From: Proteiniborus sp. DW1
GTDB lineage: Bacteria > Bacillota > Clostridia > Tissierellales > Proteiniboraceae
Length of the DNA: 64,000 nt
Assembly (NCBI RefSeq): GCF_900095305.1
Contig: NZ_FMDO01000017.1
Span: forward strand, 1 to 64,000
Direction of reading: 5' to 3'
Of this stretch, positions 1 through 64,000 are shown in pieces. How positions within the stretch are numbered: position 1 is the stretch's first letter; each line of letters starts with the position of its first letter. The position numbers and the translations under genes are program-made. The notes beneath the pieces were generated by a model, which saw nothing but the letters and a program-made list of their open reading frames with translations, did not search any database and was not told the origin of the DNA.

Positions 1-8
1 ATTAGCCT

Positions 9-1793
9 ATGAATAACTTTAAGAAATTTAAAATGTTTTTTTCACTTTCATGGAAAATATCACCTTCTTATATAATCCTCCTTATTCTTAGTACACTTAT
101 AAGCAGTGGTCAGGTTTTCATAAATGTTATTCTTCCAAAATATTTAATAGATGAGTTAACAGGAAGTGGAGAGATAGAGAAGCTAATTTTTATAGGTTCA
201 CTGATTGTTTTTTCAAATGTATTCTTTGCACTTTTATCAAATACCATGAAGCGTGTTATGGATGTAAAAAACATATATATGCGTGAAAAAATGAGTCAGG
301 TGATGGCAGAGAAGATTATGAATGTTGAGTTTTCTTATCTTGAGAATCCCTATTATTTAGCTTTAAAAGAGAGAGCAGTTTTTGCATCTAATAATCAATC
401 TGCAATGGAAAGAATGATAAATAGTGTAGCAGCAATGCTGAAAAATCTTGTAACAATAATAGGTCTTGTGGCTTTAATGTTTATGCTTAGCCCCTTGTTA
501 GTAATTTTCCTAGCCATAACAATTGGTATATCTCTACTGATATATAGATTTTTTATGAAATATCAAATGAACTTTTTCCAGGAAATAATTCCTGTTAACC
601 GCAGATATGGCTACTATGTAAGTCAATGTTACAATGACAAGCTTCAAAAAGACATAAGACTTTATGGTATGAGCAAAATGTTAACAGACCGAGTAACTGA
701 ATATAATAATGAAATAAATGAATGGCTCAGTGGATTTTATCAGAAACAGGGTAAATATCTAGGATTATATGGAGTTATTAATGATTTGCAGGCGGCAATT
801 GCTTATGGTTATGTGGGTATAAGAGTAATAACAGATGCATTTGGACCCAGGATAGGTTTAGGCTCCTTTACTATGTACGTTTCAGCAGCTATTAATTTTA
901 CAACTGCAACAGCAGAATTTGGTAAGAATATAATGACTATAGCTCAAGTCCTCGGATATTTAGAGCCTTTTATGGAATTTATGTCTCTGCCAGACGAAGG
1001 CAAGGTAGGAGGAAGCCTTGAATTTGCAGGTGAAATAGAGAACATTGAGTTTAAAAATGTTTCCTTCAAATACCCGGGAAGCGATAAGCTAGTGCTACAG
1101 GATATTTCATTTGAAATAAAAAGAGGAGAGAAGATATCTATAGTAGGGCTTAATGGTGCAGGCAAAACTACTCTAATTAAGCTTATATGTAGACTCTATC
1201 GCCCTACCTCAGGTCAAATATTTATAAACGGTCAAGATATTTTTGAATACGAGCATGAAAGCTATATGAAAAAAATCGCAGCTGTATTCCAGGACTATAA
1301 GCTTTTTGCCTTTAGTGTAGAGGAGAATATAACATGCCAAGAGTTAAATAAAGATGCTCATAGAACTATGGAGCTAATAGAAGAGGTTGGGCTAAAAGAA
1401 AAAATAAGCAACTTACCAGACGGAATTAAGTCTATGTTTGGAAAGGCATATGACGAAAAGGGAATAGAAATGTCCGGATGAGAGAGTCAAAAGATTGCTA
1501 TAGCAAGGGCCCTATATAAAGATGCGTCCCTGGTCATATTAGATGAGCCTACATCTGCTCTTGACCCAATAGCTGAAGCAGATATTTACGAGAATTTCAA
1601 TAATCTTGTAGGAGGTAAGACAGCAATCTATATTTCTCATAGAATGTCAAGTAGTGTTTTTTGCGATAAAATACTAATCATTGATGAAGGAAAAATCTCC
1701 GACTTTGACAGCCATGAAAATCTCATGGAGAAAAAAGATAGCCTGTATTATAAACTATTTCAATCTCAGGCAATTAACTACCAATTGAATTAA
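9..1793 (+). pseudogene. ABC exporter (fused permease and ATPase), interrupted by an in-frame TGA
   Basis: The reading frame encodes a half-transporter of 594 codons. An N-terminal membrane domain of about 330 residues precedes an ATPase domain with Walker A (GLNGAGKTT, about residue 380). Codon 491 (1479-1481) is TGA and falls inside the ABC signature: the frame reads MSG-stop-ESQK where the family has LSGGESQK. The same frame then continues without a break through Walker B ([13 protein letters not shown]) and the H-loop (ISHRMSS) to TAA at 1791-1793. One base change (GGA to TGA) explains it, so this is a recent nonsense mutation or a base error. An upstream in-frame TAG at 3-5 supports the start at 9. 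The product would export peptides or small molecules as a dimer; the substrate is not evident. Confidence 0.85.
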
Positions 1794-1800
1794 TAAATAG

Positions 1801-1840
1801 CGCCTCAAAAACAGATCTTATCTGATATTTGAGGCGTTTT
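1801..1840. terminator. Bidirectional intrinsic terminator between convergent genes
   Basis: The arms CGCCTCAAA (1801-1809) and TTTGAGGCG (1828-1836) form a perfect 9-bp stem followed by TTTT on the plus strand. It lies between the ABC exporter frame and the convergent ECF gene, and the A-rich left flank serves the other strand. Confidence 0.8.
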
Positions 1841-1842
1841 AA

Positions 1843-2361
1843 TTAGCTGTTATGGCTACTATTATGACTAGTTGGTGTCATAAAATTGACAATTGATGAC
1901 TTCTGTAGGATATTAATTATTACATAAGATATAATTGCATCTGCAAAGTGATGAAGCACAGTTCCAACCCCTGTAATAATAAGCAGATTATATACATCAA
2001 AATCTATAAAAGGCATTACTACAAGGACTTCGAGCAACCCATGTAATGGAGCTGTAATGGCAGAAACCTTTCCATAGGATACCCCTTTATTTATGAGCAT
2101 TGAACCAGCAAGTCCAACAAAGACATGCATGAATGCCCTAGCTCCAACAAGTGGCCCAAGATTTAGAAAAAAACCAAGTGCAGATCCTAAACCTGTCATT
2201 ATAGCTACCTTTGGACCTAATAACATAGATATGAACATAGGTACATGAGAACCGAGAGTAGCTGAAAATGGTGGAATTATTACTTTAAAAAAAACTGCAA
2301 AAGGAATGACAATAGCAAGTGCTGTTAATAGTGCTGCTATTGCTAATTTTTTTGTGTTCAT
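1843..2361 (-). CDS. ECF-type transporter S component-like membrane protein
   Basis: The product is a 172-residue, very hydrophobic protein with about five or six membrane segments. It starts MNTKKLAIAALLTALAIVIP, the usual opening of energy-coupling-factor substrate-binding (S) components. Such proteins bind a vitamin or other micronutrient and share an EcfA/EcfA'/EcfT module encoded elsewhere. No ATPase or T component lies nearby, so this would be a solitary (group II) S component. The start is set by a strong GGAGGGG ribosome site. A good promoter with a palindrome in its spacer lies upstream. The vitamin cannot be named from the sequence. Confidence 0.7.
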   Translation of the reverse strand: MNTKKLAIAALLTALAIVIPFAVFFKVIIPPFSATLGSHVPMFISMLLGPKVAIMTGLGSALGFFLNLGPLVGARAFMHVFVGLAGSMLINKGVSYGKVSAITAPLHGLLEVLVVMPFIDFDVYNLLIITGVGTVLHHFADAIISYVIINILQKSSIVNFMTPTSHNSSHNS

Positions 2362-2397
2362 TTGAACCCCTCCTATTTTTTTATTTTATTTAATATA

Positions 2398-2426
2398 AGA
2401 ATAACAAGTGTATATACACCTGTCAA
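2398..2426 (-). promoter_or_regulatory. Promoter with an operator-like palindrome for the ECF S-component gene
   Basis: Read on the minus strand, TTGACA (2421-2426) and TATTCT (2398-2403) are 17 bp apart. The spacer contains the perfect 12-bp palindrome GTGTATATACAC (2408-2419), placed where a bound repressor would block RNA polymerase. A second inverted repeat, TCAAAAT-GGAT-ATTTTGA, lies at 2481-2498. The regulator is unknown. Confidence 0.6.
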
Positions 2427-2542
2427 TACTAATGTAAATACAAAGAATATTCTGACAACTATTCTTTCATGTAAATCCTATCAAAATGGATATTTTGACA
2501 TTTTAGAGATAATGAACAGGAGGGATTATTAGGACACTTTTT

Positions 2543-2591
2543 TTGATAATTAAAGAGAAGTATGATAAAATAGTTCAATAATGAACTATTT
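2543..2591 (+). promoter_or_regulatory. marR promoter with overlapping operator
   Basis: TTGATA (2543-2548) and TAAAAT (2566-2571) are 17 bp apart. A perfect inverted repeat, AAATAGTTCA - ATAA - TGAACTATTT (2568-2591), covers the -10 region and the likely start point just upstream of the ribosome site. This is the usual layout for autorepression by a MarR dimer. Confidence 0.7.
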
Positions 2592-2605
2592 ATATAGGAG
2601 GAAAT

Positions 2606-3106
2606 ATGAATAAAAAGATTGAAATCAACAGAAATAACATTTTTTTAACATTTAACTGGAAATCAAAAAAACTGTATGAAAAATTGTTTTACCCCATATT
2701 GAAAGAATTTGGTTTATCACAAAATGAAGCCGATGTTCTTCTTTTTTTGTTTAATAACAAGCCGCTTGATACAGCAAAGGATATTGTAGAATATAGGGCT
2801 ATTTCAAAATCTTTGATATCTAAATCAGTAGATTTATTGATTAAGAAAGGTTACCTATCTTCAGAGGTGGATAAAGTCGATAGAAGGAGTGTCCATTTAA
2901 AAATCAAACCTACAGCTATTCCTATAGTTGAAAAGCTGCATGAAATTCAAAAGGACTACTTTACTCTCCTTCTACGCAATGTTACAGATGAAGAATATGA
3001 TGTGTTTGAAACTGTTTTGAGCAAAATATATAGAAATATTACAGATGAACTAGATAAAGGTAATTCTTTTAATACCTCTAATACTTATTCTGCCATTATT
3101 AATTGA
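2606..3106 (+). CDS. MarR-family transcriptional regulator (C-terminus altered by deletion)
   Basis: The 166-residue protein has a winged helix-turn-helix (about residues 35-105, including the wing DKVDRRSVHLKIKPTA) flanked by dimerisation helices, as in MarR repressors. The ribosome site is TAGGAGG. The last dozen residues (NTSNTYSAIIN) are not family-like: they come from reading the tail of a MATE transporter gene in the wrong frame, so a deletion has removed the end of marR and most of the pump gene. The repressor core is intact and its operator upstream is perfect, so autoregulation probably persists. Confidence 0.85.
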   Translation: MNKKIEINRNNIFLTFNWKSKKLYEKLFYPILKEFGLSQNEADVLLFLFNNKPLDTAKDIVEYRAISKSLISKSVDLLIKKGYLSSEVDKVDRRSVHLKIKPTAIPIVEKLHEIQKDYFTLLLRNVTDEEYDVFETVLSKIYRNITDELDKGNSFNTSNTYSAIIN

Positions 3107-3224
3107 GGATAAAGTTACAGCAGTTTTTCTTGCAGAGCCAGTAGCAGACTTTATAGCAGTGACAGTTACTGGAATAATGTTTACAATGCAGTTTAGAAAG
3201 ATATTAAGAAAATTAAAAGAATAA
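3066..3224 (+). pseudogene. C-terminal remnant of a MATE-family efflux transporter
   Basis: The frame starting at 3066 reads 52 codons to TAA (3222-3224). It gives a hydrophobic segment ending PLLI, then EDKVTAVFLAEPVADFIAV, one more membrane helix and a basic end (FRKILRKLKE). AEP-ADF followed by a last helix and basic tail matches the C-terminus of MATE drug/sodium antiporters. There is no start codon, and it overlaps the end of the marR frame by about 40 bases in another frame. It is the residue of a marR-MATE pair lost by an internal deletion. Confidence 0.75.
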
Positions 3225-3343
3225 ATACTCCCTTTCAAGTTACATTATAGTAAAATTATAGGAATAAATAGTTTGAAATGCTATAATTAAATAATAACAA
3301 GAGAGTTAATATCTATAAATATTATCGGAACAGGAGGGGGATT

Positions 3344-4051
3344 ATGGGGAATTATGCTGTAAAAAAGAAAAGGAATCTTAAGGAAAAAATAGGACTATTA
3401 CTTTTTTTAATCTTAATTATCTGTATTATCTATGTAGCAGCTATGATTATTATTTCGCCAACAGAAGCAGAAAGTGATGCTGAGTATGTTAGGGTAAAAA
3501 GTGACTATGTGCTCTCCCTTTTACAATGTGCTCTAGGACTTATTGTTATGTTTATTCCATCAATTATAGAAAAGAAAATATCCATTGACATACCTGACAG
3601 TATGGAAATACTCTATTTTACTTTTTTATTCTCAGCCATAGTTTTAGGCGAAGTAAGGGATTTTTATTATGTTATACCTTATTGGGATAAAATACTTCAT
3701 GCCTTTAGTGCAGGAATGCTTGCTTCACTAGGATTTGTCTTAGTAGCTATATTCAAAAAGACAGAACGATTGAAATACTATTTAAGCCCACTTTATATTG
3801 CTTTGTTCTCATTTTGCTTTGCATTGACAATAGGTGTTGTATGGGAGATTTACGAATACTTAGCTGACGGATTACTATCTCTTAATATGCAAAAATATGC
3901 ATTAGCTGATGGTACAAAACTGATAGGTAGAGAAGCACTTGCAGACACAATGGATGACCTTATAGTAGACACTTTAGGGGCTTTAGTTATTACTATATTA
4001 GGATATTTTTCGCTAAAAAAGCAGGAGGATAGAAATCAAAATAGTAATTAA
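3344..4051 (+). CDS. DUF2238/YjdF-like integral membrane protein
   Basis: The 235-residue protein has about six membrane segments. The conserved features of the DUF2238 (YjdF-type) family are visible: YWDKILHAFSAG in the middle, GVVWEIYEY, and an acidic motif DTMDDLIVDTLGA before the last helix. The clustered His, Glu and Asp residues near the membrane suggest a metal-binding or hydrolytic site, but no activity is established. The ribosome site is AGGAGGGGG. It is co-directional with the PatB-like gene 40 bp downstream. Confidence 0.7.
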   Translation: MGNYAVKKKRNLKEKIGLLLFLILIICIIYVAAMIIISPTEAESDAEYVRVKSDYVLSLLQCALGLIVMFIPSIIEKKISIDIPDSMEILYFTFLFSAIVLGEVRDFYYVIPYWDKILHAFSAGMLASLGFVLVAIFKKTERLKYYLSPLYIALFSFCFALTIGVVWEIYEYLADGLLSLNMQKYALADGTKLIGREALADTMDDLIVDTLGALVITILGYFSLKKQEDRNQNSN

Positions 4052-4091
4052 TATTATTAAAGAAGATTTTATGATAAGGAGTGTTATTTTC

Positions 4092-5288
4092 ATGAATAAT
4101 AGAGCACATGTGAGGTATGACTTTGAAACACTTGTGGATAGAACAGATACAGGCTCAGCAAAGTGGGAACTAATAAAGGAATGGAATCCAAATGCATCAA
4201 AAGGAGTAGTTCCATTTTCAGTGGCTGACATGGAATTAAAGAATCCCCCTGAAATAGTGAAGGGGCTCCAAGAATATTTAGATTCAGCTATCTTAGGATA
4301 TACTATTCCTACTGAAAGTTATTATAATGCAGTATGTGGCTGGATGAAAAAAAGACATAACTGGGATATAAGGCCAGAATGGATTGTTAATACACCTGGA
4401 GTTGTTACAGCTTTTTTTGCAGGAATTAAGACTCTCACAGAGCCTGGGGATGGCATTATTGTAATGTCACCAGTATATTATCCATTTTATCATGCAATAG
4501 AGAGAAATGACAGAAATATAGTGAAAAATCCGTTAATAAGTACAGGAACATCATATAAAATAAATTATGAAGACTTAGAAGAGAAAGCTAAAGACCCGAA
4601 GAATAAGGTATTATTGTTCTGTAGTCCTCATAATCCAACTGGTAGAGTTTGGACAAAAGAGGAGCTAGAAAAAGTAGCAGATATATGTCTAAGAAACAAT
4701 GTGTTTATCATTTCAGATGAGATACATAATGATCTCATTATGCCGGGTCATAAACATACAGTATTTGCTACTATTTCTGAAGAAGTGAAAAATAATATGA
4801 TAGTATGTACAGCACCAAGCAAGACCTTTAACATAGCTGGCTTACAGAATTCAAATATTATTATACCAAATCAAAATATTAGAGAAAGATATAATAAGGT
4901 TCTTGAGTCAAATGCCATAGGACTAGTAAATATGATTGGTTTGAAAGCCTGTGAAATAGCTTATACTCAATGTGAAGACTGGCTGGAACAGTTAATAGAA
5001 TTAATATATCACAATCACTTAGAGCTAAAAAAATATATCCAAGAGAATATTCCACAGATTAAAGTTTATGACTTGGAAGGCACCTATCTTCAATGGTTAG
5101 ATTTTAATGCTTTTGGATTAAGTAACGAACAGCTAGAAGAATTGATGCACAAAAAAGCAGAATTATATTTTGACGAAGGATATGTATTTGGGGAAGAAGG
5201 TAGTGGATTTGAAAGGTGGAATATCGCTTGTCCGACTCAGGTCATGATGGAAGGATTAGAGAGACTAAAAAAGGTATTTGCTAAATAG
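4092..5288 (+). CDS. patB: PatB/MalY-type cystathionine beta-lyase (PLP-dependent C-S lyase)
   Basis: This is a 398-residue fold-type I PLP aminotransferase-like enzyme. The N-terminal PFSVADMEL motif, SPHNPTG (cofactor-binding region), SDEIHNDL (Asp to the pyridine nitrogen) and APSKTFNIAGLQ with PLP lysine 244 are all those of MalY/PatB lyases. These cleave cystathionine or cysteine conjugates to thiol, pyruvate and ammonia. The start at 4092 is preferred over the in-frame ATG at 4071 because AAGGAG lies just upstream and homologues begin near this point. The stop overlaps the convergent lysR gene by 8 bp. Its place beside the sulfur island fits a role in thiol metabolism. Confidence 0.85.
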   Translation: MNNRAHVRYDFETLVDRTDTGSAKWELIKEWNPNASKGVVPFSVADMELKNPPEIVKGLQEYLDSAILGYTIPTESYYNAVCGWMKKRHNWDIRPEWIVNTPGVVTAFFAGIKTLTEPGDGIIVMSPVYYPFYHAIERNDRNIVKNPLISTGTSYKINYEDLEEKAKDPKNKVLLFCSPHNPTGRVWTKEELEKVADICLRNNVFIISDEIHNDLIMPGHKHTVFATISEEVKNNMIVCTAPSKTFNIAGLQNSNIIIPNQNIRERYNKVLESNAIGLVNMIGLKACEIAYTQCEDWLEQLIELIYHNHLELKKYIQENIPQIKVYDLEGTYLQWLDFNAFGLSNEQLEELMHKKAELYFDEGYVFGEEGSGFERWNIACPTQVMMEGLERLKKVFAK

Positions 5289-6192
5289 CGAATACCTTTT
5301 CTTCTGAAACAGATAATAGAAAATCTTTAAAACTCTTTTCAAAAGGGTTTAACTCGTGTTGCTTTCTTTTAATAAATGCATAGCTGTATTTAAGACTTGA
5401 TTTAGCATCAAAGTCATCTAGCCTAATTTCCTTAAATAGATTTCTTTCTATCTCAAATTGTATGCAGCTTCTAGGGAGAAAACTAAAACTTCTATTGTTA
5501 AAAATAAATGATTTAATAATGTCTATACAATTGCTATATAGTAGTACATTAAGTTCTTTTAGATCATAGCCATTGGCTTTTGTAAATTCCTTAATAAGTC
5601 TATAGTCAGTACAACACTTATCTCTTATAACAAGAGGTGCTTTTAGAAATTCGTCCTTGCACATAGAATCTTTGGGATAGGACGAGTGAGTAAAAAATAC
5701 AAGCTCATCATCACAGAATTTTTTTTCCTCTAAAACATCTACCCCTGATGGAGCTATTATAATTCCAATATTAGAATCATAGTTTAATACACTTTCTATA
5801 ACCTCGGGAGTACTATATATATCAATTCGTATATCAGCATCTGAATATACTTCCTTAAACTGATAAAGCTTTGACACAAGGTGGTAGGAACCGAAATTTT
5901 TACAGCAAGCAATAGAAAGTTTATTTTCTTTCATAGCCAAATCTTCAATACTACAATACATGTTTTCCTCTAAAGTAAAGATGGATTTTGCATACTCAAA
6001 GACAACTTCACCAACAGAAGTTAATAAAACTCCTTTATTAGACCTAATTAACAAAGTATGCCCTAATTCATCCTCTAAGTTTTTAAGTTGCATGCTTAAA
6101 CCTGGTTGGGATATGTGAAGCTTTTGACTAGCTTTTGAAATACTATTATACTTTGCAACCCAATAAAAGGATTTCAAATAGTCTATATTCAT
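5281..6192 (-). CDS. LysR-family transcriptional regulator of the sulfur island
   Basis: The 303-residue protein has an N-terminal winged helix-turn-helix (NSISKASQKLHISQPGLSMQ, about residues 15-40) and a C-terminal periplasmic-binding-like effector domain, the LysR layout. The start at 6192 is preferred to 6219 because GGGGGAGG lies 5 bases before it. It is divergent from the YeeE transporter gene, with direct repeats and a palindrome between them. This suggests it controls that operon and itself, as CysB/CysL-type regulators do. The effector is unknown. Confidence 0.85.
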   Translation of the reverse strand: MNIDYLKSFYWVAKYNSISKASQKLHISQPGLSMQLKNLEDELGHTLLIRSNKGVLLTSVGEVVFEYAKSIFTLEENMYCSIEDLAMKENKLSIACCKNFGSYHLVSKLYQFKEVYSDADIRIDIYSTPEVIESVLNYDSNIGIIIAPSGVDVLEEKKFCDDELVFFTHSSYPKDSMCKDEFLKAPLVIRDKCCTDYRLIKEFTKANGYDLKELNVLLYSNCIDIIKSFIFNNRSFSFLPRSCIQFEIERNLFKEIRLDDFDAKSSLKYSYAFIKRKQHELNPFEKSFKDFLLSVSEEKVFAI

Positions 6193-6213
6193 AAAATCCT
6201 CCCCCTTTATAAC

Positions 6214-6279
6214 TCCCAAGTCCTAATCATAAATAAGTATTATACTGTATAAGAATACCTTATAATCCCAAGTCCTAAT
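6214..6279. promoter_or_regulatory. Paired direct repeats in the lysR-yeeE intergenic region
   Basis: The 14-mer TCCCAAGTCCTAAT occurs twice (6214-6227 and 6266-6279), 52 bp apart, which is about five helical turns. Both copies lie between the divergent lysR and YeeE genes. Regularly spaced half-sites like these are typical of LysR-type activator binding, where DNA is bent between recognition and activation sites. Confidence 0.55.
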
Positions 6280-6299
6280 TCTATTATATACTATACTTA

Positions 6300-6323
6300 G
6301 AGATAAGCCAATATACTTATCTC
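6300..6323. promoter_or_regulatory. Inverted repeat upstream of the YeeE gene
   Basis: GAGATAAG (6300-6307) and CTTATCTC (6316-6323) form perfect 8-bp arms around 8 bases, about 20 bp before the AAGGAGG ribosome site. It may be an operator or a leader hairpin. Confidence 0.45.
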
Positions 6324-6359
6324 GTAAAAATGTTAAATAAATAACAAGGAGGTAGTAAA

Positions 6360-7664
6360 ATGATTAAACAAGAGTCAAGAAATCAAGAGACAAAAATCAG
6401 CAAAATACAACCAATCATTGGTCTTATCCTTCTAGTTCTAATTATTCTTCTAGGAAATCATGTTTTTAAAAATGGTGGAACTATGACCCTTAATCTTATC
6501 ACTGGAGCAATTTTAGGTTATATTTTTACACGTTCACGTTATGGATTTGCAGGTGGAATTAAGAGACTTTATATTACAGGAGAGGGTAGTCTTACAAAAG
6601 CACTATTAATTATGTTTGCAATATCAGCTATTGCAGCAGCAGGAATACACTGGGGAGCAGCAGCGAAAGGCGCAGTGCCAGCATTTATGGCAGGAGTAGG
6701 ACAAGCGGTTATTCCAGGTACAGGTAGTGTAGGGATGATAAATATATCACTTATAGTGGGAGCCTTTCTTTTTGGTATAGGCATGATGATTGCAGGAGGT
6801 TGTGCTTCAGGTACACTTACTGATGCGGGAGAAGGCTCAGTAAGAGCTCTTATCGTAATGCTATTCTTTGGATTTGGAGGAATTATTGGTCTTATAGCAA
6901 AGCATGGATTCAGTGAAACTGCATTAGGTAAAATTGGTGCAAGAGTATATTTGCCAAATATATTTGGTTACATAGGTGCAGTTTTAGTAACATTTGGATT
7001 CCTATTAGTTTTATATTGTATCACAAGAAAATACGAAGATATTAGAAAGAAAAAAGGTACATATCAGGAGAATATTTATGAAGCAGATGAACTCCCACTT
7101 AAGGAAAAGGGACAATTCAAGTTTTTCAGCTACAATACTTATCATAAGTTCTTTGTAGAAAGATGGAGCTTTACAAAAGGAGCTATTCTAACATCTGTTA
7201 TGTTCATATTTATCATAAATACAACTGGCAATAGTTGGGGAGTTTCTGGTGGGTACCCTCTATGGGTTATGGCACTATTAGATAAGTTTGGAATTGAATT
7301 CACTTCACCAGCACTTGCTGGAAATGTAAAGGCTATACAAAATGGCTTATTAAATCATGGTGTAACTTTAAGAAATCTTGGAATGATAGCTGGTTCAGCA
7401 GTGGCATTCCTTTTAGCAGGTAGATTTAAATTAGACTACAAATTTAGTATAAAAGATGTTGTGTTCTACGCAATAGGTGGACTTTTACTAGGATTTGGGG
7501 CAATGTTTGCTGGTGGTTGTAATATAGGAGCATTATACTCAGCTATTTCAAATTTTTCATTATCAGGATGGGTTTATCTTGTATCAGCTGGGTTAGGTGG
7601 TATAGTTGCATTAAGATTATTTGAAGGTAAAGTAAATACTATACCAGCTAGATTTAAGAAATAA
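6360..7664 (+). CDS. YeeE/YedE (TsuA-like) sulfur-compound transporter
   Basis: The 434-residue membrane protein has two homologous halves. Each contains the Gly-Gly-Cys motif of the YeeE/YedE (DUF395) family: AGGCASG in the first half and AGGCNIG in the second. In thiosulfate transporters of this family, cysteines of this type relay the sulfur anion through the membrane. A cytoplasmic loop (about residues 225-265) links the halves. The start follows AAGGAGG. It leads an operon with a rhodanese fusion 39 bp downstream, which fits import of thiosulfate or another reduced sulfur species. Selenium-linked YedE proteins also exist, but no selenium genes are seen here. Confidence 0.85.
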   Translation: MIKQESRNQETKISKIQPIIGLILLVLIILLGNHVFKNGGTMTLNLITGAILGYIFTRSRYGFAGGIKRLYITGEGSLTKALLIMFAISAIAAAGIHWGAAAKGAVPAFMAGVGQAVIPGTGSVGMINISLIVGAFLFGIGMMIAGGCASGTLTDAGEGSVRALIVMLFFGFGGIIGLIAKHGFSETALGKIGARVYLPNIFGYIGAVLVTFGFLLVLYCITRKYEDIRKKKGTYQENIYEADELPLKEKGQFKFFSYNTYHKFFVERWSFTKGAILTSVMFIFIINTTGNSWGVSGGYPLWVMALLDKFGIEFTSPALAGNVKAIQNGLLNHGVTLRNLGMIAGSAVAFLLAGRFKLDYKFSIKDVVFYAIGGLLLGFGAMFAGGCNIGALYSAISNFSLSGWVYLVSAGLGGIVALRLFEGKVNTIPARFKK

Positions 7665-7703
7665 CTTAAATTTAGAACAATATGGAAAGGAGCAGGTGTA
7701 ATT

Positions 7704-9404
7704 ATGAGTAAAAGAATCTTAATAGTAGGAGGAGTAGCAGGAGGAGCATCAGTAGCAGCAAGGGTAAGAAGGTTAGATGAATTTGCAGAAGTCATAATGT
7801 TTGAAAAAGGACCTCATGTATCATTTTCAAACTGCTGTTTACCGAATCATTTAAGTGGAATGGTAGAAAACAGCGATGACCTAGTTCTAATGAATCCAGA
7901 GCAATTCAAAAAACAATATAACATAGAAGCGAGAGTAAATAACGAAGTTTTGAAAATCAACAGAGACAATAAAACCATCACAGTAAGAAATCTAGAGACA
8001 GGAGAAGAATACGAAGAAGGCTATGACAAGTTAGTACTATCACCAGGAGCTAATCCAATAGTGCCAAGAATAGAAGGACATGATAAAGACCATGTATTTA
8101 CAGTAAGAAATGTAGTGGACATAGACAAATTAAATAGATATATAAGAAATGAAAAAGTAAAAGACATAGCAGTAATAGGTGGGGGATTCATAGGAGTAGA
8201 AGTAGCAGAAAACCTACAACTAGCAAATCAAGGCTATAATGTAACATTAGTAGAAGCAGCAGACCAAATCATGGCACCATTTGACTATGATATGGTACAG
8301 ATATTACACAAAGAAATGATAGACAAAGGCATAAACCTAATAGTAGGAAACGGAATAGCAAAGGTAGAAGATGACTATATAGAATTATCATCAGGAAAGC
8401 GATTACCGGCTCAAGCAGTAGTTATGGCAATAGGAGTAAGGCCAGAAACAACACTAGCAAGAGAAGCAGGCTTAGAAATAGGGGAAACAGGAGCTATAAA
8501 AGTAGACCATAACTACTTAACAAGTGACAAAGATATATATGCAGTAGGAGACGCCATAGAAGTATATCACAAGCTAACACATAAAAAGACAAGACTAGCA
8601 CTAGCAGGACCAGCACAAAGACAGGCAAGAGCAGCGGCAGACCATATGTATGGAATACCACATAGAAATACAGGAGTAATAGGCTCATCATGTATAAAAA
8701 TATTTGACATGAATGCAGCATCAACAGGCTTAACAGAAAAAGCAGCAAGAAATGCAGGGATACAGTATGATTTTGTTTACATCATACCAGGAGACATAGT
8801 AGGACTAATGCCTGGAAATAGCCCATTCCATTTAAAGCTAATATATGAAGTGCCAACAGGAAAGATACTAGGAGCACAAGCAATAGGAAAAGGAAATGCA
8901 TCAAAGAGAATAGATGTAATAGCTGCCATGATAATGATGAATGGAACACTAGAAGATCTAAAAGAACTAGAGCTATGCTATGCACCAGCATTTAGTACGG
9001 CTAAAGATCCAGTAAATCACGCAAGCTTAGTAGCACTAAACATACTAAACGGAGTATTTAAACAAGTACCAGTATACAAAGTAAGAGAACTCGTAGAAAA
9101 TAATGCATTCATAATAGACGTAAGAGAAAAGCATGAATATGAATCAGGACACTTAAAGAATGCAATAAATATACCATTAAGCGAGATAAGACAAAGAGCA
9201 TCAGAAATACCAAAAGACCTACCAGTATATTTACACTGTCGTTCAAGTCAAAGAAGCTACAATGCAATAATGGCACTACAACATATGGGATATGATAATC
9301 TATACAATATATCAGGTTCATACCTAGGTATTAGTTACTATGAATACTACAATGACAAGGTAACAGGAAGAGAAAAGATATTGACTGAGTATAATTTTAA
9401 CTAA
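7704..9404 (+). CDS. CoA-disulfide/persulfide reductase fused to rhodanese
   Basis: The 566-residue FAD- and NAD(P)H-binding oxidoreductase has an N-terminal GGVAGGASVAAR dinucleotide site, a redox-active cysteine in SFSNCCLP (Cys44, followed by an extra Cys45), a second nucleotide site VIGGGFIGVEVAEN and the FAD motif YAVGDAIEV. About residues 465-550 form a rhodanese domain with the active loop HCRSSQRS. This is the CoADR-Rhd (NADH-dependent persulfide reductase) architecture, which reduces CoA or protein persulfides and releases sulfide. Third codon positions are unusually A- and C-rich compared with the neighbours, which also leaves long stop-free stretches on the opposite strand. Confidence 0.9.
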   Translation: MSKRILIVGGVAGGASVAARVRRLDEFAEVIMFEKGPHVSFSNCCLPNHLSGMVENSDDLVLMNPEQFKKQYNIEARVNNEVLKINRDNKTITVRNLETGEEYEEGYDKLVLSPGANPIVPRIEGHDKDHVFTVRNVVDIDKLNRYIRNEKVKDIAVIGGGFIGVEVAENLQLANQGYNVTLVEAADQIMAPFDYDMVQILHKEMIDKGINLIVGNGIAKVEDDYIELSSGKRLPAQAVVMAIGVRPETTLAREAGLEIGETGAIKVDHNYLTSDKDIYAVGDAIEVYHKLTHKKTRLALAGPAQRQARAAADHMYGIPHRNTGVIGSSCIKIFDMNAASTGLTEKAARNAGIQYDFVYIIPGDIVGLMPGNSPFHLKLIYEVPTGKILGAQAIGKGNASKRIDVIAAMIMMNGTLEDLKELELCYAPAFSTAKDPVNHASLVALNILNGVFKQVPVYKVRELVENNAFIIDVREKHEYESGHLKNAINIPLSEIRQRASEIPKDLPVYLHCRSSQRSYNAIMALQHMGYDNLYNISGSYLGISYYEYYNDKVTGREKILTEYNFN

Positions 9405-9445
9405 AAGAAAGTCTATCATATATTAAATAGAGCAGGAGAAAAATA

Positions 9446-10210
9446 ATGAAAACTATAAAAAAGTTGACTATTGGAACTTGGATTTTTATTATACTTGCTT
9501 GGTATTTAATTACTAAGTCTAATATAGTCGAATCTGTACTAGTACCGTCGCCATATGAGGTGTGGACTACATTTTTGGATATATTAAAAGGAGGCTATAA
9601 TGGCATTTCACTAATTTCTCACTTAGGGATTAGTTTTAAAAGGTTATTTATAGCATCATTAGTAGCTATTATTACCTCAATTCCCCTTGGATTACTAAGT
9701 GGATATTTTAGCAAGGTTAGGGCCATAGTAGATTCCATAATCCAGTTCTATCGTCCACTTCCACCTCTTGCCTATTATACCTTGCTTATACTGTGGCTTG
9801 GAATAGATGATGAATCCAAAATAGCCTTATTATTTTTGGCAGCCTTTGCACCAGTATATATATCATGTGTATCAGCTGTTACTAAAATCAATCAGGACTA
9901 CATCCTTAGTGCAGAGTCCTTAGGAGCAAGTCAAAAAAGGATATTTCTTCATATAGTTTTGCCTGCATGCTTACCAGAAATTTTTACAGGCATTAGAACA
10001 GCAATAGGGGTGGCATATACTACTTTAGTCGCTTCAGAAATGGTAGCAGCAACATCAGGTATTGGATGGATGGTCATAGATGCATCCAGATATTTAAAAA
10101 GCGATGTAATGTTTGTAGGCATCATAATTATGGGAATAACAGGTATATTGATTGATTTGGTATTGAAGTTCTTAGAAGAGAAGCTAGTATACTGGAAAAG
10201 TTATGTCTAA
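9446..10210 (+). CDS. ABC transporter permease, TauC/SsuC-like
   Basis: The 254-residue protein has about six membrane helices. The conserved loop (ESLGASQKRIFLHIVLPACLPEIFTGIR) carries the EAA-type signature that contacts the ATPase. The sequence resembles permeases for taurine, alkanesulfonates and related anions. It follows the rhodanese fusion by 41 bp, and its end abuts the solute-binding lipoprotein gene. Given the context, the substrate is probably an organic or inorganic sulfur compound, which is an inference. Confidence 0.85.
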   Translation: MKTIKKLTIGTWIFIILAWYLITKSNIVESVLVPSPYEVWTTFLDILKGGYNGISLISHLGISFKRLFIASLVAIITSIPLGLLSGYFSKVRAIVDSIIQFYRPLPPLAYYTLLILWLGIDDESKIALLFLAAFAPVYISCVSAVTKINQDYILSAESLGASQKRIFLHIVLPACLPEIFTGIRTAIGVAYTTLVASEMVAATSGIGWMVIDASRYLKSDVMFVGIIIMGITGILIDLVLKFLEEKLVYWKSYV

Positions 10211-10235
10211 GTATAAGGGAAGAGGGGGGCACTAT

Positions 10236-11312
10236 ATGCAAAAATATATTAAAACTAATATTGTAATTTTACTGATAATATCTTTATTATTTTTACTAAT
10301 GGGATGTAGTAAAAACTTAGGTATCTCTACACAAGAACATAAATCTGATACATCAATGCCAAAAGAAATAAATATTGGAATTTTGAGAGTGCCTAATGAT
10401 GAAACCATCGCAATTTCTCAAAAAATATATGACAAGTACTTCACAGATAAGGGTATAAAATGCAACTTTATAGTTTTTGATTCAGGAGTAGATGCCAATA
10501 AGGCATTTGCTTCAAAGAGTATTGACTTTGCAACCATGGGAAACACAAATGGAATAGTGGCATTGTCTACTGGACTTGATGTAGAGCTGATATGGATTCA
10601 TGAGGTACTTGGCGAAATAGAAGCTTTAGCAGTTAGAGAGGAGCTAAATATTAATCAAGTGGAAGAACTTGAAGGTATGAAAATAGCAACAACCTTTGCT
10701 TCCACATCACATTATACTCTGCTTAATGCTCTTAGGAAAGCAGGTATTGAAGATAAGGTACAACTTTTAGATATGCAGACAGCAGATATAGTAGCAGCAT
10801 GGGAAAGAGGGGATATTGACGCAGCATATACTTGGCAGCCTTCTCTTGGAAAGCTACTAGAAAAGGGTGGAAAGATCATAGTATCAAGTGAGGACATGGC
10901 AAAAGAAGGCTATATAACAGCAAATGTAAAGCTAGTAAGGAAAGAATTTGCAAAAAAATATCCTGACCTAGTCGCTTCTCTAATAGCATGTTTGGCAGAA
11001 GGTGCAATGATATATGGAGAAGACCCTCAGGAAGGTGCAGAAATTGTATCAGAGGAGCTTCAAATAAAGCCTGAAGATGCTTTAAAACAGATGGAGGGGG
11101 CCATATGGCTTTCTCTAAAAGAGCAACTAGAGAGTGAATACTTAGGGACAAGCAGTTCAACAGGCAAGTTTTCAAAAATTATGAAGGATACAGCAGATTT
11201 CTTAGCACAACAAAAATTCATCAGTAAAGTTCCGACACAAGAAGAATTTGATAAATTTATAAATCCTAGCTATATTGAAAGAGCTATAGAGATTTTAGAG
11301 TCAGCTATCTAA
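10236..11312 (+). CDS. Sulfonate/taurine-type ABC transporter substrate-binding lipoprotein
   Basis: The 358-residue protein begins with a lipoprotein signal peptide (lipobox LLMGC, Cys24) and continues as a two-lobed binding protein of the TauA/SsuA/NMT1 class. Typical segments are TFASTSHYTLLNALRKAG and WERGDIDAAYTWQPSLGKL. The start at 10236 is chosen over 10203 because a GAGGGGGG ribosome site sits 5 bases upstream. It would capture the substrate outside the membrane for the permease encoded just before it. Confidence 0.85.
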   Translation: MQKYIKTNIVILLIISLLFLLMGCSKNLGISTQEHKSDTSMPKEINIGILRVPNDETIAISQKIYDKYFTDKGIKCNFIVFDSGVDANKAFASKSIDFATMGNTNGIVALSTGLDVELIWIHEVLGEIEALAVREELNINQVEELEGMKIATTFASTSHYTLLNALRKAGIEDKVQLLDMQTADIVAAWERGDIDAAYTWQPSLGKLLEKGGKIIVSSEDMAKEGYITANVKLVRKEFAKKYPDLVASLIACLAEGAMIYGEDPQEGAEIVSEELQIKPEDALKQMEGAIWLSLKEQLESEYLGTSSSTGKFSKIMKDTADFLAQQKFISKVPTQEEFDKFINPSYIERAIEILESAI

Positions 11313-11563
11313 AGATTTAACACTTATGGTAAGCACTTTAATGCTATAGCTACAAGATATATATAAAATGTATTTTGTGCTTCTATAGATTTTAATTCTG
11401 TTATTCATAACAGGCGAAAAGCTTGTATGGTAGGCAAGTTAAAATTCGTTATTTGTGAAAGGAGATGAATAGCTAAGATTTAACTAAAAGTCTGACTTCC
11501 TTATCGCTACAAGCTGTAAAGACAATTTAGTATTAAAAAATTATTTAAGGGGGATAAAATTAA
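11313..11563 (+). other. Intergenic leader with a palindrome, no gene seen
   Basis: This 251-bp gap holds the palindrome CTGTTATTCATAACAG (11398-11413) and a ribosome-site-like AAGGAG at 11459-11464 followed by a 3-codon frame. No known riboswitch could be matched by eye. It may carry a separate promoter for the rhodanese lipoprotein gene. Confidence 0.35.
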
Positions 11564-12394
11564 ATGTTAAAGGAGTCAAGAGTATATAAGCAAGCTTTAC
11601 TGTTGGTATTAATTGTTATTTCATTAACATTTTCTCTAATTGGTTGTCAATCTGAAACTACAGTACAAGAAGGTCCTAAATATATAGATAGAGCTTTAAC
11701 ACCTGAGCAATTTGAAGCTAAGCTTGCAGAAGGAGGTGCAATAGTAGTAGATATAAGAAGAGCTGAAGAACTAGAAGAAAAGGGCAAGTATAAGGATTCT
11801 ATTCATGTGCCAAATGAGATAATTCAGGAAAATCAGGACGAAGCAGCGAAACTATTACCTGAAGATAAAAATACTACACTACTAATCCACTGTGCTGTAG
11901 GAGGAAGAGCATCTAAGGCAATAGATGTTGTTATAGACAAACTTGGATATAAAAATGCATACTACCTAGCTAGTCCTATAATTTTTGATGAAGAGGGGAA
12001 TATTAAAGATTATGTTCAGAGAGCTCTAACCCCAGAACAATTTGAAGTGAAATTAAAAGAAGATGTTGTTGTAGTAGACATAAGAAGAGCAGATGAACTA
12101 GAGAAAATGGGGAAATATAAGGATTCTATCCATGTACCAAATGAATTAATTAATGAAGATTTAGAAGCTGCTTCAAAACTGCTTCCTGAAGATAAGAATA
12201 CTCTTATATTAATACATTGTGCTAAAGGTGGAAGAGCATCAAGTGCTATCGATAAAATTGCGTATGATTTAGGATATAAAAATGCATACTATCTCAATAG
12301 TCCTATCTTCTTTAATGCAGAAGGAGAAATTACTGGATATGTTGGAGAGGACACTCAAGGAGCGCCTTCTACAGACGAAGGATGTGGCAATTAA
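11564..12394 (+). CDS. Lipoprotein with two tandem rhodanese domains
   Basis: The 276-residue protein starts with a lipoprotein signal (lipobox SLIGC, Cys28) and then has two rhodanese repeats of about 110 residues that are close to identical in layout. Each begins RALTPEQFE, contains VVDIRRA-ELE and KYKDSIHVPNE, and ends with an active-site loop: HCAVGGRAS (Cys110) and HCAKGGRAS (Cys219). Both catalytic cysteines and both loop arginines are present, so both domains could carry sulfane sulfur. Anchoring outside the membrane, between the binding-protein and ATPase genes of a sulfur transporter, suggests it processes or hands over the substrate. The repeat arose by internal duplication. Confidence 0.9.
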   Translation: MLKESRVYKQALLLVLIVISLTFSLIGCQSETTVQEGPKYIDRALTPEQFEAKLAEGGAIVVDIRRAEELEEKGKYKDSIHVPNEIIQENQDEAAKLLPEDKNTTLLIHCAVGGRASKAIDVVIDKLGYKNAYYLASPIIFDEEGNIKDYVQRALTPEQFEVKLKEDVVVVDIRRADELEKMGKYKDSIHVPNELINEDLEAASKLLPEDKNTLILIHCAKGGRASSAIDKIAYDLGYKNAYYLNSPIFFNAEGEITGYVGEDTQGAPSTDEGCGN

Positions 12395-12437
12395 ATTTCA
12401 AGATCTTTTGCATAAAAAATAGCATAAATACTAAATC

Positions 12438-12477
12438 AAAATTACCTCTAGCTATTATTAGGCTAGAGGTGATTTTT
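12438..12477 (+). terminator. Intrinsic terminator after the rhodanese lipoprotein gene
   Basis: The arms CCTCTAGC (12445-12452) and GCTAGAGG (12462-12469) are extended by flanking A/T pairs and followed by TGATTTTT. It separates the rhodanese gene from the ATPase gene, which would then need read-through or its own promoter. Confidence 0.7.
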
Positions 12478-12593
12478 GCTTTCTCTGAGAAAAATAAAGG
12501 AAAAGAGGCAATTATAGAGAAAATATATGCTAAGCTATTATATATAAATTTCATAGGGATTCGAGTTATTAACTTGTAGTGGAGGAGAAAAGC

Positions 12594-13382
12594 ATGGAGA
12601 ATGTAAGAAAAGATAATATAATCATAGATATTCAAAATGTAAGCTTAACTTATGAAACCAAGAAAAAGCCAATTATAGCCATTAAAGATATAAGCCTACA
12701 GATTAAAAAAGGTGATTTTTTATGTGTATTAGGGCCCTCTGGATGTGGCAAAAGCACTTTGTTAAGAATTATAGCTGGTTATTTGAAACCCACTTCGGGA
12801 ACCTGCCATATGCAAGGCGAACCCATCACTGGTCCTGATTGGCATAGGGGAGTTGTTTTCCAATCACCTACCTTATATCCTTGGATGAGTGTCAGAAAAA
12901 ATGTAGAATTTGGACCTAGAATGAAGAACTTATCAGAAGAAGATATTGAACGTATAGGAAGACACTACCTAGAACAAGTTGATTTAATAGATTTTAGTGA
13001 CAAAGCTACATTTGAGCTTTCAGGAGGTATGAAGCAAAGAGTAGCTTTAGCTAGAGTTCTAGCTAACGAACCTGAGGTTATATTAATGGATGAACCCTTT
13101 GGTGCTTTAGATGCACTTACAAGAGTAAATATGCAGAAATTAATTCGAGATATCTGGATGGAAAATAAGAACACTATTTTTATGATTACCCATGATATAG
13201 ATGAAGCACTGTCACTAGGAACGAGGGTTTTAGTCATGTCAAAATCTCCAGGCAAAATACTAAAAGAATTCAAGCTCGATTTTACTTATAAAGCAAAGGA
13301 AAGCAAATACGGACGTGTTAAAATTGATGAAAAATATATGGATATCAAAGAAGAAATATTGGATATGATTAGCCAAAGATAA
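12594..13382 (+). CDS. ABC transporter ATP-binding protein, TauB/SsuB-like
   Basis: The 262-residue ATPase has Walker [11 protein letters not shown]-loop VVFQSPTLYPW, signature LSGGMKQR, Walker B VILMDEPFGALD and H-loop THDIDEAL, as in nitrate/sulfonate/taurine ATPases. The start at 12594 is preferred to the GTG at 12579 because GGAGGAG overlaps the latter. It supplies energy for the permease at 9446-10210 and the binding protein at 10236-11312, although the tandem rhodanese gene and a terminator lie between. Confidence 0.85.
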   Translation: MENVRKDNIIIDIQNVSLTYETKKKPIIAIKDISLQIKKGDFLCVLGPSGCGKSTLLRIIAGYLKPTSGTCHMQGEPITGPDWHRGVVFQSPTLYPWMSVRKNVEFGPRMKNLSEEDIERIGRHYLEQVDLIDFSDKATFELSGGMKQRVALARVLANEPEVILMDEPFGALDALTRVNMQKLIRDIWMENKNTIFMITHDIDEALSLGTRVLVMSKSPGKILKEFKLDFTYKAKESKYGRVKIDEKYMDIKEEILDMISQR

Positions 13383-13425
13383 AGCCGATGAAATTACATA
13401 CTATAGAACCTAAAATAAGAGCCGA

Positions 13426-13475
13426 GGAAAGTTTTGTTTGCCATATAGACGTATCTGACAAACAAAACTTCCCTT
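13426..13475. terminator. Hairpin between convergent ATPase and CPBP genes
   Basis: GGAAAGTTTTGTTTG (13426-13440) and CAAACAAAACTTCC (13459-13472) form a long stem with one bulge. It sits between convergent stops and probably ends transcription in both directions, though the downstream T run is short. Confidence 0.6.
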
Positions 13476-13498
13476 TAGCATATTAGCCCTTGTACAGT

Positions 13499-14503
13499 TT
13501 ATTGCCCTATTTCTAGATGATGATTTTGCTTAGATAAAATCCCCTTTTTAATTAATAGTCTTATAAGAATAAAAATAGAAACAGATAATATAAAAGTTAC
13601 AATAATTCCTCCTTCAGGGCCAAATGCGCCACCTGTTATCCAAGCTGGTCCTGTTAGTCTAGTCTCGATAATACTTGCTTTTCCCATAATCATACCACTT
13701 ACTGGTAATCCCAGAACATTTCCCATAAACCAATTCCAAATAGAGTGCTGTGCAAATATTCCCCATAAACATTGATCATTTAAGGCATACAAGGCTGCAA
13801 ATACTCCATACAGTATTAGATTAACAATTGATAATAAGCTAATATTAGGATTTAAAATATGTAAAAAACCAAAGAAAGCGGAAGATAGAATAATTGCAGT
13901 AGATACTTTATAATGTTTCGATAGTACAGGCATCATCCATCCTCGAACAACTACTTCTTCACTTGCACCTTGAATCATAAAACCTATTAAAAATAGAAAA
14001 ACTAGACTTATAGCAGAAGTCCCAAAACCAGCAGTAGCATGAATAGGCTCGGATACAATCTCAGCCAAACCAAATAGTAAAACAACTATAAAGTAGAATA
14101 ATTGCATTGCAATAGCAACTAATGAACCGATTAGATATTTTTTCAATTTTTTATTACTTCTAAGTCCTATAGATGCAAAAGGCCTTTTTTCAATAAACTT
14201 TATGTAGATAAAAAAACTAAATATTACAGCACCTGTAGAAATTATTAATGAAATCCACTGAAAAAATGGGCTGCTTTCAATAGTTAGAATATTACTTATG
14301 GCACCTGTAGCAAGTGCAATTATAGCAAAAACAATTCCTGTAATAAATGTAATTATAAAAGTTGGTATAATTTGAACTGCAACTGCTATTAGATAGATAA
14401 TGAACCAAAAAATATATTTTTTGCTTCCAATTTTATCATAACTTCGTTTAGTAGTTTCATTAAATAGCTCAAGATATGTTTTTTCCTTTTTAAAACAATA
14501 CAT
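13499..14503 (-). CDS. CPBP-family intramembrane metalloprotease (CAAX protease-like)
   Basis: The 334-residue protein has about eight membrane helices and the three CPBP motifs in order: EEVVVRG (EExxxR), FFGFLH (FxxxH) and HSIWN (HxxxN). These ligate the catalytic metal within the membrane. Family members process prenylated proteins, bacteriocin precursors or anti-sigma factors; the substrate here is not evident. The start at 14503 follows AAAGGAGG and is preferred over the upstream in-frame ATG at 14620, which would add a non-family stretch spanning a hairpin. Confidence 0.85.
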   Translation of the reverse strand: MYCFKKEKTYLELFNETTKRSYDKIGSKKYIFWFIIYLIAVAVQIIPTFIITFITGIVFAIIALATGAISNILTIESSPFFQWISLIISTGAVIFSFFIYIKFIEKRPFASIGLRSNKKLKKYLIGSLVAIAMQLFYFIVVLLFGLAEIVSEPIHATAGFGTSAISLVFLFLIGFMIQGASEEVVVRGWMMPVLSKHYKVSTAIILSSAFFGFLHILNPNISLLSIVNLILYGVFAALYALNDQCLWGIFAQHSIWNWFMGNVLGLPVSGMIMGKASIIETRLTGPAWITGGAFGPEGGIIVTFILSVSIFILIRLLIKKGILSKQNHHLEIGQ

Positions 14504-14911
14504 AAAAAGTCCTCCTTTAAAATTTTTTTCTGATAAAATCATCTCATTATGGGAATACCGAGATGATTTTATTATAGTTATTATTTGTTCAAAAAGCAAT
14601 TCAGCAACTGATATAGACAATAAATGTATGTGGTAGGTGACTGAGTAATTTAATCACTCTATACTTACTAATAAAGTAAGTTACTTATAAGTGGGAAGCT
14701 AGTCAATATCTATATAACATATAAGAACAAAACATTTACTACTCTACTTGTCAAATTATATGCAATATATTACAATATGAAATGATTGCCTTAAAAATGA
14801 GTAACTTTTTAGGAGATGAATAAAAGGTTAAATTTTTTATCAATCTAGTTTAATAAAAAGTATTTGGGTATAATTAATTGAAAAGGAAACATATTTGAGG
14901 GGGAGAAGTTT
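14504..14911. other. Divergent intergenic region with palindromes
   Basis: This 408-bp gap separates the divergent CPBP and LapA-domain genes. A perfect 13-bp inverted repeat, ATAAAATCATCTC / GAGATGATTTTAT (14533-14572), lies about 30 bp upstream of the CPBP start and may be an operator or leader hairpin. Overlapping palindromes around ACTTAC/GTAAGT lie at 14663-14686. No gene is seen. Confidence 0.5.
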
Positions 14912-15316
14912 GTGAAGCTAAAAATAAACATGGAAATTAGATTCATAATATCTTTATTATTTTCTATTATAGTTGCTGTTTTTGCTATTCAGAATGCAGG
15001 AAACGTTGAGATTAATTTTTTATTTGCTAAATTCACCATTTCTCAGGCAATAGTTATATTGGCTTCTGCAATAGTAGGAGCTTTAATTGTGCTTTTACTT
15101 GGTCTTATAAAGCAAATAAAGCAAAATATGAAAATTAAGCAGCTAAATAAAGAAATAGAGAGCATTATAGAAGAAAGAGATAAGCTTCAGACTAGAGTAG
15201 ATGAACTAACATCTGGTAGTATACAAAACGAGGAAACAGTAGAAGAAACTATAAAAGAATTGGATTTGGATGATGTAAATTATACTGAGTTTAAGAATAA
15301 TAGTTCAAATGAATAG
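14912..15316 (+). CDS. LapA-domain (DUF1049) membrane protein
   Basis: The 134-residue protein starts at GTG after GAGGGGGAG. It has two hydrophobic helices (about residues 9-27 and 43-65) with the motif FAIQNAGNVEINFLF between them, as in the LapA domain family, then a coiled-coil stretch (about residues 70-105) and an acidic tail. LapA (YciM partner) acts in lipopolysaccharide assembly in Gram-negatives; in Gram-positives its role is unknown. It stands alone, with its own upstream region and no clear partner. Confidence 0.75.
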   Translation: MKLKINMEIRFIISLLFSIIVAVFAIQNAGNVEINFLFAKFTISQAIVILASAIVGALIVLLLGLIKQIKQNMKIKQLNKEIESIIEERDKLQTRVDELTSGSIQNEETVEETIKELDLDDVNYTEFKNNSSNE

Positions 15317-15803
15317 TAGCATATTTTATATAATTCATGATAATGAATAAGACCTAGGTGGGTAATTTAGTTGAAAAACTATTTTTACTATGGTAGAATT
15401 GCAGCGGAAGGAGTGATAGATTATGAAGAGATTCTTAGTAAAACATCCGAATACTATTAATAGCGTGTCATTTCTGAACCCCATGTTCGTTTTGTCAACA
15501 TGACAAGGTGATAATCCTTCATGGCATGAGGAAAAAATATAAATTTGTTATCATTTCACAAAGCTACTTGAATATCTAGTCTCACTATACATATTAAGTC
15601 CCTAGGTATAAGAAGTAATGGTTTTTGTTAAAGATAACAATATATGCCGATATATCAAGGGCTTAATCAAATACTATAAACTTCCAATTTATAAAACTAA
15701 ATAAAACACCCTTAACCTAATCATTACTTATCATTTAGGTTTAGTTTTAGTGCCAATGATTAAGTATAATAAAAAAACAAAACATTAAAAAAAGAAGAGG
15801 AGA
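15317..15803 (+). other. Intergenic region, possible gene remnant
   Basis: This 487-bp gap contains a 26-codon frame at 15423-15503 with a good AAGGAG site, which looks like the start of a lost gene. It also contains the inverted repeat TTGTCA-ACA-TGACAA (15492-15506) and a weak hairpin with arms ACCTAA/TTAGGT near 15715-15740. The text near 15466 (GTCATTTCTGAAC) resembles the dispersed GTCATTCTGAAC repeat found elsewhere in the window. No complete gene is seen. Confidence 0.4.
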
Positions 15804-15809
15804 ATGATT

Positions 15810-16892
15810 GTGAAAAAAAACATTTTGTTAATCATGTTACTGATTTTGACCATGGTTATAGCTGGTTGTACAAGTGATAACCCAAAGGTAGATGAAGATT
15901 CTAAACCACAAGAAAACATAGTAGAAGAACAAGGACAAGAACAAGAAGATAAACTTGATTTTCAAGGCAGGACAATGAATGTTGTTACTACATCTGAAAA
16001 ATATTCAGAGTTATTTGATGCATTTGCAGAAGAAGTAAATGCTAAAGTTGAATTCTTATCTATGAGTAGCGGTGAGGTAATTGCTAGAGTAGAGGCAGAA
16101 GGTGGAAAACCAATGGCTGACCTATGGTTTGGTGGTGGACTAGACGCTTTTATGGCAGCTAAGGATTCAGGCTTACTTGAGCAATATGTTCCAAAAGAAG
16201 TAGATAAAATTGATAGCCGATTTGTAGACAGCGAAAATTACTGGATATCAAAAGGTCTAACAGTTGTTGGATTTTTAGTAAATGAAGAATATTTACAAGA
16301 AAAGAATCTAGAAGTTCCTACAACTTGGACTGACCTTGCAGACCCTAAATATAAGGATGAAATAATAATGTCAAACCCAGCGATATCAGGAACCAACTAT
16401 GGTGCAGTAAAAGGTATACTAGATATGATGGGTGAAGAAAAAGGCTGGGAGTACCTTGAAAAGCTAAATGAAAATATTCCTTTCTATGGTAAGAGAGGAA
16501 AGGATCCTGAAGAAAAAGTAGTAGCAGGAGAATTTGCCATTGGCATCGTTCCAGCAGACAAGGCATCATTTGATGTAGCAGAGAAAAACAACTTAACAGT
16601 AGTCTATCCAGAAGATGGAATTCCATGGGTACCAGAGGGAGTAGCTATTTTCAAAGGCGGAGATGGAGTAGACATAGCGAAAGCATTCATAGATTTTATG
16701 TTAAGAGATGAAAATCAAAAGAAACTTTCAGAGTTAGATGGAAAAGATAGTGCTCAAATGATAAAAGAGGGAATAGAAGGATATGACTTAGGTTTACCAG
16801 AAGATAAACTAATAGATCAAGATATTTCTACTTTTGGTACTATGAGAGAAAGCATATTATCAAGATGGGAAGAACTAACTAAAGGTAAATAA
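15810..16892 (+). CDS. Fbp/FutA-type ABC transporter substrate-binding lipoprotein
   Basis: The 360-residue protein has a lipoprotein signal (lipobox VIAGC, Cys20) and an acidic linker. The class-II binding fold includes LWFGGGLDAFMAAKDSGLLE and the segment with TNYGAVKGILDMMGEEKGW, which resemble ferric-iron and 2-aminoethylphosphonate binding proteins. GTG at 15810 is preferred over ATG at 15804 because GAGGAG would almost touch the latter. It precedes a two-domain permease and an ATPase, forming a complete importer. Ferric iron is the likeliest substrate, but phosphonate or polyamine cannot be excluded. Confidence 0.8.
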   Translation: MKKNILLIMLLILTMVIAGCTSDNPKVDEDSKPQENIVEEQGQEQEDKLDFQGRTMNVVTTSEKYSELFDAFAEEVNAKVEFLSMSSGEVIARVEAEGGKPMADLWFGGGLDAFMAAKDSGLLEQYVPKEVDKIDSRFVDSENYWISKGLTVVGFLVNEEYLQEKNLEVPTTWTDLADPKYKDEIIMSNPAISGTNYGAVKGILDMMGEEKGWEYLEKLNENIPFYGKRGKDPEEKVVAGEFAIGIVPADKASFDVAEKNNLTVVYPEDGIPWVPEGVAIFKGGDGVDIAKAFIDFMLRDENQKKLSELDGKDSAQMIKEGIEGYDLGLPEDKLIDQDISTFGTMRESILSRWEELTKGK

Positions 16893-16905
16893 TAGGTGAT
16901 AATAA

Positions 16906-18594
16906 ATGGGTATAAAGATGAAGACTTTAGATATAATGGATTCAGTACTAACAATGAGCAAAAATAAAAAGACTCTAGATATAATGAATTCACTACTTAA
17001 AATGTTTATGATTTTATTGATTTTAGTCTTTGTCTTGTACCCATTTTTATCGGTATTTGGCAAAGCACTATATAGTGATGGGAAAATTAACTTTTCAGAA
17101 TTTGCATTTTTAAAGAGTGAATCTTATTTAGTAAAAAACTCTATATTATCTGCAACTATAACCGCTTTGTTTTCAACTATATTTGCATTGGCTTTAGGAC
17201 TTATGACATTTTTTGTTACAGAAAGACAGAAGAAGCTCATTATGTTCATTTTGCTTCTTACTATGGTTTCACCGCCATTTATAGGGTCTTTAACCTATAT
17301 AGAGTTATTTGGTAGGAATGGATTCATAACTAAAGAGATATTGAATTTATCCATAAATCCTTATGGGATATGGGGAATAGTATCTGTTCAAACTTTAGGA
17401 TATACATCTTTAAATGCAGTACTATTAATAGGATATTTAAACTCCTTCGATAATACTATGATAGAGTCTGCAAAATCTTTAAAGGCTAATACTACTAGTA
17501 TTTTGTTAGATATTATAATTCCTCTTATGAAACCAGCCATAGCTGTTTGCTTCTTATTGAGCTTTATTAGATCTATGGCGGATTTTTCAACTCCTATGAT
17601 AATAGGAGGGGCTTTTAATACCTTAGCAACAGAATCCTACTTATCTATTATTGCTAAAGGAAATTCACCAAGGGCTTCTGCATTATCTATAATGCTTTTT
17701 ATCCCATCAATAATAGTATTTGTCGTATATAGCCATTTTTTAAAGCAACAGCAAAGTGCTTCTAAAAACTTAAGAGAAACAACAGTGAGGATGAAAAGGA
17801 CAGGCTTATATCATTTAATAAAAATCCTGGCAATATTTTTTGTATTGTGGTTAGCAATTCAATATGCAGCCATTTTTACATCAGCTGTTACAGACAAATA
17901 TAAGGGAGAGATTTATTTTACTCTAGACAATATTATAGATAGTATTCCTCATATTAAAGATAGTTTTGTAAGAAGTATAATATACTCCATAATTGCAGGA
18001 GTGTTTGCAAGTTTAATAGGGCTAATATTATCTTTTTATTCTTATATTATGAAAAGTAAATTCATGAAGATAATCGACTTCATTTCAAATATGCCCTATA
18101 TAGTTCCAGGAACTTTTTTTGGACTAGGCTATGTTTTTGCCTTTAATAAAAGCCCATTAAAACTAACAGGAACTGTTGCTATAGTTATATTGAATTTGAT
18201 TTTTAGGCAATTACCTATGTCCATTAGGACAATTCAAAATAGTATGACTCAGATAGAAAAGTCAACTTTAAACTCAGCAAAGGATTTAGGAGCTCACAAT
18301 TTATATATTTTGAAGGATATGGTATTTCCCATGAGTTTTTCAGGATTGTTTCTTTCTTTTACAAATGCATTTATATCCTCAATGACCACCATAGGATCCA
18401 TAGTATTTTTAGTATATCCAAGTAGAAAACTTGCTACCTTCGTATTATTTGATTTAGTATCTAGTGGAAAATATAAAATAGCTTCTGTACTTTCTTGTAT
18501 TATAATTATAGTATGCTTATCTGTTAGCTTATTATCTTATAGATTATTTGATAGGAGCAATAAAAATGTTTTTACAAATAAAGAACTTAACTAA
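16906..18594 (+). CDS. Fused two-domain ABC permease, FbpB-like
   Basis: The 562-residue protein contains two permease domains in one chain, about 12 membrane helices in all. Each has an EAA-type loop: ESAKSLKANTTSILLDIIIP and NSAKDLGAHNLYILKDMVFP. This is typical of FbpB-type iron permeases. The N-terminus is odd: the segment KTLDIM-SVLTM-KNK is followed at once by a second KTLDIMNSLLKM, a near-exact tandem duplication of about 19 codons (16922-16999) before the first helix. It overlaps the ATPase gene by 29 bp. Confidence 0.85.
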   Translation: MGIKMKTLDIMDSVLTMSKNKKTLDIMNSLLKMFMILLILVFVLYPFLSVFGKALYSDGKINFSEFAFLKSESYLVKNSILSATITALFSTIFALALGLMTFFVTERQKKLIMFILLLTMVSPPFIGSLTYIELFGRNGFITKEILNLSINPYGIWGIVSVQTLGYTSLNAVLLIGYLNSFDNTMIESAKSLKANTTSILLDIIIPLMKPAIAVCFLLSFIRSMADFSTPMIIGGAFNTLATESYLSIIAKGNSPRASALSIMLFIPSIIVFVVYSHFLKQQQSASKNLRETTVRMKRTGLYHLIKILAIFFVLWLAIQYAAIFTSAVTDKYKGEIYFTLDNIIDSIPHIKDSFVRSIIYSIIAGVFASLIGLILSFYSYIMKSKFMKIIDFISNMPYIVPGTFFGLGYVFAFNKSPLKLTGTVAIVILNLIFRQLPMSIRTIQNSMTQIEKSTLNSAKDLGAHNLYILKDMVFPMSFSGLFLSFTNAFISSMTTIGSIVFLVYPSRKLATFVLFDLVSSGKYKIASVLSCIIIIVCLSVSLLSYRLFDRSNKNVFTNKELN

Positions 18595-19489
18595 AAAATA
18601 CAATAATATAGAAGCTATAAAAGATATTTCTTTTTCTGCCAAGGAAAAGGAAATAATCTGTATTCTCGGACCTTCAGGCTGTGGAAAAACTACAATACTT
18701 CAATCTATAGGTGGATTTATTAAAACAGATGGTGGAGAAATCATATTAGACGGTAAAAACATAGGAAACTTAGAGCCAGAAGAAAGATCAATAGCTACAG
18801 TATTTCAATCCTATGGATTATTTCCTCATAAGACTGTAATTGAGAATATAACATACGGTCTTAAATTTAGAAATTATAAGAAAAGAGATGCTCTAATAGA
18901 AGGCAAGAAGATGCTGGAAGTTCTAAACCTGAAGGGTTATGAAAACAAGAAAGTAACAGAATTATCAGGTGGAGAGCAGCAAAGAGTTGCCTTAGGTCGT
19001 GCTTTAATAGTAAAACCCAAATTATTATTATTAGACGAACCCTTTTCAAACCTAGATACAAGACTAAGGGTTACCATGCGGGACGAGCTTCTTAGAATAA
19101 GAGATCATTTTAATATTACTATGTTATTTGTAACCCATGACCAAGAAGATGCTTTTTCAATAGCTGATAGAATAATCTTAATGAATAAAGGAAAAATAGA
19201 ACAAATAGATACAGCAAGAAATATTTATGCAAATCCAAAATCTGAGTATGCTCTTAAGTTTATAGGGTCAGCTAATATAGATAATGGTTTTTTTGTAAGA
19301 CCAGAAGCTATTAAGATATCTCCAAATGGAGAAGAAGCCACAGTTATAGGAAAGACCTTTAAAGGTTCTTATATTGAATATATTATAGAATATAAAAACA
19401 AAAAGTATAGAATGCTTAGACTTAATAATGAAGAAGAACTTGAGATAGGTAACAAAATATATATAGAAATGGAAATGAGGGAAATATGA
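18566..19489 (+). CDS. ABC transporter ATP-binding protein, FbpC-like
   Basis: The 307-residue ATPase has Walker A GPSGCGKTT, Q-loop TVFQSYGLFPH, signature LSGGEQQRVALGRAL, Walker B LLLLDEPFSNLD and H-loop THDQEDAF. A C-terminal regulatory domain (about residues 230-307) follows, as in FbpC and PotA-type ATPases. The start at 18566 follows TAGGAG and is preferred to 18548. The gene lies inside the end of the permease gene and overlaps the glycosyltransferase start by 4 bp, so all are translationally coupled. Confidence 0.85.
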   Translation: MFLQIKNLTKKYNNIEAIKDISFSAKEKEIICILGPSGCGKTTILQSIGGFIKTDGGEIILDGKNIGNLEPEERSIATVFQSYGLFPHKTVIENITYGLKFRNYKKRDALIEGKKMLEVLNLKGYENKKVTELSGGEQQRVALGRALIVKPKLLLLDEPFSNLDTRLRVTMRDELLRIRDHFNITMLFVTHDQEDAFSIADRIILMNKGKIEQIDTARNIYANPKSEYALKFIGSANIDNGFFVRPEAIKISPNGEEATVIGKTFKGSYIEYIIEYKNKKYRMLRLNNEEELEIGNKIYIEMEMREI

Positions 19490-20700
19490 AGATATTACAT
19501 GTTTTAGCACAATTACCATCAAAAACAGGTTCAGGAGTGTATTACTCCAATATGATAGAAGGCTTTAAAAAATATAAACATGAACAAAAAGCTATTTTTG
19601 GATATCAAGATGACCATGTTTGGGACATTTTACCTGATGAAGACCAATACCCTGTAGTTTTTAAGACTGAAGAATTACCATTTCCTATAGTAGGTATGAG
19701 TGATGTAATGCCTTATGAAAACACTCTGTATTCATCAATGACTGAGGAAATGATGGATATTTGGAAGGAAGCCTTTAGAAAGAGACTAGAACAAGCAAAG
19801 AGAGAGTTTAATCCAGATATTATATTTGCTCATCATCTATGGATTTTGACTAGCTTAGTTAGAGAAGTCTTTCCAGATACAAAAATTATTGGACTGTGTC
19901 ACAATACAGACTTGAGGCAGGCTAGAATGAATCCCCATATAAAAGAGAAACATGTAGATAAAATACATGAGCTAGACTATGTGTTCTCAATTTCTGAGCA
20001 GCAAAAAGATGAAATAGTAGAAATATATGGAATGGATAGAAACAAGATAATTGCAGTAGGAGGAGGATATAATCAAAATATTTTCTATCCTCCTAAAGAA
20101 AAGACTTATTCAGACAAAATCAGACTTGTATTCTGTGCAAAAATAGATCCTTCTAAAGGAATCTATGAACTTATAGAGGTTTACAAGTCACTAGGGCTAG
20201 ATGATGTGACTTTAGATATTATAGGAAGCCCTAATGAAGAAAGTAAAAAGAAACTCGAAGAATATATTCAAGGCGATAATAGCATAAGAGTATATAATGT
20301 AAGAGACCAAGTAGCTTTAGGAGATGAATTAAGAGAAAAAGATATATTCCTTATGCCTTCCTACTATGAAGGTCTAGGACTTATGGCCATAGAGAGTTTA
20401 GCTTGTGGGCTCTATGTAGTAACTACAGAAATAGAGGCACTAATGACACTTTTAGGAGAAGATATAAAAGAATCTGGTATAATAAAATATGTACCACTTC
20501 CTAGAATATACGGCACTGACAAACCAGTTAAGGAAGATCTACCAGAATTTAAAGGAAAGCTAAAGAAGGCTATACTATGTCAAATTGAAAAAGTAAGAGA
20601 GAAGAGAACATTCCCTAAAGAAATGGAAGACAAAATTAAGTCATTCTCCTGGGAAGGATTAGTTGATAAAATGAATAGATTTATAAATGAAATAGTATAA
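19486..20700 (+). CDS. GT4-like glycosyltransferase coupled to the Fbp-type transporter
   Basis: The 404-residue protein is a GT-B glycosyltransferase. The N-terminal lobe has LAQLPSKTGSGVYYSNMIEG, and the C-terminal lobe has the nucleotide-sugar region FLMPSYYEGLGLMAIESLACG with the conserved E-x7-E pattern. Its start overlaps the ATPase stop (ATGA). A retaining glycosyltransferase at the end of an iron-type importer operon is unexpected. It may glycosylate a siderophore, lipid or the transporter itself, or just share transcription. The donor and acceptor are not evident. Confidence 0.8.
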   Translation: MKILHVLAQLPSKTGSGVYYSNMIEGFKKYKHEQKAIFGYQDDHVWDILPDEDQYPVVFKTEELPFPIVGMSDVMPYENTLYSSMTEEMMDIWKEAFRKRLEQAKREFNPDIIFAHHLWILTSLVREVFPDTKIIGLCHNTDLRQARMNPHIKEKHVDKIHELDYVFSISEQQKDEIVEIYGMDRNKIIAVGGGYNQNIFYPPKEKTYSDKIRLVFCAKIDPSKGIYELIEVYKSLGLDDVTLDIIGSPNEESKKKLEEYIQGDNSIRVYNVRDQVALGDELREKDIFLMPSYYEGLGLMAIESLACGLYVVTTEIEALMTLLGEDIKESGIIKYVPLPRIYGTDKPVKEDLPEFKGKLKKAILCQIEKVREKRTFPKEMEDKIKSFSWEGLVDKMNRFINEIV

Positions 20701-20713
20701 AGAACGTATAGAC

Positions 20714-20746
20714 AATCACCTTTAGACATAACTAAGGGTGATTTTT
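20714..20746 (+). terminator. Intrinsic terminator after the transporter/glycosyltransferase operon
   Basis: AATCACCTTTAG (20714-20725) pairs with CTAAGGGTGATT (20732-20743) with one G-T pair, followed by TTTTG. It ends the operon before the XRE regulator promoter. Confidence 0.75.
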
Positions 20747-20770
20747 GTATTTATAAAAGCTGGATTTTCT

Positions 20771-20833
20771 TTGTCTTTATTGACTCAGACAATATTTTCT
20801 AATATAATATAACTATATTGTCTTAGACAATAT
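20771..20833 (+). promoter_or_regulatory. XRE regulator promoter with operator array
   Basis: TTGACT (20780-20785) and TATAAT (20803-20808) are 17 bp apart. The half-site AGACAATAT lies in the spacer (20787-20795) and recurs downstream as a perfect palindrome, ATATTGTCT-T-AGACAATAT (20815-20833), over the start region. An inverted TTGTCT (20771-20776) overlaps the upstream side. Two operators, one inside the promoter and one at the start point, fit concentration-dependent autoregulation as in restriction-modification controller proteins. Confidence 0.75.
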
Positions 20834-20849
20834 TTAGGGAGGTGGACAA

Positions 20850-21443
20850 TTGATAGGACTAGAATACATCTTAAATCTATATAATATGCAGCACACAGAT
20901 TTAGCAGAAAACCTGGGAATAAAAAAGCAGAATATAAACCTTTGGATTAAAAGAAAGCAAAATATCCCCAAAAAATATCTCCCTCTGCTAGAAGAGTTGT
21001 TTGGAATAAAAAAGGAGTATTTTACAAAAGAGTTAACAGAGATAGAAAAACTAGAGATTCAGAAAGAAAAACTAAAGCAGGAATTAAAACCAGTTATTAA
21101 AAGTCATGAACAACAATTTATGGCAGGAGAAAATAGTAATTTTGTAGAAGTACCTATCTATGACAAAGAAGAAATAAATACTATAGAGCGAAATATTGAA
21201 AAGGCAAAGCTAGTATCTAGATTTAAAGAAGCATTAAATGTCGTAGATAACAACCCTTATATAGATACATATAAGCTAATAATTGAGCTATTAGAAAAAG
21301 TCCAACATGAACCAGTTTTTCGTAAAACCATAGAAGCACTAGCCCATTATTATGAGCTTTTACCTGATTGGGTAGAAAGTGAGCCAGAACAAGAAGAGTT
21401 TGAAGGAGAAATATTTGAAGTATTTGATGACTATAACTATTAA
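20850..21443 (+). CDS. XRE-family helix-turn-helix regulator of the restriction locus
   Basis: The 197-residue protein starts at TTG after GGGAGGTGG. Residues 1-60 form a helix-turn-helix (TDLAENLGIKKQNINLWIKRKQNIPKKYLPLLEELF) of the Cro/CI type. A charged coiled stretch follows, and the C-terminal part is acidic (EPEQEEFEGEIFEVFDD). It sits just upstream of hsdM in the same direction. With its own operator array, it probably times expression of the type I restriction genes. The function of the C-terminal part is not recognised. Confidence 0.75.
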   Translation: MIGLEYILNLYNMQHTDLAENLGIKKQNINLWIKRKQNIPKKYLPLLEELFGIKKEYFTKELTEIEKLEIQKEKLKQELKPVIKSHEQQFMAGENSNFVEVPIYDKEEINTIERNIEKAKLVSRFKEALNVVDNNPYIDTYKLIIELLEKVQHEPVFRKTIEALAHYYELLPDWVESEPEQEEFEGEIFEVFDDYNY

Positions 21444-21455
21444 ATTATGATCCCA

Positions 21456-21522
21456 GTCATTCTGAACGCAGTGAAGCATCTAAAGTATTTAACTTGTCAT
21501 TCTGAACGACAGTGAAGAATCT
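21456..21522 (+). repeat. Two copies of a GTCATTCTGAACG-type dispersed repeat
   Basis: GTCATTCTGAACGCAGTGAAG (with CATCT after it) at 21456-21481 and a near-identical copy at 21496-21522 lie in tandem between the XRE gene and hsdM. The same motif is inserted in hsdM (22838-22863) and forms a long hairpin at 47903-47971. This is the widespread short repeat that yields 'HPERSEGS' when read as protein. Confidence 0.8.
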
Positions 21523-21558
21523 CATAGTATTTTAACAGGAATTTAGGAGGTAACATAT

Positions 21559-23169
21559 ATGTCAACAGCTAACATTGGATTTGAAGAAACCTTATGGAAG
21601 TCAGCAGACAAATTAAGAGGTAGTATGGATGCAAGTGAATATAAGCACGTTGTGCTAGGATTAATATTTCTCAAATATATCTCTGATAAATTTGAGACTA
21701 AGTACAACCAGCTTTTAGAAGAAGGAGAAGGCTTTGAAGAGGATAGGGACGAATATACATATGAAAATATTTTCTGGGTTCCCAAGGAAGCTAGATGGGG
21801 CTACATTAAAGACAATGCTAAAGACCCAAAAATAGGTCAGCTAATAGATGATGCTATGATTCTTATTGAAAAGGAGAATCCAACCTTAAAAGGTGTTTTA
21901 GATAAAAGATATGCAAGACCAGAGCTTGACAAAAGAAGACTTGGAGAACTTATAGATTTAATATCTACAATCAAACTTCATGACAATGGAGAAAAGGATT
22001 TGCTTGGTAGAGTTTATGAATATTTCCTAGGAAAATTTGCTAGTGCAGAAGGCAAAGGCGGAGGAGAATTCTATACGCCTACAAGTGTAGTTAAGACGCT
22101 AGTTGAGATGATAGAGCCATACAAAGGTAGAATCTATGACCCTTGTTGTGGCAGTGGAGGTATGTTTGTTCAAAGTGAAAAATTTATTGAGGAGCATCAA
22201 GGAAGGATAGAAGATCTTTCAATATACGGTCAAGAGCTAAATTCTACAACTTGGAAGCTATGTAAAATGAATCTTGCTATAAGAGGATTAGATTGTAACC
22301 TAGGTCCTCATCATGATGACACCTTCCATAATGACCTACACAAAACTCTTAAAGCAGATTATATTTTAGCCAATCCACCTTTTAATGTCAGTGACTGGGG
22401 CGGAGACAAATTGACAGATGATGTGAGGTGGAAGTATGGAGTACCACCAGAGGGAAATGCAAACTATGCATGGCTCCAGCACATGATATATCATCTATCA
22501 CCAAATGGAGTAGCAGGGGTTGTACTTGCTAATGGGGCATTGAGCTCTAATACTTCTAACGAAGGAGAAATAAGAAAAAATATATTAGAAGATGACTTAG
22601 TAGATGCTATTGTAGCACTTCCAGATAAATTATTTTATTCTACAGGAATACCTGTTTCACTATGGATACTAAACAGAAACAAAAAAGACAATCCAAAGTA
22701 TAGAAGTAGAGAGCACGAAGTTCTGTTTATAGATGCAAGAAAATTAGGTGTAATGATAGATAGAAGACACAGAGAGTTAACAGATGAAGATATCAGATTG
22801 ATAGCAGATACTTATCATAGATGGAGAAACGCAACCAGTCATCCTGAGCGAAGTGAAGGATCTCAATTTAGAACTAATGATGAACCTAAACTTCCACTTG
22901 TAGCTGAAGAAAGTGAAGAATATAAATTAAATGTTTATGAAGACATACAAGGTTTCTGCAAATCAGCCACTATAGAAGAAATAAGAGAAAATGACTATGT
23001 CCTAACCCCAGGTAGGTATGTTGGCATAGAGGAAGTAGAAGATGATGGTATACCATTCGAAGAAAAGATGGAAAACCTGACAAGTGAGTTAGCAGAGCTG
23101 TTTAAGAAGTCCCATCAACTAGAGGAGGAAATTAGGAAGAATCTAGGGGGGATTGGGTATGAGTTGTAG
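21559..23169 (+). CDS. hsdM: Type I restriction-modification DNA methyltransferase subunit HsdM
   Basis: The 536-residue N6-adenine methyltransferase has an N-terminal helical HsdM domain (about 1-140), the AdoMet motif [10 protein letters not shown] (Asp194) and the catalytic NPPF (Asn272). It methylates the site chosen by HsdS and is needed for restriction by HsdR. The start follows TAGGAGG. About 35 codons (near 22831-22935) between HRWRN and [11 protein letters not shown] are absent from typical HsdM. They include [11 protein letters not shown], encoded by the dispersed repeat, so a mobile repeat has landed in frame in a loop. Confidence 0.95.
22838..22863 (+). repeat. Dispersed repeat inserted in frame in hsdM
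   Basis: GTCATCCTGAGCGAAGTGAAG followed by GATCT reads as SHPERSEGS inside HsdM. It belongs to the same repeat family as the copies at 21456-21522 and 47903-47971. It does not break the frame. Confidence 0.85.
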
Positions 23170-24400
23170 TGAGTGGAAAGAAGTAACATTAGCAGATATT
23201 TCGATTGGAGGTAAAGGTAGTTATGGTATATCTGCTTCTGCAGTAGAATACTCAGAGGGCTTATTCACTTATTTAAGAATAACAGATATAAGTGATGATG
23301 GAATTATTATAAAAGATAGCTTGATGTCTGTTGATGATAAAAATGCTGAAAAGTATTTATTAGAGCCTAATGATATTGTCTTTGCAAGAACAGGTAATAG
23401 TACTGGTAGAAGTTATTTTTATGATGGTAGAGATGGGAAGTTTGTATATGCTGGCTTTTTAATAAAGTTTAGTTTGGATCCAGAAAAGGTTAATCCTAAG
23501 TTTATGAGATATTATACAATTTCAACAGATTATAGGAATTGGGTGTCTTCATTTTCTACTGGAAGTACTCGTGGAAACATTAATGCTCAAACATATGGAA
23601 GCATGAAAATAAAATTACCACCTAGGAAACAACAAGATTTTTTAGTTGAAATTCTTTCAAAGTTAGACGAAAAAATTGAAATCAATAAGCAAATCAACAA
23701 AAAATTAGAAGAAATGGCACAAGCTATTTTTAAACATTGGTTTATAGACTTCGAATTTCCAAATGAAAATGGAGAACCATATAAATCTAGTGGTGAAGAG
23801 ATGGTTGAAAGCGAACTTGGGATGATACCTAAGGGGTGGGAAGTATCAAACTTAAATACAGTTGCAGATATTGAAATGGGACAGTCTCCTAAGGGAACTA
23901 GCTATAATGAATCTGGTATTGGTGAAGTTTTTTACCAAGGGAGAACTGACTTTGGAAACAGATTCCCAACTAAAAGATTATATACCACTGAACCCAAGAA
24001 AATGGCGAAAGCAGGAGACATTTTAATGAGTGTCAGAGCACCTGTTGGAGATATAAATATTGCTTATGAAGATTGTTGCATAGGTAGAGGGTTATGTTTA
24101 ATAAGAAATAGAGAAGGTCATAGTTCTTATATGTATTATTTAATGATGAGTATTAGAGAGACATTAGAGATATATAATAGCGAAGGGACTGTGTTCGGGT
24201 CAATTAATAAAGAAACGCTAAAAAGCTTGCCTATAATTAAACCACATAGTTCTATAATAGAGATGTACGAAAAACTAGTAAATGATTTAGATCAAAAATA
24301 TTTATATAATGTTAAAGAAAATAGAATTTTAGTTTCATTACGTGATACTCTCCTACCAAAACTAATGTCAGGAGAAATAAGAGTACCTGTTGATAATTAA
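23159..24400 (+). CDS. hsdS: Type I restriction-modification specificity subunit HsdS
   Basis: The 413-residue protein has two target-recognition domains (about 5-160 and 215-370), each followed by a conserved helix. The central one is [20 protein letters not shown], then [13 protein letters not shown]; the C-terminal one ends [17 protein letters not shown]. Each domain reads one half of a bipartite site. The start at 23159 overlaps hsdM by 11 bp and follows AGGGGGG; the TTG at 23153 is less likely. The recognition sequence cannot be read from the protein. Confidence 0.9.
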
Positions 24401-24517
24401 GAATTAAGGAATAAAAATTAAGAATTATTAATGAAAGTATTAGTTTAAAAATAATCGGATATTCTTGCTGTTCAAGAATTATAAAAGTAAACCATTATCT
24501 CCAAAAGGGGTGATTTA

Positions 24518-27500
24518 ATGAATTTTACTGAAGAGCTTTTAGAGCAAGCTTGTATAGAGATTTTACAAGACTTGGGATATGACTATGTATTTGGCCCAGA
24601 TATATCCTGTGATGGAGATTATCCTGAGAGAAAGGATTATCATGAGGTTATATTGGAGCAAAGAGTAAGAGATGCCTTATATAGAATAAACAAGGATTTA
24701 CCTGCTATAGCTATTGAGGATGCTTACAGACAAATAATTACCTTCAATAGTCCCATGTTAGAGGAAAACAACAGATACTTTCATAGGTTATTAGTAGAAG
24801 GCATAGAAGTTACCTTTAAGGACAAGAACAATATTAGAACTAAGAAAGCTTATATTGTTGATTTTGACAATATTAAGAATAACGATTTTTTAGTAGCGAA
24901 TCAATTCACAATAATTGAAAACGAAGAGAGAAGACCGGATTTAATTATATTTGTCAATGGAATCCCATTAGTAGTAGTTGAGCTTAAATCAGCCAGCGAT
25001 GAAAATGTAGGAATAGAAAATGCATATAACCAAATTCAAACCTATAAAAGGGATATCCCTTCATTATTTAATTATAATGCATTCTGTATCTTATCAGATG
25101 GTATTAATGCAAAGGCAGGAACCATTTCATCTAATGAAGAACGCTTCATGAATTGGAGAAGTATAGATGGAATAACTGTTGAACCATTATCTAAACCACA
25201 ATATGAAGTTTTATTTTATGGTATGCTTGCAAAGGAGCGACTATTAGATATAATTAAAAATTTCATACTATTCCAAGAATCAAAGGAAGAAGAAAAAGAC
25301 TCAGATGGAAATAAACTAGGGGACAAGAAAACAATAATTAAAATACTTGCAGCCTATCATCAATATTTTGCAGTAAAGAAGGCTATTGAGAAAACAAAGG
25401 AAGCTACAAAGGAAGATGGGGATAGAAAAATAGGAGTTATATGGCATACCCAAGGCTCTGGTAAAAGCTTTACTATGGTATTCTATACATCAGGATTAGT
25501 AAGAGAATTAAATAACCCAACTATTGTAGTTATTACTGATAGAAACGATTTAGATGACCAATTATTTAATACCTTCTTAAAGTCAGAAGATATATTAAGG
25601 CAAACTCCAAAGCAAGCAGATGTTCGTAAGTTAACTGAGGAGCAAAAGAAGCAACAAGCAAAAGAAAATTCAAAAGAGTTAAATGGGCTTTTTGATTTAC
25701 TAAACGACAGACAATCCGGGGGAATTATATTTACAACTATTCAGAAGTTCATGCCTGATGAAGATGAAATGCCTGTTCTTACAGATCGTAGAAATGTTAT
25801 TATCATAGCTGATGAAGCACATAGGAGTCAATACGGACTAGAGGCTAAAATGGATTCTAAAAAAGGTGAAGTAAAATACGGTTATGCTAAGTATCTGAGA
25901 GATGCCCTTCCTAATGCATCATTTATAGGCTTTACAGGGACACCGATTGATTTAGATGATCGCTCTACAACTGCTGTATTTGGTCATTGTATAGATACCT
26001 ATGATATGACAAGAGCAGTAGAGGATGAAGCTACAGTTAAGATATATTATGAAAACAGGATTATTAAATTAGAAACAGATGATGAAGAGTTAAAGAAAAT
26101 AGACGAAGAGTTTGATGAAGTAACTGAGGGACAGGAAGAGCTAGAAAAAGAAAAGAACAAATCAAAGTGGTCAAGATTAGAAGCTGTAGTAGGATCACCT
26201 AATAGAGTTAAAAAGCTAGCTGAGGATATAGTTAATCACTATGAAGAAAAGTCTAAAACCATAGAAGGTAAAGCAATGATAGTTTGCATGAGCAGGAGAA
26301 TCTGCGTAGACCTATATGATGAAATAATTAAGCTAAGACCTGATTGGCATAGTGATGATGTAAATAAAGGCAAGATAAAAGTAGTTATGACAGGGAGTGC
26401 AGCAGATAGTGAAAGATTACAAAAACATGTTGGAGGTAAGCAACGAAGAGATATATTAGCTAAAAGAATGAAGGACAATGATGATGAATTAAAGATTGTA
26501 ATAGTAAGAGATATGTGGCTCACAGGATTTGATGTACCATCTATGCATACTATGTACATCGACAAACCTATGAAGGGACATACTCTAATGCAGGCAATTG
26601 CTAGAGTTAATAGAGTATTTAAGGATAAGTCTGGTGGTGTAGTAGTTGATTATCTTGGAATCCTTGAAAGCTTAAAACATGCTTTAAAGGAGTATACAGA
26701 TGTAGATAAGAAAAATACTGCAATTGATACCTCTGTAGCTGTTTCTATTATGCTAGAAAAGTTAGAAATACTACAAGGAATGATGCATGGCTTTGATTAT
26801 TCTAACTATATGAGTACATCTCAAGTAGAGAGAATTAGAGCGATTACTGGTGGAATGGATTTCATTTTAGGGAAGTCAGAGAAAGAGCAAAAAGAATTTA
26901 AGCAGATTTCAGTAGAATTAGCTAAGGCACATTCATTATGTGCAGCTACAGAAGAAGGGAAAGCAAAAGCATTAGAAGTAGGCTACTTTAAAGCTGTAAA
27001 AGCGAGCTTAGTTAAGCTAAGAGAAAAGGAACCTGTCAAATATTCAAAAAAGGAAATTGAAGCAAGACTAAATCAAATGCTTGAGCGTTCCATCATTTCT
27101 GAAGATGTTATTGATGTCTTCGATGTAATGGGGCTTCAAAGACCGGATGTATCTATTTTATCAGAAGATTTTTTGAATGAAGTTAGAGAAATGAAGCATA
27201 AGAATTTAGCGGTAGAAATGTTGAAGAAGCTATTAGAAGGCAATATAAAAGCAATGGAAAAGAGAAATCTAGTAAAATCTGAAAGATTCTCAGAGAAGCT
27301 GAAAAAAGCTCTAATTAAGTATAGAAATCAAGCTATTACCAATGCAGAGGTTATAGAAGAACTCATTAAAATGGCACATGATATGAAAAAAGCAAAGGAA
27401 GAAGAGAAGGATTTAGGACTTAATGAAGATGAAATTGCATTTTATGATGCATTAACAGCAGATGGAATTGTAAGAGAATTCATGACTGATGAAACCTTAA

Positions 27501-27769
27501 AGAAAATTGCTCAAGAATTGACCCTTGCTATTAAGAATAACATTACTATTGACTGGAGTGTAAGAAAAAGTGCTCAAGCAGGTATGAGAAGAATCATAAA
27601 AAGACTACTCAAAAAATATGACTACCCACCAGAACAAGCTAAGAATGCTCTTATGGTAGTCATGAGACAAGCAGAGAAAATGTGCGGTAATATGAGCACA
27701 CAAGATATCCAGTATGATAGGGTAGCAGAAGAGGAAAAACAAGATTATTTACTTGGAGAAGATGAGTAA
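24518..27769 (+). CDS. hsdR: Type I restriction enzyme endonuclease/translocase subunit HsdR
   Basis: The 1083-residue subunit has an N-terminal nuclease domain with the PD-(D/E)xK residues Asp141, Glu155 and Lys157 (RPDLII ... VVELK), then a superfamily 2 helicase with Walker A TQGSGKS (313-317), DEAHRSQYG (motif II) and FTGTPI (motif III). A long helical C-terminal region contacts the HsdM/HsdS core. It is complete, so the system should restrict DNA. The gap from hsdS is 117 bp of AT-rich sequence with short repeats. Confidence 0.95.
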
Positions 27770-27816
27770 GTTAAGATGGTTCATAGCAAGATGTTACCAT
27801 TTAGGAGATGAATAAA

Positions 27817-28224
27817 ATGAGCATTATAGAAAAATGTAGAGATATTTTGATTGGATATAAAAGTATAATCTTTGCCTATATCTTTGGGTCTTATGTACAA
27901 GGGAAGGACAGGGCAGATAGTGACATAGATATTGCCATATATTTAGAAGAAAATTTAGATATAGACACCTATCTAGAAATAAAGATACGTTTAACGGAAG
28001 CTTGTAAAAGAGAGGTAGATTTAATCATACTAAACGATGCTAAACCTCTTCTAAAATATGAAATTTATAAAAACAATTTATCTTTGTTTTGTAGGGATAA
28101 GTCTAAAGAGACTAGATACAAAGTGAAAACTTTATTTGAATATAGTGATTTTAAGCGGTACCTAGATTTATCTTATGCTCAAACTATTGAAAGACTAAGA
28201 AAAGAGGTGAAAACCAATGGTTAA
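27817..28224 (+). CDS. mntA: MntA-type nucleotidyltransferase antitoxin
   Basis: The 135-residue minimal nucleotidyltransferase has GSYVQGKDRADSDID, the GS-x10-DxD active site (Gly24-Ser25, Asp36, Asp38), and a later Asp in VDLIIL. MntA proteins transfer AMP to a tyrosine of HepT and so neutralise it. The start at 27817 is preferred to 27808, which would touch the GGAG site. It overlaps hepT by 8 bp and follows hsdR closely, making the module part of the defence block. Confidence 0.9.
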   Translation: MSIIEKCRDILIGYKSIIFAYIFGSYVQGKDRADSDIDIAIYLEENLDIDTYLEIKIRLTEACKREVDLIILNDAKPLLKYEIYKNNLSLFCRDKSKETRYKVKTLFEYSDFKRYLDLSYAQTIERLRKEVKTNG

Positions 28225-28633
28225 TATTGAAGTAATTAAACAGAGATTAAACCAATTATCAAATTCTCTTAAAAAGATTGAAAGATATAAGGAATTATCC
28301 TTAGAAGATTTTTTAGAAGATGATATCATACAAGATGTAGTAGAATATAATTTATTCATTGCTATAAACATGATGATAGACATTGCTACACATATTGTAG
28401 TAGATAATAACATAGGTAATCCGGAAACTTTTGGAGAAGCATTTGAGCTTTTATATAAACATAAATATTTCACGGCTGATGAAGCAAAAAATTATAAAAA
28501 AATGGTTGGTCTTAGAAATATATTGTCTCATGAATACCTGAAAATTGACAAAAAGATAATTTATAGTATATTACAGAATAATATAATTGATATAAAGAGA
28601 TTTATCATTCTTGTCCATGATAATTTCATTTAA
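28217..28633 (+). CDS. hepT: HepT-like HEPN-domain toxin RNase
   Basis: The 138-residue all-helical protein carries the HEPN RNase motif RNILSHEY (Arg100, His105, Tyr107: R-x4-H-x-Y). In HepT toxins Arg and His cut RNA, and the tyrosine is the AMP acceptor for MntA. All three are intact, so the toxin should be active unless modified. It overlaps the antitoxin gene, which ensures paired translation. Confidence 0.9.
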   Translation: MVNIEVIKQRLNQLSNSLKKIERYKELSLEDFLEDDIIQDVVEYNLFIAINMMIDIATHIVVDNNIGNPETFGEAFELLYKHKYFTADEAKNYKKMVGLRNILSHEYLKIDKKIIYSILQNNIIDIKRFIILVHDNFI

Positions 28634-28674
28634 CCTTTATGGACCCATTAAAACAATAAAAAGGAGAAATACTT

Positions 28675-29454
28675 ATGGTTTGGAAAACTTTTGAACCCGA
28701 AAGTCAGTTAGTGTCATTAGAGAGAATAGTAATAGGAGATATTCCTTGTTTAAGGTATAGACCTAAGGGGAGCAAGGGATTATTACCTACTGTGATTTAC
28801 TATCATGGTTGGCATTCTAGTAAGGAATATCAGAGATTTAAGGGTACTGTGCTAGCTGCCTATGGATATCAAGTTATCATTCCTGATGCAATGTACCATG
28901 GTGAGAGAAATCCAATTGATCATAATGAACCAAATGTATTTGAAAAGTATTTTTGGGATGTGGTTTTTCAAAACACTGAAGAATCACAACTTATAATTGA
29001 AAATATAATAGAAAATTACCAAGCAGATCCAAACAGGATAGGAGTTATGGGACACTCAATGGGAGGCTTTAGTGCTTCTGGAGTATTCGTAAAGAATACT
29101 CATTTAAGATGCATGGTAAACTTAAATGGCTCATGTTCTTGGGTAAAGGCAGAAGAAATATTTAGAAGAATAGGTAATATGTCTCCTATTACTGATGAAA
29201 GAGTAAAGCTGCTTTCCCAATATGACCCAATATATAATAAAGAAAAAATAAAAAATAGACCTATACTTATGCTTCATGGAGATAGGGATTCAAGTGTACC
29301 TATAGATTGCCAGAGAGAATTCTTTAAAGAGATGTTTCCACTATATAGTGAGAATCCAGAAAAACTAAAGCTTATAGAAATTCCGAGAATGGATCATTAT
29401 ATAAGTACTGGTATGCTTGAAGCGGCTATTGAATGGTTTGAGAAATATTTGTAA
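28675..29454 (+). CDS. Alpha/beta hydrolase (dienelactone/prolyl oligopeptidase type)
   Basis: The 259-residue enzyme has the nucleophile elbow GHSMGG, HGDRDSSVP with the likely acid Asp, and MDHYIS with the likely base His. YHGWHSS near the N-terminus gives the oxyanion hole. Length and order fit cytoplasmic esterases such as YitV. There is no signal peptide. The ribosome site is AAAGGAG. The substrate is unknown. It follows hepT by 41 bp but is unlikely to be part of the defence module. Confidence 0.8.
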   Translation: MVWKTFEPESQLVSLERIVIGDIPCLRYRPKGSKGLLPTVIYYHGWHSSKEYQRFKGTVLAAYGYQVIIPDAMYHGERNPIDHNEPNVFEKYFWDVVFQNTEESQLIIENIIENYQADPNRIGVMGHSMGGFSASGVFVKNTHLRCMVNLNGSCSWVKAEEIFRRIGNMSPITDERVKLLSQYDPIYNKEKIKNRPILMLHGDRDSSVPIDCQREFFKEMFPLYSENPEKLKLIEIPRMDHYISTGMLEAAIEWFEKYL

Positions 29455-29470
29455 ATAAAAAGCTACACAC

Positions 29471-29520
29471 AAAGGGATGATTCTATATTTTGCAAGATGA
29501 AACATAAGAAGCATCCCTTT
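29471..29520 (+). terminator. Weak hairpin after the hydrolase gene
   Basis: AAAGGGATG (29471-29479) and CATCCCTTT (29512-29520) form a 9-bp stem with a 32-base loop. There is no T run, so termination is uncertain. Confidence 0.4.
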
Positions 29521-29646
29521 ATGTTATGTTAACAAGAAATTATAGGAATTAGTTGTGTAAAATGTTATGCTGAAATAGTAATGGCATAAAGTTTTGATAT
29601 TAATATTAATAGGTGCGGACAAAGATTTAATGTCGGGAGGGGTATA

Positions 29647-29974
29647 TTGCTAAATTATTCTGATGAACAAATAAAAGAGATTTTAGTAACTATTTTACAT
29701 AGAAATGATTTCGATATTGTACCTGATAAATGGTGTTATAGATTTTGAAGGAAGTTATCCAGGAAATTCAGAAACAAATTTTAGTGGGCTTTATTTTAGA
29801 TACTTCTTAGAAAATGAAGATTATAAGAAAGCTTTTTTCAGAGGATATGAAAGACATTTGTATTTAAACGAAGGATTTAATAAAAGGTTGTTTATTTATC
29901 TATTGTGTTTTGTAGTTGGAAACTGTAGCTGGGCATATTGGCAAGCACCAGCAAAACATCAATTTTTTATATAA
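29647..29974 (+). pseudogene. APH-family phosphotransferase gene with an internal deletion
   Basis: A TTG start at 29647 with a GGGAGGGG site opens a frame of 33 codons (NYSDEQIKEILVTILHR), which looks like the N-terminus of an aminoglycoside phosphotransferase-like kinase and stops at 29746-29748. In another frame the sequence resumes as LINGVIDFEGSYPGN, the metal-binding DFG-like region of such kinases, and runs to a normal C-terminus at 29974. About 150-200 residues with the ATP- and substrate-binding parts are missing. It is a dead remnant. The original substrate is unknown. Confidence 0.7.
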
Positions 29975-30109
29975 ATTACTTTGTTGATTAGAATTTAGGA
30001 GAAAAGTTTGCTAGATAATGGCTAGTTATTTGAGGAGAAGTCGAGATTCAAATTGAGTTAATTATATAATGAAAATAAGAAAGTATAGATGAGGAAAGGG
30101 GAGGTTTTA

Positions 30110-31051
30110 GTGAAGGTATTAATGACATTTGATTTTGGTATAGAAAATATAAATAGAATAAAGGAACTTGGCTATGAAGTTATACTAATAGGAGAAAAAG
30201 AGCTTTGTTTTTCTGAAGAATTAGCTGATATTGATGTATTAATATGTTATAACCCATTTAAAACATTAGATATATCTAAACTTTCAAATTTAAAACTCAT
30301 ACAGCTATCAAGTGTTGGAATTGACCAAGTGCCTATGGAAATCCTAAGAGAAAAAAATATTAAATTAACAAATAATAAGGGAGGTTACAGTATACCTATT
30401 GGCGAATGGATTGTACTTAAATTGTTAGAAATGCTTAAGAACAGCAAGTCATTTTATCAAAAACAATTAGAAAAGAGGTGGAAAGTAGACACATCATTAC
30501 TCGAGTTATATGGAAAGACAATTGGTTTTATCGGAACAGGGAGCATTGCAACAGAAGCTGCTAAGAGGTTAAAAGGATTTGAAGTGAATATTTTAGGAGT
30601 TAATACTAATGGTACAGATACTGAACACTTTGACAAATGCTATAGTGTAGACAATTTAAAAGAGATGATTAAGAGCTGTGATGCTATAGTTGTGTCTATA
30701 CCATATACAAAGAAAACGCATCACTTAATAAATCATGAAGTGTTCCAAGAAATGAAGGACGGAGTTTTTCTAGTCAATATAGCAAGGGGGAGTATCATAG
30801 ACGAAAAGTCAATGATAGAAAACCTAAAAAATGGTAAGGTTAAAGGTGCCGCACTAGATGTATTTGAAAAGGAACCGATGGATGAAGATAACCCACTTTG
30901 GGAAATGGAAAATGTTATAGTGACACCACATAATTCATGGATGTCTGAGATGGGGAATGTTAGAAGATTCAATATAATTTATGAGAATCTTAGGAGATTT
31001 AAGTCAGGAGAAAAATTGCTTAATGTAGTCGAATTTAATAAAGGCTACTAA
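30110..31051 (+). CDS. D-isomer-specific 2-hydroxyacid dehydrogenase
   Basis: The 313-residue NAD(P)-dependent enzyme has a split catalytic domain around the Rossmann site GFIGTGSIA. The catalytic set is present: Arg in NIARGSIID, Glu in DVFEKEP and His in TPHNSW. Members interconvert 2-oxo acids and D-2-hydroxy acids. The start is GTG at 30110, because AAAGGGGAGG ends 5 bases before it; the ATG at 30089 would place that site inside the gene. The exact substrate is unknown. Confidence 0.85.
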   Translation: MKVLMTFDFGIENINRIKELGYEVILIGEKELCFSEELADIDVLICYNPFKTLDISKLSNLKLIQLSSVGIDQVPMEILREKNIKLTNNKGGYSIPIGEWIVLKLLEMLKNSKSFYQKQLEKRWKVDTSLLELYGKTIGFIGTGSIATEAAKRLKGFEVNILGVNTNGTDTEHFDKCYSVDNLKEMIKSCDAIVVSIPYTKKTHHLINHEVFQEMKDGVFLVNIARGSIIDEKSMIENLKNGKVKGAALDVFEKEPMDEDNPLWEMENVIVTPHNSWMSEMGNVRRFNIIYENLRRFKSGEKLLNVVEFNKGY

Positions 31052-31135
31052 TTACTATAGATTAGAAAATTTATTAAAATAATAGGTGGATAAGAACTCT
31101 CACATAGATGATATCTAATTATCAATACTAAATCT

Positions 31136-31190
31136 AAGAGGTCTTTCCTCTGTGTCAATTAAATGACTCAGAAGAAAGAGCTCTTTTTTG
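31136..31190 (+). terminator. Intrinsic terminator before the pst operon
   Basis: A long imperfect stem beginning AAGAGGTCTTTCCTC (31136) pairs with GAAGAAAGAGCTCTT and ends in TTTTTTG (to about 31190). It closes the dehydrogenase transcript. Confidence 0.75.
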
Positions 31191-31231
31191 CTTTTAGCAT
31201 TTAAGCTGGTAATCAAATAAATCCAAAGAAC

Positions 31232-31275
31232 ATTTTACTTAGATTTTACATACATATCATATGGATTTAACATAC
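31232..31275 (+). promoter_or_regulatory. Pho-box-like array of four 11-bp repeats upstream of pstS
   Basis: Four consecutive 11-mers are seen: ATTTTACTTAG (31232), ATTTTACATAC (31243), ATATCATATGG (31254, degenerate) and ATTTAACATAC (31265). An 11-bp period is the mark of PhoB/PhoP binding on one face of DNA. A TTATAA -10-like box follows about 11 bp after the last unit. It implies induction by phosphate starvation. Confidence 0.65.
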
Positions 31276-31330
31276 TAGTTGTAAATTATAACTGTAAGAT
31301 AAAAATTTGAAATATAGGAGCGTGTTTATT

Positions 31331-32197
31331 GTGAAGAAAGTTAAATTACTTAGCCTAATTTTAGTTGCTGTACTGGCTTCATTAGCATTTGTAGGATGCA
31401 CAAGTTCTGATGCTAATGATACTCCAAGTAATGTTCAAGAGGAGAATCAAAATGAAAGTAAGAGTTTATTAAAGGGAACTATAAATATTATTGGATCTAC
31501 TTCTGTGCAACCTTTAACTCAAAAATTAGCTGATGTCTTTGCAAGTGTTGAACCGGGAATTCAAATTGATATACAAGGTGTGGGCTCAACTGCAGGTGTA
31601 AAAGCTGCTAATGATGGAACAGCAGATATAGGAACTGCTTCTCGTGAGCTTAAATCAGAAGAAAAAGAATGGGGATTAACTGAACATGTTATAGCAAGAG
31701 ATGGTATTGCAATTGCAGTGAATCCAAGTAATTCTGTATCTGATTTGACTACAGAGCAAGCTGCTAAAATATTTAAGGGTGAAATCACAAATTGGAAGGA
31801 AGTCGGAGGAGAAGACAGAGAAATTATTGTAATAAGTCGTGAAGCTGGTTCAGGTACTAGAGGAGCTTTTGATGAGATATTAGGTATTAAAGAAACACTT
31901 AGTGAAAAGGCTTTAGTGGCAGAAGGAAATGGTGCTGTAAAGCAAAACATAGCTACTAAACAAGCTGCTATAGGATATGTTTCACTTGGATATATAGATG
32001 ATTCTATAAAAGCACTTAAAATTGATGGTGTAGAACCAACAGTTGAAACTATACAAGCAAATGAGTATCCAGTTGCAAGACCATTTTTAATGTTAACAAA
32101 AGGTGAACTTAGTCCAGAAGTCAAAGCTTTTATAGATTTCATTATGAGTAGTGAAGGACAGAAAATAGTTGGGGAAGGATATATACCTGTAAAATAG
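31331..32197 (+). CDS. pstS: Phosphate ABC transporter substrate-binding lipoprotein PstS
   Basis: The 288-residue protein has a lipoprotein signal (lipobox AFVGC, Cys23). The phosphate-binding segments are GSTSVQPLTQKLADVF, the DIGTASREL region and SREAGSGTRGAF, as in PstS. The start is GTG at 31331, with ATAGGAG 10 bases before it. It leads pstSCAB-phoU. Confidence 0.95.
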   Translation: MKKVKLLSLILVAVLASLAFVGCTSSDANDTPSNVQEENQNESKSLLKGTINIIGSTSVQPLTQKLADVFASVEPGIQIDIQGVGSTAGVKAANDGTADIGTASRELKSEEKEWGLTEHVIARDGIAIAVNPSNSVSDLTTEQAAKIFKGEITNWKEVGGEDREIIVISREAGSGTRGAFDEILGIKETLSEKALVAEGNGAVKQNIATKQAAIGYVSLGYIDDSIKALKIDGVEPTVETIQANEYPVARPFLMLTKGELSPEVKAFIDFIMSSEGQKIVGEGYIPVK

Positions 32198-32246
32198 CCA
32201 AAAGAATATAACAAGTTGTCAAATTCCCCCCTTATTGTTGCTGACT

Positions 32247-32287
32247 AGACTCCATAGTAGTATACATGGAGTCTGTCTTCTGTTTTT
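32247..32287 (+). terminator. Hairpin between pstS and pstC
   Basis: AGACTCCAT (32247-32255) and ATGGAGTCT (32266-32274) form a perfect 9-bp stem, followed after several bases by CTGTTTTT. A partial terminator here would keep pstS mRNA above the permease genes, as is common for binding-protein-first operons. Confidence 0.6.
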
Positions 32288-32312
32288 ACTTGAAAAATTA
32301 CGAGGTGATTAG

Positions 32313-33251
32313 ATGAATTTGAATGGTAATTCAAACATAATTAACAGAAAAAAAGGTCAGACTTTACCACAAGCCAGTGGTCTTATAACACTAAATAAAT
32401 CAAGAGATATAAGTGAAAGGCTAATTGAAATCTTTTTCTTCATATGTGCCTTATTTGCAGTATTATCTGTTGCAATAATTACTATATACATTTTTGCTAA
32501 AGGAATACCTGCAATAGTTACGATAGGATTAGGTGATTTTGTCCTAGGGAAAGTGTGGAAGCCAATGCAGGATATTTTCGGGATATTTCCTATGATAATA
32601 GGTTCAGTTTTAGCTACAATAGGTGCTATTATAATTGGAGTTCCTATAGGAGTATTAACAGCAGTATTTTTAGCTGAAATTGCTCCAAAAAGAGTTGCTA
32701 GGATAGTTCAGCCAGCAGTTGAGTTATTAGCAGGTATTCCGTCTGTAGTATATGGATTTTTTGGATTAGTAGTTATTGTCCCGATGATAAGTAATTATTT
32801 AGGCGGTCCAGGGAATAGCCTTTTAGCTGTTAACATAATACTTGGTATAATGATTCTGCCGACTATTGTTAACATATCTCTAACATCAATACGTGCTGTG
32901 CCCTCTGAATATAAGGAAGCATCACTAGGTATGGGAGCATCGCATATACAGACGATTTTTAAAGTAGTACTGCCGGCTGCTCGTTCAGGTATTTTAACAG
33001 GAATAGTACTAGGAATAGGCAGGGCAATAGGTGAAACAATGGCAGTTATTTTAGTAGCAGGGAATACTCCTGCTGTTCCAGACTCAATTTTAGCACCTAT
33101 TCGTACTTTAACAGCAAATATTGCTATGGAGATGTCATATGCCTTTGGACTACATCAGGATGCACTATTTGCAACGGGAGTAGTTTTATTTGCTTTTATA
33201 ATGTTTTTAAATATTATATTCAGTAAATTGACAAGTAAGGTGGGTGATTAA
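32313..33251 (+). CDS. pstC: Phosphate ABC transporter permease PstC
   Basis: The 312-residue permease has six membrane helices, the family region ELLAGIPSVVYGFFGL and the EAA loop KEASLGMGASHIQTIFKVVL. It forms the channel with PstA. It overlaps or abuts pstA directly. Confidence 0.95.
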   Translation: MNLNGNSNIINRKKGQTLPQASGLITLNKSRDISERLIEIFFFICALFAVLSVAIITIYIFAKGIPAIVTIGLGDFVLGKVWKPMQDIFGIFPMIIGSVLATIGAIIIGVPIGVLTAVFLAEIAPKRVARIVQPAVELLAGIPSVVYGFFGLVVIVPMISNYLGGPGNSLLAVNIILGIMILPTIVNISLTSIRAVPSEYKEASLGMGASHIQTIFKVVLPAARSGILTGIVLGIGRAIGETMAVILVAGNTPAVPDSILAPIRTLTANIAMEMSYAFGLHQDALFATGVVLFAFIMFLNIIFSKLTSKVGD

Positions 33252-33252
33252 G

Positions 33253-34074
33253 GTGAGTAGAAGAAAACTGATAGATAATACTGCTAAGATACTAATTTGG
33301 CTATCTGCCTTAATTACAGTTGGAGCTCTTGCGTGGATTTTAATACATGTAATTTCAAACGGATTATCAGAAATAAATTGGAGCTTTTTAACAAACAACC
33401 CTTCTGATGATGAAGCGGGAATATTTCCTATGATTATAAGTACTCTTTATATTGTATTATTGTCTATTGCTATTTCTACGCCTATCGGCGTATGCTCTGC
33501 AATATACTTAGTCGAATATGCAAAACCAGGTAAGGTAGTCAGAATAATAAGATTTGCAACTGAAAGCTTGGCAGGAATTCCATCCATTATATATGGTTTG
33601 TTTGGGATGATTTTTTTCGTTATTGTACTTGGACTAAAGTTCTCACTAATATCAGGTGCAATTACACTAAGTATGATGGTACTACCTACAATCATTAGAA
33701 CTACAGAAGAAGCACTTAAAGCAGTACCTAGAAGCTTTAGAGAAGGAAGCTTAGCCTTAGGAGCATCAAAGCTTAGAACTATTTTTAAAGTAATATTGCC
33801 AAGTGCAGCACCAGGAATTATTACAGCTATAATATTGAGCATTGGTAGAGTTGTAGGTGAAACAGCAGCTGTATATTTAACAGCAGGAATGGTTCCTAGA
33901 CTGCCAACAAGCATTATGGATTCAGGAAGGACATTATCGGTTCATTTATATATTTTAGCTAAAGAAGGTATATCCTTTGAACAAGCTGATGCTACTGCAC
34001 TAGTATTGATTATAGTTGTGGCATTAATAAATTTTATAGCTAATAAAATAGGAGCTAGAATGAAGAGGGTATAA
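33253..34074 (+). CDS. pstA: Phosphate ABC transporter permease PstA
   Basis: The 273-residue permease has six helices with ESLAGIPSIIYGLFGM and the EAA loop REGSLALGASKLRTIFKVIL, homologous to PstC. GTG at 33253 is chosen because AAGGTGG lies 9 bases upstream; the GTG at 33244 would touch it. Confidence 0.95.
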   Translation: MSRRKLIDNTAKILIWLSALITVGALAWILIHVISNGLSEINWSFLTNNPSDDEAGIFPMIISTLYIVLLSIAISTPIGVCSAIYLVEYAKPGKVVRIIRFATESLAGIPSIIYGLFGMIFFVIVLGLKFSLISGAITLSMMVLPTIIRTTEEALKAVPRSFREGSLALGASKLRTIFKVILPSAAPGIITAIILSIGRVVGETAAVYLTAGMVPRLPTSIMDSGRTLSVHLYILAKEGISFEQADATALVLIIVVALINFIANKIGARMKRV

Positions 34075-34117
34075 ACTAGATGTATTTTAGTCAAAGATAG
34101 ATAGAGGAGTTGAGGAT

Positions 34118-34873
34118 ATGAGCAAAGATAAGTTTTCAGTAAAAGATCTAAACCTGTTTTACGGAGATATGCAAGCGCTTAAATCCGTTAATATGCAAAT
34201 ACCTGAAAAGCAAATTACTGCATTAATAGGACCTTCAGGATGTGGCAAATCCACATTTTTGAAAACATTAAATCGTATGAATGATCTAGTAGAAAACTGC
34301 AAAATAACTGGTGAAATTATGCTAGATGGACAAGATATATATAAGAACGTTGATGTCATAGAATTAAGAAAAAAGGTTGGGATGGTATTCCAAAAGCCTA
34401 ACCCTTTTCCAATGAGTATTTATGATAATGTAGCCTATGGGCCAAGAACTCATGGAATCCGTAATAAGGCTAAATTGGATGAGATTGTGGAGATGAGTTT
34501 ACGAGCTGCTGCTATATGGGATGAGCTAAAGGATAGACTAAAGAAAAACGCTCTAGGATTATCTGGTGGGCAACAGCAAAGACTTTGTATTGCAAGAGCA
34601 TTGGCAGTAGAGCCAGAAGTGTTGCTTATGGATGAGCCTACGTCAGCATTAGACCCGATTTCTACATTGAAAATAGAAGACTTAGCTACACAGCTAAAAG
34701 AAAAATATACTATTGTTATAGTAACTCATAATATGCAGCAAGCAGGACGTATATCAGATAATACTGCATTCTTTTTACATGGTGAGGTAATTGAGTATTC
34801 ATCTACTATAAAGATTTTCAGTAATCCAGACGATAAACGCACTGAGGATTATATTACAGGCAGATTCGGTTAA
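34118..34873 (+). CDS. pstB: Phosphate ABC transporter ATP-binding protein PstB
   Basis: The 251-residue ATPase has Walker [30 protein letters not shown] (PstB-specific Q-loop region), signature [15 protein letters not shown] and Walker [13 protein letters not shown]. It ends with DYITGRFG, the usual PstB C-terminus. Confidence 0.97.
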
Positions 34874-34886
34874 TAGGAGGGATAGT

Positions 34887-35543
34887 ATGGTTAGACATGC
34901 TTTTGATGTTAGCTTAGAAAATTTAAACTTAGATCTTGTAAGAATGGCAAGTGCAGTAGAAAAATCAATTGATCAATCTATACTAGCTTTAAAAAATAAG
35001 GATATAGAATTAGCTAAAAAGGTTGTTGAAGAAGATGATATTATAGATGACATGAATGCTGAAATAGAAGCAAAATGTATCAGGCTAATAGCAACACAGC
35101 AGCCACTAGCAAAGGATTTGAGGCTGATTACTTCAATACTAAAAATGATTACAGACTTAGAAAGAATAGCAGATCAATCAGCAGATATTAGCGAGCTTAT
35201 GTTAAATATAAGAGAAGAGGACTATATAAAGCCTTTAATAGACGTCCCTAAGGCAGCAGAGGTAGCACGTGAAATGGTTAAAGAAGCTATAGATGCTTAT
35301 GTTAACAAGGATGTTGAATTGGCTAAAAAGGTATGTAAGAAAGATGAAATAGTTGATGAATATTATGAAACAATTTTAATGGATTTGAAAAATCTTATGA
35401 AAAAGAATCCTGATAACATAGAACAAGGGATAATACTTATTCAAGTAGCCAAATATATAGAAAGAATCAGTGACCATGCTACAAACCTTGCAGAATGGGT
35501 AATATATATAATTACAGGTAAGCATGAAACATTAAACTTCTAG
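34887..35543 (+). CDS. phoU: Phosphate signalling/uptake regulator PhoU
   Basis: The 218-residue protein has two repeats of a three-helix bundle. Each holds an acidic metal-binding motif (DLERIADQSADI in the first, YIERISDHATNLAEW in the second). PhoU restrains Pst uptake and signals phosphate status to the histidine kinase. It is last in the operon, 13 bp after pstB. Confidence 0.95.
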   Translation: MVRHAFDVSLENLNLDLVRMASAVEKSIDQSILALKNKDIELAKKVVEEDDIIDDMNAEIEAKCIRLIATQQPLAKDLRLITSILKMITDLERIADQSADISELMLNIREEDYIKPLIDVPKAAEVAREMVKEAIDAYVNKDVELAKKVCKKDEIVDEYYETILMDLKNLMKKNPDNIEQGIILIQVAKYIERISDHATNLAEWVIYIITGKHETLNF

Positions 35544-35565
35544 AAGCAAAAAATACCATTCTCTT

Positions 35566-35607
35566 AAATCATCTCTAAAATTATCTTCAACAGGGATGAT
35601 TTTTTTA
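35566..35607 (+). terminator. Intrinsic terminator after phoU
   Basis: AAATCATCTC (35566-35575) pairs with GGGATGATTT (35593-35602) and runs into TTTTTTT. It ends the pst operon. Confidence 0.8.
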
Positions 35608-35722
35608 CTTTGATAGAAGCTTTTCTTTTTAGGTAGATAAAATTGAAAATGGGTAATATAATAATGTTATACTAAAAAAGGAGCATTTGTTTTTATCATA
35701 TTTTCTGAATTGGGGTGTAGTT

Positions 35723-36898
35723 TTGACAAATTTATTAATTAGATTATTCGTTAAAGATTATCAAAATACTTCTAATTATAGAGTGCGGGAGCGCTACGGT
35801 AAGTTTGCTAGTATTACAGGCATTATTTCGAATTTTTTGCTTTTCTTAATTAAGATAGTTGCAGGATTGGTTTTTAATAGTATATCAATCATAGCTGATG
35901 CTATAAACAATTTATCAGATTCAGGTTCCTCAATTATTACTTTAATAGGATTTAAAATTTCTGGAATGCCTGCTGATAAGAATCACCCATATGGGCATAA
36001 GCGGATGGAATATGTATCGGGTCTAATTGTATCTATAATTATTTTGGTTTTAGGAGTACAGCTTGTTTTCAGTTCTTTAGGCAAAATAATCAAACCTGAG
36101 GTCACTATATTTAGTATGGTCTCAGTAGTTATACTGGTGATTTCAATATTGATAAAGCTTTGGCAAAGCTTGTTCTATAGAAAAATTGGAAAAAAGATAA
36201 ATTCAACAACCCTTATTGCAACATCAATAGATAGCCGAAATGATATCCTTTCAACAACTGCTGTCTTAACTGGTGTTTTTATTACTCAAGTAACTGGCTT
36301 TAATTTAGATGGCTATATAGGTGTTGCAGTTGCATTGTTCATTATATTTTCTGGAGTTGGACTTATTAAAGAAACCATAAATCCACTGCTAGGAACCGCA
36401 CCTACAAAAGAGCTAGTAGATAGTATCTATGAAAAAATTTTAAGCTATGATGGTATTATTGGGCTTCATGATCTGACAGTACATAGCTATGGGGAAGGGA
36501 AATGCTTTGCATCTGTGCATTGCGAGATGTCAGCTGAAAATGATATTATGGCAAGCCACGATGTTATAGATAATATTGAGCGGGACTTTCTAAAAGAAGA
36601 AGGCATCAATTTAGTTATTCACCTTGATCCTGTTGTTACTAACGATGCTAGAACTAATAAGCTTAGAGCAGAAATAGAATATATACTTGAAAATTTATCT
36701 CCAGAAATAGGTATGCATGATTTTCGTGTTGTATGGAGTAAAAGTCATTCTAATCTAATATTTGATGTGGTAGTTCCTTATGATTTTAAATGGAGTGATG
36801 ATGAGCTAGTTAAGCTTATTTCTGATAGAATTTATGAGCTGAATCCAAATTATCATACATCCATAACTGTTGATCATGATTATGTGCCAACTTTATAA
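35723..36898 (+). CDS. Cation diffusion facilitator (CDF) metal efflux protein
   Basis: The protein has six membrane helices and a cytoplasmic C-terminal domain. Metal-site motifs are ADAINNLSD in helix 2, HPYGHKR in the loop and SIDSRNDILST in helix 5. The C-terminal region is long, with a duplicated metal-chaperone-like fold (HDLTVHSYG, MHDFRVVW). It would export zinc, manganese, iron or cobalt by proton exchange. Start is TTG at 35723 (391 residues), matching homologues that begin MTNLL; TTG at 35687 is possible. Confidence 0.85.
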   Translation: MTNLLIRLFVKDYQNTSNYRVRERYGKFASITGIISNFLLFLIKIVAGLVFNSISIIADAINNLSDSGSSIITLIGFKISGMPADKNHPYGHKRMEYVSGLIVSIIILVLGVQLVFSSLGKIIKPEVTIFSMVSVVILVISILIKLWQSLFYRKIGKKINSTTLIATSIDSRNDILSTTAVLTGVFITQVTGFNLDGYIGVAVALFIIFSGVGLIKETINPLLGTAPTKELVDSIYEKILSYDGIIGLHDLTVHSYGEGKCFASVHCEMSAENDIMASHDVIDNIERDFLKEEGINLVIHLDPVVTNDARTNKLRAEIEYILENLSPEIGMHDFRVVWSKSHSNLIFDVVVPYDFKWSDDELVKLISDRIYELNPNYHTSITVDHDYVPTL

Positions 36899-36915
36899 TC
36901 TATAGTTAAAAAGAA

Positions 36916-36948
36916 AGAGAACAGGCAAATGGTTTAAGCCTGTTCTCT
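36916..36948. terminator. Bidirectional terminator overlapping the MscS stop codon
   Basis: AGAGAACAGGC (36916-36926) and GCCTGTTCTCT (36938-36948) form a perfect 11-bp stem between convergent genes. The stop codon of the minus-strand MscS gene (36934-36936) lies in the loop. Confidence 0.8.
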
Positions 36949-38169
36949 AATATTTTTAAGATCATGGCCAGATGGGCTTTGAAATAGCTTAAGTTCAAAT
37001 AAATCTGTCACTGCTAAAATATGATCAAAAATATCAGCCTGTGCCTTTTCATAATTGACCCAATTAGTATCATTTATGAACAGGTAAAGCTCTAAGGGCA
37101 ACCCGTGCTCGCCAGGAGGCAAATGCCTTACCATGTGTATCATGTGTTTATGAACCATGGGGTGATTTTTTAAGTAATTTTCTATATATATTCTAAATGT
37201 ACCTATATTTGTGAGATGTCTTCCGTTTATTAAAAGCTCATCATTAATATTATTTGCTTTATTATATTGTTCAATTTCTTTTTCCTTGTTAAGAATATAT
37301 TCAGTTAAGAAATGTACTTTTTTAAACTTTTCTATCATTTCTTTAGAACAAAACTTAATAGTATTCACATCTATATAGATAGACCGTTTTACACGACGTC
37401 CTCCAGCCTCTCTCATTCCTCTCCAGTTTCTAAAAGAATCTGAAATAAGGGCATATGATGGAATAGTAACTATGGTTTTATCGAAATTTTGGACTTTAAC
37501 AGTATTTAAGGATATATCAATAACATCTCCATCTGCTCCATACTTTGGCATTTCAATCCAATCTCCAATTTGCAACATATCATTTGCAGATAATTGTATA
37601 CCTGCTACCAAACCAAGAATTGAATCCTTAAATACTAATGTGAAAACTGCTGTAAGAGCTCCAATACCGCTTAGCAGGATTATTGGGCTTTCTCCTATTA
37701 GAGAAGCAATGATTACAATACCCATTATTATATAAAAACCAATTTTAAATACTTGTATAATGCCTTTTATAGGTCTTTGTTTAGAAACTGGGTGGGTTTT
37801 GTAAATGTCGTGTAGAGCATCAACTACTGAATTTACAACAGTCATAGTAATTATTAAAATATATACCCTAGAAAATCTTTGAATTATTTCTGAAAAGCTT
37901 CCAAAAAAATGAGCAAATGAATATACAATGATACCAGGAATAATCATGGATAGCTTCTCAAACACTTTTCTTTGTAATAGATAGTCGTCCCATTTAAATT
38001 TATTTTTTTCTATATATTTTGAAAGAATTTTAAGTATAATTTTTTTAACTATAAAATTTACAACTATACATATTAATATAATTGATAGTACTAGAATCAC
38101 AATTGAAAGTGTTTTAGATATATTATCATCTAATCCGTAATTTGATAGAAAATCATTAACAAACTCCAT
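36934..38169 (-). CDS. MscS-family mechanosensitive channel (YbdG-like)
   Basis: The 411-residue protein has about five membrane helices. The pore-lining segment LLSGIGALTAVFTLVFKDSILGLVAGIQL leads into the beta domain (IGDWIEMPKYGADGDVIDISLNTVKVQNFD), as in the MscS family. The long C-terminal part (LPLELYLFINDTNW) is typical of the YbdG/MscM-like branch. It would open under osmotic downshock. The start at 38169 uses AAAGGAG, 12 bases upstream; the start at 38226 adds a non-family stretch. Confidence 0.85.
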   Translation of the reverse strand: MEFVNDFLSNYGLDDNISKTLSIVILVLSIILICIVVNFIVKKIILKILSKYIEKNKFKWDDYLLQRKVFEKLSMIIPGIIVYSFAHFFGSFSEIIQRFSRVYILIITMTVVNSVVDALHDIYKTHPVSKQRPIKGIIQVFKIGFYIIMGIVIIASLIGESPIILLSGIGALTAVFTLVFKDSILGLVAGIQLSANDMLQIGDWIEMPKYGADGDVIDISLNTVKVQNFDKTIVTIPSYALISDSFRNWRGMREAGGRRVKRSIYIDVNTIKFCSKEMIEKFKKVHFLTEYILNKEKEIEQYNKANNINDELLINGRHLTNIGTFRIYIENYLKNHPMVHKHMIHMVRHLPPGEHGLPLELYLFINDTNWVNYEKAQADIFDHILAVTDLFELKLFQSPSGHDLKNIREQA

Positions 38170-38264
38170 GTTTATAATGTTCTCCTTTCGTACATCTAGG
38201 AACTTAAAAGAAAGAACTCCTTCCACATAAGGATTAAAAGTCTCCTATTAGGAAGGAGTTAATG

Positions 38265-38798
38265 TTATTTAATGTAATTTATTGAAATTCTATCTGCAGG
38301 AATTTCTCTCTCTACAAGCTCTTCTGTTGGATAGCCAAGCGTTATGGCAGAGACTGGATTAAAATCTTCAGGTATTTCTAATTCTTTCTTTAAGCTCTCA
38401 TTAATAGCACCTGCTCTTATAAATCCAAGTAAATATACACTACCAAGTCCAATATCAGTAGCAGCTAGGTGCATATTTTCTATTATACAAGCTGCATTTG
38501 CATATGTACTGCTTACTTTAGCAGGGTCCCTTAATCTACAAGATACTATAACAACTGTTGGTGCACCATAGAATGGATTAGCATCAGGTTTATTAGAAAT
38601 CTCAGCTGTGGATTTTACCATTTTGCTTAATAGTTCAGTGTTTTGTACAACAGTAAGATGAACATCTTCATATAATCCATTCCCAACAGGTGCAGCATTA
38701 GCTGCAAGTAACACTTTATTTAGTTCTTCATTAGTAATTTGCTCAGGCTTATAGCTTCTAGTTGATTTTCTTGTTTTTATTGTTTTAAAGAATTCCAT
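38265..38798 (-). CDS. Nitroreductase-family FMN protein
   Basis: The 177-residue protein opens with TRKSTRSYKPEQI, the phosphate-binding arginine motif of FMN nitroreductases, and has NAACIIENMHLAATDIGLGSVYL and ITLGYP in the expected places. Such enzymes reduce nitro compounds, quinones or flavins with NAD(P)H. It stands alone between the MscS gene and the YtrABC-like operon. The native substrate is unknown. Confidence 0.85.
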   Translation of the reverse strand: MEFFKTIKTRKSTRSYKPEQITNEELNKVLLAANAAPVGNGLYEDVHLTVVQNTELLSKMVKSTAEISNKPDANPFYGAPTVVIVSCRLRDPAKVSSTYANAACIIENMHLAATDIGLGSVYLLGFIRAGAINESLKKELEIPEDFNPVSAITLGYPTEELVEREIPADRISINYIK

Positions 38799-38919
38799 TC
38801 ATATCCCTCCCAAGTTTATTATACAACAAAGATTAGAAAATAAAAAATTATTATCAAAAATTTAGGTGGGGACATAAAATAACCTCTGCCACAAAATATG
38901 ACAGAGGGAACACCTATTA

Positions 38920-39705
38920 TTAGTCTAAGTTTAATTTCTTTTCAAAAATACGATTAGTTATTATATAGAATACTGCACCTATTAATGAAATCATTATAAT
39001 GCTAATAGGGAAAATCGTTCTCGGGAACATGTTTGTGAAGTTTAAGCTATTAGTTGTGATAAAACTCGCAAGAACTAGAACTAATAGCATGATTAGCTGC
39101 AAGCCATTATAAATAACAACATAAGATATAAGGGATGCTATAATCTTATGCTTACTAAACAACTGGCCTATAGCAATAGAAGCATAAACTACTAGAATGT
39201 TCGTTACAGCACTTACAAATATCATAAGAATCAATTCAATAACTAAAATCACAGAATTACCACCGAAGGTTGCGCTTAATTCTTCTGGAATTTTTCTTAT
39301 TTCATTTATTATAGAGCTTGCATCGGTTGACGTAATGAAGGCTGCAGAAAATGATGATACTACGAATATTGTGCTAATAAGTAACCAGAATAGTGTAACT
39401 GTTAATTTTGATATAATTAACTGATGAGAATTTACTGGCAATGTAAACATTAAATATCCTTCATCGCTTAAAAGGTTTTTATAAAACCGAACTATCATTA
39501 GTAATACTGTAGTCACTAAAATGGCTAAGATAAGAATAACTTGAGTAAATATCAGAAATCCAATAAAAAACATTAATATTCCTTCTCCAATATCTAATCG
39601 GAATACGAAACGATTTACTAAAGATATAAATAACAGAGCTATATATAAAGGCACTAGTAATCTTGATGTTGCCATTAATTCATGTTTCATCAATTTACCT
39701 AGCAT
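38920..39705 (-). CDS. ABC-2-type permease of a YtrABC-like transporter
   Basis: The 261-residue protein has about six membrane helices and begins MLGKLMKHELMATSRLLVPLY, typical of permeases cotranscribed with GntR/YtrA regulators. It overlaps the ATPase gene by 7 bp. It probably exports a cell-wall-active or other toxic compound, or senses envelope stress. Confidence 0.75.
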   Translation of the reverse strand: MLGKLMKHELMATSRLLVPLYIALLFISLVNRFVFRLDIGEGILMFFIGFLIFTQVILILAILVTTVLLMIVRFYKNLLSDEGYLMFTLPVNSHQLIISKLTVTLFWLLISTIFVVSSFSAAFITSTDASSIINEIRKIPEELSATFGGNSVILVIELILMIFVSAVTNILVVYASIAIGQLFSKHKIIASLISYVVIYNGLQLIMLLVLVLASFITTNSLNFTNMFPRTIFPISIIMISLIGAVFYIITNRIFEKKLNLD

Positions 39706-40397
39706 TTGAACACCTCCCTGAATAATGAGTCTATTGATTTATTTTCTGCTGCTCTTACATCATCTACAGACGAGTGGAGGATAATAGAACCCTCTTTTAG
39801 AAATATGACTTCATCTAATACTTTTTCTATATCCGCAATAAGATGTGTAGATATCAATATAGTTGAGTTTTTTCTATAATTATTGATAATAGTATTTAGG
39901 ATATAATCCCTTGCTGCTGGATCTACTCCGCCTATTGGTTCATCAAGACAGTATAAGTCTGCTTCACGGCTCATAACTAATATTAATTGAACCTTTTCTT
40001 TAGTTCCCTTTGACAAAGTCTTTAATTGTCTTTCTGGGTCAATTTTTAAATCTGCCAACATATCATAGGCTTTTTTGGGGTTAAAATTTTCATAAAAGTC
40101 CTGAAAAAATTTAACAACTTGAGAAATTTTCATCCAATCAGCCAAATAAGTTTTTTCAGGTAAATATGATACTATTTTCTTAGTTTCTATTCCTGGTGTC
40201 TTACCTGCAATTTGTATGTTTCCACTATCAGGTAGTAATAGTCCATTTATCAATTTTAGTAAAGTAGTTTTACCACTGCCATTTGACCCTAATAGTCCTA
40301 TTATGCGACCTCTTTCTAATGTTAAATTTACATCAGAAAGTGCAGTAAAGCCTGAATATATTTTCGTTAATGATTTGCACTCTAGAATAGGATTCAT
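39699..40397 (-). CDS. ABC transporter ATP-binding protein of a YtrABC-like operon
   Basis: The 232-residue ATPase has Walker A GLLGSNGSGKTT and Walker B LYCLDEPIGGVDP, with the H-loop in STHLIADIEK. The signature is LSKGTKEK rather than LSGGQ, which is normal for this exporter group. It overlaps the regulator gene by 4 bp and the permease gene by 7 bp. Confidence 0.85.
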   Translation of the reverse strand: MNPILECKSLTKIYSGFTALSDVNLTLERGRIIGLLGSNGSGKTTLLKLINGLLLPDSGNIQIAGKTPGIETKKIVSYLPEKTYLADWMKISQVVKFFQDFYENFNPKKAYDMLADLKIDPERQLKTLSKGTKEKVQLILVMSREADLYCLDEPIGGVDPAARDYILNTIINNYRKNSTILISTHLIADIEKVLDEVIFLKEGSIILHSSVDDVRAAENKSIDSLFREVFKC

Positions 40398-40765
40398 TTT
40401 CTCATCTCCTCTAATATTTTAGTAACACATTCTAAGATTTCATCTTCTTCGTACCCAAGTTGTTTCATTTTTTCTATAAACTCTATAATAATATTCTTAG
40501 CAGACTGTTTCTTTAGTTTTTTGATGATTTCTATATCTGAAGTTATATATCTGCCACTGGTTCGGTTAGTGTAAACTAATCCAGTTTGCTCCAGTTCAGC
40601 TAATGCTCTCTGCATGGTGTTAGGATTGACCCCAGCTTCAGCAGCTAACTCTCGTACTGAGGGAAGCTTATCTCCAAGATTATAGTAACCTGAAATAATT
40701 CCTGCCTGAATCTGTTCAATTAGCTGAATATAAACCGGTCGTTCAGAGTCAATATTCCATTGCAT
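40394..40765 (-). CDS. GntR-family regulator, YtrA subfamily
   Basis: The 123-residue protein has an N-terminal winged helix (SVRELAAEAGVNPNTMQRALAELEQTGLV) and only a short C-terminal helical tail, the YtrA layout. It is first in a tightly overlapping three-gene operon and faces a large perfect palindrome 20 bp upstream, so it probably represses its own operon. In Bacillus, YtrA-type operons respond to cell-wall antibiotics. Confidence 0.85.
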   Translation of the reverse strand: MQWNIDSERPVYIQLIEQIQAGIISGYYNLGDKLPSVRELAAEAGVNPNTMQRALAELEQTGLVYTNRTSGRYITSDIEIIKKLKKQSAKNIIIEFIEKMKQLGYEEDEILECVTKILEEMRK

Positions 40766-40784
40766 TTCACCACTCCTTACTACT

Positions 40785-40830
40785 TATATTGTATTATTGT
40801 ATTAAGTACTTAATACAATAATACAATATA
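40785..40830. promoter_or_regulatory. Perfect 46-bp palindrome, probable YtrA operator
   Basis: From 40785 to 40830 the two 23-base arms are perfectly complementary with no spacer. The left arm begins TATATTGTATTATTGTATT and the centre is AAGTACTT. Each arm contains two copies of TTGTATTA, so it can hold two dimers. It covers the likely promoter of the regulator operon. Confidence 0.75.
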
Positions 40831-40881
40831 TATTTTACAATTGCAACATGAATTTTATAAAATTAAAATTTTTTTGAACAG

Positions 40882-40943
40882 TTGACATGTGAAAATATAT
40901 GAAATATAATGAAATATGTGAAAAAATATGAAAATATATGAAA
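40882..40943 (+). promoter_or_regulatory. Consensus promoter with six TGAAA units in 10-bp phase
   Basis: TTGACA (40882-40887) and TATAAT (40905-40910) are a perfect sigma-70 pair at 17 bp. TGAAA begins at 40890, 40900, 40910, 40919, 40929 and 40939, one per helical turn. This may be an iterated operator or intrinsically curved DNA. It drives the HTH/HExxH pair. Confidence 0.7.
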
Positions 40944-41017
40944 ATGCGTAAAAAGATATAAAATAAAAGTACCATCAAATGAAATTAAATAAATGTCGAG
41001 TAAAGGAGAGAGGTAGA

Positions 41018-41467
41018 TTGAAATTTCAAAAGCTATACACTGTAGATGATATTGCTATGATGACAGGGCTTACTAGTAGAACAATTCGAAATTATTTAAA
41101 GGATGGAAAGCTAAAAGGAAAAAAAATTGGAGCACAATGGAGATTTACAGAAGAAGATATTAGTGCTTTATTTACAGATAAGAGCTTTGAGAATGAAGTA
41201 ACTGTATCAAAAAATAAAATGGTAATTGATTTTCTTGAAGCAAAAGAACAGTCCAAAGTTTCCATTTGCTCTATAGTTGATTACCCATGTAGAGACAGGA
41301 AAGTAGTAGAAAACATTTGTCAAGAGATGATTGAGCAAGTTAACTCTTATAAAAATAAGGATGAGATTAAATTTTCCTATCAATATTTAAAAGAGGAAGG
41401 AAAGGCAAGATTTATTGTAATTGGTATACCTGAGAAGGTAATTGAATTACTTAATAAAATCAAGTGA
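41018..41467 (+). CDS. MerR/excisionase-type helix-turn-helix protein
   Basis: The 149-residue protein has an N-terminal HTH_17-like domain (YTVDDIAMMTGLTSRTIRNY, then GKKIGAQWRFTEEDI) of the kind found in excisionases and MerR-like regulators. The C-terminal 85 residues are a compact alpha/beta domain that I do not recognise, possibly a sensor. The start is TTG at 41018, since AAAGGAG lies upstream and homology begins here. The ATG at 40979 lacks a ribosome site. Confidence 0.7.
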   Translation: MKFQKLYTVDDIAMMTGLTSRTIRNYLKDGKLKGKKIGAQWRFTEEDISALFTDKSFENEVTVSKNKMVIDFLEAKEQSKVSICSIVDYPCRDRKVVENICQEMIEQVNSYKNKDEIKFSYQYLKEEGKARFIVIGIPEKVIELLNKIK

Positions 41468-41498
41468 TAGTAGAATTAGCGAAAGGGGGAAGGAATAA

Positions 41499-42557
41499 GT
41501 GAGAAAATTATATACACAGCTTAGTAATTTACTTAATGCAATTAATTTTAATGAGCTATGGGAAGGCTTCCATTTCTATGATTTTGCGCTATATAATGAT
41601 AGAGAGGTGTATTTAAAAGACTCTGTGATTCCTTATGATAATCGTTTCATGGGCAATACTGCGATTAATTATGAAGGACAGTATATAGCCATATGGAATG
41701 TAGAAAATCCAGACCTAGAAGATATCGAAGTCTTGGCAGCTAACCTTGTACATGAGATGTTTCATGCTTACCAATATGAAATGAAAGAAAGCAGATGGCC
41801 ACAGGATTTACGAACACTTGACTATCCATCAGATATTGAGAATTTTAAATTTAAATATGCTGAAAATAAAATTCTCGCTGCTGCATATCTAGAAAAAAAT
41901 ATAGAAAAAAAGAAAAGGCTCATATCTCAATTTGCATCTATTCGTAATATGAGAGAGAAAAATATAGGAGATATTATTAGATGTGAATATCTATCAGAAA
42001 CAGCAGAGGGAATGGCAGAATACGTAGGTATAATGGCACTAAAGCAAATATCTATTAATAAGTATAATACTCGTATGAAGAAATACATAGGCTATCTATC
42101 AACACCAAGCGAACTACTCTTTGACACAAGGAGAATATCGTACTTTAGTGGGGCAGTTTTTCTAGTTGCTTCTATAGAGGCAGGTATACCATTTTTTCAT
42201 GAAATAGGTAACTGTGATATTCCTGTATTTGAAATTATAAGTTCTTATTTAAAGATAGATGGTACTATAGAAATAGAGGATTATAAAATTATAGAGGAAA
42301 TGGCTATTCAGTATATTGATAGAAAGAGGAATAAATTTGATGTTTTTTTCAAAGAAAATAGGGAGCATGTAGAGGGCAAATTTCAAATAGTTGGCTATGA
42401 TCCAATGAACATGATAAAGTTAGATAATAAAATTTATTGTAATCATTTTATTCTACTGAAAGATACTAATACAAACAATCAGGTGTTTTTAAATGGTCCT
42501 GTAGTTGTTGAATTAGAGCCAGAGACAATAAATAAAGTTATAGCTTACTTTAAATAA
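41499..42557 (+). CDS. HExxH-containing putative zinc metalloprotease
   Basis: The 352-residue protein has LVHEMFHAYQ (His85-Glu86-x-x-His89) and, about 90 residues later, ETAEGMAEYVG, whose glutamate could be the third zinc ligand of a gluzincin. There is no signal peptide or membrane helix, so it should be cytoplasmic. It follows the HTH gene by 31 bp, and the two may act as a regulator-protease pair. The overall family is not recognised and proteolytic activity is an inference. The ribosome site is GGGGGAAGG with a GTG start. Confidence 0.55.
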   Translation: MRKLYTQLSNLLNAINFNELWEGFHFYDFALYNDREVYLKDSVIPYDNRFMGNTAINYEGQYIAIWNVENPDLEDIEVLAANLVHEMFHAYQYEMKESRWPQDLRTLDYPSDIENFKFKYAENKILAAAYLEKNIEKKKRLISQFASIRNMREKNIGDIIRCEYLSETAEGMAEYVGIMALKQISINKYNTRMKKYIGYLSTPSELLFDTRRISYFSGAVFLVASIEAGIPFFHEIGNCDIPVFEIISSYLKIDGTIEIEDYKIIEEMAIQYIDRKRNKFDVFFKENREHVEGKFQIVGYDPMNMIKLDNKIYCNHFILLKDTNTNNQVFLNGPVVVELEPETINKVIAYFK

Positions 42558-42587
42558 GCTCTAATCAAGGTGATAGGAGCTTTCTTT
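42556..42587 (+). terminator. Short hairpin at the end of the HExxH gene
   Basis: AAGCTC (42556-42561) and GAGCTT (42577-42582) followed by TCTTT form a modest terminator. The stem includes the last bases of the gene. Confidence 0.45.
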
Positions 42588-42791
42588 ACTGCTAGCCTGT
42601 TATTTTTTCTGCAAACTAAGTTAAGTTAACATATCTGGAAAATATAGGTTTGACTTTTGAACTGAATAGTAGAATAATAGAACTATGGACTTAGGTATTG
42701 ATATTTTTTTATCGATTAAATTTCTTCCTATTAGTCCCCTGGTAAAAGGCTCTAAGTTAGAGTTATTAACTTTTGTATAAGGAGAGATAAT

Positions 42792-44174
42792 ATGGACAAA
42801 AAATTGAAGCAATCATCAAGAAAGGGTATAGTTTCATTATTATTGGTACTAGTAATGATACTAACTACAATTGTACCTGTTTGGGCTGAGGAAATTCCAA
42901 CTCCTGATATTAGTCAATGGGCTATAGGTGAGTTAAATGAAGGAGAAAGATATGGAATATATCCTATTGAATGGTATTATGACGGTTTCAGAACTGAAAT
43001 CTCACAGGAAAGACTAGAAGAACTATTAGCAAATACAGCCAGTAAAATAGAAGCTTTGGACTTAACTAAGAAGACAGATTTTGAGGCAGTTTCTCATGAA
43101 GCAACTAGTACAAGAGGCGAGGTTGTAAAGAGGCTATATAATATTTTAGCTCAATATGAATTACCAGTAGGTGAGTCATCAGTAGAATATATGCAAGAAA
43201 GAGGCATACTTGTAGGTACACATAATGGACTTGACTTAGATAAGCCATGTACTACAGAACAGGCAGTTATATTAGCAACTAGATTAGTTCTAGATACATA
43301 TAATCAGTTACAAGCAGGTTCAAAAGGATTAGCTTGGAAAGTAGAACATAACGGTAATACCGTTTATTTCTTAGGATCAATTCATGTAGGCAGTAGTGAA
43401 GTCTATCCTTTGAATCAAAGATTAAAGCAAGCTTTTAATGAATCTGATGCCCTTATTGTAGAAGCCAATTTATTCGACCAACAAGGTGGGATGGAGTATT
43501 TCCTAGGAAAAGCTACATATCAAGATGGTACTACACTTAAGGATCATATAAGCGAAGAAACTTATGAAAAGCTAGTAGAAGTGTTTAAAAAATATGGATT
43601 ACCAGAAGATGTTTATAATCAATTTAAACCTTGGAGTATAGCTAATGACTTAACTGTTATTTCTATGACAAATTCGGACAATCTTCAACAGGGAGCTCAG
43701 TCAGCTAATCTCGGAATAGATATGTATTTTCTTTCAAATGCATTATTATTTCAAAAGCCAATTATTGAATTAGAAGGAATAAGATATCAGGCTGACTTAT
43801 TTGATGGATTATCAGCTGAAACTCAAGAAGAGTATTTAAGAAGTATAATAGATAGTGTCTTAGAACCAAAAACTGATGAGACTGTTGATTCGGCTAAGCT
43901 ATTAGAAGAATGGCTTGCTCTATGGATAAATGGAGATATAGAAGGATTTACCGCTAGCTATGGTCATAGCACTAAGGAAGCTGAAGAATATGAATTTACT
44001 AATATGCTATTTGGTAAAAGAGATAAGGACATGGCAGAGAAAATAATCACTATGTTAGAATCAGAGAACAAGGGTACATATTTTGTTGTAGTAGGAGCAG
44101 GACATTTAACACAAGATGGCACAGTACTAGACCAACTAATTGAAAAAGGATATAAGGTTGAGGTTTTACAATAA
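42792..44174 (+). CDS. TraB/GumN-family protein with SLH-like N-terminus
   Basis: The 460-residue protein has a signal peptide (cleavage near residue 31, VWAEE). Residues about 38-175 contain SLH-like repeats (QWAIGELNEGERYGIYP; YMQERGILVGTHNG; TTEQAVILATRLV) that would bind cell-wall polymers. Residues about 185-460 form a TraB/GumN domain with FLGSIHVG near its start and VVVGAGHL near its end, both with the conserved His. Some members of this domain act as metal-dependent proteases (TIKI-like). It is likely surface-bound. Confidence 0.75.
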   Translation: MDKKLKQSSRKGIVSLLLVLVMILTTIVPVWAEEIPTPDISQWAIGELNEGERYGIYPIEWYYDGFRTEISQERLEELLANTASKIEALDLTKKTDFEAVSHEATSTRGEVVKRLYNILAQYELPVGESSVEYMQERGILVGTHNGLDLDKPCTTEQAVILATRLVLDTYNQLQAGSKGLAWKVEHNGNTVYFLGSIHVGSSEVYPLNQRLKQAFNESDALIVEANLFDQQGGMEYFLGKATYQDGTTLKDHISEETYEKLVEVFKKYGLPEDVYNQFKPWSIANDLTVISMTNSDNLQQGAQSANLGIDMYFLSNALLFQKPIIELEGIRYQADLFDGLSAETQEEYLRSIIDSVLEPKTDETVDSAKLLEEWLALWINGDIEGFTASYGHSTKEAEEYEFTNMLFGKRDKDMAEKIITMLESENKGTYFVVVGAGHLTQDGTVLDQLIEKGYKVEVLQ

Positions 44175-44183
44175 GTAATGAGA

Positions 44184-44230
44184 AACCACCTATTATTTAC
44201 CTTTAGGTAAGTAATAGGTGGTTGTTATTT
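44184..44230 (+). terminator. Strong intrinsic terminator after the TraB/GumN gene
   Basis: An 18-bp stem begins AACCACCTATTATTTACC (44184-44201) and pairs with GGTAAGTAATAGGTGGTT (44206-44223), with one G-T pair and a 4-base loop, followed by GTTATTTTAA. Confidence 0.85.
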
Positions 44231-44558
44231 TAATCCTGCTTGTTCTGAGCTAAATTAAAGCATTTATGTAAATATTTTTGGTCCATTAATTCCTTATGAA
44301 TATCTCTTTGAACAATTATAGCTTCCTCTAGTGATAGAATCATATCTGCATTTTTCCGAATCTATCGAAGCTCTATAGCTTCATCTAGAATAATAATTGA
44401 TGATTTTTTCAAAATAGGCATTGTGATTGCAATTTTTTTGTTTTGTCACTAGTTAGATATATTTCAAGTTTTTCCACACTGGCATTATGTTGGCAAAAAA
44501 TCCCCGTAATACTATATTGATTTCTAGCAAATTTTGCGGCATTTATTATTTCTTCCAT
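44230..44558 (-). pseudogene. Remnant of an ABC exporter ATPase domain
   Basis: Read on the minus strand, three pieces of an ABC exporter nucleotide-binding domain follow in order but in broken frames. MEEIINAAKFAR resembles the helix before the signature loop, ILKKSSIIILDEAIELR resembles Walker B, and ADMILSLEEAIIVQRDIHKE leads into ELMDQKYLHKCFNLAQNKQ, the C-terminal end. The signature itself and most between-motif sequence are gone. It explains most of the 480-bp gap between the TraB/GumN and YfcC genes. Confidence 0.7.
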
Positions 44559-44669
44559 ATATATTTATAATAACTAAACCGCTTTTACATATAATAATTG
44601 AAACTAGATTTATAAATTGCTAATGATAACTAACATTATTTTAATAACTAATTATTGGGAGATGAAAAC

Positions 44670-46193
44670 ATGAAAGAGCAAGAGAAAAAGAAGAAAAAAT
44701 TTCAATTTCCTACAGCCTTTACGGTGCTATTTATCATACTAATACTAGCAGCTATATTAACCTATATAGTGCCAGCAGGACTATACTCAAAACTATCATA
44801 TGACCCAGATAAAAATTTATTTTTAGTAGAAAACCATGAAGGAGAAGTCAGTAGCTATCCAGCGACACAAGAAACTTTAGAAAGCTTAAACATTAGAATG
44901 AATATCAATAAGTTTTTAGATGGAAGTATTAAAAAACCTATTGCTATTCCAGGTACTTATGAGAGAATAGAACAATCACCTCAAGGATTATTATCAGTTA
45001 TCATGTCACCTATCCAAGGAATTATGGATACAGTGGATATTATGGTTTTCGTGTTGATACTTGGAGGGATTATTGGACTGGTTAATAAATCAGGAGCCTT
45101 TGATGCAGGAATTGCAGCGTTATCTAAGAGAACTAAAGGAAAGGAATTCTTATTAGTAGTATTTGTTTCATTACTAATAGCCCTCGGTGGGACTACATTT
45201 GGCTTAGCTGAAGAGACCATCGCACTATATCCTATTCTAATGCCGATATTCCTAGCAAGTGGATATGATGCAATAGTTTGTATTGCAGCCATATATATGG
45301 GTTCTTCTATTGGAAGTATGTTTTCAACTGTAAATCCATTTTCAGTAGTTATTGCTTCAGATGCAGCAGGAATTTCCTTTAGCGAAGGGCTTGTATTTCG
45401 TGCAATAAGCTTAGTATTGGCTATGGTTATTACACTTATTTATATTTATCGTTATGCAAAAAGAGTGCAAGAGAACCCGAAGAATTCTCTGATTTACGAA
45501 GACAAGGAAAGAATAGAAAAGAGATTCCTAGAATACTATGACCCGGAAAATGTAGCGCCATTTAACTGGAGACGAATTCTGATGCTACTCGTATTCTTAG
45601 GTGCATTTCCTATATTGATATGGGGAGTATCTACAGGTATTTGGTGGTTTCCAGAAATGTCAGGTTTGTTTTTAGCAGTAGCAATAATAATTATTTTCCT
45701 GACAGGTTTTTCAGAAAAAGAAGCTGTTAATACATTTTTAGAAGGTGCAGCAGATTTAATAGGAGTTGTGCTTATAATTGGAGTGGCAAGAGCTATTAAT
45801 ATAGTAATGGATAATGGAATGATTTCTGATACTTTACTTAATTATACATCGTCAGTAGTTGGAAATATGAATAGAGGTATTTTTGCAGCAGTTCAAATGA
45901 TACTGTTTAGTTTCCTAGGTTTTTTCGTTCCATCATCATCTGGGCTTGCTACACTGTCTATGCCCATAATGGCACCTTTGGCTGATACAGTTGGTATATC
46001 AAGAGCTGTTGTGGTTACTGCATATAACTGGGGACAAGGATGGATGTCCTTTATTACTCCAACAGGACTAATCTTAGCAACACTTGAGATGGTAGATGTA
46101 ACATATAATAAGTGGTTAAGATTTATACTTCCGTTGATGGGGGTAATAGGAGTTTTCTCAATCATAATGCTAATCCTGCAAACATTGGTGTAG
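44670..46193 (+). CDS. YfcC-family membrane transporter
   Basis: The 507-residue protein has about 12 membrane helices. FQFPTAFTVLFIILILAAIL near the start, GTTFGLAEETIALYPIL, and FFVPSSSGLATLSMPIMAPLAD are the conserved segments of the YfcC family in the ion-transporter superfamily. It probably transports amino acids, peptides or dicarboxylates. The start at 44670 follows GGGAGATG and is preferred to the TTG at 44655. PepD lies downstream, so peptide or amino-acid use is plausible. Confidence 0.8.
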   Translation: MKEQEKKKKKFQFPTAFTVLFIILILAAILTYIVPAGLYSKLSYDPDKNLFLVENHEGEVSSYPATQETLESLNIRMNINKFLDGSIKKPIAIPGTYERIEQSPQGLLSVIMSPIQGIMDTVDIMVFVLILGGIIGLVNKSGAFDAGIAALSKRTKGKEFLLVVFVSLLIALGGTTFGLAEETIALYPILMPIFLASGYDAIVCIAAIYMGSSIGSMFSTVNPFSVVIASDAAGISFSEGLVFRAISLVLAMVITLIYIYRYAKRVQENPKNSLIYEDKERIEKRFLEYYDPENVAPFNWRRILMLLVFLGAFPILIWGVSTGIWWFPEMSGLFLAVAIIIIFLTGFSEKEAVNTFLEGAADLIGVVLIIGVARAINIVMDNGMISDTLLNYTSSVVGNMNRGIFAAVQMILFSFLGFFVPSSSGLATLSMPIMAPLADTVGISRAVVVTAYNWGQGWMSFITPTGLILATLEMVDVTYNKWLRFILPLMGVIGVFSIIMLILQTLV

Positions 46194-46400
46194 AGAAAAT
46201 CTTTATCTGAGTTAGACTGTGTGAAGTTGTCATTCTTAGTGATATAAATGGACCTGTATAGAATGTGAATTATCACAGGGCCTATGCTCATGCTGACAAA
46301 TAAGTTTCTTTAGCCACATCTAGAGAAAATAGGATTCAAGAATTGCTTGCAATAAGGTATAATTGGTATTAGCAATTGAATTCAAGAGGGGAGGAATACA

Positions 46401-47849
46401 GTGAATAAGCTAGAAGGATTAGAACCAAAGAGAGTCTTTTATTATTTTGAAGAATTATCTAAAATTCCAAGGTGTTCCTATAATGAGCAACAAATAAGTG
46501 ATTACATTAAAAATATAGGAGAAAAATTGGGGCTTGAGACAATTCAAGACGAAGTATTAAATGTTATCATCAGAAAGCCTGCTACACCAGGATATGAAAA
46601 TTCAGAAGGAGTTATCATACAAGGTCATATGGACATGGTTTGTGAAAAGGAAGATGACTGTAATCATGACTTTAGCAAAGACCCCATAAAATTAATAGTT
46701 GATGGTGACTATATTCATGCAGATAAGACAACTCTAGGAGCAGATAATGGAATAGCGTTGGCTATGGGGTTAGCCATACTTGAGGATAATACTCTAGAGC
46801 ACCCTAGTATTGAACTTCTGATTACATCATCCGAGGAGACTGAAATGGATGGGGCCCTTGGACTATCTGAAAATGTCTTGAAGGGAACTAGACTGCTTAA
46901 TATAGACACTGAGGAAGAAGGTGTGCTTATAGCTGGTTCTGCTGGCGGAGAGTTGATAGAAGCAAGAGTTCCAGTAGATTATGAAGAAGTGAATGATTAT
47001 GTGGAAGTGGATTTAACGGTAAGAGGATTAATGGGTGGACATTCTGGCGGAGAAATTCACAAGCCTAGGGGTAATTCCAATAAGATTTTAAATGGTATAT
47101 TAAAAGAAATATTAGAAACTATAGATATAAGGCTAGTGTCTATAACAGGTGGAACTAAGGATAATGCAATTCCTAGACAGACAACAGCTAAAATTGCAGT
47201 GAAAACAGAGGACATATTTAGGTTTAAAAGCTTGATTGAGGAAATAAAGAATAAGACTATAAATATATATAAGTCAGAGGAACCAGATATAGATATAGTT
47301 GTTGCAGAAGGGGATATAGCATCAAAAACCTTTGATAAGAGAACCTTTGATTCTGTAGTCCTACTTTTAGATACTATTCCAACAGGAGTATTTACCTGGA
47401 TGCCTCAAAGCAAGGAAATAGTAGAAAGCTCTAGTAACTTAGCTATAGTAAGAACAGAAAAAGATAAGATTGTTATCCAAGTGTCTATAAGAAGCTCATC
47501 TGAAGATATGTTATTAGAGCTACGTAATAAGATTGTTGATAAAATCAGACAGGCTAAAGCAGAGTACAGTATTAGCGGAAGTTATCCAGAATGGGAATAC
47601 AATCCTAAATCAGAATTAAGAGATATAGCATTAGAGCTTTATAAGGATATGTATGGAAAAGAAATGGTATCTACAGTTATTCATGCAGGCTTAGAATGTG
47701 GAGTATTTGCAAAGAAGTATCCAAAATTAGATATAATATCCATTGGACCCAATATGTATGATGTTCATACACCAAAAGAGAGACTTAGCATTTCATCTAC
47801 TAAGAGGGTTTATGAGTACTTAACTGAGCTTCTAAAGAGACTAAAGTAA
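46401..47849 (+). CDS. pepD: Aminoacyl-histidine dipeptidase (peptidase D, M20 family)
   Basis: The 482-residue metallopeptidase has the two-zinc ligands in QGHMDMV, TLGADNGIA, SSEETEMDGA (catalytic Glu pair), DTEEEG and the late HAGLECG motif. A dimerisation lid with GGHSGGEIH lies in the middle. It is the PepD/Xaa-His dipeptidase layout, cytoplasmic, and cleaves dipeptides such as carnosine. GTG start after GGGGAGG. It lies 207 bp after the YfcC gene. Confidence 0.9.
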   Translation: MNKLEGLEPKRVFYYFEELSKIPRCSYNEQQISDYIKNIGEKLGLETIQDEVLNVIIRKPATPGYENSEGVIIQGHMDMVCEKEDDCNHDFSKDPIKLIVDGDYIHADKTTLGADNGIALAMGLAILEDNTLEHPSIELLITSSEETEMDGALGLSENVLKGTRLLNIDTEEEGVLIAGSAGGELIEARVPVDYEEVNDYVEVDLTVRGLMGGHSGGEIHKPRGNSNKILNGILKEILETIDIRLVSITGGTKDNAIPRQTTAKIAVKTEDIFRFKSLIEEIKNKTINIYKSEEPDIDIVVAEGDIASKTFDKRTFDSVVLLLDTIPTGVFTWMPQSKEIVESSSNLAIVRTEKDKIVIQVSIRSSSEDMLLELRNKIVDKIRQAKAEYSISGSYPEWEYNPKSELRDIALELYKDMYGKEMVSTVIHAGLECGVFAKKYPKLDIISIGPNMYDVHTPKERLSISSTKRVYEYLTELLKRLK

Positions 47850-47902
47850 TGCCGTAAAGAGATTTTCAGGCTGTGTAAAAAATCATTCTCATGGTGATTT
47901 TC

Positions 47903-47971
47903 GTCATTCTGAACGTAGTGAAGAACCTGCCTTTAAAAAGGCAGAGAGAAATTCGCTACGCTCAGGGTGAC
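47903..47971. repeat. Long palindromic copy of the dispersed repeat, acting as a terminator
   Basis: GTCATTCTGAACGTAGTGAAG (47903) is followed by the perfect inner stem CTGCCTTT-AA-AAAGGCAG, and then by the complement of the first part ending CGCTCAGGGTGAC (to 47971). The whole 69 bases fold into one hairpin, followed by AGTTTTTAT. It lies between the convergent pepD and anti-sigma genes. Confidence 0.85.
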
Positions 47972-48007
47972 AGTTTTTATGCAGTTTGTGCTATGCTTAT
48001 GCTGATT

Positions 48008-49012
48008 TTAATCTACTACTTCTATTAAAATTTCGTTTACTTGGTTTGTATATTCCTTTTGTTTGATAATCAGGTTTACAAAACCTTTCTCAACAGCTTC
48101 AAAATTTATAGAAGTATTACTAAATTCGTTATTGTCCAGATTTTTATTTGATTCATTTATAATTCTATCATTATATTCAAATTCTAGAGGTAAAGCATCC
48201 TTATCTAATAAAAATGTGAGTATGGCACCCTTTTTGAGCTTAATTTCATTAGCGGATATGGAAAACCTTCCATTATTGTTTAACTCTAGAGGTAAAAAAT
48301 ACCTATAAATTTTTCTTGATTTTAATACAGGAATTTTATCGTCCTTTATATGATAATCATTAGAAACAGTTCTTTCTTCTATTAACATTCCATTATAAAA
48401 GCTTACCTTTCCTTCAGGTACGTAGTTTCTCTCCAAATATGTTTCTGTAGAATTATTGTTATATTTAATAAGTCTATAATGAATGAAGTTTTTATCATTA
48501 TTACTAGAGGATACAAGAGCAAATTTACTGTCACTGAATGGAATATTCATAACTGTTACTGGATTGGGAATGTCAGTATTTTCCATAATACTACTATATA
48601 TAATTTCATAATCGCCCTTAAGATCTTTTTGCCACAGTACTGCTAATAAATTATTGTTTTTGTTAGGATTATCTAATCGAAAATAATTGATTAAATGATT
48701 GTTTTCTACATCGTCTAATTCAATAGTCTGTTGTAATACTGGAGAACCTACATTTTCAAGTTTTCTATTACCAGCTTGCTTTACAAAAAGGGCAATGAAA
48801 ATTACGCTAAAGGCAGCTGCCATATATTTTATAAACACCTTAGCACTAAATATTGATAAAAATTTCTCTGATGTTTTAGATTTAATATTTTCTTTATCTA
48901 ATATTTTTTTGAGTACTATTTTTCTACTTTGGTCGAAATTAAACTGTTCAAAAAACTTCTCTGACTGATGCCGAGCTATATGTAGTTTTTTATCTAAATC
49001 TTTGTCGTTCAT
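48008..49012 (-). CDS. Membrane-anchored anti-sigma factor-like protein
   Basis: The 334-residue protein has a cytoplasmic N-terminal part of about 60 residues, one membrane helix (about 62-79, KYMAAAFSVIFIALF) and a large external domain that I do not recognise. Its start overlaps the sigma-factor stop by 4 bp. That pairing and topology are those of an ECF anti-sigma factor, although no zinc-binding HxxxCxxC motif is seen. Confidence 0.7.
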   Translation of the reverse strand: MNDKDLDKKLHIARHQSEKFFEQFNFDQSRKIVLKKILDKENIKSKTSEKFLSIFSAKVFIKYMAAAFSVIFIALFVKQAGNRKLENVGSPVLQQTIELDDVENNHLINYFRLDNPNKNNNLLAVLWQKDLKGDYEIIYSSIMENTDIPNPVTVMNIPFSDSKFALVSSSNNDKNFIHYRLIKYNNNSTETYLERNYVPEGKVSFYNGMLIEERTVSNDYHIKDDKIPVLKSRKIYRYFLPLELNNNGRFSISANEIKLKKGAILTFLLDKDALPLEFEYNDRIINESNKNLDNNEFSNTSINFEAVEKGFVNLIIKQKEYTNQVNEILIEVVD

Positions 49013-49545
49013 TCTAAGACCTCCTCAGCCAGAATTTCTTTTAGTTTATCTCTTGCTCTACAAAGTCTGGTTCTAACTGTGCTTTCTTTTAGATTTAATA
49101 CTTGAGCGATTTCCTTAGTATTTAAGCCTTCTAGGTAGTATAGAACAATGACTATTCTATATTTTGTAGGCAAGTCCATTACTTTTTTAAAAATTTCTCC
49201 ACCTTCTATTTCTTCAAAAAGTCTAGTGGTATAGTTTTGTCTTTTAATAGAGTCTAGTTTTTTGATATTGTCCCAGAAGAATAATCGTTTAAATGATGAA
49301 GAAGTCAAGTAGTCCCTACACTTATTAACTGTAATTCTGTAAATCCATGTATAATAAGAGCTTTCGCCTCTAAAGTTATCAAGTCCTTCATATACTTTGC
49401 AAAATACCTCTTGGGCTATGTCTTCTGCCTGGTATCTATCCCTGACATAATAATAGGCTAATTTTAAAACCTTATGTCCAAATCTTTTCATCAAATATTC
49501 TAGGGTTTCTTTCTTGCTATTTATTTTTTGGGGTTCTGATAACAT
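49009..49545 (-). CDS. ECF-type RNA polymerase sigma factor
   Basis: The 178-residue protein has region 2 (YYYVRDRYQAEDIAQEVF, then FRGESSYYTWIYRITVNKCRD) and region 4 (LPTKYRIVIVLYYLEGLNTKEIAQVLNLKESTVRTRL) with no region 1 or 3, typical of ECF sigma factors of the SigW/SigV class. It is cotranscribed with its anti-sigma gene. Targets and signal are unknown; the NEW3-ABC operon upstream is a candidate. Confidence 0.9.
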   Translation of the reverse strand: MLSEPQKINSKKETLEYLMKRFGHKVLKLAYYYVRDRYQAEDIAQEVFCKVYEGLDNFRGESSYYTWIYRITVNKCRDYLTSSSFKRLFFWDNIKKLDSIKRQNYTTRLFEEIEGGEIFKKVMDLPTKYRIVIVLYYLEGLNTKEIAQVLNLKESTVRTRLCRARDKLKEILAEEVLE

Positions 49546-49605
49546 AATACCAACTCCAGTAATACTATCAAAACTTTTGACAAATACATCAAAATTATAT
49601 CATTT

Positions 49606-49638
49606 AGGCATATTAGTCTAATACAGACTAATATGCCT
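49606..49638. terminator. Palindrome between the NEW3-ABC operon and the sigma-factor gene
   Basis: AGGCATATTAGTCT (49606-49619) and AGACTAATATGCCT (49625-49638) form a perfect 14-bp stem with loop AATAC. It could end the upstream minus-strand operon. On the minus strand its edge also overlaps a TTAGAC-16-TATAAT promoter-like pair, so it could equally be an operator for the sigma-factor gene. Confidence 0.6.
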
Positions 49639-49642
49639 AGTC

Positions 49643-50599
49643 CTATATAGCTCTAATTTCTTGTTTCATAAACATTATATAGGAAATGGCAAAGCAAATG
49701 AGAGGTATGGCTACCATTGTGACTATATGTGCCCATATTAGCATCAGGCTTTGACCAAAAGGAAGTGGGCTAGCTATAGCACCTTCTAGCTGAGTGATTA
49801 AAACTAATCCAATAGACCTTACACCAGGATTTAAGATTGTAGTCATGGCTTCATTATAAAGGGTTGATGGAGATACTCTATTTATATTTTGCTTAAGGGA
49901 TTCGTGCTTAAGCATTGTATCAACAGTAGCTTGGTTATCTACTGGATAAAGCCCATTTGCAATTAAACCAGCAAAAAGACTTATGAAAATTGACATAAAA
50001 ATCCACAACGCTATTCCAGCTAAAGCCGATGTAGCAGTTTGTTTAAATACCAAAGAAAACATTAAAGAAATTGCATACCATATTCCTATATATAGTATTG
50101 TTATAAATAAATATACTATAAGTCTTGCGAATTCTTCAAGAGTAGGAGGTATACCTATTAGCAAAATCCCTAATCCTGCAATTCCTATTCCAAGAGTTAG
50201 TACCGTTATAGATAAAATGCTCATACCAGCAAGAAATTTGCCAATTATAACCGTATCTCTGTTAATAGGTTGAGATAATAACCTATTTAATGTTCCTCTT
50301 GCTCTTTCTCCATTTATAGAGTCAAATCCTAAGGCTAGACCTATTAATGGTCCTAAAAAAGAGATAAAAGAGACAAAAGATGGGATATAATCTCCGCTGC
50401 TGGTATATAGTTTTAGGAAAGCAAAATCATCAGTCTCTTTATTTATTGCTTCTCTAATTCCAAGGCCTGCACTGTAAATACTAGACAAACCTATTATAAA
50501 TACAAGTATAAGAATTAAAGTAAATCTCTTGCTCCTTAAATGGTCAGAGATTTCCTTTCTATATAAGGGACCTAATCCATCAAACCTAATTGCTAGCAT
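49643..50599 (-). CDS. ABC-2-type permease of the NEW3-linked transporter
   Basis: The 318-residue protein has about six membrane helices and begins with the LYRKEISDHLRSKRF element typical of ABC-2 permeases. The segment DSINGERARGTLNRLLSQPINRDTVIIGK is the coupling helix region seen in NosY/NatB-like permeases. The gene overlaps the ATPase gene by 14 bp and has AAGGAGG before its start. It is the last of three genes. Confidence 0.8.
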   Translation of the reverse strand: MLAIRFDGLGPLYRKEISDHLRSKRFTLILILVFIIGLSSIYSAGLGIREAINKETDDFAFLKLYTSSGDYIPSFVSFISFLGPLIGLALGFDSINGERARGTLNRLLSQPINRDTVIIGKFLAGMSILSITVLTLGIGIAGLGILLIGIPPTLEEFARLIVYLFITILYIGIWYAISLMFSLVFKQTATSALAGIALWIFMSIFISLFAGLIANGLYPVDNQATVDTMLKHESLKQNINRVSPSTLYNEAMTTILNPGVRSIGLVLITQLEGAIASPLPFGQSLMLIWAHIVTMVAIPLICFAISYIMFMKQEIRAI

Positions 50600-51545
50600 C
50601 TAATACCTCCTTTTTCTCAAAATATTTCTTATAGATATCATCAAGATCTCTTTCCAGTAGTTTTAGGTGTAGGAGGCTATAATTATTTTCATACAATATC
50701 TTAACCATTTTTTTTCTTATGTCTGCTTTCGACTTAATAATAATCTTATTGTTTTCATTATGGACCTCTTCAACTTCAGCAATATTTTTAATTAGATCAA
50801 AAAGCTTTTCATCTGCATTATCAGACTTAATTTCTAGATTAAAATACTCATTTCCAAATACTTGTTCACTAAGTGAATCGATAGGTCCAGAGGCAAGAAG
50901 TTTGCCTTTTACAAAAATACCTACTCTATCACATATTTTTTGTATTTGATGTAGAAGATGAGAAGAAATCAAAACTGTCCTTTTATCTTTTCTGGATAGC
51001 TCATATATTAGATTTAGCATGTATTCAATTCCCTCAGGGTCTAACCCTAGCGTAGGTTCATCTAATATTACTACCTTTGGGTCTCTAATGAGAATATCTG
51101 CAATGCCTAGTCTTTGACGCATACCCTTAGAATAAGTGCCTACTTTCTTATCTCCTGCATTTGATAGGCCTACTCTTTCTAATATTGAGTCAATTTTATT
51201 ACTTAAATTCTTTATATCTACCTTATTTAACTCTGCAATAAACCGTATGTTTTCTTTTCCAGTCAAATCTTCATAAAAACCCATATTATCAGGTAGATAA
51301 CCTACTATTTTCTTAACCTTTATTGGGTCAGTAGTTGAATTGTACCCATCTATTAAAACCCTACCACTAGTAGGCTCGGATAAACCTAGCATCATTAAAA
51401 TCGTAGTTGTTTTGCCAGCTCCATTTGGGCCCAACAGTCCATATATTTCTCCTTCTTTAATTTTAAGATTTAAGCTGTCTACTGCAGTCAAGTCACCATA
51501 TTTTTTAGTTAAATTTTCAGTCTCAATAATGTACTTAACAGTCAT
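50586..51545 (-). CDS. ABC transporter ATP-binding protein of the NEW3-linked transporter
   Basis: The 319-residue ATPase has Walker A GPNGAGKTT, signature YSKGMRQRLGIADIL, Walker B VVILDEPTLGLDP and H-loop SSHLLHQIQ, as in the NatA/CcmA exporter group, with a C-terminal extension of about 90 residues. The start at 51545 follows a GGGAGA site; the longer frame to 51629 would overlap the NEW3 gene. The gene begins 2 bp after that gene ends. Confidence 0.85.
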   Translation of the reverse strand: MTVKYIIETENLTKKYGDLTAVDSLNLKIKEGEIYGLLGPNGAGKTTTILMMLGLSEPTSGRVLIDGYNSTTDPIKVKKIVGYLPDNMGFYEDLTGKENIRFIAELNKVDIKNLSNKIDSILERVGLSNAGDKKVGTYSKGMRQRLGIADILIRDPKVVILDEPTLGLDPEGIEYMLNLIYELSRKDKRTVLISSHLLHQIQKICDRVGIFVKGKLLASGPIDSLSEQVFGNEYFNLEIKSDNADEKLFDLIKNIAEVEEVHNENNKIIIKSKADIRKKMVKILYENNYSLLHLKLLERDLDDIYKKYFEKKEVLDASN

Positions 51546-51547
51546 GG

Positions 51548-52726
51548 CTATCGTCTCCCGTACTTTTTGAATATATAGTAAAGGCCTACGACTAACCCAA
51601 CTATTATTAAGATTCCTATGATACCCCAAGTAGTTGAGGTTTTTACTGTAATTCGAAATTCTTGGGTACTACTGTCTTCAGGAGTCCGTGCTGTTAATCT
51701 AACTACATAGTCACCAACTAAGGCCTTACTGTCTGACTTTATCTTTGCAATTACTTCCTTAGTTTCGCCAGCTTTTAATACATCGATTTCCTTAGGTTCA
51801 AATGTAACCTCCCAATTATTAGGTTCCCAGGAGCTAAGAGTGACATTTTCTAAATCTGTACTACCAGTATTGCTTATAGCAAGTTTTATTCCTTTTTCCT
51901 TACCAGCATAAACAGTATCACTTAGCTTTCCTGTAGGAGTACTTAACTCTATATCATAAGTGCCTTTGATAATTACTTTTAAATCTAATTTTAAAGTTTC
52001 TTCTGCAGACTTTGCTACTATAGGTACAGTATATTCTCCTGCGGTTACTTGATCAGGTGGATCAATATTTATATCAATTCCTTGATTTCTATTAGGGTCT
52101 ACACTAATACTTGCTATTTTTTCACTTGAAGATGCTGGAGAAAATGTAGCCTGCCATCCTCTTGGTAGATTTGCTTCCAAACTATAAGACTGAGTAGTAC
52201 TACTATTGTTCGTTAGATTCACTCTATACTTAAAATTGGTTGAAGGTGTTCCTTCTAAATCAGGATACTCAGCTGTAAGTTTACTGTCTTGCTTTGTAAG
52301 CTCCTTAAGGCTTATATCAAGTGTCAAGCTGTCAGATATACTTGCTCCTTTAGCTTGTACGATTATTTTATAATTCCCTTCTTTAGCATCCGAAGGTATG
52401 GAAACACCTAGTGATACATTTACAGATGAATCATTGTCAACAATGACCTTATTAACAGTTCGTCCATTTCCTTGTAAATTCCACTCCCATTTATCAGGTA
52501 TAGAACTGATTTTTAATTCTACTTCTTGTGTGTCTGAAGTATTATTTTCAATTTTTAAAGGGAAGTCAATTGTTTCTCCTGCTTTTCCTTCAATACCAGG
52601 ATAGGATGTACTAATGACTAAACCCCTATCTGCTAACACTGAAGCTGACGAAAAGCTTAATAATATGATTGTAATAAGAATTAAAGAAAAGTTTTTAAAA
52701 ACCCACTTACATTTAAGTAAGCTCAT
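51548..52726 (-). CDS. NEW3-domain surface protein of an ABC transporter operon
   Basis: The 392-residue protein has a signal peptide (about 1-33, SASVLADRG), three Ig-like beta domains of the NEW3 (NPCBM-associated) type, each with the phrase type 'LPRGWQATFSP' or 'EPNNWEVTFEPKEI', and a C-terminal membrane helix followed by KKYGRR. It is displayed outside and anchored by its tail. The NEW3-ATPase-permease order is a recurring operon whose function is not known; binding of a cell-surface ligand is likely. Confidence 0.8.
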   Translation of the reverse strand: MSLLKCKWVFKNFSLILITIILLSFSSASVLADRGLVISTSYPGIEGKAGETIDFPLKIENNTSDTQEVELKISSIPDKWEWNLQGNGRTVNKVIVDNDSSVNVSLGVSIPSDAKEGNYKIIVQAKGASISDSLTLDISLKELTKQDSKLTAEYPDLEGTPSTNFKYRVNLTNNSSTTQSYSLEANLPRGWQATFSPASSSEKIASISVDPNRNQGIDINIDPPDQVTAGEYTVPIVAKSAEETLKLDLKVIIKGTYDIELSTPTGKLSDTVYAGKEKGIKLAISNTGSTDLENVTLSSWEPNNWEVTFEPKEIDVLKAGETKEVIAKIKSDSKALVGDYVVRLTARTPEDSSTQEFRITVKTSTTWGIIGILIIVGLVVGLYYIFKKYGRR

Positions 52727-53009
52727 AAAAAATTCCCCCTTATTCTTTTTTTATTTTCATATATTTAGACGATTTAGTATTAGGAAGTGCTACATTTTAA
52801 AACAAAAAATTTTAATTTGCTAATTTTTTAATCATTATTGCTAATACTAATAAGTGTTTAACAAAAAACTAGAAATTTATATATTTATCTCGTCACCTCG
52901 TCTTGATTGAGTAAGTTTATTTCAAGAGTATAAATAAAATACCATATTTGTATCTGATAAAAAAGTTTTAAAAAGATATATTAACTAACTTTGATTACGG
53001 AGGATATGT
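52727..53009. other. Divergent intergenic region between the NEW3 operon and cphB
   Basis: This 283-bp AT-rich gap holds the inverted repeat TTAGTATTAG (52774-52783) / CTAATACTAA (52841-52850) and a matching pair of AAGTG...ACAAAAAA segments downstream of each arm. These may be operator sites for the divergent operons. No gene is seen. Confidence 0.4.
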
Positions 53010-53813
53010 ATGAAAGAAGGCAAAAGAGGTGTTCTCCTAATAATAGGGGGAGCAGAGGATAAGGAAGATAAAATGGAGATACTTAAGAAATTCGTTAGAC
53101 TTATGGAACACGATGATTCATCGCTTTTAGTATTGACTACAGCTACAAAAGAGCCAGATATAGTTGGAGACAATTATCGAAGAGTATTCGAAAAGCTAGG
53201 CATGACTAATATAGATATATTGAATATAGATAGCAGAGAAGATGCTAATGATGAAGATTATGTCGAGAAAATAAGAAGTTCGGAGGGAATTTTTTTCACA
53301 GGTGGAGACCAATTAAGAATTACCAGCATAATTGGTGGAACAAAAGCATGTGAGGCACTATTTGAATGTTATCAAAATGGTGGAATCATAGCAGGAACAA
53401 GTGCCGGGGCTTCTGCTATGAGTAGTGTTATGATAATTGAGGGAGATGGCAATGAGCCAGCACGAAAGTGTACTCTAAAAGTTGCTCCTGGTCTAAACCT
53501 ACTAAGCAATTCCATAATAGACCAGCATTTTGCTCAGAGAGGTAGAATTGGTCGATTACTTTGTGGTGTGGCAGAGAACCCAGATATTTTAGGTATTGGG
53601 ATAGATGAAGATACCTCAATAATTGTATATCCCGATGATACCTTTGAAGTATATGGAACAAATGCAGTAACTATAGTTGATGGCAGGTCTATAGAGGAGT
53701 CAAATGTATCTGAATCAAAACCAGATGAAATACTGGCAATTACAAATATAAGATTACATGTGCTGCCAGATGGCTATAGCTATGATTTGAAAAATAGAGA
53801 AGTTTTTAGATAG
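53010..53813 (+). CDS. cphB: Cyanophycinase
   Basis: The 267-residue serine peptidase (S51 family) has the nucleophile in GTSAGASAM (Ser131), FFTGGDQLR before it, and IIDQHFAQRGRIGRL after it. There is no signal peptide, so it acts in the cytoplasm, cutting cyanophycin to beta-aspartyl-arginine dipeptides. The ribosome site is CGGAGG. It is followed 43 bp later by the synthetase gene, so storage and breakdown are encoded together. Confidence 0.9.
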   Translation: MKEGKRGVLLIIGGAEDKEDKMEILKKFVRLMEHDDSSLLVLTTATKEPDIVGDNYRRVFEKLGMTNIDILNIDSREDANDEDYVEKIRSSEGIFFTGGDQLRITSIIGGTKACEALFECYQNGGIIAGTSAGASAMSSVMIIEGDGNEPARKCTLKVAPGLNLLSNSIIDQHFAQRGRIGRLLCGVAENPDILGIGIDEDTSIIVYPDDTFEVYGTNAVTIVDGRSIEESNVSESKPDEILAITNIRLHVLPDGYSYDLKNREVFR

Positions 53814-53856
53814 GCTAATCTTATGTTCATCAAGTTAAAGTTAGGAGGCAGAGCAA

Positions 53857-56490
53857 TTGAAAATCATAAGCATAAAAACATTTAATGGAAGAAACATATA
53901 TAGTCACAAGCCTGTAATTCACATGTTACTAGATCTTGAGGAGTTAAGCGGTAAAACTACATTAGATTTTATTGACTTTAATAATAGACTGTTAAGTCTT
54001 TTTCCTAATTTAATAGAACATCATTGTGGAATAGGAAAATTTGGCGGATTTGTTGAAAGGATTAAAGAAGGAACATATTTTGGTCATGTTGTTGAGCACT
54101 TAATATTAGAACTCCAAGTCATAGCAGGATATGAGGTGTTTTTCGGTAAGACAAGGGTTAAAGAAGCTCCTTATATATATAATATAGTAGCTGAATATGA
54201 AAATGAACAGGTAGCTATTGAATGTTCTAAACAAGCGGTTAATATTGTTGAGAGTATCATAAATGATGAGAATGTTGAACTGGATAAAATAATTGATCAT
54301 ATAAATAGAATTAAAGACCGATTTGAGCTAGGTCCAAGCTCAAAAGCTATTTTTTTAGAAGCTAGAAAAAGAGGAATACCAGTAAGAAGATTAGGAAATG
54401 ATAGCATTTTAGAACTTGGATACGGAAAATATTCAAGGCTAGTTCAAGCTGCTCTAACTGACTCTACAAGTGGAATATCTATAGATATTGCATGTAATAA
54501 ACAGATAACTAAACAGCTTCTCATGGAAAATAATATTCCAATACCTCATGGAGATGTGGCTAATACAGTAGATGAAGCACTAGATATAGCTAGGTTTATT
54601 GGATATCCAGTTGTATTAAAGCCTCTAGATGGGAATCAGGGTAAAGGTGTTGTTCTGAATATCAATTCACCAGAAGAGCTAGAAGATAACTATCATATAT
54701 CTGCAAAACATAGTAGAAGTGTACTAGTAGAAAGATATATAAAGGGCAGAGACTATAGAGTATTAGTAGTTAATGATAAGGTATGTGCGGTTGCAGAAAG
54801 GAGAGCCCCAGAGGTTGTTGGAGATGGGATACATACTATTAGAGAACTAGTTGATATAGAAAATAAAAGTGATTTAAGAGGTTATGGTCATGAGAAGCCT
54901 CAAACTAAAATAAAGCTTGACAATGTAGCTTTAAATTATTTGGGAAAAAATAATCTAACAGAGTTTTCAATTCCTCAAGCAGGGCAAGTAGTCAGGCTAA
55001 GGGAAAATGGAAATATAAGCACAGGTGGAAGTGCCATAGAATGTACTAAGCTTATACATCCCGATAATGCAAAGCTTGCTGTAGCTGCTGCAAAAGTGAT
55101 TGGACTAGATATTGCAGGAATTGACATGGCCACTGAAGACATATCAAAGCCTATCACCCAGTGTGGCGGTGCGATAATAGAAGTTAATGCTGTTCCAGGA
55201 CTACGTATGCACTTATATCCAACAATAGGTAATAGTATAAATGTTGCTTCTGATATATTAGATTTTTTTTATCCGAAGGGAACTCCTTATTCTGTACCTA
55301 TTGTTGCTATCACAGGAACTAATGGCAAGACTACAACTACAAGATTAATTAGTCATTCTCTTTCACTATCTGGAAACAAAGTTGGAATGACAACTTCAAG
55401 TGGAATTTATATCAATAATAAATGTATATTAGAAGGAGATAATACAGGACCATTAAGCACAAGAAATATTTTAAGCTCTAAAGAGATAGATGTTGCAGTA
55501 CTTGAGGTAGCAAGAGGAGGGATAGTTAGAAAAGGATTAGGTTATGATTTAGCGGATGTTGGACTCGTTACTAATATTGGGGATGATCATATTGGACTTG
55601 ATGGCATAGAAAGTATTGAGGATTTGGCCTTTGCAAAGTCTCTGGTTCTAGAAGCAGTAAAGTCTGATGGATATTCTATAATAAATGCTGATGATAAAAT
55701 GGCTGAGTATTTAATTGATAGGGCAAGTGGTAATATAATTCTATTTTCTAAAACACATGAGAATGCAATTCTTGTTAAACATATAAATGAAGGCAAGATA
55801 GGACTATTTATAGAAAATGGCAATATATATATATTTGATAACTTTGAAAAAACGAAGCTTATTGATTTAAATAGTATTCCAATAACATTCAATGGTATAC
55901 TAGAGTGTAATATTGAGAATGTGTTAGCAGCTTCAAGTGTACTATATGGTTTAGGTGAGTCTCTCTCTGCTATTAGAAAAGGATTGAATACATTTAAGTC
56001 TGATTTAAGTATGAATCCAGGTAGATTTAATATTTTTGACTTAGAAAATATAAAAGTAATGATAGACTATGGGCATAATATTGGAGGATATGAAGAGGTT
56101 GGTAAGTTTATAAGTAAACTAAGTGTTCTAAGAGCGGTGGGCGTCATAGGAGTACCTGGTGATAGGACTGATGAACAGATTTATAATATTGGAGTAAAGT
56201 GTGCTGAAATTTTTTCAAAGGTATATATAAAGGAAGATAGTGATTTGAGAGGAAGAGCACCAGGAGAAGTAGCCAATATACTGTATAATGGACTAGTAAG
56301 TGCCAACTATAACCCTGATAACATTAAGATTATTTTATCAGAGGTAGATGCACTAAGAACTGCAATTTCTGAAGCAAAGAATGGAGATTTCATAACATTT
56401 TTCTATGAGGAACTTGATCCTGCTATAGATTTAGTCAATGAGCTACAAAAAGAGCAAATAAATAAAAGTAGCATGGCTCTTATTTCATGA
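53857..56490 (+). CDS. cphA: Cyanophycin synthetase
   Basis: The 877-residue enzyme has an N-terminal domain of about 160 residues, an ATP-grasp domain (about 215-470, with VVLKPLDGNQGKGV) and a C-terminal Mur-ligase domain (about 480-870) with GTNGKTTTTR (from residue 487). It builds the multi-L-arginyl-poly-aspartate nitrogen reserve. The length is normal. Start is TTG after AGGAGG. Confidence 0.92.
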   Translation: MKIISIKTFNGRNIYSHKPVIHMLLDLEELSGKTTLDFIDFNNRLLSLFPNLIEHHCGIGKFGGFVERIKEGTYFGHVVEHLILELQVIAGYEVFFGKTRVKEAPYIYNIVAEYENEQVAIECSKQAVNIVESIINDENVELDKIIDHINRIKDRFELGPSSKAIFLEARKRGIPVRRLGNDSILELGYGKYSRLVQAALTDSTSGISIDIACNKQITKQLLMENNIPIPHGDVANTVDEALDIARFIGYPVVLKPLDGNQGKGVVLNINSPEELEDNYHISAKHSRSVLVERYIKGRDYRVLVVNDKVCAVAERRAPEVVGDGIHTIRELVDIENKSDLRGYGHEKPQTKIKLDNVALNYLGKNNLTEFSIPQAGQVVRLRENGNISTGGSAIECTKLIHPDNAKLAVAAAKVIGLDIAGIDMATEDISKPITQCGGAIIEVNAVPGLRMHLYPTIGNSINVASDILDFFYPKGTPYSVPIVAITGTNGKTTTTRLISHSLSLSGNKVGMTTSSGIYINNKCILEGDNTGPLSTRNILSSKEIDVAVLEVARGGIVRKGLGYDLADVGLVTNIGDDHIGLDGIESIEDLAFAKSLVLEAVKSDGYSIINADDKMAEYLIDRASGNIILFSKTHENAILVKHINEGKIGLFIENGNIYIFDNFEKTKLIDLNSIPITFNGILECNIENVLAASSVLYGLGESLSAIRKGLNTFKSDLSMNPGRFNIFDLENIKVMIDYGHNIGGYEEVGKFISKLSVLRAVGVIGVPGDRTDEQIYNIGVKCAEIFSKVYIKEDSDLRGRAPGEVANILYNGLVSANYNPDNIKIILSEVDALRTAISEAKNGDFITFFYEELDPAIDLVNELQKEQINKSSMALIS

Positions 56491-57438
56491 GTTAGCTATC
56501 CTTTGATAAATAAGATATTTCAACTTCGTTTCAAAATAGCATTCAAAAAACTATAGTTTTTCAGTGGTCTTGGGCAGTTTTTTTGATTTATGAAATCAAA
56601 AAAACTGCTTCTATTATTATACAAACTTAAGAATTTCGGATATTGAAATCCTATTAGATATGACTTGATATTATTTCAACAATTTTATCTGCATTAATTC
56701 TTATGTAAATTAAGTTTTGATTTAAATCTCAGAAAAATCAAGAGAATACCTGCTCCTAATAATTTCAATCATATGATCATAATGTACTTGATTCCCCTAG
56801 ATTTTTAGAACATACAATCACTTTTTAAAAGACTCCATATGTTCACTAATAGTAAGTCTTAATTGAACAACGCCAATCTTAAGAATAGAAAATGAAGCAT
56901 ATCTATGTTTTTTTTAGAGATAAGTTAAGCAGCTCAGGTTTAGTTTTGATTATTTCATGTCGTTTATGCCTTTTAAATGACCGTTTATGCCAAAGAGGTT
57001 GTTTAAGAAATTTAGACATGATATTTTTGGGTTACAGCAAGTTGAATTAGATCAATATGTATAGTAGCAAAGTAGAGAATAATTTATTCAATATTTTAAA
57101 TGAAGATATTGATAAAATTCTCAATAAGAATGTAAAGTGTATAACAACTATGGGCTACACTTGTCCAATTAGTTTTTTATGTGTTTTTAAAGTTGAGCTA
57201 GCCTACTAATTCACTTTACGTGTTCATACGAAAATCTAGATAGATTATTCTCAATTAATATTTAAGAAGAATGCATAGTATGCAATAATAGAGAACTATA
57301 AAATATTTGCATACTGTATATCACAAACAAACAATGCTGAACAAATAATTTCATAGATGAAACAGAGTTAAATATATGAAATATAGTAATAAATGCATAC
57401 GATTTATTTATATAACGAAATAAACAAGGGGGAGCAAA
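56491..57438. other. Large AT-rich gap with a long hairpin, no sure gene
   Basis: A 16-bp perfect stem starts GCAGTTTTTTTGATTT (56574-56589) and closes AAATCAAAAAAACTGC (56593-56608); it may end the cph transcript. A 25-codon frame near 56994 and a 50-codon frame at 57057-57209 (NLFNILNEDIDKILNKNVKC) lack ribosome sites and are probably decayed DNA. The palindrome GCATAGTATGC occurs near 57272. The promoter for the peptide locus must lie in the last 150 bp, but none could be placed with confidence. Confidence 0.4.
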
Positions 57439-57831
57439 ATGATCAAAAACAACTATACCTTTGGAAAGCAAGTTGGCAGTTGGCATGCAGACAGAGCCCA
57501 GACAGTTACTTTTGTAGTAACAGATGACTGTAACTTAAGATGTAAGTACTGTTACATAACTCATAAGAAGTCTGACAACATCATGAGCTTTGATACAGCT
57601 AAAGATTTTATAGATCTTTTACTTACAACTGATGATATGAGATACTCAGAAGCTGTTATATTAGAATTCATAGGTGGAGAACCATTGATAGAAGCTAAGC
57701 TTATAGATAGAATAGCGGATTATTTTAAGATGAGGGCATTTGAACTAGATCACGATTGGTACTGGAACTATAGAATAAGTATATGTACCAATATTTGTAC
57801 ATGGAGAAAACGGACAAACCCTAAAAAATAG
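57439..57831 (+). pseudogene. Radical SAM maturase of CXXX-repeat peptides, N-terminal fragment
   Basis: The 130-codon frame starts after AAGGGGGAG. It contains the radical SAM cluster motif CNLRCKYC (Cys31, Cys35, Cys38) and the family stretch VILEFIGGEPLIEAKLID followed by YRISICTN, all as in maturases of CXXX-repeat peptides. After CTN the frame diverges (ICTWRKR) and stops at 57829. The rest of the radical SAM barrel and its auxiliary cluster domain are missing. The remaining 55-codon overlap with the next frame marks a deletion junction near 57785-57795. Confidence 0.8.
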
Positions 57832-58645
57832 AGAAGAATACACATCCTACGATATACTCCATATAATTCCCATAAGATATTATGATCAGGCAAAAAAACA
57901 AGGATTCAAGAGAATATTACCAGTATATGCTATAGAAGATGTTTGGAAAGAAAAGATATTTATAGACAATGTAATACTGAACGTAAAAGCAAATGAAATA
58001 AAAGAGTTAGGCAAAGCAGTAGATGAGTTAATAGAGTTTTCAAACAGAATCAATATAAATATAACGGAACTAGACAGGCATTTTAACGAAGAAGAATACA
58101 GACAACAAATGGAGAAGATAAGGGACAAAGTAATAAGGATATGGAAAGAAGAAGGGATATTGAAAGAGATAAATCTATTAACAGATATGTTACTTTTAGA
58201 CAAACACGATAACTGTCAAGCTGGAGTAAACACATTCGTTTTATCACCAGCAGGGAAAATATATACTTGCTGTGCAGAGTATTCAAGTAATGAAGATGGC
58301 TTTATTGGAGATATTAAAGAAGGCATAATAAAGGAATACGGTGCACGCTTACATAAAATTGAAAACAGCAATCTATGCAGAAACTGTGATGCTTACCAAT
58401 GCAAGAACTGTGTTTATATCAACAGAAAGAATACAAAAGAGTACAATGTATCACCATCATTCCAATGTAGGAAAAGCCATATAGAAAGAGCAGTTGCCTT
58501 AGATTTGAAAGATAAATTAAAGGACTGTGAAGTAATATCTAGTAAAAACGGATTAGATATAAAAGAGAAATATTTTTTAGACCCAATAGTAGAGTTTCTC
58601 AAGAGCAATAATGAGTTTAAAGGGTATTATAAGTACAAACGATAA
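57779..58645 (+). pseudogene. CXXX-repeat peptide maturase, C-terminal fragment
   Basis: The frame is open from 57779 to 58645 with no start codon before an internal ATG at 58109. It reads ILNVKANEIKELGKAVDELI, then NLLTDMLLL, CQAGVNTFVLSPAGKIYTCC and CRNCDAYQCKNCVYINRKNT. These are the hallmarks of the second (CXXX-repeat peptide) maturase, with SPASM-like cysteines. It lies in a different frame from the radical SAM fragment and lacks its N-terminal half. The two genes were most likely adjacent and joined by a deletion. A short protein from 58109 (178 residues) might still be made but has no ribosome site. Confidence 0.75.
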
Positions 58646-58772
58646 AAAGCTAGGGAATAGAGAATAAAGAGAAACTAAAGAAAAGTATGGGATGAGATAT
58701 CAAATTAGGTGATGGGTCTGAAGGGACTTTTCACAAATAAAAATATAATACAAATGGAAGGAGGGAAATAAA

Positions 58773-59024
58773 ATGAGTTATGTTAGTAAAATTAAGAAGG
58801 ATATAGTCAATAACCCTATTGAAACCATGGCTATATGTAGAGACTCTTGTCAAAGGGCTTGCGCTAAGAGGTGCAATGCTGTATGCATGGACACTTGCAA
58901 CAATGGGTGTGATAACAGGTGCACAGATACATGCGCCAGCAGATGTGGCTATACTTGCTCCACAAGTTGTGCTGAGCAATGTGTCATTGAAGTAGGGATG
59001 TGGGCAAATATCAATCTTCAATAA
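58773..59024 (+). CDS. CXXX-repeat precursor peptide 1
   Basis: The 83-residue peptide has a leader of about 21 residues (MSYVSKIKKDIVNNPIETMAI), then a core in which Cys recurs every fourth residue from Cys22 to Cys70: 13 cysteines without a gap. A 13-residue tail follows. The ribosome site is GGAGGG. Such peptides are substrates of radical SAM maturases, which form thioether links between cysteine sulfur and other residues. The core is intact, so the selected function is the repeat itself. Confidence 0.85.
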   Translation: MSYVSKIKKDIVNNPIETMAICRDSCQRACAKRCNAVCMDTCNNGCDNRCTDTCASRCGYTCSTSCAEQCVIEVGMWANINLQ

Positions 59025-59031
59025 TTTCTGA

Positions 59032-59072
59032 ATGTAGTATACCCAGCACAGGTTGGGTATACTATACATTTA
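59032..59072 (+). terminator. Hairpin after precursor peptide 1
   Basis: AGTATACCCA (59036-59045) pairs with TGGGTATACT (59054-59063), with extension on both sides and CATTTATTATA after it. It lies between the precursor and the downstream genes, as in many peptide operons where the precursor is made in excess. Confidence 0.75.
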
Positions 59073-59123
59073 TTATATAGCGAAATAAAAGAAGATAAAG
59101 ACTAATTTAAAGCAGGTGATTAC

Positions 59124-61373
59124 ATGAGGGAGCAGAAGAACAGGGTAATTATACTATCAGTAATACTAATAGCTATAATTGTAACTGGTATTTTACTTAC
59201 TAAGAACAATGAAGGCAAAGAGTCAAGTATCAAGTCTAACGAGGAACTAAAAACTGAAATAAATGAAAATCCAGATGTAACAACTGACGCATTTTACTAT
59301 GTTGAGGATTTTCTTGGAGAAGAGGAGTACAGACAGGGATTTAATAGACTTTTCAGATACCATGACCAAGTTGTAAAGTTTGCTGGCGATGACAAGGTCT
59401 ATCTAGAAGAATTAAAAAGCAAAGAGAATATCTATGAACTTCCATACGAAGATATGGAGTTAAGTGAATGGTATATTTGTCAGAATACTTTTTGGCATAT
59501 AAGATACGATAAAGAAAGTAACGCAGTAATAGTCAGTTCTTTTGATAGTGAGGGAAATGAAAAAGACAGAATAACATTAAAAGACTTTAAAGGGTATATT
59601 GATGACTATGGTGTATATGTTAAAAGTATGAAGATTACAAATGATTATATATATATTTTAACTTATGATGATGAACCCATATTTCAGATTTTTGACAAAA
59701 AAGGAGAACTAAAGAATTCATATAGAGATATAGTTAGTTATGATGCAGATAATAATGGACGTTTAATATATTCAAATACAACTGGATTTTACATGATTGA
59801 TTCAGAAACAGGTGATGAACTATTTGCAAATTCTAATTATAATGTAAACCCTATCAGATTTTCAGAAGATGGAAATTACATATATGGATTTGGCTCTGTA
59901 GTACCAGATCCTAGAATGATTAATGCATTTGATGCTAATAATGGTGAGTTTATAAGAGAAATATTTGATTTTAGAAAATATGCAACATATCTTCTAGATG
60001 ATTATATTGTACATGATTTTATAGTTGGAAAAGATGAAGAGATCTATTTGTCACTAATACCTAAAGATTTTGAAATGCAAGATTTAGCTTCAAGCTTTTC
60101 TTATTATTTATATACAAAGAGAGAAGGAGAGCGACCAAAAAGAGAAACAACTGTCATCCTAACAGCTCCTTACAGGTATGATTTTCTGGAAGAAGCTATA
60201 AAACTCTATGAGTTTAAATATCCCGAAGAGCATATAGAATACAACTATGCCTATAATACCTATGAAGCATTTCTTGAAAATACGAAAGAATATGGAGCTA
60301 AATTGGCTCTTGATATCATTTCAGGAGATGTAGGAGATATAGTTCAAACAGGAGGAGCAGGTATTGAATATCAAGATCTTTTAAGAACCGATGCCTTTAT
60401 GGATTTAACAGATTTAATTGTAAAAGATAAGAATTATCAATATCTGAATAAGAGTGTTTTAAATGGAATCAAAATAAATAATTCTATACAAGCTCTACCT
60501 ATTACTTACATATTTTATCAATATGAGTTAAACGAAGAGCTAGAAAAAGAGCTAGGACTTAATATAGATTTTAATAATATTTCTTGGTCAGAAATATTAG
60601 ATCTTGTAAAGGTAATAGAAGAGAAAGCACCAGATAGACATTTATTTACTCATCCAATAGAAGAAAAAACTCCATGGGATATTTTAGGGTATTATTTAAT
60701 CATAGTGAATATGCCAGATTTAGTTAATCTGGAAACAAAGGAAATTGATTTAAATCAGCAATGGTTTAAAGACCTCTTGATAAAATTTAAAGAATACTCT
60801 AAAAGTAAGAATTTTTTACTTATAGTGGAACCTGATCTTGTAGATAGATTACAGGGCTCATTACTAACTAGAGTAGATATTGGATATCGATTTTATTCAG
60901 ACGTACTAGCAAACTTCGTTAGGTATAACGAAAAATATAAGAGTAGAATGATACCAAGTTTTACAGGCGAGAAGAACGAAAATAGGATCGGACATAGTAA
61001 GAGAATGTTTTCAATCAATAACCGTTCAGAGAGAAAAGAAAATGCCTGGAAGTTTTTAAGTTTTCTACTTACAGAAGATATTCAGTTTCTTGTTTCAGAA
61101 GAGAGGTCAGGGACACCGATTAGCCAAAAAGGAGTGGAAAGAATGATAGAATATGATGCTTGGATGCACGATCGTTCAGGAGATGAAGATAATGTAGACA
61201 AGTTCAATAAATCAACAATAGAGAATTCTCAAAAGATTAATTATCTGTATGATATGGGTTATATAAGACAAGACCTTATAGATGCTATCAAATTATATAT
61301 GGATGATGAAATGACTCTTGATGAAGCACTTAAAAAGGCAGAGGAGAGTATAATGATTAGGTTAAATGAGTAA
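59124..61373 (+). CDS. Fusion of a propeller-like domain and an extracellular solute-binding domain
   Basis: The 749-residue protein has one N-terminal membrane helix (about 8-25) without a lipobox cysteine. About residues 50-340 are repeats of the type 'FDKKGELKNSYRDI' and 'DSETGDELF', a beta-propeller-like series. About residues 345-740 resemble a family 1 extracellular solute-binding protein (TTVILTAPYRYDFLEEAIKLYE, DIISGDVGDIVQTGGAG, RKENAWKFLSFLL). It may bind the mature peptide or a sugar outside the cell. It follows precursor 1 and precedes the small protein and precursor 2. Confidence 0.7.
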   Translation: MREQKNRVIILSVILIAIIVTGILLTKNNEGKESSIKSNEELKTEINENPDVTTDAFYYVEDFLGEEEYRQGFNRLFRYHDQVVKFAGDDKVYLEELKSKENIYELPYEDMELSEWYICQNTFWHIRYDKESNAVIVSSFDSEGNEKDRITLKDFKGYIDDYGVYVKSMKITNDYIYILTYDDEPIFQIFDKKGELKNSYRDIVSYDADNNGRLIYSNTTGFYMIDSETGDELFANSNYNVNPIRFSEDGNYIYGFGSVVPDPRMINAFDANNGEFIREIFDFRKYATYLLDDYIVHDFIVGKDEEIYLSLIPKDFEMQDLASSFSYYLYTKREGERPKRETTVILTAPYRYDFLEEAIKLYEFKYPEEHIEYNYAYNTYEAFLENTKEYGAKLALDIISGDVGDIVQTGGAGIEYQDLLRTDAFMDLTDLIVKDKNYQYLNKSVLNGIKINNSIQALPITYIFYQYELNEELEKELGLNIDFNNISWSEILDLVKVIEEKAPDRHLFTHPIEEKTPWDILGYYLIIVNMPDLVNLETKEIDLNQQWFKDLLIKFKEYSKSKNFLLIVEPDLVDRLQGSLLTRVDIGYRFYSDVLANFVRYNEKYKSRMIPSFTGEKNENRIGHSKRMFSINNRSERKENAWKFLSFLLTEDIQFLVSEERSGTPISQKGVERMIEYDAWMHDRSGDEDNVDKFNKSTIENSQKINYLYDMGYIRQDLIDAIKLYMDDEMTLDEALKKAEESIMIRLNE

Positions 61374-61449
61374 GGAGAAAATAGCTATTAATTTAAAGAG
61401 AAAATGTTAACTGACTATATTCAATAAAAAGAAAGGAAGGAAGGATAAA

Positions 61450-61713
61450 ATGACGACTAAAGAAGTATGGCAATTAAATGACGAGGAATTTAAAGAAATA
61501 GAAGACTTGTTTGAAAAGAAAATAGCACTTGAAAACCTTAGTAAAATAATTGATGCAGATAACCAGAAGCTTTATGACAAGCTAATAAAAGACTATGGGA
61601 AGACAGTTCATGAGTTTAATTCTTGGTGGGACAAAATGGCAAAGAAGTATAGTTGGGAAGGTAAGAATTGGTGGTTAGATTTTGAAACAAAGAAGATAAT
61701 GACTAATCAATAA
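61450..61713 (+). CDS. Small CXXX-repeat peptide modification-associated protein
   Basis: The 87-residue protein is acidic and helical at its N-terminus (NDEEFKEIEDLFEKKIALENL) and ends with a tryptophan-rich segment, WWDKMAKKYSWEGKNWWLDF. Small proteins of this length and pattern accompany CXXX-repeat peptide loci as 'modification system proteins'. It lies 10 bp before the second precursor, with AAGGAAGGAAGG upstream. Its role may be to escort the precursor; this is not established. Confidence 0.6.
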   Translation: MTTKEVWQLNDEEFKEIEDLFEKKIALENLSKIIDADNQKLYDKLIKDYGKTVHEFNSWWDKMAKKYSWEGKNWWLDFETKKIMTNQ

Positions 61714-61726
61714 GGAGGAAGGGATG

Positions 61727-61936
61727 ATGTCTTATAAGAACAAAGTGTTTAAAAACGCTTTAGAAAATTCAATGTCAACTCTGAGTTGTATTGCCTGTGC
61801 AGCAACTTGTTCTATAAATTGTGCAGTTGGTTGTGGTTTCACATGTGGTCACGAATGTAGTGGGACTTGTTCTTCAGATTGTGCAGATGGATGTAGAAAT
61901 GGAGTTGGCATAAATGCAATGAATAATTTCAAATAA
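61727..61936 (+). CDS. CXXX-repeat precursor peptide 2
   Basis: The 69-residue peptide starts MSYKNKVFKN, like precursor 1 (MSYVSKIKKD), which favours ATG 61727 over 61724. The core has ten cysteines at 21, 24, 28 and then every fourth residue to 56. The first gap is CxxC and the rest are CxxxC. A tail of 13 residues follows. It is a paralogue of precursor 1 with different spacers and a different C-terminus. Confidence 0.85.
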   Translation: MSYKNKVFKNALENSMSTLSCIACAATCSINCAVGCGFTCGHECSGTCSSDCADGCRNGVGINAMNNFK

Positions 61937-61948
61937 TTCCTGAACAGT

Positions 61949-61985
61949 GCTTGCCTAATTTGTGTTAACAGGTTAGGCAAGCTTA
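61949..61985 (+). terminator. Hairpin after precursor peptide 2
   Basis: GCTTGCCTAA (61949-61958) and TTAGGCAAGC (61973-61982) form a perfect 10-bp stem with a 14-base loop. The T run after it is weak, so partial read-through into the exporter gene is likely. Confidence 0.65.
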
Positions 61986-62030
61986 TGTCCGCTTGTAGTT
62001 AGTCAAATAAACCTGGGAAGTGATTTGAAA

Positions 62031-63803
62031 ATGCATACAAGTAAAACTGACAAAGAAAAATTAAATTGGTTTTTTAAAAGATACATTTATACAGGAAAGA
62101 AATATTTAGTTTTAATTATAGGGCTAATATTTGTGGGCTCCTTAGTGGCAAATATAAGCCCATATTTATATGGTAAAATGCTAGACAGCATTACATTAGG
62201 AGATATGGATTTGTTGATTAAACTTATTATAGCTTACTTTTTTATTACATTGTTTACAAATTTATTGAGTATGGTTGAGAGTTATGTAGGGCAAGTAGCT
62301 AATTTCAAGTTATCCAAAAATGCACAAATAGAATTATTTGACAAGATGATAAGATTGAGGACCTGTGAATATAGTAAATATGAGGTTGGAGAGTTAATAT
62401 CTCGCTTAAACGGAGATACTGATAGCATAGTTTCATTTGGAATCAATCTAATCACAAGCATCCTCCATATAGTAGTTAATATAATAGTCTCTGTGTATTT
62501 TGTGATGACTATCTCCATTCGTCTATCCTCTGTGGCAATATTTTATATGCCTACAACTTTTTTAGTCACATATTTTGCTCGGAAATATTTCAAAGAACTA
62601 GCTGAAAAGAGGAAAAAATTTGGGGATAAATATTTTAGTTTTCAAAATGAAGTTTTTTCAAATAATACAGGAATTAAAAGTTTTCAGTTAGAAAATAAAA
62701 TGAATGATAAGTATAAAGACTTTATTAATAAAGAATTTAGCCTCTTGAAAAACTCCATATACTTAGGAAACAACATGCAATTAATCAATAGTTTAGTCAC
62801 TGTGATTTCATCCTTATATATAATATATTTATCAGCTGTATTGATAAATGATGGAATGCTGACAGTAGGATTGATGGTATCTTTTAACACCTATATAAAT
62901 AAACTGTTTTCATCTATATCACAAGTATTTAGTATAAATATCAGCTTACAGGAGATTATTGTATCTCTAAATAGGATTTTAAAAGTAATGGGTGAAGATT
63001 CTGAAATAGATAGTAAAACAAACTTTGAAAAGCCAGATAGTTTTACTTTGGAGTGTACAGATATTACATTTTCATATGAAGAAGAAAATGAAAATGTTCT
63101 AAACAACATGGATATTTCCATTGATAAAATTGGCTTATATAGTATTGTAGGCTCAAATGGATGTGGTAAGAGTACATTTGCAAAACTATTGGTAAAACTA
63201 TATGACGTAAAAAAGGGGAACATTTGCATAAATGGTGTAGATTTTTCTCATCTTTCATATGACTTTATTAGAAGATATATAACTTATGTCCAAAAAGAGG
63301 AGTTTTTCTTTAATGATACAATCATAAATAATGTAAGATTGGCAGATGAATCCTTAAAAGAAGAAGATATAGAGGATATGTGCAAGAGAGTTGGGCTAGA
63401 TGACTTTATAAAAACCTTGCCAGATGGATATAGCACAACTATAGGCGAAGGTGGTTCTGCACTGTCAAGCGGGCAAAAACAAAAGCTTAGTATAGTTAGA
63501 GCATTGCTTAGAGGAACGCCAATATATATCTTTGATGAAATCACAGCAAATCTTGATGGTAAAGCTGAAAAAGATGTTATGAAAATAATGAAGGAATACA
63601 GCAAAAAATCTATAATTATATTTATAAGTCACAAGATATCTTCTATCATAGACAGCGATAAAATATTTGTTTTTGCAGATGGTAAAGTTTCAGATAGTGG
63701 AAGTCATGAGTATTTGCTTAAGAATAGTCATATATATAAAGAGCTATTTGAAAATAAGGAGACAAGTATGAATTTGAGGGGAGTTGAACCGATTGGAGAA
63801 TAA
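62031..63803 (+). CDS. ABC exporter (fused permease and ATPase) of the CXXX peptide locus
   Basis: The 590-residue half-transporter has six membrane helices in the first 300 residues, then an ATPase with Walker A GSNGCGKST, Q-loop VQKEEFFFNDT, signature LSSGQKQKLSIVRALL, Walker B IYIFDEITANLD and H-loop ISHKISS. There is no N-terminal cysteine-protease domain, so leader removal would need another enzyme. It probably exports the peptides encoded next to it. The start is ATG 62031 (or TTG 62025, 6 bp earlier). Confidence 0.9.
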   Translation: MHTSKTDKEKLNWFFKRYIYTGKKYLVLIIGLIFVGSLVANISPYLYGKMLDSITLGDMDLLIKLIIAYFFITLFTNLLSMVESYVGQVANFKLSKNAQIELFDKMIRLRTCEYSKYEVGELISRLNGDTDSIVSFGINLITSILHIVVNIIVSVYFVMTISIRLSSVAIFYMPTTFLVTYFARKYFKELAEKRKKFGDKYFSFQNEVFSNNTGIKSFQLENKMNDKYKDFINKEFSLLKNSIYLGNNMQLINSLVTVISSLYIIYLSAVLINDGMLTVGLMVSFNTYINKLFSSISQVFSINISLQEIIVSLNRILKVMGEDSEIDSKTNFEKPDSFTLECTDITFSYEEENENVLNNMDISIDKIGLYSIVGSNGCGKSTFAKLLVKLYDVKKGNICINGVDFSHLSYDFIRRYITYVQKEEFFFNDTIINNVRLADESLKEEDIEDMCKRVGLDDFIKTLPDGYSTTIGEGGSALSSGQKQKLSIVRALLRGTPIYIFDEITANLDGKAEKDVMKIMKEYSKKSIIIFISHKISSIIDSDKIFVFADGKVSDSGSHEYLLKNSHIYKELFENKETSMNLRGVEPIGE

Positions 63804-64000
63804 AAGGAGCTACGGATGGTATTTTATTATTCCTGGGCTAATAGGAGTTTTAGTATTTTATGTAGTACCATTTTTCCTAAGCTTATATTATACCTTTACC
63901 AAGGGAATAACCGAAGTTCATTTTGTTGGACTTGAAAATTTCAGTGAGCTTTTTAAAAACCCTGCTTTTATACTGGCGACAAAAAATACCCTAAAATTTA
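63793..64000 (+). CDS. Sugar-type ABC transporter permease (partial, runs off the window)
   Basis: The frame from TTG 63793 overlaps the exporter stop by 11 bp, with GAGGGGAG about 9 bases upstream. It reads YGWYFIIPGLIGVLVFYVVP, LSLYYTFTKG and VGLENFSELFKNPAF, the start of MalF/UgpA-type permeases. The rest lies beyond the window. It would partner the solute-binding domain encoded at 59124-61373. Confidence 0.8.
   Translation, partial: MENKRSYGWYFIIPGLIGVLVFYVVPFFLSLYYTFTKGITEVHFVGLENFSELFKNPAFILATKNTLKF

What the first reader, a model, noticed from the sequence alone, without database searches (positions are those of the whole stretch)
57439..64000. CXXX-repeat RiPP locus with two precursors, an exporter and a linked uptake-type transporter
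The sequence shows two short genes (58773-59024 and 61727-61936) whose products share a leader start and carry 13 and 10 cysteines, nearly all exactly four residues apart. Around them lie radical SAM and CXXX-maturase fragments, the small W-rich protein, an ABC exporter and a sugar-type permease. From family knowledge, such cores are sactipeptide/ranthipeptide-like substrates. Pairing export genes with a solute-binding fusion and uptake permease in one operon is unusual and suggests a secreted product that is sensed or retrieved.
Basis: partly seen in the sequence, partly recalled or inferred. Interest (0 to 1): 0.85.

Follow-up and report, generated by a model that had tools for sequence, protein, structure and literature searches.

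The report
Cysteine-repeat peptide locus with paired transporter
A bacterial gene cluster for a secreted, cysteine-studded peptide has, in this assembly, a broken modifying enzyme but keeps an unusual transporter that may recognise the peptide outside the cell, and relatives of that transporter sometimes turn up beside other peptide clusters.

Summary
58773-59024 and 61727-61936 encode 13-Cys and 10-Cys CXXX-repeat precursors. The "fragments" at 57439-58645 are one radical-SAM/CXXX-maturase gene broken by a ~977-bp frameshifting deletion; no other copy was found in this assembly. The module is the known NCBIfam CXXX system (TIGR04115/04116/04119). The operon continues past the window: second permease, MacB-like membrane protein, MalK-type ATPase. 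The "sugar importer" is a branch of a hybrid cassette, SBP-MalF-MalG-MFP-MacB(-ATPase), found at many loci in Clostridia; here the MFP is reduced and fused to MalG and the SBP carries a beta-propeller. The propeller-SBP was found in 4 of 249 genomes of the order, each time at a CXXX locus or its remains. In G028 precursor and exporter are gone and the maturase is a remnant, while the transporter genes stay open. Related transporters sit beside two other Cys-rich radical-SAM RiPP systems at 6 of 31 other loci (5 within 10 kb; 0.4-0.7 expected). Best reading: a product-recognition module (self-protection and/or re-uptake). No experiment shows the substrate, and most relatives of the transporter stand without a RiPP maturase in the stretch read. 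New variant of a known kind.

The parts
57439..57831 (+). 5' part of broken CXXX radical-SAM maturase gene (keeps the CNLRCKYC cluster motif, stops after the deletion)
   Evidence: TIGR04115 positions 1-103, 134.5 bits; residues 1-118 88% identical to the T. pigra maturase
57772..57792 (.). deletion junction: these 21 bases align to both sides; about 977 bp (324 aa) missing compared with T. pigra, frame shifted
   Evidence: blastn of window against the L022 maturase gene
57793..58645 (+). 3' part of the same gene (CXXX_matur domain), in another frame; first start codon in this frame is at 58109
   Evidence: TIGR04119 166.7 bits over cut-off 150 for 58109-58645; open frame
58773..59024 (+). precursor A, 83 aa, 13 Cys every fourth residue
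   Evidence: T. pigra homologue 42% identical
59033..59066 (+). hairpin after precursor A (15 pairs), candidate terminator/attenuator
59124..61373 (+). 749-aa protein: N-terminal hydrophobic span without lipobox Cys, beta-propeller (about residues 50-340), SBP_bac_1 domain (about 345-749)
   Evidence: PF01547 39.1 bits; AlphaFold2 of residues 29-343 pLDDT 70, best VIA-align Z 16.7 to an NHL propeller
61450..61713 (+). TIGR04116 CXXX repeat peptide modification system protein, 87 aa
   Evidence: 69.3 bits, cut-off 50
61727..61936 (+). precursor B, 69 aa, 10 Cys
   Evidence: TIGR04118 20.9 bits, below cut-off 35
61949..61982 (+). hairpin after precursor B
   Evidence: 80-nt downstream fold -25.0 kcal/mol
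62025..63803 (+). ABC exporter, fused membrane and ATPase domains, no peptidase domain among its Pfam hits
   Evidence: PF00664 and PF00005
63784..64000 (+). start of MalF-type permease (283 aa; gene ends at contig position 64635)
   Evidence: PF00528 36.5 bits for the full protein; followed outside the window by MalG with MFP-like tail (64646-65887), MacB-related membrane protein (65862-66719) and MalK-type ATPase (66721-67818)

Best explanation
This is a CXXX-repeat radical-SAM RiPP locus of the NCBIfam TIGR04115/04116/04119 type. In intact relatives the radical-SAM/maturase protein with the small TIGR04116 protein modifies the Cys-repeat core (inferred from family names), and the ABC protein exports it (inferred). 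In this genome the maturase is disabled by a deletion, probably a recent one. The second transporter is a hybrid of a MalFG/SBP importer with MFP and MacB parts; it was joined once to this CXXX lineage and specialised there (propeller-SBP on a membrane anchor, MFP shrunk and fused to MalG). Most likely it recognises the mature secreted peptide, or what that peptide carries, at the cell surface and moves it, which protects producers from their own product and/or takes it back. That use does not need own production, which would explain why G028, and apparently this strain, keep it after losing the maker. Shown: anatomy, linkage, one lineage, presence without a working maker. Inferred: substrate, direction of transport, benefit.
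For: Propeller-SBP in 4 of 249 genomes of the order and 1 of 398 in a phylum sample, the own genome; all 4 at a CXXX locus or its remains. CXXX-linked permeases and maturases each form one supported clade. G028: maturase reduced to 65-bp and 90-bp matches, exporter to about 42 bp, precursor and TIGR04116 gene absent, transporter genes open, pairwise dN/dS 0.12-0.24 against T. pigra. In G016 SBP genes lie between precursors (precursor-SBP-precursor-SBP-precursor), and those two SBPs differ more in the propeller (80.5% identical) than in the SBP domain (94.7%). Related transporters lie beside CcpM or Clo7bot-like RiPP maturases at 6 of 31 other loci of the order; within 10 kb 5 seen, 0.38-0.68 expected; the RiPP label needs at least 6 gains or losses on the permease tree.
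Against: No call shows that the transporter binds the peptide. 10 of 12 genomes of the order with a CXXX maturase over the cut-off have no propeller-SBP, so it is not needed for making or exporting the product in general. At 25 of 31 related loci of the order, and 12 of 12 read elsewhere in the class, no RiPP maturase was seen in the stretch read, 8-20 kb; some stand beside genes that look like two-component systems. SBP relatives of known structure are named as carbohydrate binders. In G016's second CXXX locus the transporter is the part that decays. Loss after the maker may simply be incomplete: pairwise dN/dS cannot date retention.
Confidence: 0.5

Rival explanations
1. Self-immunity only: the cassette is a detoxifier that strips the antimicrobial peptide from the membrane and expels it (MacB/MFP logic), and non-producers keep it as orphan immunity. 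(A narrower form of the favoured reading.)
For: MFP and MacB-type parts in the family; some cassettes next to genes that look by eye like histidine kinases and response regulators; present without maker in G028.
Against: In the CXXX branch the MFP is down to a tail and the MacB periplasmic domain is missing in this genome and T. pigra; SBP plus MalFG plus MalK-type ATPase is an import architecture.
Confidence: 0.3
2. Uptake of something else: the cassette imports a saccharide or envelope component whose handling is co-regulated with the peptide; the peptide is not its substrate.
For: SBP_bac_1 domain; profile matches to CbpC and YesO; most cassette relatives read had no RiPP maturase nearby.
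Against: The propeller-SBP branch was found only at CXXX loci or remains, it lies between precursors in G016, and related transporters are paired with further radical-SAM RiPP families.
Confidence: 0.25
3. Metallophore cycle: a thiol-rich peptide is exported, binds metal and is retrieved by the transporter.
For: 10-13 regularly spaced Cys; exporter and importer in one operon.
Against: SBP family is carbohydrate-type; if the cysteines become thioethers they would not bind metal as thiols. Metal-related neighbours were not searched for; none was recognised by eye.
Confidence: 0.07
4. The maturase break is an assembly error and the locus is intact.
For: The C-terminal fragment shows pairwise dN/dS 0.09 against T. 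pigra, as for a gene under selection until very recently; draft assembly of 62 contigs.
Against: The junction lies inside an 87-kb contig, in a short stretch that fits both flanks, as expected of a real deletion; the missing piece was not found elsewhere in the assembly.
Confidence: 0.12

Closest known systems
NCBIfam CXXX-repeat peptide system (TIGR04115, TIGR04119, TIGR04116; precursor models TIGR04114/04117/04118)
   Same: Radical-SAM/maturase protein, small TIGR04116 protein, Cys-Xaa-Xaa-Xaa repeat precursors, ABC exporter
   Different: Maturase broken here; precursors below the curated precursor cut-offs; cores with 10 and 13 Cys; attached hybrid transporter
PapB-type ranthipeptides (freyrasin) and sactipeptides
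   Same: Second-best model for the 5' maturase fragment is PapB (68 bits, cut-off 340); Cys-dense core
   Different: Cross-link type and acceptor residues unknown; the CxxxD pattern of freyrasin (recalled) is absent; no chemistry tested
CUT1 sugar ABC importers (SBP_bac_1, MalF, MalG, MalK/MsmX; names recalled)
   Same: SBP_bac_1, two BPD_transp_1 permeases, ATPase with MalK OB and TOBE domains
   Different: SBP has a hydrophobic anchor without lipobox and a beta-propeller; MalG carries an MFP-like tail; a MacB-related membrane protein belongs to the operon
MacAB / YknWXYZ-type MFP plus MacB systems (function recalled)
   Same: In paralogous cassettes 4 of 6 MFP proteins tested pass an HlyD-type Pfam cut-off and 5 of 5 membrane partners pass MacB_PCD
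   Different: Combined with MalFG and SBP; MFP and PCD reduced in the CXXX branch; MalK-type ATPase where one is present
CcpM / CLI_3235 RiPP clusters (TIGR04068, TIGR04066, TIGR04065)
   Same: At three other loci a related SBP-MalFG transporter lies beside CcpM and TIGR04066 genes over their cut-offs (G090, G031, T. pigra C94)
   Different: Different maturase and precursor family; in G031 and T. pigra C94 MalF and MalG are fused and no MacB-like gene was seen

Membership tests
CXXX-repeat radical-SAM RiPP system | TIGR04115 radical-SAM maturase over cut-off | tested here: not met
   In the window only positions 1-103 of 359, 134.5 bits against 350; met at the homologous loci of T. pigra and G016
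CXXX-repeat radical-SAM RiPP system | TIGR04119 maturase domain over cut-off | tested here: met
   166.7 bits against 150, but in a truncated frame without the gene's own start
CXXX-repeat radical-SAM RiPP system | TIGR04116 protein | tested here: met
   69.3 bits against 50
CXXX-repeat radical-SAM RiPP system | Precursor with Cys every fourth residue | tested here: met
   13 and 10 Cys, spacing 4 but for one gap of 3; curated precursor models below cut-off
Sactipeptide / ranthipeptide | Cys thioether to alpha or non-alpha carbon of the core | not testable with these tools
   Needs mass spectrometry or NMR of the product
CUT1 sugar ABC importer | SBP_bac_1, two BPD_transp_1 permeases, MalK-type ATPase | tested here: met
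CUT1 sugar ABC importer | Saccharide is the transported substrate | not testable with these tools
   no binding data
MacAB-type tripartite exporter | Complete membrane fusion protein | tested here: not met
   Only a tail on MalG; 0 of 4 tails hit Pfam; blastp links it to the C-terminus of MFPs of paralogous cassettes
MacAB-type tripartite exporter | MacB periplasmic core domain | tested here: not met
   PF12704 not hit in the proteins of this genome and T. pigra; hit in the G028 and G016 homologues

The most novel reading that the evidence does not exclude
A Clostridia transporter family built from importer parts (SBP, MalF, MalG, MalK-type ATPase) and efflux parts (MFP, MacB) has been recruited several times as the product-recognition partner of Cys-rich radical-SAM RiPPs; in the CXXX branch the fast-diverging beta-propeller on the SBP reads the mature peptide, and non-producers keep the transporter to tolerate or exploit neighbours' peptide.
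Probability: 0.35. Interest if true: 0.8.

Novelty: new variant of a known kind. Interest (0 to 1): 0.6.

Why it matters
For many radical-SAM RiPPs of Clostridia the biological role and the immunity are unknown (general knowledge). A transporter that follows one RiPP lineage, lies between precursors, recurs beside other RiPP families and is found without the maker gives a concrete handle: bind the propeller-SBP to the mature peptide and delete the cassette. The MalFG/MFP/MacB hybrid is also a transporter architecture that one paper search (open-licence library only) did not find described.

Tried and rejected
AlphaFold2 of the whole SBP fusion with two sequences gave pLDDT 42, so only the propeller part is used; its Foldseek list served as a hint. 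Plasmid collection: no match to the SBP fusion. Pfam on four MalG tails: nothing. The only genome-contig scan returned one locus, T. pigra. Literature: 'CXXX repeat' with 'radical SAM' 0 papers; TIGR04114-04119 accessions 0 papers; MalG/MacB/MacA/MsmX combination 0 papers; broader searches gave listings in which nothing on the CXXX system was recognised; CLI_3235 terms gave two Paenibacillus papers. These were seen as listings only; PMC13289728 and PMC8326336 were seen as passages, with 0 occurrences of 'CXXX'.

Dropped ideas: that a long SBP is peculiar to CXXX loci (SBPs of about 700-870 aa occur in paralogous cassettes); that the transporter is essential to the system (10 of 12 makers lack it). 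The chance estimate uses gene counts read by hand, was made after the pattern was seen, and assumes an even spread of genes. Of the 52 rows I left out 16 (at or below 109 bits, taken as ordinary MalF) and the 5 of the CXXX clade, which leaves 31. The exporter tree holds doubtful unlinked rows (one of 237 aa, one cut).
Full report
Observation. The two Cys-repeat genes are real and far from chance. pepA has 13 Cys with all gaps of 4, pepB has 10 with one gap of 3 and eight of 4; 0 and 2 of 100000 core shuffles reach the observed CxxxC counts. Both leaders start MSYxxK. Family searches place the neighbours: TIGR04115 fragment, TIGR04119 fragment, TIGR04116 protein, ABC exporter, SBP_bac_1 fusion, MalF-type permease.

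The maturase is broken. Intact homologues are single proteins of about 710-750 aa carrying both parts. Against the T. pigra gene, window 57439-57792 aligns to its start up to base 354 and window 57772 onward to base 1311 onward: about 977 bp (324 aa) are missing, the frame is shifted, and 21 bases at the junction fit both sides. The 3' frame has no start codon before 58109. No TIGR04115 match over the cut-off exists in the 62-contig assembly. Pairwise dN/dS of the 3' fragment against T. pigra is 0.09, which fits a recent break; an assembly error cannot be excluded without reads.

Beyond the window. The operon goes on: MalF 283 aa, MalG 413 aa with an extra hydrophobic span and tail, a 285-aa protein with four hydrophobic spans, and a 365-aa ATPase with MalK OB and TOBE domains. 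The 285-aa protein belongs with MacB_PCD proteins: its G016 homologue scores 62.6 and G028's 38.4 bits (cut-off 27), but this genome and T. pigra lack the stretch that carries that domain. The MalG tail has no Pfam hit (0 of 4) but matches the C-terminus of MFPs in paralogous cassettes (blastp against three MFPs, best E 9e-08).

The SBP fusion. It has one hydrophobic span at residues 8-26 and a single Cys, which lies elsewhere, so no lipobox. AlphaFold2 of residues 29-343 (two sequences) gives pLDDT 70 and pTM 0.72; the solved structures it matches best are beta-propellers (NHL and WIPI-type, best Z 16.7). The C-terminal part matches SBP_bac_1 and, by profile, CbpC (9e-17) and YesO (2e-09).

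Distribution. With a profile of six fusions, 4 of 249 genomes of the order have it (G000, G016 with three copies, G028, G061) and 1 of 398 in a phylum sample, the own genome. The TIGR04115 maturase is over its cut-off in 12 of 249 genomes; of these only G016 and G061 also have the fusion. TIGR04116 was found in 7 of 391 genomes of the class. None of the CXXX loci read in other genomes had this transporter (some stretches short). Against a clean contrast: in G1007 an ordinary-looking SBP-MalG-MalF set, 25-27% identical, lies on the opposite strand beside the CXXX exporter, and in G381 broken SBP-like ORFs lie near the precursor; the G1007 permeases fall far from the cassette family.

Linked loci. 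T. pigra: maturase, precursor, TIGR04116, SBP, exporter, MalF, MalG, MacB-related, ATPase. G016 locus a: maturase, TIGR04116, then precursor-SBP-precursor-SBP-precursor, exporter and the full transporter. G016 locus c: maker complete, MalG and MacB-related genes decayed. G028: SBP, MalF, MalG, MacB-related and ATPase genes open; maturase left as 65-bp and 90-bp matches, exporter as about 42 bp, no precursor, no TIGR04116 gene; the contig ends just upstream. In the trees of permeases and of the maturase C-terminal part the linked loci form one supported clade. A hairpin follows each of 7 of 7 linked precursors (-21.8 to -29.0 kcal/mol in 80 nt, no shuffle control).

What the transporter is. A profile of the four MalG proteins hit 46 of 291 class genomes at E<=1e-30, many by ordinary MalG. 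Of 14 such loci fetched (2 own), 13 show MalF-MalG-MFP-MacB by blastp and one is cut by its contig end; 20 of 20 loci fetched with the own C44 paralogue's MalF show it too. Of 9 weaker relatives, one shows all four, three have MalF, MalG and MFP with an unassigned membrane ORF, and five have MalF and MalG fused, one with a 138-aa MFP-like piece and four without MFP or MacB. Pfam supports the MFP in 4 of 6 and MacB_PCD in 5 of 5 proteins tested. So the window's transporter is one branch of a broader class.

Pairing with other RiPPs. In the order I read 31 related loci outside the CXXX clade (20, 9, 2 own). Five have a radical-SAM RiPP maturase within 10 kb of MalF: G000 C44 (Clo7bot-like, 285 bits, cut-off 600, with a 7-Cys peptide and an exporter), G009 (Clo7bot-like, 262 bits), G090 (CcpM 611 bits; TIGR04066 and TIGR04065 over cut-off), G031 (CcpM 545; TIGR04066 over cut-off) and T. 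pigra C94 (CcpM 566; TIGR04066 over cut-off). G031 and T. pigra C94 have the fused MalFG form. A sixth, G018 C49, has CcpM-like and TIGR04066-like genes joined to a full cassette by about ten SBP genes on the same strand (TIGR04066 170 bits, cut-off 200; otherwise blastp). Expected within 10 kb: 0.38 to 0.68, Poisson P 5e-05 to 7e-04 for the five (rough, post hoc). The RiPP label, with G018 still counted as unlinked, needs at least 6 gains or losses on the permease tree. Against: at 25 of 31 no RiPP maturase was seen (judged by a CxxxCxxC motif in long ORFs and blastp within 8-20 kb; three stretches hold radical-SAM-motif ORFs that read like RNA-modifying enzymes), and none at 12 class-level loci outside the order. 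From the other side, of 18 TIGR04066 matches with E up to 1.4e-20 in 69 genomes, 3 have the transporter; 12 of the 18 surroundings were read, some short, and 6 were judged only by the contigs listed.

Mechanism. I favour product recognition at the surface: the exporter releases the modified peptide, the propeller-SBP on its anchor binds it, and MalFG with the MalK-type ATPase moves it. The propeller is less conserved than the SBP domain in 15 of 15 pairs (for instance 80.5 against 94.7% in the G016 tandem copies), as a specificity face would be, though weaker constraint would look the same. Whether the benefit is immunity, re-uptake or sensing cannot be told here. SCIFF ranthipeptides are listed as acting in quorum sensing in clostridia (Chen et al. 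2020, as cited in passages of PMC8326336).

Verdict. A known RiPP kind, broken here, with a clade-specific and unusual transporter whose wider pairing with RiPPs is the interesting part. Interest 0.6.

Noticed in passing
G000:C44 148224-162861 (L051, L052): Second radical-SAM RiPP cluster of the own genome: Clo7bot-like maturase, 67-aa 7-Cys peptide, an ABC ATPase whose best model is lantibiotic protection (190 bits, below cut-off), ABC exporter, then the hybrid SBP-MalF-MalG-MFP-MacB-ATPase cassette, all on one strand.
   Followed up: partly
L060 and L087 (G018:C49, about 1-30 kb): About ten SBP genes in tandem between a CcpM-like RiPP cluster and a MalF-MalG-MFP-MacB cassette.
   Followed up: no
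G000:C28 (L038 5404-15637): Third hybrid cassette of the own genome, preceded by genes that look by eye like a response regulator and a histidine kinase; similar arrangement in the same-genus genome G001 (L073).
   Followed up: no
window 53010-56490: Two genes just upstream read like cyanophycinase and cyanophycin synthetase (recognised from memory, no family call).
   Followed up: no
L027, L053, L055 (genomes of family f4): CXXX loci whose precursor ORFs have only four Cys and a shared NAAxHP tail, unlike the long repeats.
   Followed up: no
L025, L030, L031, L034, L035: CXXX loci with a gene next to the maturase that reads like a subtilase (tested for L035 only: PF00082, 55.7 bits) and a different leader type; candidate leader peptidase.
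   Followed up: no
L079 and L080: Closely related MalF parts (about 0.1 changes per site apart) in T. pigra C94, beside CcpM genes, and in G002, where no radical-SAM-motif ORF over 250 aa was seen in 20 kb: another transporter with and without maker.
   Followed up: no
L037 435-4060 (G1007): An SBP-MalG-MalF set only 25-27% identical to the window's lies on the opposite strand beside a CXXX exporter and maturase; it may be an ordinary sugar importer or an independent pairing.
   Followed up: no
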